A stretch of 39,029 nt of DNA, taken from IMG/VR virus record IMGVR_UViG_3300022818_000006, positions 1-39,029 of that record. One strand, written 5' to 3'. The stretch is from a virus. Each line of letters starts with the position of its first letter. Within the stretch, counting starts at the first letter, position 1. Below the pieces are notes generated by a model, which was given only the letters and a program-made list of their open reading frames with translations, was not told where the DNA came from and made no database searches. Shown one piece after another: positions 1 to 39,029 of this stretch. The position numbers and the translations under genes are program-made.

Positions 1-162
1 GAAGACCAGTCCCGCCACCCATTTCAGCAAGTCCTGTTGCACCACCTGATAGAAGACCAGTCCCGCCACCCATTTCAGCAAGTCCTGTTGCACCACCTGT
101 CGTTAATCCAGTCCCGCCACCCATTTCAGCAAGTCCTGTTGCACCACCCGTACCGGATAGAA
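1..162 (-). repeat. 51-bp in-frame tandem repeats (left end)
   Basis: Three copies of a 51-bp unit, the first two nearly perfect, encode on the minus strand the 17-residue motif GGATGLAEMGGGTGLLS or a variant with TT replacing LLS-type ends. The same repeats continue at 38853-39029. Bases 1-95 are identical to 38935-39029, so the contig was cut within the array and the true copy number is uncertain. Confidence 0.95.
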
Positions 163-793
163 GTCCAGTTCCAGCGCCAGCAGCAGCAGCCTCTAACCCA
201 CCAGCAGTACCAAAGGCACCATTTGAGGCTAAAAGAGCGTCTAGACTTGTCAACTCACCCGCAGCTCCTGCACCCGCAGCGCCAGCCTCTAACCCGCCAG
301 CAGCACCCGCAGCGCCAGCGCCACCAGCGCCAGAAGCCCCCATTAGAGCCGAACCACCGAAGTAAGTAGCCGCAAGCAGCGCTGCTGTCTCAAGATAGGG
401 TGTGTCTGTCTTGTCAGATATATACGCTCCGATAGGGTCAGTCTGATACTTGTACGCATCCTCAATTGACGGGAGTCCGTGCTGTGCTAACCACCCACCG
501 GGTTTACCCGGTTCACCTACTGTCGGGTTCGGTTGTGCATCAGGACCAAGAACTGTCGGGTCAGGTTGAACATTAGTACCATACTGAGTGTTGTAAGCAG
601 TAAGTGCTTCTTTGTACGCCTGATCACGCCTAGCCTTTTCAGCTTTGGTATCGTCTCCTGTGTTCCAGCGCCATATTGAACCAGCCGGTTCTCCTGGGTG
701 CGTAGACGCTAACCAGGGCTTGTAGTCGTTATGATACCACTCACTATAGGTATCCATCCATGTTGGGGGCGGTGGAGGCGATTGCGTAGCCAT
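1..793 (-). CDS. Internal virion protein, N-terminal part (continues at the right end of the window)
   Basis: The ATG at 793 has a good Shine-Dalgarno site (GGAG, six bases upstream) and follows the stop of the 797-1009 gene by only 3 bases. The frame stays open to base 1 and is continued by 39029-37586: the last 95 bases of the window equal the first 95, and joining on that overlap keeps the frame, giving about 713 residues (or a multiple of 17 more). The N-terminal about 110 residues are Trp/Tyr/Pro-rich and charged (starts MATQSPPPPPTWMDTYSEWY). Then follows a Gly/Ala-rich hydrophobic stretch, and then 17-residue tandem repeats. Place in the late operon and Ala/Gly/Gln-rich composition suggest an internal or DNA-ejection protein of a podovirus. 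The function is inferred from context, not from a recognised domain. Confidence 0.75.
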   Translation of the reverse strand, partial: MATQSPPPPPTWMDTYSEWYHNDYKPWLASTHPGEPAGSIWRWNTGDDTKAEKARRDQAYKEALTAYNTQYGTNVQPDPTVLGPDAQPNPTVGEPGKPGGWLAQHGLPSIEDAYKYQTDPIGAYISDKTDTPYLETAALLAATYFGGSALMGASGAGGAGAAGAAGGLEAGAAGAGAAGELTSLDALLASNGAFGTAGGLEAAAAGAGTGLLSGTGGATGLAEMGGGTGLTTGGATGLAEMGGGTGLLSGGATGLAEMGGGTGL

Positions 794-796
794 CAA

Positions 797-1009
797 TTAC
801 TCCTGTAAAAACTGAGGCACACTCGATTTAGGTCTACCTCGCTTCAACATTTCTTTGAAGGGCGTTTCTTGCGATTCATCTTGGACGGTTTTGACGGTTT
901 CAACATTTTTAACTTCCTCATACCCTTCATGTTGGCGAAGACCTGCAATGTCGTCCAGATTAGTGAACGACACGCAGTTTCCTGAGCGTTTACACCGGAA
1001 GGTAATCAT
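797..1009 (-). CDS. Small conserved-looking protein of the head region, unknown function
   Basis: Seventy residues beginning MITFRCKRSGN. I start at the ATG at 1009, not at the in-frame TTG further upstream, because this ATG overlaps the stop of the preceding gene as TAATG, the usual sign of translational coupling. The N-terminus has two Cys (CKRSGNC) and short beta-like segments; the middle is acidic and Lys-rich and the C-terminus basic (KRGRPKSS). It lies between a capsid-associated protein and a large internal virion protein, so it is transcribed late with the head genes. I do not recognise the family. Confidence 0.65.
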   Translation of the reverse strand: MITFRCKRSGNCVSFTNLDDIAGLRQHEGYEEVKNVETVKTVQDESQETPFKEMLKRGRPKSSVPQFLQE

Positions 1010-1326
1010 TACCAACTCGGACGACCAACGATGAATTTGCAGGTTGTAGATGCCAAATCGATTGCTCCGGCGCTGTTATTCAGCAGCGTCAAAGTAACGA
1101 CATTAGCAGCAGTAACCGCACCATACACAACACCATCAATGGTATCGACACCCATCGACACACCCAGCAACATATCACCTAAAGCAACACCGGGGACCGT
1201 CACATCAACTGACGCGAACGTACCAGAGCCGGTAGCAGCATTTCCAAAGTTGACAGTTTCAGTAACTACCCATAGTTCCTTGAACGCACCTCGGAACTGT
1301 TTTGTTCCTTGATCTACTATAGCCAT
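1009..1326 (-). CDS. Putative head-associated (decoration-like) beta-rich protein
   Basis: A 105-residue protein with ATG at 1326 and an AGAGG ribosome site. It starts MAIVDQGTKQFRG and continues in Val/Thr/Gly-rich alternation typical of small beta-sandwich proteins, including VDVTVPGVALGDMLLGVS and a closing CKFIVGRPSW. It is the first gene after the major capsid protein, separated by a hairpin, the usual slot for decoration, head-fibre or head-completion proteins. The role is inferred from position and composition only. Its stop overlaps the next start (TAATG). Confidence 0.55.
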   Translation of the reverse strand: MAIVDQGTKQFRGAFKELWVVTETVNFGNAATGSGTFASVDVTVPGVALGDMLLGVSMGVDTIDGVVYGAVTAANVVTLTLLNNSAGAIDLASTTCKFIVGRPSW

Positions 1327-1378
1327 GATTAACCTCTTTATTTCAAATGATTTACCGCGTTAGGTCTGATTGTCATAG

Positions 1379-1406
1379 ACCCTCCTAGTTATTAGTCTAG
1401 AAGGGT
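1379..1406 (-). terminator. Hairpin between capsid gene and the next gene (possible attenuator)
   Basis: ACCCTTCTAG and CTAGGAGGGT (minus strand) pair over 10 positions with a single G-T wobble around an 8-base loop. There is no clear U tract after the stem, so it may reduce read-through or act as an RNA processing/stability element after the most highly expressed gene instead of being a full terminator. Confidence 0.4.
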
Positions 1407-1418
1407 ATCAAAGGTTAA

Positions 1419-2447
1419 TCAGGAAGGAACAATTATCGCAAGTGCCGCGTAGTCACGTAATTCTTTTACGCCGTAGATAGCATCAGAAGTCACCAGAGTA
1501 CCAAGATACTCTTGTTTATACTGTGACTGAGTGCGGATACCCTGCTGTTCAGCAAGTACCATAGCGTCTTTGTGCAGCATCAGGCACGCACGGTACTTTG
1601 TATCTGACGGTGAAGACGTGGTCCAGTCTACAGTAGTACCCAACTCGTCTACGTAAGAACCTGTAGGTGCCGTAGCAGAGAACGTAACAGACTGGGTGCT
1701 GGTGATACTGTTAACGTGAATGAATGGGCAGTTGGTCGATGTGAACACCTCCACACCGTACAGATTACCCAAACGGCCAGTCTTGATGACAGAACCATCG
1801 CCAACAAACGCTTGCTCAGTGAACCGAGCAATACCGCGCAACACAGCAGCTTCGACAGGGGGGATCACGAACGACAGTTCAGAACTGTTAATGTCGCTGT
1901 CTTCCAATGTCTGGATAACTTTGCGGATACCTACGTCTGTCAGCGCAGTACCGTTACCAGGAGTGGCACCAGAGAACAGGGTTGTACCGTCGCCGCCAAT
2001 GACTGCCTTTTCATAGGCTGCTGCTGCCGTGATAGTGCCACCGTTGAATCCAGCCCCCAATAGGTGCAGGTGACGGTCAATACGCTTTGCAAGCGCGTAG
2101 CCAGCATCTGATGTGTAGAACTGGCGCATAGACGACAGTGCCTGCATTTCTGCGATGTCTTCGTACAGTTTCGAGTATTCAAAGTGCTTGTCGATCAGAA
2201 CGTCCACAACACCAGCAGTGTCAGCAATTAGCGTGACTTGGGTGTTTGCTGCTTTGGCGGTAGCATCACCCCGGGCGGGTACAGGAAGGTGGAGAGTGTC
2301 ACCCTTTTTGCCTTTGAAAGACATTTTGGTGACGAGATTGCCAAGGACTAGTTTAGCCTTGTAAGTAGCAATTACCTCGTCAGACCATTGTTCAGGAATG
2401 AAGTTGGCCGATGTAGTAACCGTAGTTTGATTTGAACCGAGTGCCAT
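1419..2447 (-). CDS. Major capsid protein
   Basis: A 342-residue protein with ATG at 2447 behind a strong AGGAG site. The N-terminal half (NFIPEQWSDEVIATYKAKL, then LVTKMSFKGKKGDTLHLP, later IDKHFEYSKLYEDIAEMQ and YALAKRIDRHLHLLG) has the pattern of phage coat proteins with an HK97-type fold found in many podoviruses (N4-gp56-like capsid families). The order scaffold, capsid, then small head protein in the late operon supports the call. The C-terminal third (YKQEYLGTLVTSDAIYGVKELR) is also typical of these capsids. The protein would form the icosahedral shell. I rely on remembered family patterns plus gene order; no search was run. Confidence 0.9.
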   Translation of the reverse strand: MALGSNQTTVTTSANFIPEQWSDEVIATYKAKLVLGNLVTKMSFKGKKGDTLHLPVPARGDATAKAANTQVTLIADTAGVVDVLIDKHFEYSKLYEDIAEMQALSSMRQFYTSDAGYALAKRIDRHLHLLGAGFNGGTITAAAAYEKAVIGGDGTTLFSGATPGNGTALTDVGIRKVIQTLEDSDINSSELSFVIPPVEAAVLRGIARFTEQAFVGDGSVIKTGRLGNLYGVEVFTSTNCPFIHVNSITSTQSVTFSATAPTGSYVDELGTTVDWTTSSPSDTKYRACLMLHKDAMVLAEQQGIRTQSQYKQEYLGTLVTSDAIYGVKELRDYAALAIIVPS

Positions 2448-2464
2448 GTTAGGCTCCTAAAAAG

Positions 2465-3199
2465 TCATCGAATACGACCCTCTTGGTATGCCAAATCAAT
2501 TTCATCTTGACGAGCAGCATACGCGGATGGGTCACGTAGTTTCAGTTGGATGAGGTCAGCCCGTCTATAAACCTTCTTTCCAGACTCTCCGGAACCACCT
2601 GAATCTACTGATGCCGACCTGAGCGACTTTAACCGCGCTTGTGTGTCTGCTTCAGTAACCTGATGACTTCGTTTGACATTCAATTGCTTGAATGTCGAGA
2701 GTAGTTCGTCCGCTGCGTCAACGTCATATGCTTCGGCCTGCTGGTACAACTGTGAGCGTATCTTGCTGGATTTGACCCAGTTCGAAAACTCCACATCCTG
2801 AACTACTTGTGTAAAGTCAGGGTGCATCTGTTGTAACTTCTGTGCCGCTGCCATCCTGTTCGCCTGCATTGCGTACTGCTCTGCTGCTAACACCTTCGGA
2901 TGCTTATCAACCGCCTGTCGAACCGCCTCTTGAGGGTCTGCAAAAAAATCAACTTCTGGCTTTTCTTCAACCACCACTGGTTTCGGTTGCAGTTGTGACC
3001 TAAGTAACTCGTCGGCTAATCGCCGTACCTCTCCGACCTCTCTGGCTTGACGATCAATTAGCTTTTCAGCCTCTTGGTGCATCTTCACCACGTCTTCGAT
3101 AGCTTTGTTGCGGTATTTTTCTGGAACCTCAACCGCTGAGGGAGTCTCCTTAGCTTCTACCGCCGCAATTTCCGAGTCTAAATCCTGAACTTCTGCCAT
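2465..3199 (-). CDS. Putative scaffolding protein
   Basis: A 244-residue, highly charged, helix-rich protein just upstream of the capsid gene. I choose the ATG at 3199 (MAEVQDLDSE), which has an AAGGAAA site, over the TTG seven codons upstream. Heptad-like Glu/Lys/Ala/Gln stretches run through residues about 30-110 and 125-180, and the C-terminal region (KKVYRRADLIQLKLRDP, ending YQEGRIR) is basic. That design is typical of scaffolds, where a coiled body is followed by a basic coat-binding tail. The protein would direct procapsid assembly and then leave. Alternative: another head-assembly factor. Confidence 0.75.
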   Translation of the reverse strand: MAEVQDLDSEIAAVEAKETPSAVEVPEKYRNKAIEDVVKMHQEAEKLIDRQAREVGEVRRLADELLRSQLQPKPVVVEEKPEVDFFADPQEAVRQAVDKHPKVLAAEQYAMQANRMAAAQKLQQMHPDFTQVVQDVEFSNWVKSSKIRSQLYQQAEAYDVDAADELLSTFKQLNVKRSHQVTEADTQARLKSLRSASVDSGGSGESGKKVYRRADLIQLKLRDPSAYAARQDEIDLAYQEGRIR

Positions 3200-3281
3200 A
3201 TATTTCCTTTTCCTGCCCAAATGGGTTGTCAGGGTTAATCAATGCACCGGGGGTAACCCCTTTATCGGTACGCTGTTTATA

Positions 3282-3506
3282 TCACGAATTACGCCGAGAA
3301 TCAATACGATGTTTATCTTCGCGTATTTTTGCCCATCGATCAGCAGCTCCTGGGAATGCCCCTGTTATTCCCTCAAGACGTACTGTAGGCATCCCCCGCT
3401 GTTTATCCATCACTCCACCGCAGGTACATGTCATAAACGCGGCATCGGTGAACCGCTCTTGTACTGCGTCACAGCGAAGGCACTTGTAGTCATTTAAGGT
3501 CTTCAT
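3282..3506 (-). CDS. Small zinc-ribbon protein (FmdB-like)
   Basis: Seventy-four residues, ATG at 3506 with a GGGAG site. Cys pairs appear as CLRC near residue 9 and CTCGG near residue 28, the CxxC...CxC arrangement of FmdB-type zinc ribbons. The C-terminal half is basic. It overlaps the 3490-3723 gene by 17 bp. Small zinc-ribbon proteins of this type are often found between portal and capsid genes of podoviruses; their role there is not known to me. Confidence 0.65.
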   Translation of the reverse strand: MKTLNDYKCLRCDAVQERFTDAAFMTCTCGGVMDKQRGMPTVRLEGITGAFPGAADRWAKIREDKHRIDSRRNS

Positions 3507-3723
3507 ACGCTCCCTCGCTGGTGTCTTTGAGTGATAACAACCACCGCATCATAGATATTTCGCCACGCCTAAAATGTAGTGTCTTCTCATCCTGGATCGA
3601 AGATATATCGTTAGTTGATTTCATCATAATCTGAATATCCTCTATGAGTTGTCCCCATGCAGGTGTACCCATCATCAAAAGGCGGTCCTCATAATATTTT
3701 TGAAGATCAGGTGTCATATCCAT
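3490..3723 (-). CDS. Small conserved phage protein near the portal, unknown function
   Basis: Seventy-seven residues starting MDMTPDLQKYYEDR, with Met-rich helices and the sequence TLHFRRGEISMMRWLL near residue 48. I recall similar 75-80-residue proteins next to zinc-ribbon genes in other podovirus head modules, all of unknown function. It is predicted to be soluble and helical. ATG at 3723 is used; a second ATG two codons on is possible. It overlaps the following zinc-ribbon gene, so both are probably translated together. Confidence 0.65.
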   Translation of the reverse strand: MDMTPDLQKYYEDRLLMMGTPAWGQLIEDIQIMMKSTNDISSIQDEKTLHFRRGEISMMRWLLSLKDTSEGAYEDLK

Positions 3724-3789
3724 GTGATTTTACCCCAATGTTTAGATATAGGCCTTGTTTCCAGGCACATTGCCGTGGGTGGTGTGGGT

Positions 3790-5244
3790 CTAGGAAAGCA
3801 AATCAGCAGGCCATCCAGCGGCGATACCAGCAGCGGCAATGGCGTTGTTTCCAGCGTCATTGGGGTGCAGTCCATCGGTAGACCACAACGGATTGCGCCA
3901 CAGCCCAGTAACAGGGTCTTGGCTGACCCCTTGAACGTCCCAAATAACATCGGGACCGTCACCAATTCCTAGATTCGCAAATTGGAAAGCACGCATCGGA
4001 GCCGAAGTTTCCGCAATAGCAGTATTTCCAGCATTTACCTGATTTGTTGTAGTTGTCTGGATAATCTTTCTATACCCAAGACTCCTGAGATAGGACCACA
4101 GCAATAGTAGTGATCCTTGGTTAGCTGAGTTCCTGCCATGCTCACAAATCGCTATATCCCCTCGGGCCAAAAATGACCTTCCGTAAGCTGCGCCAGCTGC
4201 ACCGGGGTTCCCTGGTAGTTGCGTTTGATTTGTCCCTTGAATACATCCCGAGAAAAAAGGTACACCTGCATTTCCAGCGATCTGCTCAAGGAATGAGAGT
4301 GTGGTACCAGTGACACCAAAGCCGATAGAGTCTCCCCAGAAATCTACCGTTGGTTTGCGAAGTGCCTCAGAACAATCAGTTTCTACCATTACAGGTCTGA
4401 AGAAGTTCATCTGGAAAGCGGAGGAGGTCCACGGCGTAGTACCCACTGCTATCGCAGAAGCATCTGATCCATAATTGTCTTTTCCCGACTCCCATGCGCC
4501 TGCTGGCGTAGTAGAGATGGTGCCAGTTACTGCCCCACAGAGTGGCATATTAAATGCAGCCCCACCAGCAGTACCATAAGTCTTGATATACAGCACATCA
4601 TTTACTTCGCAGGGCCAAGTAATGTAATCAGTACACCAAAATGCACCGCCGCCAGCAGGTACAGGGTATGTCGCTGAACCGTTAAAACGCAGCGGGATTT
4701 GCTGGATAGCTGATCCGTTTTTTGCGGGTAATTGCACATACCCAGAAAGGTTGAACGCTGTAACTGTGTTAGTCGGAATACCGTTGGAAAACCAGATACG
4801 AAACCGCCCAGCCCGGCGCACAACTTTATGCGGGACGAGGCTGTTGAAGTCGGTAACGCTTCTCACGCCCCCAGTCTCGCCACCATATTTTGCGCTGACC
4901 GTGAAATAGGTCGTAGGTCTCCATGCCAACCCACCACCACCACCAACACTCACAGTCTGCCCGTTAGCCATCAGGGTCGTTACCCCGTTGACAGTAGTTG
5001 CTGTGACAGGAGTGGGTACGTCGTTAGTATTGTCTGAGGTGTAACTACCGTTTCGGGTACATGAAATTGATAAAGTGACGTTCTGGTTAAATGGTCCAAT
5101 CACTACACTTGGAGCGTCCAGTCGGATTGTCCAACCCGAACCGTATGTCGGAGTAACTACGCAGCTACCACTACCAACAAAAGTGATTCGGTCATCCTGG
5201 TCTAATGTGAGTGCTAAGACTTCACCAGATACAAAAGTAGTCAT
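3790..5244 (-). CDS. SGNH/GDSL hydrolase fused to a beta-rich virion domain
   Basis: A 484-residue protein using ATG at 5244; an in-frame TTG lies six codons upstream. Residues 1-290 are Thr/Ser/Gly-rich beta-type sequence with a poly-Gly hinge (residues 101-105), like an attachment or tail-spike domain. Residues 298-484 form an SGNH hydrolase: the catalytic Ser is in FWGDSIGFG (Ser306), a block with Asn at EHGRN (Asn372), and the Asp/His pair in DGLHPN (Asp457, His460). Such enzymes de-acylate surface sugars, so it could trim O-acetyl groups on host polysaccharide during adsorption. It sits between portal and the small scaffold-side genes, away from the fibre genes at 29-32 kb, which is unusual. 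Substrate and virion location are inference. Confidence 0.8.
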   Translation of the reverse strand: MTTFVSGEVLALTLDQDDRITFVGSGSCVVTPTYGSGWTIRLDAPSVVIGPFNQNVTLSISCTRNGSYTSDNTNDVPTPVTATTVNGVTTLMANGQTVSVGGGGGLAWRPTTYFTVSAKYGGETGGVRSVTDFNSLVPHKVVRRAGRFRIWFSNGIPTNTVTAFNLSGYVQLPAKNGSAIQQIPLRFNGSATYPVPAGGGAFWCTDYITWPCEVNDVLYIKTYGTAGGAAFNMPLCGAVTGTISTTPAGAWESGKDNYGSDASAIAVGTTPWTSSAFQMNFFRPVMVETDCSEALRKPTVDFWGDSIGFGVTGTTLSFLEQIAGNAGVPFFSGCIQGTNQTQLPGNPGAAGAAYGRSFLARGDIAICEHGRNSANQGSLLLLWSYLRSLGYRKIIQTTTTNQVNAGNTAIAETSAPMRAFQFANLGIGDGPDVIWDVQGVSQDPVTGLWRNPLWSTDGLHPNDAGNNAIAAAGIAAGWPADLLS

Positions 5245-5307
5245 GATACTGTGTCCAATCAAAATTATTAACTGATAGGATAGTGGGTACTAATACAATC
5301 CATCTTA

Positions 5308-7272
5308 TCAGAGCGGTACGATAGCCTTCGAATTTTCTAGCTGCTTGTCGTGCATCTGCATTGCAACAATTTGCTTCTTTGATGTCACTTCTTCCTCTTG
5401 GAGCATCAGTTCAGCAACCTTTACGCGACGATTAAACTCAGCATTTGGGTCTTGAGACGGTAAGTTCCGCGAAATCGACGATAAAACCTTAGCTTTTGTT
5501 TCTTCTGGCGCAAGTTGAGCCTCAACAGTCGTTTTCTGTGCGTTTGCCCGTTCATTTTGCACCCTAGCGTCAAGTAATTCCATTTCTTTTTGCTGTTGAA
5601 TTTGAACCATTTGTGCCTGTTGTGGGTTCGGCTGGCTTGCCTTCGCCATTTGCTGCAACATTTCCTCGCGGTTACTCAGAGACGAGTTTTTCACGATACC
5701 CTGCATCAAAATCGAAGTCAACGGGCTGTTTGCACCCAATGTCTGAATCAGGAACGCAAGCTGTTTCTGCTCATATTCTCTAGCGATGATCCCCAAGGTG
5801 GCCGTTGGCAGGATTTTCGCGTTTACTGAGGGGTAGCGTTCAGGGTCAAACTGCATGTATCGCCATGACGCCTTGTTGATGAACGGAATAATGAAGTCCT
5901 CTTGGATATTGACCAATGCGCGCTTGTACTTCTTAATAATCGTCGCTGTCGCCATGTCCAGACCACCCGCATCACGACTAACCTGACTAACCTGACCGTT
6001 GGAGTCCACCGTACCAGTTGCCATTAACAGCATACGCTCGAACTCTTTGCTGGTGTTCATGGCCGCACCGTCATTCGTACCAAACTGGAAAGGATAGATG
6101 ATGTCCTGTGGTGCACCGTTGGTCATAAACGCCTTACCCGGCTTGACTTCGAACTTAGCCCCTCGTGGTAAACGTGTGGCATCCATTGCGATCATAGGGC
6201 TTACTGTCAGCGCCAGTGAGTCCATATGACTACGCATTGACCCATCAATCGCCATCTGCATGTTAAACGCCTTCTCCACTGTCCCGCGACCAAGCAAACG
6301 GTTTGGTACAGTATCGTCCTGATACGTCAGCACAGGGCGATCCTTCATCATGTAGGGCGACTCCTCTGCCTTCAACAGTAGCTCACCATTGGCGATCACC
6401 ACAATCGCCTCAACCATGTCAGAGTACTCCTCTATCTCGTCGCTGAACTCGACCGTCTCAGTAATCTCCCCCACTAGGCACTCTCTAGGAACCAGACCAT
6501 AGTAGGTCATCAACAGAATCTTGTTATCTTGGAAGTTGATAATCTCCTGACTTGGTTCGAGACTATCATCTTTATACAATGTGCCTATATCGACGTTCTT
6601 GTATTTCCCCGATGCAATGCCTTCAGCGACCTTGTGTACTGATACATACCGTTCAATCGCGACCCCCATACAGTCGTCCACACTGATACCATTAGGGTCA
6701 AATAGAAAGTTTTTCGGGTTTACTGGTACTAGGCGTACAAAGGTGCGTTTGCCCTCCTTTACCCCATATGCCTGTGTCTGTCGATCCATCGGGATACTAT
6801 GAGGAACATATGTCTTCTCCTCTCCTACGATAATCTCACCAATCCCAGTACCGTAAATCTCTGCCATCAGCTCAATGTGATCAATGGACTTACGAATCTT
6901 ATCGCGTTGGAAGTCCTCGTTCAGATTCGCCTTCAACCGCTCAGCCTCTGGTCCCTCGATATCAAAGAACTCACCCTGACCAAACACAGCCTCCATCACC
7001 TCAGCGTGGCGTGTCTCCACTGCCTGCTGAGTGGCAGGACTGATGACACGGGAACGCTCACTTTGCCGACCTTTGTCCTCTGCTGCCCACTTACCTGAAA
7101 ATATGCGCTCATAAGTTGACCATTGGTCCATGTGATTCTGATCACGGTACTGCCGCCAGCGGTCAGTGTGATCAAGAATAAACTCTACCAAGTCTTCATC
7201 TGATTCAGTTGGTGTGTAGAAGTTTGTCTCAGGTTCAACATCTTCACCATCGATGATTTGCGGGTCTGCCAT
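5308..7272 (-). CDS. Portal protein (podovirus type)
   Basis: A 654-residue protein, ATG at 7272 with AGGAG eight bases upstream, directly after the large terminase in the late operon. The N-terminal half carries typical portal stem/wing sequence: RSRVISPATQQAVETRHAEV, then a VPVNPKNFLFDPNG strand and a long acidic insertion. Residues about 335-400 have the ...DRPVLTYQDDTVPNRLLGRG... region common to P22-like and related podovirus portals. The last about 100 residues are strongly helical and coiled (Gln/Glu/Lys-rich), matching a portal barrel. It forms the dodecameric DNA channel and docks terminase. Length is between T7-type (about 535) and P22-type (about 725) portals. Confidence 0.88.
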   Translation of the reverse strand: MADPQIIDGEDVEPETNFYTPTESDEDLVEFILDHTDRWRQYRDQNHMDQWSTYERIFSGKWAAEDKGRQSERSRVISPATQQAVETRHAEVMEAVFGQGEFFDIEGPEAERLKANLNEDFQRDKIRKSIDHIELMAEIYGTGIGEIIVGEEKTYVPHSIPMDRQTQAYGVKEGKRTFVRLVPVNPKNFLFDPNGISVDDCMGVAIERYVSVHKVAEGIASGKYKNVDIGTLYKDDSLEPSQEIINFQDNKILLMTYYGLVPRECLVGEITETVEFSDEIEEYSDMVEAIVVIANGELLLKAEESPYMMKDRPVLTYQDDTVPNRLLGRGTVEKAFNMQMAIDGSMRSHMDSLALTVSPMIAMDATRLPRGAKFEVKPGKAFMTNGAPQDIIYPFQFGTNDGAAMNTSKEFERMLLMATGTVDSNGQVSQVSRDAGGLDMATATIIKKYKRALVNIQEDFIIPFINKASWRYMQFDPERYPSVNAKILPTATLGIIAREYEQKQLAFLIQTLGANSPLTSILMQGIVKNSSLSNREEMLQQMAKASQPNPQQAQMVQIQQQKEMELLDARVQNERANAQKTTVEAQLAPEETKAKVLSSISRNLPSQDPNAEFNRRVKVAELMLQEEEVTSKKQIVAMQMHDKQLENSKAIVPL

Positions 7273-7313
7273 ATACCATACTCCTAGGATTAGCGTGAGT
7301 GTACTACAAGGTG

Positions 7314-8582
7314 TTAAATTCCGGCAGTCTCATCTAGAGGCTCCCACTCCTCATCATCAGTCTGTTTGGAATAAGTTGTTGTAACTAAATTCGCAACAAG
7401 GCTCAAAGAATCTATCAGATCATCATGTGACTTCTTAGACGGAAACGACACATACTCCTTCTTAAATTGTGCCCAGTCTTCTCGTTTGTTTAACGTAATG
7501 CGGCCATGTTCAAACAAACCCTGAAGGTTGTAAGTGATTCGATTCTCTTTCGATCCACTGATCTGAATCTGCTCAATATGGGCAAAGACATTGTTCTTCC
7601 TCATTAAGTCGCTCAAATACGGCATAAGCGCCCTGGCAAGTGACCCTCGCTCAACCCCTACTACCATAGGCTTGTGGGTGCGAATCGCCAACAGTATGCG
7701 TACAGCAGTTTCTCGTACGTCCCATCGACCATAGTCGATCTTCCTCACGAACCATTTGCCATCGTCAGTGATTGTTACTACAGCAATAGCGGTGTTATCA
7801 AGGTGCTTCTTTTTACTCGAGTCAGCCACGTTCTCAAAACCAGCGGGGTCAACTGCGATAAACGTGTCTCCATCAGCAGGCGCCTTATCGCCGTACAGCA
7901 ACCACGACTCCCTGAAGATATTCTCGCCCATGGTGTCGAATGACGCCTCGTACTCCTGAGCGAAGTGTGCGGTGCTGAGCGTCTTTCTCGCGGCCTCGAT
8001 CTCTTTCGGGTCGATCAACTCATTGTCTCTAGTGGTGAAGTGCCATGACTGCCACTCTGGGTCACGGTTCTCGCCAGTACCAATCCCTAACTCGTACTGG
8101 TCTCGAAATTCTGAATCACCCGGCTCAGGTGTCCCAATAATCAGCGCCGTACCCTTCAAGTCAGATAACGCAGGGCGAATAATCAACGGCCACACATTGA
8201 GCTTAAAGTCCTTGGATTCATCTGTAACCACATGGTAGAGTTTGAAACCACGTAACGCATCGGGGTTATCACTACCGCGTATGCGCAGTTTCACGCCATT
8301 GACCAAAGTGATTTCACCATCGTTTACGTTTGACTTCGCCACTACCGAAGGGGCTAACGTGTTTAACAAGTCCCACATGAGGGTTTTTGCCATCCCATAC
8401 GTGGGTGCTACGTAGAGCACTGTGGCATCAGTGTGGGTGCACTCAAGACCTTTCACGATCATATCGATACCAGAGAACCTAGTCTTACCACACCGACGAC
8501 CAGCTACGACGACTTTAAACCGGCTCTTGGATGCCATGACCTCCTGCTGCCAGCGTAGTAGTTTGAATGATAGGTCAGACAT
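7314..8582 (-). CDS. terL: Terminase large subunit
   Basis: A 422-residue ATPase-nuclease. Start is the ATG at 8582 (MSDLSF), overlapping the end of the small subunit; the preceding TTG is ignored. Walker A is AGRRCGKT (residues 27-34). Walker B is VVTDE (118-122). A coupling motif is IIGTPEPGD (148-156). The C-terminal RNase H-like nuclease shows FIAVDPAG, VVGVERGS and SHDDLIDSLSL with the acidic residues expected for metal binding. It pumps DNA into the procapsid through the portal and cuts the concatemer. Length is close to the usual 420-550. Packaging type (headful or defined ends) cannot be decided from the sequence alone. Confidence 0.93.
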   Translation of the reverse strand: MSDLSFKLLRWQQEVMASKSRFKVVVAGRRCGKTRFSGIDMIVKGLECTHTDATVLYVAPTYGMAKTLMWDLLNTLAPSVVAKSNVNDGEITLVNGVKLRIRGSDNPDALRGFKLYHVVTDESKDFKLNVWPLIIRPALSDLKGTALIIGTPEPGDSEFRDQYELGIGTGENRDPEWQSWHFTTRDNELIDPKEIEAARKTLSTAHFAQEYEASFDTMGENIFRESWLLYGDKAPADGDTFIAVDPAGFENVADSSKKKHLDNTAIAVVTITDDGKWFVRKIDYGRWDVRETAVRILLAIRTHKPMVVGVERGSLARALMPYLSDLMRKNNVFAHIEQIQISGSKENRITYNLQGLFEHGRITLNKREDWAQFKKEYVSFPSKKSHDDLIDSLSLVANLVTTTYSKQTDDEEWEPLDETAGI

Positions 8583-9093
8583 CAATCACCTGCGATGGTG
8601 CTGTAGTCACGTAAGGACTCTCCACATTACTGAAAGAGATATTGATCACCGGCATAGGTGAACTACCAGCAGAAGACGTATCTTTACCAAATTTGTTAGG
8701 TGACATAAACGCCATCGCCTTTACCATCGTGTTCACTACCAACTTGTCACGCTCTACCTCACTCATGTCACCACCACGTGCAGCAGGTAGCAGATCATGG
8801 AGCATTAGATCGGCGGCTAACTCCAATGACTCCTGATATCTCTTATATCGACCAGAGTCCTTCTTAACCCACTTCATAAATTGTGCCTTACTGATATCTC
8901 GATTGTCATCGAGTATCAGTGAGTCGATAGCTCGTCCCTCCACAATCCCCTCCAATGCGCGCTCAAAGAAGTTCTCGAAGGTTAATTCTCTGAGAGTTAA
9001 TTCTGTGCGGGTGGTTGGGTACGTTACCAGCGGTGTATCTGGTGCTGTAGGGGTTAACCAGTTGGGGATAGTTGTGGTTGCGATTGTGTCCAT
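8575..9093 (-). CDS. terS: Terminase small subunit
   Basis: About 172 residues from ATG 9093 (MDTIATTTIPNW); the frame also allows a TTG start at 9144 giving 189 residues. Neither has a clear ribosome site. The core, with RDISKAQFMKWVKKDSGRYKR followed by a long amphipathic helix (ESLELAADLMLHDLLP), has the helix-turn-helix plus coiled helix pattern of small terminases, which recognise the packaging site. Its stop overlaps the large-subunit start by 8 bp, the normal terS-terL arrangement. The Thr/Pro-rich N-terminus is likely flexible. Confidence 0.8.
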   Translation of the reverse strand: MDTIATTTIPNWLTPTAPDTPLVTYPTTRTELTLRELTFENFFERALEGIVEGRAIDSLILDDNRDISKAQFMKWVKKDSGRYKRYQESLELAADLMLHDLLPAARGGDMSEVERDKLVVNTMVKAMAFMSPNKFGKDTSSAGSSPMPVINISFSNVESPYVTTAPSQVIDV

Positions 9094-9152
9094 ATGTTGG
9101 GTTATATCACGATGGGTTTGTGGTGTAAAGGTGCTAGTTGTCAAAGAATATA

Positions 9153-9545
9153 TTAAGGAGTTCTAGTTTGTTTTCCGAAGCCAGTTATCAAGGAATCTGT
9201 TAAAGGGTTATAAGTTGTTTTCTGAGGCTGAGTGTCATATGAACCTTTATGCAATTCACTCCTAACCCTCCCCCCCCTGGCTGGCCGTGCCCCAGGAGCA
9301 GGAGCAGGTGCAGCAGGTGCAGCAGGTGCAGCAGGTGCAGGAGCAGGTGCAGCAGGTGCAGCAGGCACAGCAGGTGCAGCAGGTGCAGCAGGTGCAGCAG
9401 GTGCAGGTGCAGCAGGTGCAGCAGGTGCAGCAGGTGCAGCAGGTGCAGCAGGTGCAGGCACAGCAGGCACAGCAGGCACAGCAGGTGCAGGTGCAGCAGG
9501 CACGGCAGGCACGGCAGGTGCATTAACCCACCACTGTACACCCAA
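9153..9545 (-). CDS. Pro/Ala-repeat protein upstream of the terminase genes
   Basis: An open frame of up to 130 codons in the late-gene orientation, ending 9 bp before the earliest possible terS start. About 75 central residues are APA/APV/AAP repeats; the C-terminal 40 residues are ordinary and coding-like (SELHKGSYDTQ, then TTYNPLTDSLITGFGKQ). Only TTG (9545) or internal GTG starts exist and no ribosome site is seen, so the N-terminus is unsure. A run of eight G in the coding strand (9270-9277) lies at the repeat/C-terminus junction and could slip. On the other strand the same DNA reads as collagen-like Gly-Ala-Ala. I favour the minus strand because of the C-terminus and operon position. 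Confidence 0.45.
   Translation of the reverse strand: MGVQWWVNAPAVPAVPAAPAPAVPAVPAVPAPAAPAAPAAPAAPAAPAPAAPAAPAAPAVPAAPAAPAPAPAAPAAPAAPAPAPGARPARGGRVRSELHKGSYDTQPQKTTYNPLTDSLITGFGKQTRTP
9293..9522. repeat. GCAGGT-type low-complexity repeat block
   Basis: About 230 bp made almost only of GCAGGTGCA, GCAGGA and GCAGGCACA variants with a 3-base and 9-base period. It encodes Pro/Ala repeats on the minus strand and Gly-Ala-Ala collagen-like repeats on the plus strand. Such DNA is prone to expansion and contraction. Confidence 0.9.
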
Positions 9546-9555
9546 ACAGTGTTGC

Positions 9556-9765
9556 TATCATATTTGATACGGATTCGCTATAAATAATGTAGCTATTTAT
9601 TTGTTAAATATGATTTATAAACTATGAATCAGACAATGTATGTGTACGGATTGTTTGAATCAGAGAAGTTATACACAAGTAATGTTTGAATCAGAGAAGT
9701 TATACACAAGGAATGTTTGAATCAGAGAAGTTATACACAAGTAATGTTTGAATAAAATGCACAAC
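9556..9765. other. Probable replication origin (AT-rich element plus DnaA-box iterons)
   Basis: An AT-rich stretch (about 9556-9640, many A/T runs such as TATTTATTTGTTAAATATG) is followed directly by three 31-bp direct repeats, each with TTATACACA, a match to the DnaA-box consensus TTATNCACA. An unwinding element next to ordered DnaA boxes is the standard layout of bacterial and plasmid origins. The region lies in the main divergent gap between late (minus) and early (plus) genes and contains no convincing gene. Origin function is inferred. Confidence 0.65.
9653..9752 (+). repeat. Three 31-bp iterons with DnaA boxes, plus a partial fourth
   Basis: Full units at 9653-9683, 9684-9714 and 9715-9745 differ at one base only; a partial copy (GTTTGAAT) follows at 9746. 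Each unit reads GTTTGAATCAGAGAAG followed by TTATACACA and a short tail. DnaA boxes: 9669-9677, 9700-9708, 9731-9739, all in the same orientation and 31 bp apart (about three helical turns). A degenerate copy (GAATCAGACAATG) lies upstream near 9626. Confidence 0.92.
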
Positions 9766-9946
9766 CGTGCTTTCCGGCGTAGGGATTTTTGAATTCTCTT
9801 TTTTTAAGATTTCATTTCCACATGCCTGAATTTCTGTACATTTGTGCATTTTTATCATACTTCTTAAACACCCTTAAAAACCTCACAATCCAGACTCTTT
9901 GACTCAAACAATCAGTAAACACACTGGTCCGAGTCATACTCTTTGT

Positions 9947-10069
9947 ATGGTAGGTGCAGCTGGTGCAGCTGGTGCAGCTGGTGCAGCTGGTGATGGCGCA
10001 GCTGGTGATGGCGCAGCTGGTGATGGTACGACTGGTGTAGCTGGTGCTGCTGGTACGGCTGAACTGTAA
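9947..10069 (+). CDS. Tiny collagen-like ORF (Gly-X-Y), uncertain
   Basis: ATG at 9947 opens a 40-codon frame made of Gly-Ala-Ala and Gly-Asp-Gly-type triplets (GDGAAGDGAAGDGTTGVAG) and ends at TAA 10067-10069. Use of Asp and Thr at X/Y positions is more collagen-like than the 9.3-9.5 kb block. No ribosome site is seen. The minus strand also lacks stops here and reads Ala-Ala-Pro, so it may instead be a decayed copy of the 9293-9522 block. Role unknown. Confidence 0.25.
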   Translation: MVGAAGAAGAAGAAGDGAAGDGAAGDGTTGVAGAAGTAEL

Positions 10070-10090
10070 CAATGTGTAACAAGTACACAA

Positions 10091-10107
10091 ATCACAAATC
10101 TTGTGAT
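10091..10107. promoter_or_regulatory. 17-bp dyad, possible operator
   Basis: ATCACAA-ATC-TTGTGAT is a perfect inverted repeat (7-bp arms, 3-base centre) located 58 bp before the first early gene. GTAC occurs just outside each arm. The size and place fit a binding site for a dimeric regulator. No clear sigma70 promoter was found next to it. Confidence 0.4.
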
Positions 10108-10164
10108 GTACAGTGCATCCAGGTGATCGCAAAGCGCTTACCACCAACCCATCAGGAACATGTC

Positions 10165-10290
10165 ATGTACTCCACTAAATCCATTCGCACCGCTTACAGC
10201 CGCCATCTACTGGCCGCGTGGCGTGGCAACTATGCTCCCATGCACTTTGCCCAGTTCGTGCGGACTGTGGCCTTCGCTGTGGCTTCGTGA
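10165..10290 (+). CDS. Small early protein, unknown function
   Basis: Forty-one residues from ATG 10165 (AGGAA site), basic and aromatic: starts MYSTKSIRTAYSRHLLAAWR and includes YAPMHFAQFVR. The stop (10288-10290) is followed after 10 bases by the next ATG, so it is the first gene of the early operon. Longer in-frame extension to 10072 lacks a ribosome site and crosses the dyad; I reject it. Confidence 0.55.
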   Translation: MYSTKSIRTAYSRHLLAAWRGNYAPMHFAQFVRTVAFAVAS

Positions 10291-10300
10291 GGGGCGCATC

Positions 10301-10846
10301 ATGACAAACACTATTGACACACAAGTCACCGCTATCCTTGAGCGTGTGGGCGTTGCCTACACTGCAAGCTATCGCGGTGAACAGTCCGACGCCATTGGAG
10401 GTGCTCGGGTGATGGACGAATGGCAATGTGCTTTTACACCGACTGGCGCAAAGCCTCAAACATTTCAATTTTTTACTGGCTTAGGGCTTAGGGCCAAGCC
10501 TGACGCAACGGATGAACGGCAAGCCCGGTTTGATCTGCCTGGCCTGACCACAAAAGACATTGAACAGCGCACTATCTACGGTAGGCACTATCTGGCCAAG
10601 CTGGAGACCCTACGCAAGCCCCAAGCCCCTAGCGCCGCATCTGTGCTCAATTCGCTGATCCTTGACAGCTCAGCCAGCGCGCAATCGTTTGCTGACTGGG
10701 CTAGCGATTTTGGGTATGACACGGACTCACGCAAATCCCTTGCGATTTACGAAGCATGCCAATCCAACGGCGACAAACTGGCTGAAGTGTTTTACGGCAA
10801 TAGTGAAGCCTTCGCATCAATCGCCGAACTACTTCAGGACTATTGA
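10301..10846 (+). CDS. Conserved phage early protein, unknown function
   Basis: A 181-residue protein; ATG 10301 is preceded by GAGGGG. It starts MTNTIDTQVTAILERVGVAY. The C-terminal part (SVLNSLILDSSASAQSFADW, then DFGYDTDSRKSLAIYEACQ) matches a pattern I recall from many small phage and prophage proteins of unknown function, in which a Gly-Tyr-Asp-Thr-Asp-Ser-Arg-Lys helix is conserved. It is likely soluble. It is second in the early operon. A longer frame starting at 10160 overlaps the 41-residue gene and lacks support. Confidence 0.75.
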   Translation: MTNTIDTQVTAILERVGVAYTASYRGEQSDAIGGARVMDEWQCAFTPTGAKPQTFQFFTGLGLRAKPDATDERQARFDLPGLTTKDIEQRTIYGRHYLAKLETLRKPQAPSAASVLNSLILDSSASAQSFADWASDFGYDTDSRKSLAIYEACQSNGDKLAEVFYGNSEAFASIAELLQDY

Positions 10847-10847
10847 A

Positions 10848-11015
10848 ATGAAATACTACATACAGCGTCGCGATGGCAAACAGTTAGAAACCGTTGATGA
10901 ATTCGAGAATCGAAAAGAGGCACGCGCTATGCTAACTGAATATCGCATATCGGACAATTCAGCGCGCTATTACATAAGTATCCGTGCATGTAAATACTGG
11001 GTAACATCAAAATGA
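10848..11015 (+). CDS. Small early protein, unknown function
   Basis: Fifty-five residues from ATG 10848, one base after the preceding stop, with AGGA upstream. It begins MKYYIQRRDGKQLETVDEFE and has a beta-helix-beta look (FENRKEARAMLTEYRI helix). Small proteins of this kind with an N-terminal YYIQ strand are common in phage early regions. Its stop overlaps the next ATG (ATGA). Confidence 0.7.
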   Translation: MKYYIQRRDGKQLETVDEFENRKEARAMLTEYRISDNSARYYISIRACKYWVTSK

Positions 11016-11329
11016 AAATAATACTAGAACGTCATACCTATGCGCCTGAATTAAATACCGCGTATGTCGGCCCTACACATAGCGCTATTCGTGTATCTGG
11101 ATTGACTACTATCGGCGAAGTAAGGCGCGCGCTGTTTGCACCTTTGAAATATAGGGGTCGTCACGTTGTGATTAAGTCTATAAACTGTGCGGACATGCAA
11201 ACCTACGATAGAACAGTATCTGGGTTTTGTCTTGACCTTCGCAGTTTACGAGGTGCACTTAACGTATTCAAGGCAAGACATTGCCTGCCTGGCGTTACTT
11301 ATTCGATCACTACGAAACTAATAGGTTGA
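11012..11329 (+). CDS. Early protein, unknown function
   Basis: A 105-residue basic protein starting MKIILERHTYAPEL at ATG 11012, which overlaps the previous stop as ATGA, indicating coupled translation. No recognised domain. Mixed alpha/beta composition with a central VVIKSINCADMQTYDRTVSG segment. The stop is at 11327-11329, followed by a 71-bp gap with a 6-bp inverted repeat (ATAACG/CGTTAT). Confidence 0.65.
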   Translation: MKIILERHTYAPELNTAYVGPTHSAIRVSGLTTIGEVRRALFAPLKYRGRHVVIKSINCADMQTYDRTVSGFCLDLRSLRGALNVFKARHCLPGVTYSITTKLIG

Positions 11330-11400
11330 CAGCACCAGACATAACGTATTTTCAAACAGTGCGTTATATCGGGGATTGTCCCATAACAAGGAAAACTATC

Positions 11401-11658
11401 ATGTTTGAACTCGTCAAAGAAGGGCCAAAGAAGGGCGAACTAGTACGCCTACACATAGGCGTTACTGCATTGATACGCGACAACGTGGCACCGATAAACC
11501 GAAGCCGCACAGGATACGGGAAGAAGATGCCTACACAGTACCGCGTGAGGACTATTGATCAAAGATGGCGTAGGGTCTATTGTGTTTGCTATTCCAATAG
11601 CGGGACACTGTATGTCATGCACGGAAAAGACAGAACCATTGTGGAGTTACCGGAATGA
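11401..11658 (+). CDS. Small basic early protein, unknown function
   Basis: Eighty-five residues from ATG 11401 with AAGGAAA upstream. It begins MFELVKEGPKKGELVRLHIG and is rich in Arg, Val and Tyr (RTIDQRWRRVYCVCYSN), suggesting a small beta-barrel that may bind nucleic acid. That is a guess from composition. The longer frame beginning at 11281 overlaps the previous gene by 49 bp and is not needed. Confidence 0.65.
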   Translation: MFELVKEGPKKGELVRLHIGVTALIRDNVAPINRSRTGYGKKMPTQYRVRTIDQRWRRVYCVCYSNSGTLYVMHGKDRTIVELPE

Positions 11659-11704
11659 AACAACTATTTTTTATTGAAATTACCAACTAGGGGGATTATT
11701 GATT

Positions 11705-11764
11705 ATGTTACTTATCTTGATATGGGTGATGGTATTTATACTTGTTCAAATTTTAGAGGACTGA
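11705..11764 (+). CDS. 19-residue hydrophobic membrane peptide
   Basis: ATG 11705 with AGGGGG about ten bases upstream encodes MLLILIWVMVFILVQILED, almost entirely hydrophobic and long enough for one membrane helix. Its TGA is 2 bp before the next ATG, and the ribosome site of that next gene lies inside this one, so they would be translationally coupled. A separate overlapping frame from a TTG at 11674 spans the same DNA and would merge it with the next gene; that start is weak. Confidence 0.4.
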   Translation: MLLILIWVMVFILVQILED

Positions 11765-11766
11765 TC

Positions 11767-11865
11767 ATGAGAACATCTGATGAATTAGAACGTGAGGGAA
11801 AATTCGTAGCCTTTAGTGACTTCAGCAGTTACTTAGATTGGAAACAGTCCGGGCGTGTCAGATAA
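11767..11865 (+). CDS. Small acidic early protein, unknown function
   Basis: Thirty-two residues from ATG 11767 (GAGGA site), starting MRTSDELEREGKFVAF and ending basic. It is the last gene before the bidirectional terminator. An in-frame upstream TTG (11674) or ATG (11722) would add 15-31 residues; I prefer 11767 because of the ribosome site. Confidence 0.45.
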   Translation: MRTSDELEREGKFVAFSDFSSYLDWKQSGRVR

Positions 11866-11900
11866 TTTTCATCAGGGTTTGCCGACACTCTGCAAACGGC

Positions 11901-11968
11901 AGACATAAAAACCTAGGGGGCTTGTATTGTCACTTGACACGATACAAGCCCCCTAGGTTTTTATGTCT
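11901..11968. terminator. Strong bidirectional rho-independent terminator
   Basis: Perfect 27-bp inverted arms at 11901-11927 and 11942-11968. The G/C core (CCTAGGGGGCTTG) is flanked by AAAAA on one side and TTTTT on the other, so it has a U tract in both directions. The loop itself contains a further TGTC/GACA pair. It lies between the convergent early operon (ending 11865) and the primase gene (ending 12006). Confidence 0.93.
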
Positions 11969-12005
11969 GTATTTTGCTTTACAAAATACCATGTGCCTAG
12001 ATAGG

Positions 12006-14528
12006 TTAGTCCATAGTTGATGGATCATACCCTTTGACTAACTTTCGAGATACGTCAAACCCCTTACGCCGAACAAGTGCCGTACTGGCATCTTGCCTGC
12101 GTTGTTTGGCTTTAATGATGCCTAATCGATGTGCGGTATTCTGCTTCGCCAGCTCTGCGTTAATTGCCCATGTCTTACGATCCTTGTGATCATTGATGAT
12201 CGTTACCCATTTAGCAGTCTCTAGCGTTTCCATGGCATCGCAAATCTGTTGGTTGACTACATACCTTGGTGCATCCGTAACACGTCGTTCTACAAGCCTT
12301 CTAAGGTCACTAAGGGTGATAGTTTCTTGTTCACCTGACAACTGGACGATTTTTTCAGTCAGATAACTTTCCAAGCTGTTGTCAATCATTCCTGCTGTTT
12401 CCCCCAGTGCGTATCTATACGCTGGTACGACATAGGTCTGAACTATTTCTATTGCCCTGGAAACAGTATCTGCGTTTACTGTAGACCTGTATGGGTTTTC
12501 CATCAGGTGCATAATTAGTATTATTCTCCCTGCGGTGCCTTCCAGTTTTCCGAAGGCTTGCATAAACACTGGTACTGCATGGAGTAACCTCTCATCACGC
12601 TTAGTCTGTTCGTACCATAATTGAAACTCTCTAAACAACTGATATGCACTAGGGTCGAGTCTATAAGTTGTCACAGGTAGCGCATATATCTCCCTGACCT
12701 TCATATCCCATTCAGACCGATGGGAAAACATATCAGGTATAGGTTCACCACGTTTTGTAAAGTCCTCTCTGAGTATTGCAGGGATAAAACGCTGAAGTAG
12801 TCCATCATCTGACATCTGAGTTATGCGTTCTTTATAAACCTTTGGTTGAATATTGCCATAAATGGACACTGCCATGTTGTCAGCCTTGATGGTCCCCTTC
12901 TCTGAAACTCGGTCCATTGAGTACGGGTCAGCTTCATACGACTTAACCCAGCACGATCTATCTTCACCGGACCTTACATCCCCTAGCTTCTCAATCCACG
13001 ATTTCATTTCGTCTAGGTGACACATCACACCACGGGGTCTATCTGCCACGATACGCACGAGTTTCTGTGAGGTAATATCCTCAACCACTAATTTGACTTC
13101 TACGGGTTGAGGGGGAGGTTCTGCACCCACTTGGGGTAATGTCGAGTGGTTAAGAACGCCTGTTAAGATAGACTCAGTATCAGTGGCTGCTGCTTCAATA
13201 TAGTGTTTCTTGCTTTGTTGGTACATGTTATCGAGTGCTTCCCACTGCACCATCGATTGCTTAAACCGTGGTCTGTCTTCTCTTTCTATCTGGCTCAGTA
13301 CCTGCATCATAGGTCGAGCACCAGGCGTTTTCTTGTCAGCAGGGTCACCGATGGTCATCACCCATAACACTGGGGGGACTTGATAACCTTCTACTAACTC
13401 TAACCGTGTCTGAGCATCGACTGCTGCACAAATGGTGGCGATACCTGAGAACAGTGGCACGAGAGGGTCGCACCCAACTGACTCACTGACTTCAAGGGCA
13501 CGTATCCTGATCAGATCAGGCCATAAACTCATGTCCATATCGGGGGGTGGCAGGTGCATCCCATGAAGCACTTTGATAGGCTCATCAGGTACGACATTAT
13601 GGAACAACGACGTTACATCTGGCGATGGTCGCTTGTAACCATACTCCTGGGCAATGTGGAATAGCGACCCTATTTTGATGCCTGAGTCTGCTTTGAACGA
13701 CCTCCACACATGATCGATATCAGATGGTCCTTTGTACTTCGTAGGAGCACTGGCTGACCATTCATGCCAGATCGCCAGAGCGTCATCGAGTTGGTTGACC
13801 TGAGACCCTGCGTGGTGTAGCGCCATCCCGATAGTCAACCACTGATCACGTTGACAGTCTGCTGGCACCATAGCGAGAGCAGACCTGATGTCATCCCACG
13901 ATGTAGGGATGGTGTCTGTGCTAATGACCCTCTCAGCGGGTTGTGAGCACAGTGTCTGCCATATATCTAGTAGGGATACGGGGATGACAGGGAGGTCTGT
14001 CCACTTGCCCCTACCTCCCCATTGGTAGGGAAGATTAGTCTGAGGGTGTGTACTTGGGGGCAGCACATCTTGCACGGTACACCCGTTCGTGGTGGCGCAA
14101 CGTAGTTCATACGCTACTTGTTTTGACCCGTCAGGTGCCGTGTACGTGAGTTTTTTGCTCGGAAGGGTTAGTCCAAACGGCATCCTGTATAACAGCTTGC
14201 CATGACCTTTACGCCCTGACTCGATAGTTACAGCGTCAAGTGCGTTGTAGAGTGCGTCAAGGTCTACCCCTCTCTCAGCTAACAGACCCTTGGTAGCTGT
14301 CCAATGGTCAATGTCGATGGCACAGGTGCCGCTGAACGCATGAGCGATGCCTACACCATAGCCAGGTGGTATCTGCGTGCTGTCGTGGATGGCGTGGTCT
14401 TCCCTGTTCCAGCCTGCCAGTCTTGGCCCTTTGGTCCCTCTCGGTATCGCTACTAACTTCCATCCTAGTCTCAAGTAAGCGTCGAAGCTGACGGGCAGAG
14501 AGACCACTGTCTGTGGGAGTGCGTTCAT
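12006..14528 (-). CDS. Primase-helicase: AEP PrimPol, PriCT-2 and DUF3987 domains
   Basis: An 840-residue replication protein. I start at ATG 14528 (MNALPQ) because a start at 14576 would lie inside the promoter/operator. Residues 1-190 are the archaeo-eukaryotic primase/polymerase domain: metal-binding IDIDHW (71-76), SGRKGHGKLLYR with His109, and VQDVLPPSTHP (about 152-162). Residues 210-297 are PriCT-2 (QRDQWLTIGMALHHAG). From about 330 on is a DUF3987-type helicase-like domain with a weak P-loop (IGDPADKKTPGA) and an acidic Walker B-like GVMCHLDEMKSW. It would make primers and load or drive unwinding at the fork. It is alone on the minus strand, divergent from the other replication genes and sharing their control region. 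Confidence 0.9.
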   Translation of the reverse strand: MNALPQTVVSLPVSFDAYLRLGWKLVAIPRGTKGPRLAGWNREDHAIHDSTQIPPGYGVGIAHAFSGTCAIDIDHWTATKGLLAERGVDLDALYNALDAVTIESGRKGHGKLLYRMPFGLTLPSKKLTYTAPDGSKQVAYELRCATTNGCTVQDVLPPSTHPQTNLPYQWGGRGKWTDLPVIPVSLLDIWQTLCSQPAERVISTDTIPTSWDDIRSALAMVPADCQRDQWLTIGMALHHAGSQVNQLDDALAIWHEWSASAPTKYKGPSDIDHVWRSFKADSGIKIGSLFHIAQEYGYKRPSPDVTSLFHNVVPDEPIKVLHGMHLPPPDMDMSLWPDLIRIRALEVSESVGCDPLVPLFSGIATICAAVDAQTRLELVEGYQVPPVLWVMTIGDPADKKTPGARPMMQVLSQIEREDRPRFKQSMVQWEALDNMYQQSKKHYIEAAATDTESILTGVLNHSTLPQVGAEPPPQPVEVKLVVEDITSQKLVRIVADRPRGVMCHLDEMKSWIEKLGDVRSGEDRSCWVKSYEADPYSMDRVSEKGTIKADNMAVSIYGNIQPKVYKERITQMSDDGLLQRFIPAILREDFTKRGEPIPDMFSHRSEWDMKVREIYALPVTTYRLDPSAYQLFREFQLWYEQTKRDERLLHAVPVFMQAFGKLEGTAGRIILIMHLMENPYRSTVNADTVSRAIEIVQTYVVPAYRYALGETAGMIDNSLESYLTEKIVQLSGEQETITLSDLRRLVERRVTDAPRYVVNQQICDAMETLETAKWVTIINDHKDRKTWAINAELAKQNTAHRLGIIKAKQRRQDASTALVRRKGFDVSRKLVKGYDPSTMD

Positions 14529-14549
14529 GGATTTATTTTTCGCAGGTAG

Positions 14550-14593
14550 TTGACAAGTGGTGAAAGTATAGTACACTTGTCACACATTAGCAA
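14550..14593. promoter_or_regulatory. Divergent promoters overlapping a 9-bp inverted repeat operator
   Basis: Plus strand: TTGACA (14550-14555), 16-base spacer, TACACT (14572-14577), serving the operon that starts at 14613. Minus strand: TTGCTA (14593-14588), 17-base spacer, TATACT (14570-14565), serving the primase gene. TGACAAGTG (14551-14559) and CACTTGTCA (14574-14582) are perfect inverted copies with 14 bases between, so a bound protein would cover both promoters. The first product of the plus operon is a ribbon-helix-helix-like protein, a candidate autoregulator. Confidence 0.7.
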
Positions 14594-14612
14594 ACAAATC
14601 GGAAGGAATAAG

Positions 14613-14810
14613 ATGGTAAAGCGCGTTGTCAGCACCACCACCCTGTCAGTGAGACTCTGCCCTGAGTTGTACGCTGATTTCAGAGATAAAGCCAAACGGT
14701 TTGGCAAACCAGCATTTGTCCTTCGAGAGCTAATGCTGGCGTTCGTTGAATCTCGACTCACTATCACTCCCCCTAAAACTGAAGGAACTTTGTATGACAA
14801 TCGAAAATAA
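14613..14810 (+). CDS. Ribbon-helix-helix-like small protein, possible early regulator
   Basis: Sixty-five residues from ATG 14613 (GGAAGG site). The sequence has a beta strand (VSTTTLSVRL), helix (CPELYADFRDKAKRFG) and second helix (KPAFVLRELMLAFVESR), the layout of MetJ/Arc-type DNA-binding proteins. It is the first gene behind the divergent operator, so it may bind the TGACAAGTG sites. An upstream ATG at 14550 lies inside the promoter and is rejected. The end overlaps the next gene by 17 bp. Confidence 0.65.
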   Translation: MVKRVVSTTTLSVRLCPELYADFRDKAKRFGKPAFVLRELMLAFVESRLTITPPKTEGTLYDNRK

Positions 14811-15216
14811 TTTGCAGTCTATTGCTGACTCACTCAAGATCATTGCTAATCACTTGACACTGCAATCAACTCTTACTCCTGTGGCTGCTGTGGCCGTACC
14901 AGCGACTGTAGCGCAACAAGTGACTGTAACACCAGCCGCTATGCCTGCACTACCTGTTTTTGATCTGCCTGTACCTACTCCTGTAGCACAAGTGCCCGTA
15001 CCTGTACCAGCAGTTGTAGCACAGGCATCTCCTTCGCCCTTCGCCAGTAAACAGGAAATGACTGACTTCGTGTTGTCATCTTACAAAGCACTCGGTGCAG
15101 AGAAAGGTGCCAAGATTCAGGATGTATTGGTGGCGTTGGGGCACAGAAATATAAATGATGTGCCATCTGAGTTGTGGGCACAGTTGAAGACTGGCATTGA
15201 CGCACTGAAGGGTTAA
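14794..15216 (+). CDS. Coil-linker-helical protein of the replication operon, unknown function
   Basis: A 140-residue protein from ATG 14794 (GAAGGAA site). Residues 1-25 are a short amphipathic coil (NNLQSIADSLKIIANHL), residues 30-85 a Pro/Val/Ala linker, and residues 90-140 a compact helical domain (MTDFVLSSYKALGAEKGAKI, then VLVALGHRNINDVPSELWAQ). The design resembles proteins that tether a small domain to a multimer. It is located between the RHH protein and the DUF2800 nuclease, so a replication or recombination accessory role is likely but unproven. Confidence 0.7.
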   Translation: MTIENNLQSIADSLKIIANHLTLQSTLTPVAAVAVPATVAQQVTVTPAAMPALPVFDLPVPTPVAQVPVPVPAVVAQASPSPFASKQEMTDFVLSSYKALGAEKGAKIQDVLVALGHRNINDVPSELWAQLKTGIDALKG

Positions 15217-15218
15217 TT

Positions 15219-16490
15219 ATGAGCGACCATGCCAAACTATCACCATCCGCGAGAGTCCGTTGGGGCAACTGCCCAGGATCGGTGCGGGAGGAAGCTAACT
15301 ACCCCAAACGTCCTAGTGGACCAGCAGCAGTCGATGGTACTCATAGCCATACGCTACTTGAGAAGTCGATTATGCAGTTCAAAGACCCGACTCAATATAT
15401 CGGACTGACTCTCAAGGATGATGACGGTGAATTCACGATAGACGCTGACCGCGCCGAACGTGTTCAGTTTGCTGTCAACTACATTGAAAAACGTGGTGTT
15501 GAGATTGATTGCAATACGATCATCGCAGAGCGTCATGTCAATCCTGTGGGTCTCCTAGGTCGTAATGATTTATCGGGCACAGTAGATATAACCCTGGTGA
15601 CACCCGAAGTAGTCGAGGTTATTGATTATAAAGATGGTATGAACCCCACTGATGCTAGGGATCAGTTGGAACAGTATGCGGTTGGCATCATGTCTGGTAT
15701 GCGTGATCGAGGTGAAAATATCCCTCTGAAATGGGTACTGACGGTGATTCAGCCGAAACTCAGGCTCAAGGGATCGAATGGCATTATCAACCGTGAAGTA
15801 TCTTTGCCTGAGTTGGCAGTCATCGCTGACATGATTAAACAGCAAGCGGCTGCAACTGACGCAACTGACGCACCACTGGTGCCAGGGGAGGCGCAGTGTA
15901 AGTATTGTGCTCATTCGGGTGCCTGTTCTGCACGTGCTGGTGCCGCTATGGCCGCTGCCGGTGTGGTGTTCGAGGACATGTCTGTTGTAAAACAGGCCGC
16001 TGACAAAGAACCTACTACCATGACAGACAAACAGCTTGTCGAGATTCTTGAAGCAGCACCGATGCTGCGTCAGATGATCGAGGGTGCTGAGGCTGAGGCA
16101 CTGCGGCGCTTGGAGGGCGGTGCCATCATTGACGGTGTTAAGGCTGTGCGTGGTCGCGGTAGTCGTGGGTGGGCTGTTGATAATGATCAAGAAATGGCTG
16201 ATAAGCTCAAGAAATTTGGTTTACCTAAAGATGTTATATGGGCCACCAAGCTAATTAGCGTTGCGCAGGCTGAGAAAGCTGTATGGACTAAGACTAAAGA
16301 TGGTCAAGAGGTCAAGATGCAGCTTAGTGACCGTCAACTTAAGACGTTGAAATCCGAATATACCAAAACTACTGAAGGGAAACTAACTGTCGCTCTTGCG
16401 TCTGACCCGCGCCCTGCCGTTACACTGTCGGCGGTGCCCCTGTTTGCAGCGGTGCCAATTGTTACTGACCTTCCCTCTTTCTTACTCTGA
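15219..16490 (+). CDS. DUF2800 family PD-(D/E)XK nuclease with likely Fe-S cluster
   Basis: A 423-residue protein starting MSDHAKLSPSARVRWGNCPG. Nuclease core: His44 (GTHSH), Asp123 (SGTVDITL), the EVIDYKDG motif with Asp136 and Lys138, and the helix QLEQYAVG (Gln149-Tyr153). This is the Cas4/AddB/RecB-type arrangement. Cys18, Cys227, Cys230 and Cys236 show the split one-plus-three pattern (C ... CxxC...C) of AddB/Cas4 iron-sulfur clusters. The C-terminal half carries a charged helical region (ADKLKKFGLPKDVIWATK). It precedes a DUF2815 protein and a polymerase, the standard phage module. It probably processes DNA ends for recombination-dependent replication. Confidence 0.9.
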   Translation: MSDHAKLSPSARVRWGNCPGSVREEANYPKRPSGPAAVDGTHSHTLLEKSIMQFKDPTQYIGLTLKDDDGEFTIDADRAERVQFAVNYIEKRGVEIDCNTIIAERHVNPVGLLGRNDLSGTVDITLVTPEVVEVIDYKDGMNPTDARDQLEQYAVGIMSGMRDRGENIPLKWVLTVIQPKLRLKGSNGIINREVSLPELAVIADMIKQQAAATDATDAPLVPGEAQCKYCAHSGACSARAGAAMAAAGVVFEDMSVVKQAADKEPTTMTDKQLVEILEAAPMLRQMIEGAEAEALRRLEGGAIIDGVKAVRGRGSRGWAVDNDQEMADKLKKFGLPKDVIWATKLISVAQAEKAVWTKTKDGQEVKMQLSDRQLKTLKSEYTKTTEGKLTVALASDPRPAVTLSAVPLFAAVPIVTDLPSFLL

Positions 16491-16501
16491 TTGGAACTAT
16501 C

Positions 16502-17140
16502 ATGTCTGTTATCTACTTTTCAAATGTCCGTTGCTCTTTCCCTAACTTGACAGCACCTTACGTGTCTCGCAAGTTCCCAGCCGCACCTGCTAACTTTACT
16601 ATCGACTTGGTGAATATCGACCCCCAAGACCCCAAGATTGCAGAGTTTTTCAAGGAATATGCAACACTGGCGCAAGCCACTTGGGGTGCTACTGCCCCTC
16701 AGATCATGCAGATGATTAAGGCTGACAAGCGTAGTCGTTGTTTCGGCATGGGGCCAGAGAAGGTTAACGAGGAATCCTTTAAGCCTCTTGACGGTTACGG
16801 CGCTGGTGTATGGATCAACTGCAAGAATAAAGATCAACCTCAAATGATTCGTCCCGACGGTGCGATTGCTGCGAACGGGATGGAAGCAATGGACTTGGCC
16901 CGAAAAATCTATGGTGGTTGTTATGTCAATGTAGCTGTCTCCCCTTGGTTACGGCTTGCTAACAAAGGGGTTAGCTGCAACCTGCTCGCTATCCAGTTTG
17001 CCAAGGATGGTGATCCATTCGGAGCATCCGCACCTGATGTTGCGCCCATGTTCGGTGCGGTACTCGGTGCTGCGCCTACTGGTGGGTTCGCTCCTGCTGG
17101 CGCTGCTGTTGGTATGCCAGGGCTTCCTAGCTTTCTGTGA
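16502..17140 (+). CDS. DUF2815 family protein, likely ssDNA-binding
   Basis: A 212-residue protein, ATG 16502. The pattern VIYFSNVRCSFPNL at the N-terminus, KADKRSRCFGMG in the middle, YGAGVWINCKNKD and YGGCYVNVAVSPW are typical of DUF2815, a family with an OB-fold-like core found beside DUF2800 nucleases and thought to act as phage ssDNA-binding protein. The C-terminus is Gly/Ala/Pro-rich and flexible but ends with hydrophobic, not acidic, residues (PGLPSFL). Its stop overlaps the polymerase start (TGATG). It would coat unwound DNA at the fork. Confidence 0.88.
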   Translation: MSVIYFSNVRCSFPNLTAPYVSRKFPAAPANFTIDLVNIDPQDPKIAEFFKEYATLAQATWGATAPQIMQMIKADKRSRCFGMGPEKVNEESFKPLDGYGAGVWINCKNKDQPQMIRPDGAIAANGMEAMDLARKIYGGCYVNVAVSPWLRLANKGVSCNLLAIQFAKDGDPFGASAPDVAPMFGAVLGAAPTGGFAPAGAAVGMPGLPSFL

Positions 17141-18960
17141 TGCGTATCTGCTGGGATGTTGAAACCTACCCCAACTGTTTCACCCTATCAGCAGAACACT
17201 GTGATTATCATCTGAAGTGGCAGTTTGAAATCAGCCATTTCAAGGATGACTCACGTGAGATTGTTGAGTGGTGTCAGTGGTTAGTGAGTAGGAAAGCACA
17301 GATGGTCGGATTCAACAGTGTTGGGTTCGATTATCCGGTGCTTCATACTCTACTCAAGATGGGTCGTGCGACTCCTGAGATTCTATATCAGAAATCTATG
17401 AGTATCATTCATGCTCAAGATACTGATAAGTTTGCGCAAATGGTATACCCAAGTGACCGTTTTGTGGAGCAGATCGATCTATACAAAATATGCCACTTTG
17501 ATAATAAGGCTAAAGCTACATCACTTAAGGCTCTTGAGTTTGTGATGCGTATGGACAATATTGAAGACCTCCCTTTTCCTGTTGGGGTATCACTGACCCA
17601 AGAGCAGATTAAGGTTCTCTTGGACTATAACGCACACGATGTGACAGCAACAAAGATGTTCTACCATAAGTTGCAGGAGCAGATTGACTTTCGTACTGAT
17701 CTGACTCATAAACATGGTCGCGACTTCATGAACCATAACGACGTGAAGATTGGTAAAGAGATATTCCAGATGGAGTTAGAGAAAGTTGGTGTCCAGTGCT
17801 ACAAGTATGGACCCAATGGTCGTGAACCGAAGCAGACCAAACGACCCTCTATAGCACTGAAGGACTGTATACCTGATTTTATTCAGTTCAATCACCCTGA
17901 GTTTCAACGTATCTATGACTACCTTAAGAGTCAAGTTATCACTGAAACAAATGGGGTGTTCAAAGACCTGATAGCTAAGGTCGGCAGACTCGACTTTGTG
18001 TTCGGTACTGGTGGTATCCATGCTAGTGTCGAGAACCAAGTGTTTGAATCTGATGACGCCTACATGATTCTTGATGTAGATGTGACGAGCCTATACCCAT
18101 CTATTGCTATCGAACAGGGTTATTATCCTGATCACCTGGGTAAAGAGTTCGTAGATATCTATCGTAAGATGCGTGAACAACGGGTATCCTACAAAAAAGG
18201 CACTGCTGAGAACGCGATGTTAAAGCTAGCACTCAATGGTACTTATGGAGCTAGTAATGATCAGTTCTCAGTGTTCTTTGACCCTCAGTTTACGATGAAG
18301 ATCACACTATCAGGTCAGATGATGATTGCTATGTTGGCTGAGAAGTTGATTTATTATTCAGAGATATGTCAAACGAATACTGACGGTCTGACTTTATATT
18401 TATTGCGTAAGGATGAACAGCGGATCAGAAATATTTGTGCTGATTGGGAGAGTATCACTAAATTAAAACTTGAGTTCGTCGAATATACCAAGATGATTAT
18501 CTCTGATGTGAATAGTTACATCGCAGTCAAACAAGACGGGTCTACCAAACGTAAGGGTCGCTATGAATACGACCTCGATTGGCACCAGAACCATAGTGCC
18601 TTAGTCGTTCCAAAAGTGGCAGAGATGGTTCTTGTACAAGGTACGCCTATCCGTGAGACTGTGATGAACTGGCCTGACAGACTAGACTTCATGTGCCGCA
18701 TCAAAGTACCTAGGTCTAGTCACCTAAAGTGGGGAGGGGTACTGGTACAGAACACAACACGATACTACGTTAGCACTGAGGGTAATGAACTTGTTAAAGT
18801 GATGCCCCCACTGGCTAAAACCCCGGCTAAGTGGCGTGAATTCTCTGTTGAGAAGGGTTGGACGGTTCAGGTGTGTAACGACATCAGGGATGCGTTTGAA
18901 CCGATTAACTTTGAATATTACATCAGAGAGATTGAGAAGTTGACATTAGGAATGAAATGA
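17140..18960 (+). CDS. Family B DNA polymerase with 3'-5' exonuclease
   Basis: A 606-residue polymerase; ATG 17140 overlaps the previous stop (a GTG one codon earlier is possible). Exonuclease: Exo I DVET (Asp6, Glu8), Exo II FNSVGFDYPVL (58-68), Exo III YNAHD (163-167). Polymerase: motif A DVDVTSLYPSI (312-322), motif B KLALNGTYG (362-370), motif C TNTDG (412-416), and a downstream KRKGRYE segment. Motif C has Asn where most family B enzymes have the first Asp; I recall this as usual in phage polymerases next to DUF2800/DUF2815. No TPR insertions of protein-primed enzymes are seen, so it probably extends primers from the PrimPol. It is the replicative polymerase. Confidence 0.93.
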   Translation: MRICWDVETYPNCFTLSAEHCDYHLKWQFEISHFKDDSREIVEWCQWLVSRKAQMVGFNSVGFDYPVLHTLLKMGRATPEILYQKSMSIIHAQDTDKFAQMVYPSDRFVEQIDLYKICHFDNKAKATSLKALEFVMRMDNIEDLPFPVGVSLTQEQIKVLLDYNAHDVTATKMFYHKLQEQIDFRTDLTHKHGRDFMNHNDVKIGKEIFQMELEKVGVQCYKYGPNGREPKQTKRPSIALKDCIPDFIQFNHPEFQRIYDYLKSQVITETNGVFKDLIAKVGRLDFVFGTGGIHASVENQVFESDDAYMILDVDVTSLYPSIAIEQGYYPDHLGKEFVDIYRKMREQRVSYKKGTAENAMLKLALNGTYGASNDQFSVFFDPQFTMKITLSGQMMIAMLAEKLIYYSEICQTNTDGLTLYLLRKDEQRIRNICADWESITKLKLEFVEYTKMIISDVNSYIAVKQDGSTKRKGRYEYDLDWHQNHSALVVPKVAEMVLVQGTPIRETVMNWPDRLDFMCRIKVPRSSHLKWGGVLVQNTTRYYVSTEGNELVKVMPPLAKTPAKWREFSVEKGWTVQVCNDIRDAFEPINFEYYIREIEKLTLGMK

Positions 18961-19133
18961 ACGACATACCCAACTTTCACACTTGGCAATATGTCAATCT
19001 TGCCAACTTCGCCACTGATGCATACTTACGACTCAGAGAGCAACAGACCGAGATTGAACTTTTAAGACTGACTATATTGGAGTATTGTGATGTTAGAAAA
19101 GCAGATAGAGCAGACAGTCAAAAGGTACGCTGA
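18957..19133 (+). CDS. 58-residue protein between polymerase and VRR-NUC, unknown function
   Basis: ATG 18957 overlaps the polymerase stop as ATGA. The frame starts MNDIPNFHTWQYVNLANF and becomes a charged coil (LREQQTEIELLRLTILEY); the stop is at 19131-19133, overlapping the VRR-NUC start by 44 bp. The tight coupling and ordinary amino-acid composition support a real gene. Possibly a small coiled-coil partner of the polymerase; that is a guess. Confidence 0.6.
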   Translation: MNDIPNFHTWQYVNLANFATDAYLRLREQQTEIELLRLTILEYCDVRKADRADSQKVR

Positions 19134-19365
19134 ATCAAAGGGGTGGATTACCCGCAAGTGGACATCCCCCGGTCATGTTTTTGTACCTGACCAAATATTC
19201 ATCATACCGGGTGGTGCGGTGGTCTTTGTGGAGTTCAAGCGCGAAGGTAAGCTGCCAACCCCTGGCCAACTTCGGGAGCATGACAAACTCCGCTCCCAGG
19301 GGTGTACTGTATGGGTTATTGACTCTATCCAATTGGGTCGGGAGCTAGTCGATGCTTGCGCCTAG
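19090..19365 (+). CDS. VRR-NUC domain nuclease
   Basis: Ninety-one residues, ATG 19090 with GGAG seven bases upstream. It starts with an amphipathic helix (LEKQIEQTVKRYAESKGW) and contains the catalytic block PDQIFIIPGG followed by VVFVEFKREGKLPTPGQ, with Asp, Glu and Lys of the PD-(D/E)XK fold, then an HDKLRSQGCTVWVID strand. This is the minimal stand-alone virus-type VRR-NUC, a structure-selective endonuclease that acts on branched DNA such as Holliday junctions. Its stop overlaps the helicase start by 14 bp, giving the usual VRR-NUC to SNF2-helicase pair. Confidence 0.92.
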   Translation: MLEKQIEQTVKRYAESKGWITRKWTSPGHVFVPDQIFIIPGGAVVFVEFKREGKLPTPGQLREHDKLRSQGCTVWVIDSIQLGRELVDACA

Positions 19366-20773
19366 TAATCTCCATGACTACCAAAAGAAAATCATAGAAT
19401 TTCAGTGTTCTCATCCAGATAGTGCAATATGGGCTGACCCAGGACTGGGGAAGACTGTTGCTACTCTCACGAGTGCTGCACACCTAATCTCTAGTGGTTT
19501 CCTGACAGGCGTACTAGTAGTGGCACCTATCCGTGTCTGTCGGCTTGTGTGGGCACAAGAGGCAAAGAAATGGGAACATGTTAAAGACCTACGGTTCATG
19601 ACCATGACAGGTACAAGGGACCAACGGACTCGTGCGCTACTCAAACCGGGGAATCAGATTTGGCTTATCAACTATGAAAATCTAGGCTGGCTTGCGGAGG
19701 TTTTAGACACTTACTTTATAGGTAAGGGTAATCCTTTACCATTCGACGGTTTAGTATGGGATGAAATCAGTAAGTGTAAAAATAGCACTACTCAGCGTGT
19801 CAAGTCAGTCAGGAAGATTCTTAGGTATTTTAAGTGGAAGACAGGTCTCACTGGTACACCAGCCACTAACGGCTATAAAGACCTACATGGTCAGTTCCTA
19901 GTGCTAGATGAAGGTAAGAGACTAGGTACTAGCAAAACAGCGTTTAGGACTCGTTTCTATCGCAAGGTAGGGCCATACAAAGAGGTTGCTTTCGATGACA
20001 CTGAGACCACCATCAAAAACCTGATTGGTGACATGACCATTGAAATGTCTGCTGCTGACTATCTGAAGATGCCTGACCTGATTGTGAATGATGTATGGGT
20101 CGAGTTCGATGAGCTTACCCGCGTTAAGTACGACAAGATGGAGAAAGATTTCTTTCTGAAACTTGACTCAGGTGTTGAGAAGGAGATGTTCAACCAAGCG
20201 TCACTGATGAACAGTTGCCTTCAGTACAGCAACGGTGCTATCTACCCCATAGCTGGTATGCCGATGTGGGAACCGATTCACTCAGAAAAGCTGGACGCAT
20301 TGGAAGAAATCATTGACGAGGCCGCAGGTAAACCCGTGCTATGTTGGTATCAGTACCGCAGTGACGCTGCCCGAATCATGGAGAGATTCAAAGAGCTTAG
20401 ACCTATTAACCTGACAGAATGCAAGAGTGAGCAGGCTCTGAATGTTGCTATGGCTCGGTGGGCATCAGGTAATTGTCATTTGATGATCAGCCATTGCTTG
20501 TCGGCAGGGCACGGCATCGACGGTCTACAGAAAAGTGGACACACAATGGTATGGTTTGGTCTGACATGGTCGCTTGATGGTTATCTACAGGCGGTGGCGC
20601 GGCTGCATCGCCAGGGGCAGGGTCAACCTGTCATCTGTCATCGCATCCTGACCAAAGACACCTTAGACCAAGCCCAAGCTGATGCGTTGAACCACAAAGC
20701 GACTGATCAGGCGTCATTGCGTAAGGCAGTGTCTGAATACCGAAATAGCAAAAATAGTTTGAAAAGTTCTTGA
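19352..20773 (+). CDS. SNF2-like superfamily 2 DNA helicase/translocase
   Basis: A 473-residue ATPase starting MLAPSNLHDYQKKIIEF. Motif I is DPGLGKT (29-35); motif Ia VVAPIRVCRLVW; motif II WDEIS (136-140); motif III TGTP (167-170). The C-terminal RecA lobe has HCLSAGHGIDGLQ (motif V) and QAVARLHRQGQ (motif VI, about 413-423). These identify a compact phage SNF2-type helicase. Working with the VRR-NUC protein, it may remodel forks or branched intermediates. The last codons overlap the TTGACA of the next promoter. Confidence 0.92.
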   Translation: MLAPSNLHDYQKKIIEFQCSHPDSAIWADPGLGKTVATLTSAAHLISSGFLTGVLVVAPIRVCRLVWAQEAKKWEHVKDLRFMTMTGTRDQRTRALLKPGNQIWLINYENLGWLAEVLDTYFIGKGNPLPFDGLVWDEISKCKNSTTQRVKSVRKILRYFKWKTGLTGTPATNGYKDLHGQFLVLDEGKRLGTSKTAFRTRFYRKVGPYKEVAFDDTETTIKNLIGDMTIEMSAADYLKMPDLIVNDVWVEFDELTRVKYDKMEKDFFLKLDSGVEKEMFNQASLMNSCLQYSNGAIYPIAGMPMWEPIHSEKLDALEEIIDEAAGKPVLCWYQYRSDAARIMERFKELRPINLTECKSEQALNVAMARWASGNCHLMISHCLSAGHGIDGLQKSGHTMVWFGLTWSLDGYLQAVARLHRQGQGQPVICHRILTKDTLDQAQADALNHKATDQASLRKAVSEYRNSKNSLKSS

Positions 20774-20797
20774 CAAGTGTTCAAAGTGTGGAACAAT
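20770..20797 (+). promoter_or_regulatory. Promoter related to the 14.55 kb operator
   Basis: TTGACA (20770-20775), 16-base spacer, AACAAT (20792-20797). Aligned without gaps to the 14550 promoter it shares TTGACAAGTG, then AAAGT and ACA, with the same spacing, 21 of 28 positions identical. The first half-site TGACAAGTG is retained, and TTGACAAGTGTTCAA is nearly palindromic. It should drive the block from 20824 on, including the cassette array, and may answer to the same regulator. Confidence 0.6.
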
Positions 20798-20823
20798 AGC
20801 ACTACAAACAATGAAAGACACTT

Positions 20824-21063
20824 ATGACAAACGATGAACTTGACAATGTATTGAAAAGCTGGGCCAGCATGAATAAGGCGTTGTCCATGCTGACAGAGAA
20901 TGATTTGAAGACCGCCATCAACCGAGAAATTACAGGCAACCGCCGCAAAGATGTTGCTATTCGGTTGCATCAGAGATACACCATTATTAGGTCTAAACGT
21001 GAGCGCACGGAACTTATCGATGCTATTACTGAAGTACCAGAGTTCCTAGTAGGAACACCGTAG
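20824..21063 (+). CDS. Small helical protein, unknown function
   Basis: Seventy-nine residues from ATG 20824, the first gene behind the 20770 promoter; the ribosome site is weak. Sequence starts MTNDELDNVLKSWASMNKAL and is helical and charged with a basic segment (REITGNRRKDVAIRLHQRY). No family recognised. It could bind nucleic acid. Confidence 0.6.
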   Translation: MTNDELDNVLKSWASMNKALSMLTENDLKTAINREITGNRRKDVAIRLHQRYTIIRSKRERTELIDAITEVPEFLVGTP

Positions 21064-21101
21064 TTAAGGACTATCTTAGTTACTAACCCAAAGGAAAAAC
21101 C

Positions 21102-21467
21102 ATGAACATTGAAGACCTAACCTTAAAACAAATTCGTGAAATCCAGGCTCTCACCACTGGTGCATCACGTATCCCTCCTAGTACACATCCGTTTGTTGGA
21201 AAGTACGTTATTGCACGCTGCTACTCTGCCGGAGTACACGCTGGCACGGTTGCCAGTGTGGACGGAGAAAACGTCATCCTCAAAGACAGCCGCAGGCTAT
21301 GGAGCTGGAAAGCTAGAGATGGTGTGGCGCTGTCTGGTGTTGCTCAGAACGGACTTAAATCAGAAGGGAAAGTTGACACAGTTAATCCTGAAATTGCACT
21401 GATGGGAGTGTGTGAATTGATACCATGCAGCGTGAAAGCGCGGGAGTCTATTGATGGCTTCAAATAA
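21102..21467 (+). CDS. DUF6948-like phage protein
   Basis: A 121-residue protein, ATG 21102 with AAAGGAAAAA. The central HPFVGKYVIARCYSAGVHAG followed by VILKDSRRLWSWKARDGV, and the closing ELIPCSVKARESIDGF, match a small beta-barrel family (DUF6948 as I recall it) found in many phages, usually followed by a Gly-rich repeat gene, as here. Function unknown. The end overlaps the next gene by 14 bp. Confidence 0.75.
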   Translation: MNIEDLTLKQIREIQALTTGASRIPPSTHPFVGKYVIARCYSAGVHAGTVASVDGENVILKDSRRLWSWKARDGVALSGVAQNGLKSEGKVDTVNPEIALMGVCELIPCSVKARESIDGFK

Positions 21468-21747
21468 GAATTTCAGATACGACTCCGGCTACGGCTACGG
21501 CTACGGATCCGGCGACGGCGACGGCTCCGGCTACGGCTCTGGCGCCTGCTACAGCTCCGGCTCCGGCTACGGCTCCGGCGACGGCTCCGGCTACGGCTAC
21601 GGCTCCGGCGACGGCGACGGCTCCGGCTCCGGCTACGGCTACGGCTACGGCTACGGCTCCGGCGACGGCGACGGCTACGGCTACGGCGACGGCTCTGGCG
21701 CCTGCTACGGCTCCGGCTCCGGCTCCGGCTCCGGCGACGGAAACTAA
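21454..21747 (+). CDS. Gly-X dipeptide repeat protein
   Basis: Ninety-seven residues from ATG 21454 (GGGAG site). After MASNKNFRYDS nearly every second residue is Gly and the others are Ser, Tyr or Asp (for example GYGYGYGSGDGDGSGYG), with two GAC-Y interruptions. Codons are almost all GGC plus TAC, TCC or GAC, so the DNA is a 6-bp quasi-repeat that can change length. I recall such genes paired with DUF6948 genes in other phages. The protein is expected to be disordered; role unknown. The last codons touch the start of the cassette array. Confidence 0.75.
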   Translation: MASNKNFRYDSGYGYGYGSGDGDGSGYGSGACYSSGSGYGSGDGSGYGYGSGDGDGSGSGYGYGYGYGSGDGDGYGYGDGSGACYGSGSGSGSGDGN

Positions 21748-21782
21748 ATGACTGACAAAGACAACAGGCGCGGCGCACAAGG

Positions 21783-21835
21783 ATTAAACGAGGGCGCGGG
21801 TATTGTTCCGCGTCCGCTCGAACGCAGGGTTAGAA
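21783..21835 (+). other. attC-like site 0 (left boundary of array)
   Basis: R'' ATTAAAC (21783-21789), R' GTTAGAA (21829-21835). The inner stem pairs GAGGGCGCGG with CCGCGTCCGCTC, leaving two unpaired bases on the right arm. No cassette partner for this R'' is found upstream, so it is probably the remnant end of an earlier cassette. Confidence 0.75.
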
Positions 21836-21858
21836 CTCTGTGCAATTCGGAGAAAGAT

Positions 21859-22065
21859 ATGGAAACCAAAACTATCAGATTTTGTGAATTCACTGGCGAC
21901 GGCGAGCATGACTTTGATGAGGTCGGATACAAGAAGAAATGCCCGCACATCGGAATCATGGACAACTGCCTGCTGCACAAGAAACCCCTCGGAGAGTATG
22001 AAGGTTGGCGTGTGTGCTGCGCGGAATGCACGATACCTGTGCAGGTAAAGACAAGTGAGTTCTAA
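21859..22065 (+). CDS. Cassette 1 protein, Cys-rich, unknown function
   Basis: Sixty-eight residues from ATG 21859 (GGAG site), 24 bases after the R' box. It begins METKTIRFCEFTGDG and contains seven Cys/His-type pairs: CPH at about residue 28, CLLH, and CCAEC near residue 53, which suggest a small zinc-binding fold. The frame extends upstream to an ATG at 21748, but that would run through attC site 0, so I use 21859. The TAA stop lies inside the R'' box of attC 1. Function unknown. Confidence 0.65.
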   Translation: METKTIRFCEFTGDGEHDFDEVGYKKKCPHIGIMDNCLLHKKPLGEYEGWRVCCAECTIPVQVKTSEF

Positions 22066-22113
22066 CGCAGAGTCGAGCACCCCGCAGGGTGTGACTCGGA
22101 CGCCCTGTTAAAT
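22060..22113 (+). other. attC site 1
   Basis: R'' TTCTAAC (22060-22066) and R' GTTAAAT (22107-22113). Inner stem GAGTC/GACTC continues to CACCC/GGGTG with unequal unpaired bases between (GAG against T). 54 bp. Confidence 0.9.
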
Positions 22114-22138
22114 GACAAAACTTTGAACGGAGAAAAAC

Positions 22139-22441
22139 ATGGGCAACTGCAAAAACTGCGGCAGTTTCGCGGTGAACCACCATTGCCACGGTCGGGACGG
22201 TGGCGACGCTGATTTATGTGATGTTTGCTACTGGCGCAAACGGGCAAATGATGCGATGGCTGCATTGTTGTCTGTAGCCGCGACACTGGCTTGGACCTGC
22301 TTTGGCGAGTGCCGCGTGTACGACGCCTACGGGCACCAGGGGGAAATAGCAAGTCCTGCAGAAGCAGATGCCATTGCAAAGAGCGTTCTGTCTTTGCCAT
22401 TTAACGCCGGAGATAAGCCGCCGCAGGTCGGCCTTGATTGA
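22139..22441 (+). CDS. Cassette 2 protein, zinc-ribbon type
   Basis: One hundred residues from ATG 22139 (GGAG site), 26 bases after the R' box. The N-terminus MGNCKNCGSFAVNHHCHGR, then LCDVCYWRKRAND, has three CxxC-like pairs typical of a zinc finger. It aligns by eye with the N-terminus of the 24491-24946 protein (NCGSYAFN ... YCDRHYW). The C-terminal part from about residue 85 is read through attC 2, so the cassette recombination site is also coding sequence. I infer a DNA- or RNA-binding role only from the zinc motif. Confidence 0.65.
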   Translation: MGNCKNCGSFAVNHHCHGRDGGDADLCDVCYWRKRANDAMAALLSVAATLAWTCFGECRVYDAYGHQGEIASPAEADAIAKSVLSLPFNAGDKPPQVGLD

Positions 22442-22451
22442 CCTGTTATGC
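22399..22451 (+). other. attC site 2
   Basis: R'' ATTTAAC (22399-22405) and R' GTTATGC (22445-22451). Inner stem AAGCCG pairs with CGGCCTT with one unpaired base. The site overlaps the 3' end of cassette 2's gene. 53 bp. Confidence 0.9.
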
Positions 22452-22474
22452 AGCAATGCTGCCGAAGGGAACGT

Positions 22475-23236
22475 ATGCAAAGACTAGTATGTTGGTTTAG
22501 CTGTGGTGCCGCCAGTGCGGTTGCCACAAAGTTGGCGATTGCGGCCTATGGCCTGACGCATGAAATTGTGGTTGCCCGCTGCGTGGTGCGCGAAGAGCAT
22601 ACCGACAACGACCGCTTCGCCGCTGACTGTGAGAAGTGGTTCGGCTTGCCGATCACGAACATGATTGCGGCTGACTATGACGGTAGCGTTTACAACGTAA
22701 TCACCAAGCGCAAATACATTGCCGGGAACGAAGGCGCACCCTGCACGATGCTGCTGAAAAAGAAGGTGCGCGAGGACTTCCAGCGGTCCGACGACAAGCA
22801 TGTATTCGGGTACTGCGCGGAAGAACAAGGCCGGTACGATGACTTTTTGGACGCCAACAATATCGACTGTGAAGTGCCGCTGATTGATCGCCAGTTGAGC
22901 CATGCAAACTGCTTGGCGATGATTCAAGACGCTGGAATCGAATTGCCGACTATGTACAAGTTGGGCTACCAGCACAACAACTGCATTGGCTGCGTGAAGT
23001 CTTCAGGCGCCGGCTACTGGAACAAGATCAAGCTGGATTTCCCCGAGCGGTTTTGGATGATGGCCGGAATGTCCCGCGCACTGGGGGTGAAGATGGTAAA
23101 GATCACCGTCGCCAAAAACACAGAGGAGCGCATTTACCTCGACGAATTGAAACCCGGCGTAGGCCGATACCAAGACGAGCCCGAGATTCAGTGCGGCATT
23201 TTTTGTGAAGCCGCGCAACGTGAACTTGCGGCATAA
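22475..23236 (+). CDS. Cassette 3: PAPS-reductase/ATP-pyrophosphatase-like protein
   Basis: 253 residues from ATG 22475 (AAGGGAA site). The N-terminal PP-loop variant is WFSCGAASAVATKLA (residues 7-21). Further blocks seen in this family are GAPCTMLLKKKVREDFQR, HVFGYCAEEQGR and GYQHNNCIGCVKSSG with two Cys, and RIYLDELKPG near the C-terminus. It resembles phage- and island-borne PAPS reductase-like proteins related in fold to DndC, so it may use ATP for sulfur or nucleotide chemistry; the reaction is unknown. The upstream ATG at 22448 lies inside attC 2 and is rejected. The stop is in the R'' box of attC 3. It is by far the largest cassette gene. Confidence 0.85.
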   Translation: MQRLVCWFSCGAASAVATKLAIAAYGLTHEIVVARCVVREEHTDNDRFAADCEKWFGLPITNMIAADYDGSVYNVITKRKYIAGNEGAPCTMLLKKKVREDFQRSDDKHVFGYCAEEQGRYDDFLDANNIDCEVPLIDRQLSHANCLAMIQDAGIELPTMYKLGYQHNNCIGCVKSSGAGYWNKIKLDFPERFWMMAGMSRALGVKMVKITVAKNTEERIYLDELKPGVGRYQDEPEIQCGIFCEAAQRELAA

Positions 23237-23287
23237 CGCTGGCGGTAAGCCGCCGCGTAGCGAGTCGGATTGACCAACCTGTTAGCC
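23231..23287 (+). other. attC site 3
   Basis: R'' GCATAAC (23231-23237) and R' GTTAGCC (23281-23287). Stem GGTAAGCCG pairs with CGGATTGACC with an extra base on the right. 57 bp. Confidence 0.9.
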
Positions 23288-23331
23288 GTCGCAGGACAAA
23301 CGACGGCAATAAAACTTTGAAAGACCAAACC

Positions 23332-23661
23332 ATGAGCAACACTGAAAACGACATTGAAGCCCTGATACAGGCCAAAGGATTGACCCGCCCTCGACTGACG
23401 CCGCAAGACGTGGACGCCGCGATTAAGGACGAGACTTACACAACGCTGCCGAGCGACAAGGTGATGGTATGTGAACTTACCTTGCGCAATGGATTCACGG
23501 TTCGCGGCGAGGCGGCGGTGGTAAGTAAAGCAAACTTCAACGAGGAAGTTGGCCGAAAGATCAGCCGCGAGAACGCACGAAACAAAGTGTGGGAGTTGGA
23601 AGGCTACCTTCTGCAAGAGCGCCTGTATCAATCCGTGGTCCCGCCGCAGTCACCGACCTAA
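23332..23661 (+). CDS. Cassette 4: phage Gp49/Gp66-like family protein
   Basis: 109 residues from ATG 23332; the ribosome site is weak. The pattern LTPQDVDAAIKDE, VCELTLRNGFTVRGEAAVV and FNEEVGRKISRENARNKVWE matches the phage N4 Gp49/Sf6 gene 66 family, small proteins of unknown function otherwise found in phages and prophages. Here it is in an integron cassette, so a phage gene seems to have been turned into a cassette. The stop lies in the first of two 23-bp repeats, and attC 4 follows 55 bp later. Confidence 0.85.
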   Translation: MSNTENDIEALIQAKGLTRPRLTPQDVDAAIKDETYTTLPSDKVMVCELTLRNGFTVRGEAAVVSKANFNEEVGRKISRENARNKVWELEGYLLQERLYQSVVPPQSPT

Positions 23662-23691
23662 AGGCCACGCAGTCACCGACCTAAAGGCCAC
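23646..23691 (+). repeat. 23-bp direct duplication at the end of cassette 4
   Basis: Two identical 23-bp copies (23646-23668, 23669-23691; core CACCGACCTAAAGGCCAC) plus a partial third. The stop codon of cassette 4 is in the first copy, so the duplication did not extend the protein. Confidence 0.95.
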
Positions 23692-23716
23692 GCCGTCACC
23701 GATGAAACTTGGTGAC

Positions 23717-23764
23717 GGCTAACGCAAAGGTCATCGGCTTGTCCGATGGACCGACCTGTTAAAC
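23717..23764 (+). other. attC site 4
   Basis: R'' GGCTAAC (23717-23723) and R' GTTAAAC (23758-23764). Stem GGTCATCGG pairs with CCGATGGACC, nine pairs with a single extra base on the right arm, around a CTTGT loop. 48 bp; the clearest hairpin of the set. Confidence 0.95.
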
Positions 23765-23785
23765 CGAATTTTTACCGAGGCCACC

Positions 23786-24043
23786 ATGGATGATAAGTGC
23801 ATGAATTGCAGATTTTGGAGCGTTTACGAAGTCGATGAAGCGGCAACATTCAAGCGCGGAACGTGCCGACGATTTCCGCCAGTGATTGACCTCATCGCTG
23901 TGAACGAGGAAGTGACGTTCTACAAAGAAAACGGCAAAGATGAGCCGGATGAGAACAGCCATTGCCCGACAGTTTGGACGCAATCAAGAACATGGCAAGA
24001 CGAATGGTGTGGGGAATATCAACCGATGCGGTTTAACGCTTGA
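23786..24043 (+). CDS. Cassette 5 protein, Cys-rich, unknown function
   Basis: Eighty-five residues from ATG 23786, 22 bases after R'. The pattern CMNCRFW, later GTCRRFPP, HCP and EWCGEY resembles a known type of small Cys-rich protein (C-x-x-C-R-F-W ... C-R-R ... W-C-G-E) found in phages and proteobacteria, probably metal binding. The last residues are encoded by the R'' box of attC 5 (FNA from the GTTTAACGC stretch). Confidence 0.75.
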   Translation: MDDKCMNCRFWSVYEVDEAATFKRGTCRRFPPVIDLIAVNEEVTFYKENGKDEPDENSHCPTVWTQSRTWQDEWCGEYQPMRFNA

Positions 24044-24097
24044 AGTGAGCGGGCTGAGCGGCTTTTTGCGAAGCTCCGCTCGACTGATGGGTTGGGC
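24031..24097 (+). other. attC site 5
   Basis: R'' GTTTAAC (24031-24037) and R' GTTGGGC (24091-24097), both perfect matches to RYYYAAC and GTTRRRY. Stem AGTGAGCGG pairs with CCGCTCGACT with one extra base on the right. 67 bp. Confidence 0.93.
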
Positions 24098-24121
24098 GGC
24101 AACGTAACTACGGAGAAAAGA

Positions 24122-24433
24122 ATGGCACAACTGATTTTGCACAAAGACGGAGCCTACAACATATACACGACGGTTGCTGACGGCGCTTGCTACGAAAGCG
24201 CACTGACGCTGGAGCAGCTAACAGAAGTGATTCGCGAAGAACGAGGCGAGCAAGGTTTGCGCGAACTGCCGGCCCGACTGGAGCGGGCGCACCGAACAGG
24301 GTGCAGTTCCATGCTCGATCCCGGCACGCTCGAAGAGTGCATTTCGTGCAACCGCGCCGGCCAGGACGAAACCGAATTGTCGGTTGATGAGTTCGTGGCG
24401 AAATACCTGACATTGACGCCCAACGCAATGTAG
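24122..24433 (+). CDS. Cassette 6 protein, unknown function
   Basis: 103 residues from ATG 24122 (CGGAGAAAAG site), 25 bases after the R' box. It begins MAQLILHKDGAYNIYTTVAD. The middle is Glu/Arg-rich helix (EVIREERGEQGLRELPARLE) and the C-terminus acidic (TELSVDEFVAKYLTL). A start at the upstream TTG would run through attC 5. The stop is just after the R'' box of site 6. No family recognised. Confidence 0.65.
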   Translation: MAQLILHKDGAYNIYTTVADGACYESALTLEQLTEVIREERGEQGLRELPARLERAHRTGCSSMLDPGTLEECISCNRAGQDETELSVDEFVAKYLTLTPNAM

Positions 24434-24461
24434 ACCGTCGCCTATTTCAGCAAGATTAGAC
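24418..24461 (+). other. attC site 6, degenerate or truncated
   Basis: R'' GCCCAAC (24418-24424) is intact and exactly complements the R' of attC 5. The other half is poor: the nearest candidate R' is ATTAGAC (24455-24461). A weak CGTCG/CGACG stem surrounds it. This may be the end of the array where phage sequence resumed. Confidence 0.55.
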
Positions 24462-24490
24462 GACGAAATATCCACAGGAAAGGACGAATC

Positions 24491-24946
24491 ATGAGCGAGA
24501 AACGCTGCAAATTTAAAGAAGGCACTCACAACTGCGGAAGTTATGCCTTCAACCTACACCAAGAGGGGATTGATCAGGGGAAGTACTGTGACAGGCATTA
24601 CTGGCAGAACCAGTGTTCGTTTCAGAAGAACCTATTGGACGAGCAGCAATGCACGATCAAGGCACTGAATGCTTGTATCGGTGCTGCAGACACGTCTCTT
24701 GAGACTATCAAAGTTGTGGATAGGTTGAGAGCGGAACTTGACCAGCTCCATTGTGATTCAGTGCGCATGCGCCTGGGGCTAATCATCGCAGACTACCGGG
24801 ACAAGCAGCAACGCGATAGAGCACTGCTATGTGAGACCACCCCCGTAGGACGCGTGTCTATGATACTGGGCTCGAAAGTCGGTTATCTGACAAATACAGA
24901 TTTGGCTGTTGGAACACTGCTTTACGCTGGGTTGATACAGGACTGA
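24491..24946 (+). CDS. Zinc-finger-like early protein, last gene of the plus operon
   Basis: A 151-residue protein, ATG 24491 (AAAGGA site). The N-terminus CKFKEGTHNCGSYAFN, then KYCDRHYW, looks like a zinc-binding motif and is related to the cassette 2 protein. The middle and C-terminal two thirds are coiled and helical (SLETIKVVDRLRAELDQ). Composition is closer to the phage's own genes than to the cassettes. It ends 29 bp before the last late gene, with which it converges. Role unknown. Confidence 0.7.
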   Translation: MSEKRCKFKEGTHNCGSYAFNLHQEGIDQGKYCDRHYWQNQCSFQKNLLDEQQCTIKALNACIGAADTSLETIKVVDRLRAELDQLHCDSVRMRLGLIIADYRDKQQRDRALLCETTPVGRVSMILGSKVGYLTNTDLAVGTLLYAGLIQD

Positions 24947-24975
24947 CAAGGATGAGAGTAATCTGAAGGAGTAAA

Positions 24976-25206
24976 TCAAACGTTCAACAGTGCCTTTAGC
25001 TGCATGATCAGCCCGATGATCGGTGCGCTGATGGATGGCCCAAGATTTGAAGCCTCAACCCCGATGGCATCAATTAAGGGAATGGCTGGGGCCAGTGCAG
25101 CAAGGGCGCTTGCGCTGATTGACGCTTGGGTCGTGACAGCGTTGAGTAAAATTTGAGCATTTGCTACGGCCTGAGCGTCTTGAGTGGCTTGTTCGGTAAG
25201 TGTCAT
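24976..25206 (-). CDS. Small Ala/Leu-rich protein, unknown function
   Basis: Seventy-six residues from ATG 25206 (AGGAG site), the last gene of the late strand. It is rich in Ala, Ile and Leu (ASALAALAPAIPLIDAIG, IIGLIMQLKALLN), which suggests helices, possibly membrane-contacting. Downstream of a terminator, so it is either low read-through or has a promoter I did not find. Confidence 0.6.
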   Translation of the reverse strand: MTLTEQATQDAQAVANAQILLNAVTTQASISASALAALAPAIPLIDAIGVEASNLGPSISAPIIGLIMQLKALLNV

Positions 25207-25230
25207 CTGGTTCTCCTAAGTCTCAACCAC

Positions 25231-25269
25231 AAAGAAAAAGCCCAGTACACCCACATGATGATACTGGGC
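25231..25269 (-). terminator. Rho-independent terminator after the 25280-25972 gene
   Basis: On the minus strand, GCCCAGTA pairs perfectly with TACTGGGC (25262-25269 and 25240-25247) around a 14-base loop and is followed by TTTTTCTTT (25239-25231). Confidence 0.85.
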
Positions 25270-25279
25270 AGCATGATGC

Positions 25280-25972
25280 TTAGGCCACGTTGTTAGCAGC
25301 GCTGTTGGTATTAGCGCCCATCGTGCCGAAGTTCACGGTCTTCTGAGTAGCTGCTTGGAACTGGCTATGCAGCGCGTTGATCTGCGAAGACAGCGCAGCG
25401 GTTTGCAGGTTGCTCATGCCGTCGCGGTAGTGGCGCGAATCGCCACGGTGCTCGATGATTTCAGCCTGACGTTCGGACAAGGTGCGGTTCAGCTCTTCCA
25501 TCTTCAAAGTGTTGATCAGAGCGCGAGTGGTGTTGCCATCAGCGACGATAGCGTATCCGATCTGAGCTTGCCCAAGGGCGCTGGCGGCGGCGGTCTTGGC
25601 ACCTTCCAGAGCGGTAGCAGCTTGGCCAGCAGCAGCAGTGGCATTGACAGCGGCCAGGGTGTTGGCGAACTGCATGTCAGTACCGGCCTTCAGCGCCGCC
25701 AGAGCTGTGGCATTCGAGAAGTTTTGCGATTGCGCGGCAATGAAGTATGCAGTATCCTGCGCCACAACACGGTCAGCTTCGGTGCCGGTGCGGTCAGAGT
25801 TGGCCCAGCCAGCGGTCTTCACGGTATCTTGCAGGTCACTTGCCTCTTTGGCGGCTTCCCGGCGAATGTTCGAGCCAATCGACTCCTGTTCACGCCGAAT
25901 GTCAGCGTGGTCTCGCACAAGATCAGATGTGTCCAGTTGCCCAGTTACGGTGCCAGTTACTAGTTCAGACAT
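25280..25972 (-). CDS. Late Ala-rich coiled protein, unknown function
   Basis: A 230-residue protein, ATG 25972 with AAGGA upstream. N-terminal 60 residues are charged (RDHADIRREQESIGSNIRRE), followed by Ala-rich heptads (residues 80-145) and a Gln/Ser/Ala C-terminus. I recall similar Ala/Gln-rich proteins late in phage genomes, perhaps virion-associated. Own operon-end terminator downstream; a stem-loop sits at its ribosome site. Confidence 0.7.
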   Translation of the reverse strand: MSELVTGTVTGQLDTSDLVRDHADIRREQESIGSNIRREAAKEASDLQDTVKTAGWANSDRTGTEADRVVAQDTAYFIAAQSQNFSNATALAALKAGTDMQFANTLAAVNATAAAGQAATALEGAKTAAASALGQAQIGYAIVADGNTTRALINTLKMEELNRTLSERQAEIIEHRGDSRHYRDGMSNLQTAALSSQINALHSQFQAATQKTVNFGTMGANTNSAANNVA

Positions 25973-25983
25973 GGTGTATCCTT

Positions 25984-26012
25984 AAGGAGCGGCGCGGATT
26001 GGCCGCTTCCTT
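25984..26012. promoter_or_regulatory. Stem-loop at the ribosome site of the 25280-25972 gene
   Basis: AAGGAGCGGC (25984-25993) pairs with GCCGCTTCCTT (26002-26012) with one bulged base and an 8-base loop. On the minus strand the second arm ends CTCCTT directly in front of the AAGGAT ribosome site, so it could modulate translation of this gene. It can also form in transcripts of the other strand. Confidence 0.45.
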
Positions 26013-26078
26013 AGTGTGCGCTGCCGAACAGTGCAGAGTGACAGTTCGTAGTACAAGCCCGTATCACAGGAGGCCAGT

Positions 26079-26297
26079 ATGGGTATTCAAGACGAACGCC
26101 AGTCGCGCCGGGTTGACGCGATGCTCGCTTTCTCAGTCCGCTTGTCTGCGTGGCATGCGCATCATGCACGGCAGATTGGGGAGGGGAATATGGGGGTTGG
26201 GATCAGGGTGGCCCTGGAAGGCCACGAGCGGCGGCGGCGAATGACGCTCCCGTTTGACGTGGAGCGCAGGACGTATCAGCGCCGGAGGACTACTTAA
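26079..26297 (+). CDS. Small basic protein in reverse orientation (moron-like)
   Basis: Seventy-two residues, ATG 26079 with a strong AGGAGG ribosome site, on the plus strand inside the minus-strand late operon. It is Arg-rich with a basic C-terminus (HERRRRMTLPFDVERR). A promoter-like pair GTGACA and TATCAC lies just upstream with about 18 bases between. Own signals in reverse orientation are the mark of morons expressed independently of the phage program. Function unknown; it could bind nucleic acid. Confidence 0.6.
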   Translation: MGIQDERQSRRVDAMLAFSVRLSAWHAHHARQIGEGNMGVGIRVALEGHERRRRMTLPFDVERRTYQRRRTT

Positions 26298-26344
26298 GCG
26301 GCGCCGCGTTGGCAATAAGTTCGTTCGTCTAAGATTACCGCAGC

Positions 26345-26875
26345 TCACCCGCGATTGTCTGTCGGAATACCCGGGTCGGCCTGGGCCTTACCGCGAAACC
26401 AACTTGCTACTCCAAGTACACCACCGATAGCGAACCAGGCTTCAGTAGGAACTGTGGGCACAGGCATCTTGAGCAGGGGCAGCACAAAGTACACGCCCAG
26501 GAACATAACCCCGAACACGAAACCCACGAAAGGGCGCCATGTGTATGTTGGCCAATGGTCAGAGTTGGCCTCTGCCTGCATGGTTTGATTGACTGCCAAG
26601 ATTGCGGAGGTATCCGCAGCAATGCGGTTTGCCTCCGACTGGACCAGCAAAGCCTGTAGATCGACTTGTCGGGTAGCCTCAATCTGCTTGATTTTTACGG
26701 CAGCGTCAGGGTTAACCGCCAGTGCCTGGGAGATTTCATCAGGGGTATTGCCAACGCTAAGAGCACTAGCCACCATAGCACCCATAGCCGTACCGGCAGG
26801 GCCACCAATCAAGGTTCCAACGAGTGGTGCGAATTTACCTACCGTGGAGCTTAAATCTTTCCATTCCATGTTCAT
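26345..26875 (-). CDS. Holin (3-TM type)
   Basis: A 176-residue protein, ATG 26875 with AAGGAGA. Hydrophobic segment about residues 18-40 (PLVGTLIGGPAGTAMGAMVA), a charged/Gln-rich central region, then two segments at about 115-135 (FVGFVFGVMFLGVYFVLPLL) and 145-160 (FAIGGVLGVASWF). This is the layout of the GTA-type three-TM holin family. It lies just downstream of the endolysin gene. It would form inner-membrane holes at lysis. Confidence 0.8.
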   Translation of the reverse strand: MNMEWKDLSSTVGKFAPLVGTLIGGPAGTAMGAMVASALSVGNTPDEISQALAVNPDAAVKIKQIEATRQVDLQALLVQSEANRIAADTSAILAVNQTMQAEANSDHWPTYTWRPFVGFVFGVMFLGVYFVLPLLKMPVPTVPTEAWFAIGGVLGVASWFRGKAQADPGIPTDNRG

Positions 26876-27008
26876 TCTCCTTGTTTAACTTGTGGTCTTG
26901 CTTGGCCCGTTCTTCACGGTCCAGCTTGGCGTACACCGCCTTTAGCTGCTGGTCAATCGTGTGTGGGATCAACACCGTGTAAGGATTTATCGGTTGCCGC
27001 TTGATCAT
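26835..27008 (-). CDS. Small basic protein, unknown function
   Basis: Fifty-seven residues, ATG 27008 with AGGGGG upstream. It starts MIKRQPINPYTVLIPHTIDQ and is then charged coil (QLKAVYAKLDREERAKQ). It overlaps the holin start by 41 bp and the next upstream gene by 4 bp (ATGA). The coupling suggests it is real; it has no membrane segment. Role unknown. Confidence 0.55.
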   Translation of the reverse strand: MIKRQPINPYTVLIPHTIDQQLKAVYAKLDREERAKQDHKLNKENEHGMERFKLHGR

Positions 27009-27229
27009 GATAAACCCCCTGACTCCGCCCAACGTAGTGCCTTGTTTGTCATAAACATGGCCTCAGCACAGGTCATGCGTGACGACCTGATGAACAAATC
27101 ACCATCCTCGTCGTAGCCGATAATCAACACATCTTGCAAGTGCTTCGATTCAGCATCCACCAATGCGCTTTGCAGGGCTTGCTCGCAAGTCATTGTGGTT
27201 GCCGGTGGTAGACGTAGAAGGTTTGTCAT
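27005..27229 (-). CDS. Small conserved phage protein, unknown function
   Basis: Seventy-four residues, ATG 27229 overlapping the endolysin stop (ATGA). The central VLIIGYDEDGDLFIRSSRMT and following helix AEAMFMTNKALR match a pattern I recall in many phage small proteins of unknown role. Mixed alpha/beta. Gene order puts it in the lysis cluster. Confidence 0.65.
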   Translation of the reverse strand: MTNLLRLPPATTMTCEQALQSALVDAESKHLQDVLIIGYDEDGDLFIRSSRMTCAEAMFMTNKALRWAESGGLS

Positions 27230-27852
27230 GAAAGCGCCTTTCTTGCAAGTCCGGTAAGCCTATCTCGATCAGCTAGACCGATGATCCCGCCATTCACAAA
27301 CCGTGTGACTTTTTCAATATCCCCAATGGCTGAATCAGGAATTCGATCCTCCCACCAGTGAACACAGGCTTCAAGCGCAAAGTGAGGCTGCTCTAGCAGT
27401 CCGGGAAGTGTGACCAGATCCTGCCCCATGAGCTTTCCAACAAACTCATAGTTTGCTTTGCCGGTGATCTGGATCGGGGAACGGCCACGATACCGCCAGC
27501 CATCACCCGGCTCAGTGTTGCCCATGCGACCACCATAAACTTTGTTCGCCAGGGCTTCGGAATTGTGCTCGTAGGGTTTGGCATCACTGATCATCGGGAA
27601 ACGCTTGGGCCACACCAGGCACAGCCGCTCTGCGCTGTAATCAAGACTCTCGACCATCCGGCGCAGCCCGTCACTCTCATGCAAGAGTTGGCCCAGAAAG
27701 TCATCGAGTTCTTCTGCACCAAACGAGAAACTCTCTTCCCCGATCACGGCAGCAAACACCAAGGCCCATTCGAGTGAAGTAGCCATACCCACCCCGCATT
27801 GCATCAGGATGTGGTGCCAGTCGCTAGCGTCGTGCTTAACGGTTTTGATCAT
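27226..27852 (-). CDS. GH19-family endolysin (chitinase-like lysozyme)
   Basis: 208 residues from ATG 27852; a GTG at 27912 would add 20 residues. GH19 signatures: QLLHESDGL with catalytic Glu59 and VESLDYSAERL with second acid Glu68, then GNTEPGDGWRYRGRSPIQITGKANY (residues 111-135; a hallmark substrate-cleft loop), and FALEACVHWW. It would cleave the glycan chains of host peptidoglycan. No signal peptide is seen, so it depends on the holin encoded about 350 bp downstream. It is in the lysis cluster of small membrane and lysis genes. Confidence 0.92.
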   Translation of the reverse strand: MIKTVKHDASDWHHILMQCGVGMATSLEWALVFAAVIGEESFSFGAEELDDFLGQLLHESDGLRRMVESLDYSAERLCLVWPKRFPMISDAKPYEHNSEALANKVYGGRMGNTEPGDGWRYRGRSPIQITGKANYEFVGKLMGQDLVTLPGLLEQPHFALEACVHWWEDRIPDSAIGDIEKVTRFVNGGIIGLADRDRLTGLARKALS

Positions 27853-27946
27853 AGAGGCCACCCGAAGAAGTGGAATAGTGCCCACATGGTCCAAAAGTAT
27901 AGCCCCATGCACCCGCTGAAAGTAGCTGCCTGAAATAGACGGTTAC

Positions 27947-28066
27947 TCATAGATAAGGCCACAGCTTGGGGATAGACGCCTCGTGCGCCAATGGCAAAAT
28001 GCTGCCCCACCAGAAATCCATGAATTGACGCATACGCAAGAAATAGGTTTCAGCTTCGTTGTTCAT
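27947..28066 (-). CDS. 39-residue protein in the lysis region
   Basis: ATG 28066 overlaps the previous stop (ATGA) with AAGGA upstream. Starts MNNEAETYFLRMRQFMDFW and continues GSILPLAHEASIPKLW; aromatic and helical. A longer frame to 28198 overlaps the upstream gene and is not used. Role unknown; possible lysis accessory. Confidence 0.5.
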   Translation of the reverse strand: MNNEAETYFLRMRQFMDFWWGSILPLAHEASIPKLWPYL

Positions 28067-28410
28067 TTCGGTCCTTCTAAAAAAGCTCTCCATGTAGCAA
28101 CAGTAGCAAACCCGAGAATACCAAACAGCCCCCATTTCACAACAGAAGCGCGTAGATCGGTCCAAAACTTTGCTGATGCGTCTGCCTTCTTGATCCACGC
28201 CTCATGGGCGCTACGGTGTCCGTCGGGGTCATCGTCAGGGAAGGCGCGGGTTATGTACTCCCGGTACACCTGCTGCTCTTTTCTAATCTCTCTCACTTCA
28301 ACAAAAATTTGGCGAATTAGCTCCATGTTTGCATCAGTCTTTCGTTTGTCGAACTCCGGCAGAACGCTAACGTCAAAATCGAGTCGTGCAAAGTCAGAGT
28401 CGGTGCTCAT
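28063..28410 (-). CDS. Membrane-anchored coil protein of the lysis cluster
   Basis: A 115-residue protein; ATG 28410 (AAGGA site). A charged helix (ELIRQIFVEVREIRKEQQVY) is followed near the C-terminus by one hydrophobic helix (VVKWGLFGILGFATVATW), so it is a tail-anchored membrane protein. Proteins like this often accompany endolysin genes as holin-like or spanin-like partners. I cannot tell which. Its stop overlaps the next ATG. Confidence 0.65.
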   Translation of the reverse strand: MSTDSDFARLDFDVSVLPEFDKRKTDANMELIRQIFVEVREIRKEQQVYREYITRAFPDDDPDGHRSAHEAWIKKADASAKFWTDLRASVVKWGLFGILGFATVATWRAFLEGPK

Positions 28411-28465
28411 TGTTGGTCCTTCCAGATGCACAAACACTGATCCAGATCAATAAAACCAAACATAA

Positions 28466-28684
28466 TTAAATAGTCCATCGCTCAGCCTTCCATGCTTCGT
28501 AACAGTGGTTCTTTTCCAGTGACGAAAACACCCAATCTATTACAGGGCGCCAGAAGCCGAAGAACTTTTCGTCCCGGTACAGCTCATAAGCTGCTGCGCT
28601 CAGTGTCTCGTTGCGGTGCCCGTTGATGAGCGCCATCAGGAGTATGTCGAGCTGCACAAACACCCGAAATAGGTAGGGTTTCAT
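28466..28684 (-). CDS. Small protein near lysis genes, unknown function
   Basis: Seventy-two residues from ATG 28684, overlapping the stop of the fibre assembly gene (ATGA). It starts MKPYLFRVFVQLDILLMAL and includes NGHRNETLSAAAYEL and FFGFWRPVIDWVF; the ending HCYEAWKAE looks familiar from small phage proteins beside endolysins. The N-terminus is moderately hydrophobic. Function unknown. Confidence 0.6.
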   Translation of the reverse strand: MKPYLFRVFVQLDILLMALINGHRNETLSAAAYELYRDEKFFGFWRPVIDWVFSSLEKNHCYEAWKAERWTI

Positions 28685-29220
28685 ACCGGCCACACCATCG
28701 CTGGCAGCGTCGCAATAAACGCCTCCGGACTAGCTGGCAGGGGCGCAGTACCGGCTTCAACAGCAGCCAGCAAATGGTACGCCAAGATGTTGCAGTTATC
28801 GCACCATGTAGCGAAGGCTTGACCCTCGGCCTGGAACGGCCCAGCAAATCCAGCACGCACCATGCAAGTGATGCGATTGTCGTACCGGCGTTGCTGTGCG
28901 GTGCTATCAAGATGCGTGGTAAGTGCAACATCAAAGGCATCCACCTGGGCTTTGCGTTGCGTCGCCTGGTTTACCAGCACTTGGGCAGGGGACAGGCTAA
29001 CCACTTCCCAGGCCTGCTCATAGTGGCCCTTGTTGGTCAGCACAGGGGGCCATTCTTTCACTGTCTGGGTGATTGGGTCGTGCGCGGGGTGAGGAGCATC
29101 GAACACTAACTCATAGCCAACAGGCGGGATAAACGGGGCGGGGAAACTCGTGTTGGGGTTCGCAGACCGGATGGCCTGCTCGCTGTGCACTGCCTTGGTA
29201 CTGGTGTCGATGTAATTCAT
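28681..29220 (-). CDS. Tail fibre assembly-like protein
   Basis: A 179-residue protein, ATG 29220. The N-terminal half is a short domain of beta type (PVGYELVFDAPHPAHDPITQ); the second half (VLVNQATQRKAQVDAFDVAL and later ITCMVRAGFAGPFQAEGQAF) matches the Gln/Ala helix region common to proteins following tail-fibre genes. It sits directly after the 624-residue fibre gene, the usual place for a fibre chaperone or cap. Assigned mainly by position. Confidence 0.55.
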   Translation of the reverse strand: MNYIDTSTKAVHSEQAIRSANPNTSFPAPFIPPVGYELVFDAPHPAHDPITQTVKEWPPVLTNKGHYEQAWEVVSLSPAQVLVNQATQRKAQVDAFDVALTTHLDSTAQQRRYDNRITCMVRAGFAGPFQAEGQAFATWCDNCNILAYHLLAAVEAGTAPLPASPEAFIATLPAMVWPV

Positions 29221-29229
29221 GGTTATACC

Positions 29230-31104
29230 CTAACTCAGTGATAGATAAATGTACGCGGCCGCATTCACGTTGACGTGGGTTGCAGCTAGCTCGTTGACAA
29301 TAAACCCTGAGGCATCCGGGTCAATGGAGTCGTCGGTGGTTACTTCAGCATTGGTTGTGTTTAGGCTCAGGTGCGGGTCATTGCCTGCAACAATCCCGCG
29401 TGTTGAATCCCATACAAACCAGTCGCCCATTGAGCTAGTACACTTGATCAGGATGAACCTAGCGCCTGTGGTGAACCCGCAGTTGATTGTTTGGCTCGTT
29501 CCGTTGCCAGTGTAGCTGCCTACTTTGGAGATACCGGCCAGGGTGGCGAATAGGTAGGCGACGTAGGTGTTGCTTACTTGATTGGTTTGTACGCCAGTGC
29601 CAACGCTGAAAACTGCTGCCGTTGGCCTAGTGCTGTTCCACCTAGCCGCTGCGTTGGTTAGTTTTGCTGCTGTCGAGTTGAGAATAATGTCCTCGGTTAC
29701 TGCAAAAGCGTCACCAGTTACATACCAACCATCGGCGCCACTGCGGTTCTTAACAATCATCAGCTCAGGAGCAACACCCAAGTTGTGAGCTTCCGTCTTG
29801 GCTACTCCCGTGCCCGTATAGCAAACCCCATCGAACACGCCCGGAGCGCGGCGGAAATTCCACCAAATATTTGTATTTCCAGTGCCTTCTGGGGTTGAGA
29901 ACCCCGGAATGTAATCGAAACCAACTGTCATCGCTACCTCTGCTGCGGTTGAGTTGGTATTTACGGATTTACCGCCTCGCAACCTATCAAACACCGTACC
30001 ATCAAAAGAAATAAGACCAGAATAGTTATAACTGCCAATCACCATATCAACGGGGAAACCTGCGTTGACGAACGTGTTCGGTGTAGTAGACGCTACCGAT
30101 GTGGGTGAGAAAACCTGCGTTCCAACAGTAGGTGCCTTCATGGGGCCACGACGGATGGCTAGGTAGATCATGGTTCCTCCCCAGATCGTTGCACCTTGAG
30201 TAAAGCCAATTGCATTAGGGGCTACTGTTGTCCCTGTCACAGTTAAAAAACTATACTCAGTAGCACTTGTACTTGGGTATAGCAACCTCTCATCTGTCAC
30301 GGCTAACCCGCGAGAAGTGTCAAGCACAAACCAAGTACCAGCACCCGCAGGCTTTGCTAAAATGTATTGTGGCTCCCACCCAAGAGTTACAGCAAGCCCC
30401 GATGGATCGGTATAACTCCCGCATTGAATCATTCCACCAGCACTCGTATCGTGTGCCCATGCATAGACGATATAAGTGCCATTTCCAATAGTGGCTTGAG
30501 TAAGGGTTAGTGTCGTTCCTGATACAGAGATAGCTGCACTTGCTGCTTGTGCTGCTGTAGTGCTGAGATAGACAAGATTCCCAGCAGTCAAGTCCTTATG
30601 CCATGTGTACCAATCAGAAGCATTGTCAGTGCGCTTGACTGTGACCATTCCCACAGCGCCAAGAGCGGACAGGTCAACTGTCTGGTTGCTGCCGGAGACA
30701 GTAACTGTGGCTACTTTGAAGAACTTTTGACCTTGGGCGAAGGACCATGCAACATAATTCACTCCAGAGACGTTCGGGGTACCGAGGGTTGCCCCGGAGC
30801 CTAACACGAAACCAGTAGGAGAAACAGAGGTCACTACGTCAGAGTACGAAGCAGACTGTGCAATACCATTAGTAGATAGGACGTTAGCTACCCCGCGAAC
30901 AGTGTCACACAAAAGGTGCACGTTACCGCCCACGTCTCTATTCTTATTCCAAACCATCCCCCCCTTACCCGCCAGATCAATCCCGTTCACAATCGTCTGG
31001 GTAGAGCCGTTGCCCGTATAGGTATACGCAGAGAAGTAGTCCTCAATCGCCGGGACTGTGGCTAACCCACCGCAGGCTGCAAGTAACTTGGTCTTCAGGC
31101 TCAT
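29230..31104 (-). CDS. Tail fibre / receptor-binding protein (DUF7483-like repeats)
   Basis: A 624-residue protein; ATG 31104 (GGGAG site) overlaps the previous stop. It repeats a pattern of TYTGNGSTQTI, WNKNRDVGG, DTVRGVANVL and later SYTGNGTSQTINCGFTTGAR, WDSTRGIVAGND: a DUF7483-type beta-rich module seen about three times, separated by Ser/Thr/Gly-rich linkers. No enzymatic motif is visible. This is the longest fibre-like gene and the most likely host-recognition protein. Confidence 0.75.
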   Translation of the reverse strand: MSLKTKLLAACGGLATVPAIEDYFSAYTYTGNGSTQTIVNGIDLAGKGGMVWNKNRDVGGNVHLLCDTVRGVANVLSTNGIAQSASYSDVVTSVSPTGFVLGSGATLGTPNVSGVNYVAWSFAQGQKFFKVATVTVSGSNQTVDLSALGAVGMVTVKRTDNASDWYTWHKDLTAGNLVYLSTTAAQAASAAISVSGTTLTLTQATIGNGTYIVYAWAHDTSAGGMIQCGSYTDPSGLAVTLGWEPQYILAKPAGAGTWFVLDTSRGLAVTDERLLYPSTSATEYSFLTVTGTTVAPNAIGFTQGATIWGGTMIYLAIRRGPMKAPTVGTQVFSPTSVASTTPNTFVNAGFPVDMVIGSYNYSGLISFDGTVFDRLRGGKSVNTNSTAAEVAMTVGFDYIPGFSTPEGTGNTNIWWNFRRAPGVFDGVCYTGTGVAKTEAHNLGVAPELMIVKNRSGADGWYVTGDAFAVTEDIILNSTAAKLTNAAARWNSTRPTAAVFSVGTGVQTNQVSNTYVAYLFATLAGISKVGSYTGNGTSQTINCGFTTGARFILIKCTSSMGDWFVWDSTRGIVAGNDPHLSLNTTNAEVTTDDSIDPDASGFIVNELAATHVNVNAAAYIYLSLS

Positions 31105-32003
31105 TCCGTGTCTCCCAGGTGTGACCCATACAAGACCGCACCTACCATCCACAGGATAACGTCGGTCTTCCCTGCGGAGTACAGCGTGGGTGCCGCGCCT
31201 AACCCGCCTTGATTAGTCCACACTACAGATGGCCAGGTGATTGTGTTAGCTCCAGGGGTGATAACCAAGATGATGCTCTGCCCCGATGTCAAGCTACTCG
31301 TAGGGGTGCTGGCTCCGCTCAGCGTCCACGTTTGAATTGAGCCGTTGGCCATGCTCAGTGCTGGGGTAGTCCCTGAGACTGCGTAGACTGTCTCGGTGAT
31401 GATACCCCTGGTGTCTAATGACTCCCAAGCGGCTGCACCACCGACACGAAGTTTTTGGAGTGTGGTGTCATAGTAAACACCGCCGTTTACATAGGCCGGG
31501 GCGGATACCGTTGACGCGGGGAATAGTGTCAGTGCCCCGTCATTACGGATAGTGAGAGCTGTCGTGAATGTTACCGTTGTACCAGCCGCAGCTGACGGAG
31601 CCACCCCCCAGTAATGCTGGCCGTTCATCTGGTAGTATGTAGAGGCATTCGCAGTGATTATCCGCCTCTGGCCTGCATTACCGATATAGGTATTCGATGC
31701 CAATCCCACGGTCTCAATCGCTGCACCTCCATACACAACCCCCGAGGCACCCACCTGCATTGCCACAGTGCCTGCATTCCATGCGCTGGGTGTGACGCCT
31801 AGCCCGAGATTGCCGTTTGCGTCAGTAGCCACAAAATGGCTCATGTCCCACATTTTGACAGTGCCCGTAGAATTTTTGAAATACAGCTTCTCGTCAAGTG
31901 TGTTAATTGCAAGTTCCCCGTCAGCGAGGTTCCCGGCTGTTGGGGCTGCTGCTGCGGTCGAGGAGTGATAAAGTTGGATTGCTGTTGCGCCTGTCTGAGC
32001 CAT
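31101..32003 (-). CDS. Tail fibre protein
   Basis: A 300-residue protein, ATG 32003 (AAGGAA site). The N-terminus has GELAINTLDEKLYFKNSTGTV, a widely shared fibre-shaft motif, followed by beta-rich Thr/Ser/Gly sequence and a C-terminal region with YAVSGTTPALSMANGSIQTW and WMVGAVLYGSHLGDTE. It shares its end with the next fibre gene (ATGA), so the two fibre proteins are co-translated and may form a complex. Confidence 0.75.
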   Translation of the reverse strand: MAQTGATAIQLYHSSTAAAAPTAGNLADGELAINTLDEKLYFKNSTGTVKMWDMSHFVATDANGNLGLGVTPSAWNAGTVAMQVGASGVVYGGAAIETVGLASNTYIGNAGQRRIITANASTYYQMNGQHYWGVAPSAAAGTTVTFTTALTIRNDGALTLFPASTVSAPAYVNGGVYYDTTLQKLRVGGAAAWESLDTRGIITETVYAVSGTTPALSMANGSIQTWTLSGASTPTSSLTSGQSIILVITPGANTITWPSVVWTNQGGLGAAPTLYSAGKTDVILWMVGAVLYGSHLGDTE

Positions 32004-32013
32004 GATTGGTTCC

Positions 32014-32238
32014 TTAGAAAGTTCCGCCTGATATCCCGCCCCAAGCTGGAGCTGTTGCCCCGGTAGACGTTAAGATTTGCCCTGCAGTGCCTGGCGCGGA
32101 GGGCTTTAGATTCAGAGCATCTGCGACTTGTAGCGCGTCGAACTCCGCACCTATCTCTGACCCTCGAATAACCTTGCTAGGGTTACCGCTTATAAGTGCG
32201 TCTTTTGCCGCGAAGTCTGTGGTTTTTACGTAAGACAT
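32014..32238 (-). CDS. Small tail protein preceding the fibre genes
   Basis: Seventy-four residues, ATG 32238 overlapping the previous stop (TAATG). The sequence FAAKDALISGNPSKVIRGSE followed by IGAEFDALQVAD is a common short phage motif directly before fibre genes, and the C-terminus is Thr/Gly-rich like a fibre linker (TAGQILTSTGATAPAW). Probably a connector subunit for the fibres. Confidence 0.65.
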   Translation of the reverse strand: MSYVKTTDFAAKDALISGNPSKVIRGSEIGAEFDALQVADALNLKPSAPGTAGQILTSTGATAPAWGGISGGTF

Positions 32239-33782
32239 TAGTATTTCCCATCTTTCGTGTAAATGTCGATCTTCTGTACAGAAAGTGCGCGAGAGTTAAC
32301 GGTTGCCTCTATGCCAACTTGGATGACCTTACCTGACCCACCAGCGTTTATCCCAATTACATTTGGGGATAGTATAGCTCCACTGCCATCTGTCCCGTAC
32401 TCCGTTATCCCCCACTCGCCCATACCCGGCACTGGGGCTGTTAGTGTGCTTACATCAGCACCAATGGCGCTTTTGAAGTCAACCCCCCATTTAGCGGTGA
32501 ACGCCTGACCTTCCGCCCCAATAAGCGTATAGATCACCTTCTTCAGTATCGAGGCTTGTGACGGAGTGCCGAAGTCAATCCAAGTTGTGTAATATGACAT
32601 ACGGTAGGTGGTGGTGTTATCAAGATAACCAGAATACTTCCCTACGTATCCCCCCTTACCAATATACAACGAGCGGTCTTTAGCGTACAGCATTGCTTTG
32701 GGGGCGATGGAACTCCACCCAGTAACTCGACTAGACCCGTCAGGCAGCAACTGGCGCATATCAAAACACAATGTGAGGCTAATCATTGGCATTGTGAGTA
32801 GATAAAAAGCCTCTACTGGGGAGTAGACTGACTTGATATTCGCTAGAGTTTCTACCTCGATGTATGATTGAAGATCAGTCTGTATATTGCGGCTGACAGA
32901 ACGCATAGGTGCGGACTTCTCTTGAATCGTTCGCATCAAAGACCTAACCCCACTATTTGATAGAAATAGTACATCATCGCCTGTATTCTGAACAGAGTCT
33001 CTAGCTATGCACCCTACATTGTTTAGCGTATCGGACAACGACATGGTGGAGGGTGTAGATGCGTCTTTGTACAATAGCGTCTGTTTGTTACCAAAGATAA
33101 TTAAGAAATTGTTGTGTGCCGCAACTGCAACAATCTCGTCGCCACCTTGGGGCCATACTCCTAATAGGTTCAACGTACCAGCGCTACCCGCAGTCCAAGC
33201 CCCTGGCGCGATAGTATCGCACCACTGTATCGTGTTTTTGTCGGTAGTTGTGTCAGCGCACCAGATACGACCATAGGCGCTCACAGCGCAGTTAGCTTGT
33301 AATACCGTGCCTGTATAACCAGCGCGTTCATTCAGGCGACGGAACTGAGTTGTAGACACCGAAGGCTCATAGATCAGAGGGTCGTGCCCACGCTGGAAAA
33401 AGATCATTACACCATTGAGCATCGCAGTTTGCCAATTGTTAGCAGAGATTGTCGGTGTCACTCCCCCACCACCATACGTCAACTTGGTCAATACTCCAGC
33501 GGCATACTTGAACAGGCATCCGTTACCTGTAGCGAGGATAGTTCGTGTTCCGTTGTTTTCGACCAACTCAGTCAAGCATGTGATGTCAGCAGTACTTAGG
33601 TCAGCGTTGACTGCGTGGAGGGGAGCCCATCCCTTACGCGCACCAATACGACCATACTGATCAATGACACAATTAGTTGCGTCCAATGCAAAACTAGGGT
33701 CCATGCCGACAGGGGCATCTTGGGTGTTGAGTCCATAGAAACCAGGGGAACCTATCGAGAAGGGGGTAATGCGTTGACCCAT
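32238..33782 (-). CDS. Tail hub / gp10-like DNA stabilisation protein
   Basis: A 514-residue beta-rich protein, ATG 33782 overlapping the previous stop. The N-terminus GFYGLNTQDAPVGMDPSFAL, then INQYGRIGARKGW-like sequence (VIDQYGRIGARKGW), and the repeating blade-like pattern (IIFGNKQTLLYKD, VLFLSNSGVRSL, YIGKGGYVGKYSG) resemble P22 gp10-type tail hub proteins with a propeller. It is directly after the gp4-like adaptor in the operon, as in other podoviruses. It would close the channel after packaging and hold the fibres. Confidence 0.7.
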   Translation of the reverse strand: MGQRITPFSIGSPGFYGLNTQDAPVGMDPSFALDATNCVIDQYGRIGARKGWAPLHAVNADLSTADITCLTELVENNGTRTILATGNGCLFKYAAGVLTKLTYGGGGVTPTISANNWQTAMLNGVMIFFQRGHDPLIYEPSVSTTQFRRLNERAGYTGTVLQANCAVSAYGRIWCADTTTDKNTIQWCDTIAPGAWTAGSAGTLNLLGVWPQGGDEIVAVAAHNNFLIIFGNKQTLLYKDASTPSTMSLSDTLNNVGCIARDSVQNTGDDVLFLSNSGVRSLMRTIQEKSAPMRSVSRNIQTDLQSYIEVETLANIKSVYSPVEAFYLLTMPMISLTLCFDMRQLLPDGSSRVTGWSSIAPKAMLYAKDRSLYIGKGGYVGKYSGYLDNTTTYRMSYYTTWIDFGTPSQASILKKVIYTLIGAEGQAFTAKWGVDFKSAIGADVSTLTAPVPGMGEWGITEYGTDGSGAILSPNVIGINAGGSGKVIQVGIEATVNSRALSVQKIDIYTKDGKY

Positions 33783-34426
33783 CAGACAGCCACCCAGCTT
33801 TCATACTCGATGAAGTTGTTAGACTCTAGGGCTATTTGGTCAGCAAGGATACTCTTAAAGAGTCCGTATGCCTCACTAGACGCTAGACCGCCATCTTCCC
33901 CTCGTTCGACCAATGCTCGGGCGAATGCGCCAGCAACCACTGCCTCATAAGGCACTGCGATGATGTCACTACCTGTGGACAGGGGTATCTGCGGAATGTA
34001 CATATTAAACTTGATAGACGCCGCGCCGTTAGGGATCGGGAACAGCTCTACCTTGTTGTCTGTGCCATCTGTGCCGTTCCATGCGTAGTACACTGCTGGC
34101 GCTGACTGCACAATGGTAAGTTGCTGTTGGTCAGTAATCCACTGTAAAGGTGCATTTATCAGGCGAATCTTATTGGTTACATCATTTACGGCAATACCTT
34201 TAGGTCTACGACCCGAACCTGTCAGGGTATAGGTACTAACGCCGGGTGTTGTGGTCAGTGTCAGTGTTGCCGACAAGCAGTTCCAATCCCATGCGTCTTC
34301 GACTTGACGTTTAGCATCGTTGATATATTTACTGATGAGAATTGAATAAGGGTTGGTCGTGATTGACGCAACCGACGGTTCGCGCAGTCGGGCTAAGACT
34401 TCGTTAATACTTTCTAGGTAGGTCAT
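33782..34426 (-). CDS. Head-tail adaptor (gp4/gp11-like)
   Basis: A 214-residue protein, ATG 34426. The start MTYLESINEVLARLREPSVA, then NDAKRQVEDAWDWNCL and a terminal helix (SEAYGLFKSILADQIAL), is typical of podovirus tail-adaptor proteins of the P22 gp4/T7 gp11 type, which attach under the portal. It overlaps the internal protein gene before and the hub gene after it, giving a tight tail module. Confidence 0.8.
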   Translation of the reverse strand: MTYLESINEVLARLREPSVASITTNPYSILISKYINDAKRQVEDAWDWNCLSATLTLTTTPGVSTYTLTGSGRRPKGIAVNDVTNKIRLINAPLQWITDQQQLTIVQSAPAVYYAWNGTDGTDNKVELFPIPNGAASIKFNMYIPQIPLSTGSDIIAVPYEAVVAGAFARALVERGEDGGLASSEAYGLFKSILADQIALESNNFIEYESWVAV

Positions 34427-36321
34427 TGTGTCAGTCCTTGAACCGCTGCGGGAGCTACCGCACCAGTAGTAGTTTGAGAGGCTATCAGGAACTTAATCGC
34501 GTTTCGTTCCTTGATACTAGCCTGCTCCATTATCTTCGCAGTCCGAACAGGGTCTTGCAAGATAGTCGCCAACTCTTTGAATGTGCGAGTCTGACCTCCA
34601 CCAAAAAATCTTCGGATAGCTGTGTTTGCTAAAATCACACCCTGGTTCAAAAAGTGGGGGAGTTCAATTGTTCCAGAGACTGCCTTCTGAACTGCCGCGC
34701 TCTGGCGACCAGCTTTGGCTAAATCATTGAACTGTTGGTCGATATTCAACTCGTCTACTACTAAATGGAGCTTTGCTTCGTTCTGAGGATTGAGTATCTG
34801 GCTCAGTTCTTTAGATGTCGAACCTTCTGCTGCCTTCACTAAAGGTGTCTCACGCTTAACTGCACCAGCGAGTGCCGTGGCCTTCTCTCCATCACCTAGT
34901 GTCCCACCTAGGATTGATTGTGCTTTCTGACCGATCTGCATTTGACCGATAGCCTGCGCTGCTTTTGCAGACGCTTCCCTAGCTGCGTTGTACTCTTTTG
35001 GCAACACCGATAGAAACGCTTTCTTTGCACCGCCTACTTCAGAGTCTTTGAATTTTGACAAGGCAGTTTCAACCGTTGGGTTCTTGAATCTATTGTCTAT
35101 AGCGACCTTCATCAGGTGCAGACCTTCAAGTGACCGGGTTGGGTCTTTGGCAATGTCGAGCAATATTGCCGGATCCAGACGGGAGAACTCAGGCGGTAAT
35201 TCAGTTCCATTACGCGCAAGCGCTGAAGCATCTGACTTCGCTGCGTCGATGATTGGGTTCTTGGATATGTTCTGAATAGCCTGATTTGGTGGTGCAACTG
35301 TGTAGTCACCAAGCCGAACAGATGTCGGCCCACCCCAGTTCGACGTTACTGGCCTTGGTGGTGCAAGCGTGGTGTCCGCAACGATACGAGCATTTCTGGC
35401 TATATCGTTTGCATTTGCATAAGCTGCGTTGTCTGCTACTTTTCTCGCAGCAACAGAAGCATCCAGCGCGGCAGGGGTCTGAGCGAATGACCCCAGCATC
35501 GCTTGACGCCCCTGCTTCGCTACTGTTGTAGTGGCAAGCCCTGGAACAGGGTTCATTTTGTTGACAATATCAGCGATAGTCGAAAATTCAGGCGACTGAG
35601 CAGACACTGCGGCCTGTCCTGAGTTTTGTGGAGAAATCAGGGGTCGAGAATTCCTCAGAGCATTGATGACTTCTGGTGTTTTATCCCCGACTACTTTGTT
35701 TAGTAACCCCCCACCAGCGTTCTGCCGCGCCGATTGACTGAAGTAGGGCGATATAGCATTTACCGTTTTTTGGGCGAGTTTAGTCGCACCCCCTGCAACA
35801 AGAGGTACTGCTGCTGAAAACGCACCAACTTTTGCAGAATTTGCTAAGGCACTCTCGTCCGACTTTACAGGGACTGTAGCGGCTTCCTGTGCTGCTCCAA
35901 ACATCCCTGATAACCCGGATATAGTTCCAGTGGCCCCCACACCACCAGCACTAATCGCATTAGCTACAGCAGGTATTGCTGTAGCTGCTCGCATTCCTGC
36001 TGCCCCAGGGAGCAGATTAGGCAATAGCATACCGACAGGTGCAGCACTATCTGATAGCCCCGCAACTGCATCTCGATAGTCCTGAATTTCGGCATCTGTT
36101 GGGGGCTTACCAAATAATTGTCGGTAACGCAATTTCCAGCCTTCGACTGTAGCGCCAGCGCCAGTAAGGAGATTCTCGAACATGCTTTGATCTTCCGTTA
36201 CCCCCCGGTATAGCGCCTTTTTGCTATATGTTGGCGTTGGTTTAGACGAACGCGTAGGTATATCAAGAAACGTGTCTATCTTGTCAGGGGTATCTAAAAA
36301 ATCATCAATCGATGTTGCCAT
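34423..36321 (-). CDS. Large internal virion / ejection protein
   Basis: A 632-residue protein, ATG 36321 coupled to the preceding gene (TAATG). Residues 95-200 are small-residue rich with two or three hydrophobic stretches (GMLLPNLLPGAAGMRAATA, VGAFSAAVPLVAGGATKLA), followed by long helical, Ala/Lys/Gln-rich sequence. This resembles internal core or ejection proteins that cross the host envelope with the DNA. No catalytic motif is seen. Third of three large proteins of this kind in a row. Confidence 0.7.
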   Translation of the reverse strand: MATSIDDFLDTPDKIDTFLDIPTRSSKPTPTYSKKALYRGVTEDQSMFENLLTGAGATVEGWKLRYRQLFGKPPTDAEIQDYRDAVAGLSDSAAPVGMLLPNLLPGAAGMRAATAIPAVANAISAGGVGATGTISGLSGMFGAAQEAATVPVKSDESALANSAKVGAFSAAVPLVAGGATKLAQKTVNAISPYFSQSARQNAGGGLLNKVVGDKTPEVINALRNSRPLISPQNSGQAAVSAQSPEFSTIADIVNKMNPVPGLATTTVAKQGRQAMLGSFAQTPAALDASVAARKVADNAAYANANDIARNARIVADTTLAPPRPVTSNWGGPTSVRLGDYTVAPPNQAIQNISKNPIIDAAKSDASALARNGTELPPEFSRLDPAILLDIAKDPTRSLEGLHLMKVAIDNRFKNPTVETALSKFKDSEVGGAKKAFLSVLPKEYNAAREASAKAAQAIGQMQIGQKAQSILGGTLGDGEKATALAGAVKRETPLVKAAEGSTSKELSQILNPQNEAKLHLVVDELNIDQQFNDLAKAGRQSAAVQKAVSGTIELPHFLNQGVILANTAIRRFFGGGQTRTFKELATILQDPVRTAKIMEQASIKERNAIKFLIASQTTTGAVAPAAVQGLTQ

Positions 36322-37586
36322 TAGAACAACCCTCTGGATTGCATATCAATGAGAATCCGTTTCGCCTGCTCCCGATTTAACTTGCCTGCTTTAAACATGG
36401 CTTTAATCTTGTTTGGGTTTGTTTCACCTGACACAGTACCAGTATTAAAATTAGACGCTGTTTGTTGCGGTGTCGTAGCAGATGTTGGAACTTGGTATGA
36501 AGTATTAGCTTTCTTCTTTAGAATATCAACAATGTCTTGTACTCCTACACGGAAATCTGCCATTCCTGCGCGGTATGCTTTCTCGCTAGTAGCCATACTC
36601 ATCCGGTTAAGCGCCTCAGTCGCCTTCTTTCCTTCAACTTCTGTGATCTGCCCAGCGTTACGTAATGAGTCAAACGCCATCAGAAAGGCTTTCCCTACCA
36701 TTTGATCATGGAGGTTTGCAAAATCAGCCTCTTGTGTACCGGGGATTTCTTTTGCCTTAGGTAACCCCATACCGACAGCACTTGCAAAACCGGGATGGTT
36801 CTCCATCAAGTCTAGTGTCTGCCCGATTCGGTTTAACGTGTTCTCTGCCTGCGGCAACGCCATCTGAGCAGCACCTGATAATGCACCTACAGCTTTCCCC
36901 CCTGCACCAGCCTGCGCCACAGCGCTTGCGGTTGTAGGGTCGTACTGTGCCATCTGAAGTCCAGAAGATTCGTCAGGTGTCAGTTCATTACCGTTGGGCC
37001 AACTGACTTTTTTTGTTACAGGGTCGAACAGAACCATACCTTTATTGGTAGATACTAGTCGTCCAGATTGAGTCCCTTGACGCGCAGTATTCTGCCTCAT
37101 AGTGTTCAGCGCAGAGATACGAGATTTAGCGAAGTTCTTCTCTTCTTCAGATGCCTCTGGATCACTAAGAATTGCTATCATGCGTTCATATTCTGAACCT
37201 GCCAGCGCCTTATCTGCCAGTGCGGCTTTGTACTTGGCGGTAGAAGCGTCACTTTCTAACTGTCGAGACTTTTCAAGTAGACTGATCGCTGCTTGTGTGT
37301 TTCCAGTCTGCTGAAATTTCAATGCAGCAGCTTTTAGACCTTCAGGAGTGGTAAGGTCGATGCCCTGCTGCATCTGCATATTCTGCTGCGCCTGCTCCAT
37401 CTGCGGGTCTTTCATGCCTAGCATCCCGGCAATGCCAGCGCCGCCTTGGTATAATCCCATCGCCCCGCGCTGTGCAGCGTTCATACGAGCGAAGTCAGCA
37501 GCAGCCGCATTAGTTTCTTGTTGACGTTGCTGTTGGAGTTGCATGGGGGTTACCCCGAACATGCTTGATACGATATTTTCAGCCAT
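36321..37586 (-). CDS. Internal virion protein
   Basis: A 421-residue protein, ATG 37586. The first 100 residues are Gln/Ala/Met-rich (QLQQQRQQETNAAAADFARM) with a Gly/Met segment (GLYQGGAGIAGMLGMKDPQM), then helical repeats (NTQAAISLLEKSRQLESDAS). A beta segment (GRLVSTNKGMVLFDPVTKKV) is near residue 180. The composition and order suit a podovirus ejection protein. It overlaps its neighbours by 1-3 bp on each side. Confidence 0.7.
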   Translation of the reverse strand: MAENIVSSMFGVTPMQLQQQRQQETNAAAADFARMNAAQRGAMGLYQGGAGIAGMLGMKDPQMEQAQQNMQMQQGIDLTTPEGLKAAALKFQQTGNTQAAISLLEKSRQLESDASTAKYKAALADKALAGSEYERMIAILSDPEASEEEKNFAKSRISALNTMRQNTARQGTQSGRLVSTNKGMVLFDPVTKKVSWPNGNELTPDESSGLQMAQYDPTTASAVAQAGAGGKAVGALSGAAQMALPQAENTLNRIGQTLDLMENHPGFASAVGMGLPKAKEIPGTQEADFANLHDQMVGKAFLMAFDSLRNAGQITEVEGKKATEALNRMSMATSEKAYRAGMADFRVGVQDIVDILKKKANTSYQVPTSATTPQQTASNFNTGTVSGETNPNKIKAMFKAGKLNREQAKRILIDMQSRGLF

Positions 37587-39029
37587 TAGAGTTTTACCCC
37601 AGTGAATGGATCGAATTGATACTTCTGACTATCTTTCGCCAATCCCTTTAACATGTTTCCCCAAGGACTTCCTACCTGCTGTGCAGTGTTTCCTATAGTG
37701 TTTGCCGCATTATTCATACCATTCGCCAGTAATGACCCTGCGGTACCATTGGCGGCAGTAGATGTCTTGCCGAGGTTGATGCCCATATCGAGAGCATTCT
37801 GCCCCAAACCTTCAATGGTCGTTGCACCACTAAGCGCAGTTTGGTAAGGGGCGAACGCTGCTTGCTGAGTGCCGTACATACTTTTGAGCATGTCTCCACC
37901 AGACCCTAACATACCCATTCCATAATTAGATGTATTCTGCGCTGTGTTCATTGCAGTGGTGTATGGGTTATAGGCGTTAGCTTGGGTGTTGTACATGTTG
38001 TTTAACATGTCACCGCCAGAGCCAACCATATTAGAACCAAACTTGGCATAGTCCATTCCTCCCTGAGTTGCTTGTGCAGCCAGACCAAGGTCTTGTTGGC
38101 GCTGTGCGTTCATCAGAGCCTGCATCTGTGGATTGGATGACATCATCCCATCACCACCCCCTATAGCGAAGCCCCCGCGCCCCTGTGCCTGCATCTGCGC
38201 TTGTAGATTCGCCATATCTGTATTGCGCCCAGCAGAAAGCAGATTCATCTGATCCTGATAGTACTTCTGCGCTTGTGCCTGTGGGTCAGTTGCCAGATAC
38301 TGATTTCCCAGGTTCATTGCGCTTTGCGCTGCCGTGCCCATACCTGATGTTTGAGCTTGCACCTGTGCTACATCTGGTCTCCACTGCTGCGCTTGGTCAA
38401 ATAAGCTACCACCGACCCCTAAAGCTGTCTGCCCTTGGTTCATCGCTGTCTGTGCGCCTTGGGCCATAGGTGCTGTTGCTGCCTGAGCACCCCGATACTG
38501 CGTTAACATGTCGTTCGACACACCCATCAGTGCGTCCTGCTGCGCCTTCATTTCAGGTGATAACGTATACCCTGCGCTGTTCAAGTAGCCCGTTACTGGG
38601 TCAAACCCGAACTGAGAGCTGCCAAAACGGGTACTAACTCCAACAGGACGGAATTTAGCGGCATCTGCTGCGATTTGTGCGGCTTTGATCTGTGCGTCGG
38701 CTTGGGTCTGCGCTGCGTCAGAAGCAGCTTGCTGATTCAGGTACCCTCCTGCTAGATTAGCACCTGTGGTAAGAAGTCCCCCACCAGCGGCTGCTAGTGA
38801 CCCAGCACCAGTAGCTGCGGCAACACCTGTGTCCAATGCTGACAATGTGCCGCCAAGTCCTGTTGCACCACCTGTCGTTAATCCATACCCGCTACCCATT
38901 TCAGCAAGTCCTGTTGCACCACCTGTACCGGATAGAAGACCAGTCCCGCCACCCATTTCAGCAAGTCCTGTTGCACCACCTGATAGAAGACCAGTCCCGC
39001 CACCCATTTCAGCAAGTCCTGTTGCACCA
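37586..39029 (-). CDS. Internal virion protein, C-terminal part (starts at 793 through the circle)
   Basis: The remainder of the gene beginning at 793. After the 17-residue repeats come a Gly/Ala-rich hydrophobic stretch (GAGSLAAAGGGLLTTGANLAGG), helix (QQAASDAAQTQADAQIKAAQ) and then long Gln/Met/Ala-rich sequence with repeated short motifs (GSGGDMLNNMYNTQANAYNP and GSGGDMLKSMYGTQQAAFAP), ending PFTGVKL. This design matches internal head or ejection proteins. Stop overlaps the next gene (TAATG). Confidence 0.75.
   Translation of the reverse strand, partial: GATGLAEMGGGTGLLSGGATGLAEMGGGTGLLSGTGGATGLAEMGSGYGLTTGGATGLGGTLSALDTGVAAATGAGSLAAAGGGLLTTGANLAGGYLNQQAASDAAQTQADAQIKAAQIAADAAKFRPVGVSTRFGSSQFGFDPVTGYLNSAGYTLSPEMKAQQDALMGVSNDMLTQYRGAQAATAPMAQGAQTAMNQGQTALGVGGSLFDQAQQWRPDVAQVQAQTSGMGTAAQSAMNLGNQYLATDPQAQAQKYYQDQMNLLSAGRNTDMANLQAQMQAQGRGGFAIGGGDGMMSSNPQMQALMNAQRQQDLGLAAQATQGGMDYAKFGSNMVGSGGDMLNNMYNTQANAYNPYTTAMNTAQNTSNYGMGMLGSGGDMLKSMYGTQQAAFAPYQTALSGATTIEGLGQNALDMGINLGKTSTAANGTAGSLLANGMNNAANTIGNTAQQVGSPWGNMLKGLAKDSQKYQFDPFTGVKL
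38853..39029 (-). repeat. 51-bp in-frame tandem repeats (right end)
   Basis: About three and a half copies of the same 51-bp unit as at 1-162, one of them with a 3-base longer variant (GGATGLAEMGSGYGLTT and GTGGATGLAEMG). Bases 38935-39029 are identical to bases 1-95. Confidence 0.95.

Follow-up and report, generated by a model that had tools for sequence, protein, structure and literature searches.

Viral record IMGVR_UViG_3300022818_000006 from IMG/VR (39,029 nt, the whole stretch analyzed and here called the window) carries an array of short genes and integron attC sites at positions 21783 to 24461. The sites were located with a covariance model (R1) trained on 12 attC sites—10 from class 1 integron plasmids and 2 from phage TJE1—none of which came from the window. 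An unfiltered R1 scan of the 39 kb gave exactly five matches (E values of 3e-9 to 0.01), with nothing else below an E value of 1 (best remaining match, E = 1.1). All five lie on the minus strand, and 6/6 cassette genes lie on the plus strand. The five full sites are hairpins with R''-L''-L'-R' boxes and an extrahelical base, held at one fixed position in 5/5 sites; the outer two, both terminal, are degenerate or half sites. The features are as follows.

21787..21835, minus: left terminal site (s1), at the array's distal end by attC polarity; R'' (TTCTAAC on minus) recognizable along with the L'' side, other half degenerate; 7-mer pair with 22060; missed by R1
21859..22065, plus: cassette 1 gene (c1), ORF of 68 aa, no family
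22060..22113, minus: attC site s2, R1 19 bits, E = 0.01; boxes GTTAGAA/TTCTAAC match
22139..22441, plus: cassette 2 gene (c2), 100 aa, Cys rich; weak match to phrog_31748
22399..22451, minus: attC site s3, R1 35 bits, E = 3.8e-7
22475..23236, plus: cassette 3 gene (c3), phage PAPS-reductase-like (phrog_424, E = 2e-43)
23231..23287, minus: attC site s4, R1 34 bits, E = 1.1e-6
23332..23661, plus: cassette 4 gene (c4), Phage_gp49_66 family (N4 gp49/Sf6 gp66; PF13876, E = 8e-29)
23717..23764, minus: attC site s5, R1 27 bits, E = 6e-5
23786..24043, plus: cassette 5 gene (c5), 85 aa, phrog_15838 (E = 9e-5)
24031..24097, minus: attC site s6, the array's strongest, R1 43 bits, E = 2.7e-9
24122..24433, plus: cassette 6 gene (c6), ORF of 103 aa
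24418..24478, minus: half-site at the right terminus (s7), with only the L'/R' side, ..GCGTTGGGC on minus
24491..24946, plus: gene d151, similar to c2, at the spot held by intI in complete phage integrons

The first-pass annotation had placed six short plus-strand genes here, separated by sites of full attC architecture. The genes stand, and five of the sites are full attC. Its assignment of the R'' and R' boxes implied plus polarity. R1 and the position of the extrahelical base rule out that orientation and put attC polarity on the minus strand, so the two box names are swapped and all six genes run antisense to attC polarity, the reverse of the canonical bacterial layout in which genes lie parallel to attC. 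From their sequence, the sites would be substrates for bottom-strand recombination by an integron integrase.

In 6/6 cassettes, the 7-base start box is the exact reverse complement of the cassette's own end box. A chain of six matched 7-mer pairs arose in 0 of 1,000 dinucleotide shuffles (longest shuffled chain, four), a stricter test that superseded loose-distance chaining of matched 7-mers, which proved too permissive. The half-site s7 has no R1 match and forms the box pair GTTGGGC/GCCCAAC with 24091. attI and intI would be expected on this side of the array; s7 as an attI was ruled out by its attC R' context (GCGTT) and the absence of the phage attI motif. An Rfam search of the window returned no family at threshold, and R1 gave no match at E < 0.5 in 80 relatives (1.07 Mb).

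Among the cassette genes, c3 is at most 78% identical to ordinary phage genes, and its homologue is an inverted cassette in two further viral loci (G001 and G002) as well. A homologue of c4 sits in an inverted cassette of locus L258, and c5 is weakly related (29%) to a sequence in L325, a viral contig that carries IntI. No relatives of c1, whose stop codon shares bases with the R box at 22060, occurred in any locus fetched for comparison, and c6 matched no family above the cut-off in profile searches. The downstream gene d151, 44% identical to c2 over 32 aa, is possibly a relic cassette; a scan of viral sequences for it found no relatives.

No PF00589 or TIGR02249 match, and no tyrosine recombinase, was found in the 39 kb record, and the array's right end is a half attC lacking the attI motif; the first-pass annotation was right that integrase and attI are absent. 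With at least two attC sites and no intI nearby, the array is a CALIN and not a complete integron with intI and attI. Three collinear relatives (G028, G029, and G031) have neither attC sites nor cassette homologues at the array position; one of them does encode a c3 relative (44%) at another genomic location. The five R1 matches above threshold and these array-free relatives bear out the annotated CALIN-like array in a phage genome on both counts by which it was to be checked, an attC model and related phages.

Cassette polarity in viruses and bacteria

Following c3 led to four more viral records in which attC sites and genes likewise have opposite polarity. The viral set comprised loci from two pattern scans that used no gene information (the first, too strict, recovered only G001), the c3 loci, and the IntI loci, and was dereplicated. 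Gene strand was called by hexamer coding score and rechecked with a strict threshold; this score replaced a longest-ORF rule that left many calls ambiguous in high-GC phages. Viral contigs from isolate genomes (which we take to be those with IMG numbers 25-29...) were treated separately, since they probably include host integrons; they are mostly canonical.

Among the dereplicated metagenomic viral cassettes, 242 were inverted, 33 canonical, and 20 ambiguous, compared with 8, 61, and 6, respectively, among bacterial cassettes of the same attC type, one frequent among Betaproteobacteria and Methylococcaceae. Genes that run counter to attC—the arrangement that we propose as the mark of a phage-type, or inverse, integron, and the one present in the window—prevailed in 76/92 viral contig clusters (13/92 canonical), whereas 26/29 bacterial clusters were canonical. 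The Fisher test of inverted versus canonical in viruses versus bacteria gave 2e-34 on cassettes and 3e-14 on clusters, and at stringent scores, the inverted-to-canonical ratio was 200:8 in viruses versus 6:51 in bacteria. Dozens of viral contigs that are not related to one another show the flipped layout, many of them with their own integron integrase, as do the published phages H101/PH101 and MW202573; in Tetrasphaera phage TJE1, attC sites and genes are parallel (canonical). Start and end boxes matched within their own cassette in 32/54, 147/211, and 59/82 viral cases, versus 3.9, 33.8, and 12.5 after shuffling, and in 52/75 bacterial ones.

These results alter what the first-pass annotation made of the array. 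Its view that attC-bearing phage genomes are rare does not hold in IMG/VR, and its picture of a vehicle moving cassettes between hosts is not supported: the recognizable cassette genes are phage-type, and no cassette family is common to the viral and bacterial sets examined. Cassette sharing between phages was modest (17 families, some from near-identical contigs). Judged from gene content, phage-type cargo and the lack of shared bacterial families accord more with genes moving between phages than with the transport of host cassettes. The annotation's observation is partly confirmed, and its interpretation partly supported.

Phage integron integrases and attI

IntI relatives are encoded in 236 viral stretches. 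In array-bearing phage contigs, IntI scored above the curated cut-off, with a matching layout in contigs G040 and G045; the phage proteins have the catalytic residues and the IntI-specific insertion and match PDB 2A3V over their full length. Phylogenetic analysis placed 66 of 80 sampled viral IntIs in a clade with a single bacterial sequence (B_L413, from a prophage-like region), with support of 100/99; viral IntIs entered the sample through their resemblance to three phage IntIs, a choice that favors a clade. The clade persisted after further bacterial IntIs were added. Bacterial comparators were ~60 IntI loci, mostly from Beta- and Gammaproteobacteria.

Gene direction relative to intI, scored without the attC model, agreed with the polarity counts: genes upstream of intI were codirectional with it in 56/59 viral cases (3 divergent) and in 6/52 bacterial cases (43 divergent, 3 ambiguous). 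A conserved attI motif, RYYYAACTTNAATTC, lies beside intI, upstream of it, in viral loci, although a strict regular expression recovered it in only 37/71 viral intI loci. An exact R-box partner between the first attC site and intI was present in 38/44 loci, the majority at attI-like sequence within 200 bases. A LexA-like box was found upstream of 4/62 phage intI genes, so this pattern gives no hint of SOS control. In IntI-bearing viral contigs, the phage-clade intI stands at the gene-distal end of the array; the window lacks it and can therefore only be a derivative of a phage-type integron.

Origin of the array

The array is very probably the remnant of a phage-type integron, now without integrase, in which flipped phage-type genes form one operon ending at intI. 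In the complete form, which other viral contigs show, the phage's own intI, with attI just upstream, sits at the end of an early operon, often adjoining the phage's own integrase. Cassettes would enter attI by the usual reaction between a folded bottom attC strand and double-stranded attI, so that attC polarity points away from intI as it does in bacteria. Within each cassette, the gene is flipped relative to attC, so that genes run toward intI and in its direction. The cassettes, carrying small phage accessory genes, would then be read through as one operon from a phage promoter, newest cassette last; in the contrasting bacterial form, genes diverge from intI and are read from Pc, newest cassette first. 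Since the window has neither intI nor attI, the case for an intI-bearing ancestor is inferred from its analogy with these loci: both elements would have been lost, leaving a right end that stops in a half attC. Its cassettes could still move in trans through an IntI supplied by the host, by a co-infecting phage, or by a resident one.

An ordinary CALIN, in which a piece of a host chromosomal integron was captured by illegitimate or homologous recombination and the inversion is an accident of landing, seems unlikely. Such capture is what Qi et al. (PMC9892861) propose for the phage CALINs they describe, and both the missing intI and the frequency of this attC type in Betaproteobacteria and Methylococcaceae would suit it. 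However, flipping a whole array keeps genes and attC sites parallel, whereas here the genes are flipped inside their cassettes; the window is entirely inverted against a canonical majority among bacterial cassettes of the same attC type, and its phage-type genes belong to no family shared with the bacterial set. More improbable still is a reading in which the hairpins act on RNA or transcription (in processing, as weak terminators, or in translation control) and are not recombination sites today. It would account for stem-loops between codirectional small genes and for stop codons overlapping boxes, and weak terminators are presumed to lie within attC sites (PMC9892861). The 7-base boxes, however, match within the cassette and not within the site, an expectation of circular cassette recombination but not of a purely structural role; the extrahelical base keeps its place at all five sites; and relatives carry intI and attI beside such arrays. 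As for chance repeats or a pattern-search artifact, single attC matches near E = 0.01, such as the window's weakest (s2), can be random, but five matches within one 2-kb stretch and no others in the window, the empty scan of relatives, and box matching beyond the shuffled maximum refute this reading.

It is also possible, if somewhat doubtful, that the inversion serves recombination and not expression: the recombinogenic bottom strand would be the sense strand. If replication and transcription of the phage share a direction, that strand would serve as lagging-strand template, and cassettes would move more readily than they do in chromosomes. In chromosomal integrons, attC bottom strands lie on the leading-strand template, and inverting the Vibrio cholerae array sharply raised excision (PMC11023631), a chromosomal precedent; consistent polarity across unrelated phage lineages likewise asks for a selective cause. 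Against this, a codirectional operon layout alone explains the pattern. The recombination-serving idea is compatible with descent from a phage-type integron, and the two are not mutually exclusive.

Relation to known integrons

Integrons are usually viewed as bacterial devices that phages carry at most accidentally. Like bacterial chromosomal and class 1 integrons, the phage form has IntI, attI, attC sites, matched cassette boxes, and attC polarity away from intI; unlike them, it has genes flipped within cassettes and codirectional with intI, an operon position in place of Pc, small phage accessory cargo, and a separate IntI clade. In the "reverse integrons" of Treponema (Coleman 2004; PMC3607928, PMC7691350), it is intI that is reversed, pointing toward attI, and the genes have the canonical orientation to attC, with the stop codon in R''. 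The phage intI, by contrast, faces away from attI as usual, with the phage attI motif upstream of it and each gene inverted relative to its attC. The TJE1 CALIN resembles the window in its attC-flanked small phage genes and differs in its parallel polarity.

attC clusters in phages were already known from Qi et al. 2023 (PMC9892861), whose phage CALINs, as far as the available part of that paper describes them, share with the window attC-flanked cassettes without an integrase; two of them, PH101 (H101) and MW202573, are inverted as in the window. Most phage attC sites assayed there recombine with attI1, and recombination of PH101 attC with IntI1 is the sole wet evidence for any inverted array. 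The same part calls the PH101 layout most typical of bacterial arrays and makes no mention of polarity, a phage IntI clade, or a phage attI. Of 10,705 genomes, it reports an integrase in 4 phages (two Vibrio, one P1, and one Shewanella), which, on that description, we read as host-type integrons. We found no published report of the inverted layout or of the phage integrase clade.

It is likely, with less assurance than for the origin of this array, that there exists a separate phage integron lineage, with a phage-specific IntI clade, its own attI, and inverted accessory cassettes exchanged among unrelated phages, of which the window is an integrase-less member. Bacterial cassettes would mostly be barred from its pool, since one of canonical layout would read antisense within the phage operon, just as a phage cassette would read antisense behind Pc in a bacterial integron. 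Phages thus appear to run their own version of the cassette-swapping system. If this is true, the accessory-gene mosaicism of phages would have a site-specific, directional mechanism, and the cassette world would consist of two pools separated by gene polarity; existing attC tools could mine phage arrays at once, provided that polarity is recorded.

An Array of attC Sites at the Early/Late Junction

The window, an IMG/VR virus record of 39,029 bases, comes from a phage that encodes a terminase, a portal protein, a major head protein, a DNA polymerase, a helicase, and an endolysin. Early genes are mostly on the plus strand, up to ~25 kb, and late genes on the minus strand. The array lies at the early/late junction (21.8 to 24.46 kb), where sites separate six plus-strand cassette genes (c1 to c6) and 7-base boxes are paired inside each cassette.

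Features of the window array
21787-21835: outer left site, degenerate
24418-24478: outer right site, degenerate, R' half alone retained
Box pairs, in order: GTTAGAA/TTCTAAC, GTTAAAT/ATTTAAC, GTTATGC/GCATAAC, GTTAGCC/GGCTAAC, GTTAAAC/GTTTAAC, GTTGGGC/GCCCAAC
c2, plus: similar to d151 (24491-24946, plus), the adjoining phage gene
c3, plus: phage PAPS-reductase-like protein, phrog_424
c4, plus: Phage_gp49_66 family
c5, plus: phrog_15838

A chain of six box pairs occurred in 0 of 1,000 dinucleotide shuffles (longest shuffled chain, 4); paired boxes within cassettes are the mark of once-circular cassettes. Sites were modeled with a covariance model (R1) built from 10 attC sites of class 1 integron plasmids and 2 of Tetrasphaera phage TJE1, with none from the window. 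On the plasmids, R1 recovered the expected orientation, with attC and resistance genes parallel. On the window, it gave exactly five sites at E ≤ 0.01, all on the minus strand, and in all five the extra C that produces the extrahelical base sits in L'' of the minus reading. The first-pass annotation had assigned R'' and R' on the plus strand; the R1 sites and the extra C reverse that assignment. Since the attC sites are minus and the genes plus, every window gene is inverted relative to its own attC.

Neither attC sites nor cassette homologues at the array's place were found in three collinear relatives (G028, G029, and G031; terminase 66 to 87%, head protein ~81%, and helicase 76 to 82% identical), and R1 over 80 helicase relatives (1.07 Mb) had no match at E < 0.5. 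The contrast with related phages envisaged in the annotation holds, and the array at the early/late junction is an insertion specific to this lineage. G028 carries a 44% relative of c3 elsewhere in its genome. Other c3 relatives (46 to 48% identity; loci L007, L008, L029, L037, and L051) are ordinary genes directly before the helicase in other phages of this family, without attC, so one gene family occurs in fixed form as well as in cassettes.

The gene immediately to the left of the array (21451-21747) consists almost entirely of GY/GS/GD repeats; the contig of the closest relative (L006) ends in a gene of this type, so assembly breaks at that point. The L006 helicase gene (90% identity) is split by ~1.1 kb at 7135-8260, an insert with intein-like ends (..CLHPQTKVLT .. 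HNS) beyond which helicase sequence continues. In the window, the stretch from the terminase genes to the early region includes a long low-complexity Pro/Ala-rich frame (9153-9545).

Cassette Polarity in Viruses and Bacteria

An IMG/VR scan with c3 gave 32 viral loci, and applying R1 to these records and to close relatives identified arrays in four records besides the window (G001, G002, G003, and G011), each with attC opposite to the genes. Inverted attC sites number at least eight in G001 (L128 and L107), whose contig end carries a C5 DNA-methyltransferase-like gene. To avoid the bias of gene-based searches, two attC DNA patterns without gene information were also scanned, yielding 10 and 85 viral stretches, respectively; the first pattern also recovered 55 bacterial stretches, mostly from Rhodocyclaceae, other Betaproteobacteria, and Methylococcaceae.

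Gene strand between neighboring sites was called by hexamer coding score. After dereplication, metagenomic viral cassettes (IntI loci included) comprised 242 inverted, 33 canonical, and 20 ambiguous, compared to 8, 61, and 6 bacterial cassettes (Fisher P = 2e-34), with the caveat that IMG/VR contigs are predicted viral. Contig clusters were mainly inverted in 76 of 92 viral cases, with 13 appearing canonical, and mainly canonical in 26 of 29 bacterial cases (P = 3e-14). Under a strict score, inverted-to-canonical ratios were 200:8 and 6:51, respectively. Viral contigs with isolate-type IMG numbers, which we take to denote isolate-genome origin, were mostly canonical (19:6), as expected if host integrons are included. 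Among published phages, PH101 (H101) and MW202573 are both inverted, and the TJE1 array is canonical. Boxes paired inside 32/54, 147/211, and 59/82 viral cassettes and 52/75 bacterial ones, with shuffles far lower; viral pairing that equals bacterial and far exceeds shuffles indicates true cassettes.

Phage-Encoded Integron Integrases

Among 50 array-bearing records examined, integron integrases (IntI) above the NCBIfam cutoff were encoded in G040 (47 kb), G045 (31 kb, Mu-like), and G050, with a fragment in G055. In G040, G045, and G055, phage early genes or neighbors, cassette genes, and intI follow one another on one strand, with attC polarity directed away from intI; in G050, intI and the array lie at opposite contig ends. 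G045 (L313 and L315) is a Mu-like transposable phage with intact intI and inverted cassettes in the early region, ahead of a gp16-like gene.

Sampled by similarity to these three IntIs, 236 viral stretches in IMG/VR encode relatives, of which 80 were fetched. Where attC sites lie upstream of intI, genes were codirectional with it in 41 of 44 loci. When called without attC, the best upstream coding frame ran with intI at 56 of 59 viral loci; at 43 of 52 bacterial loci it was divergent. Phage integrases, tail fibers, a terminase, and a Mu transposase occur among the flanks of viral loci. L388 is the sole IntI locus whose attC sites share the intI strand and lie downstream. Some IMG/VR contigs (L329 to L332) carry IntI1 identical or near-identical to that of class 1 plasmid integrons and may be phage-plasmids or misassigned.

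Phage IntI matches Vibrio IntI4 (2A3V) over its full length, IntI-specific insertion included. An IQ-TREE phylogeny grouped 66 viral IntIs with a single bacterial row in one clade (support, 100/99), which was retained after further bacterial IntIs were added. The bacterial member, from a Rhodocyclaceae MAG, has the viral layout; a nearby phage integrase and CI-like and CII-like regulators indicate that it sits in a prophage. In 38 of 44 loci, the interval between the first cassette and intI contained an exact partner of that cassette's end box. Most of these partners fell at a conserved motif, RYYYAACTTNAATTC, ~75 to 190 bases upstream of intI, which is the probable phage attI.

A Proposed Mechanism and Its Relation to Known Integrons

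The attC bottom strand is folded and recombined by IntI, and insertion at attI takes place in a single orientation (PMC11023631). The outcome in bacteria is that genes lie downstream of Pc and diverge from intI. Phage cassettes hold the gene flipped, so that the same reaction would set genes ahead of intI, codirectional with intI and the phage operon. The sites, polarity, layout, IntI clade, and attI motif are evident at the sequence level; we infer that recombination occurs, that the phage promoter drives the cassette genes, that phages exchange cassettes, and that intI has been lost from the window. A possible added benefit of inversion is that it would make the recombinogenic strand part of the lagging-strand template.

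CALINs (attC clusters without intI) in phages were already known from PMC9892861, which says of the PH101 layout only that it is typical and reports IntI1 recombination of PH101 sites, the sole experiment on inverted arrays. Treponema "reverse integrons" resemble the phage form in that intI and genes are codirectional, but there intI is turned and the cassettes are canonical, whereas in phages the genes are flipped within cassettes. Neither inverted cassettes as a phage rule nor a phage IntI clade was found described in the open-access literature searched (preprints and most subscription papers were outside reach). Taken by itself, the window adds a member to the phage CALINs; the layout to which it belongs is a new integron variant.
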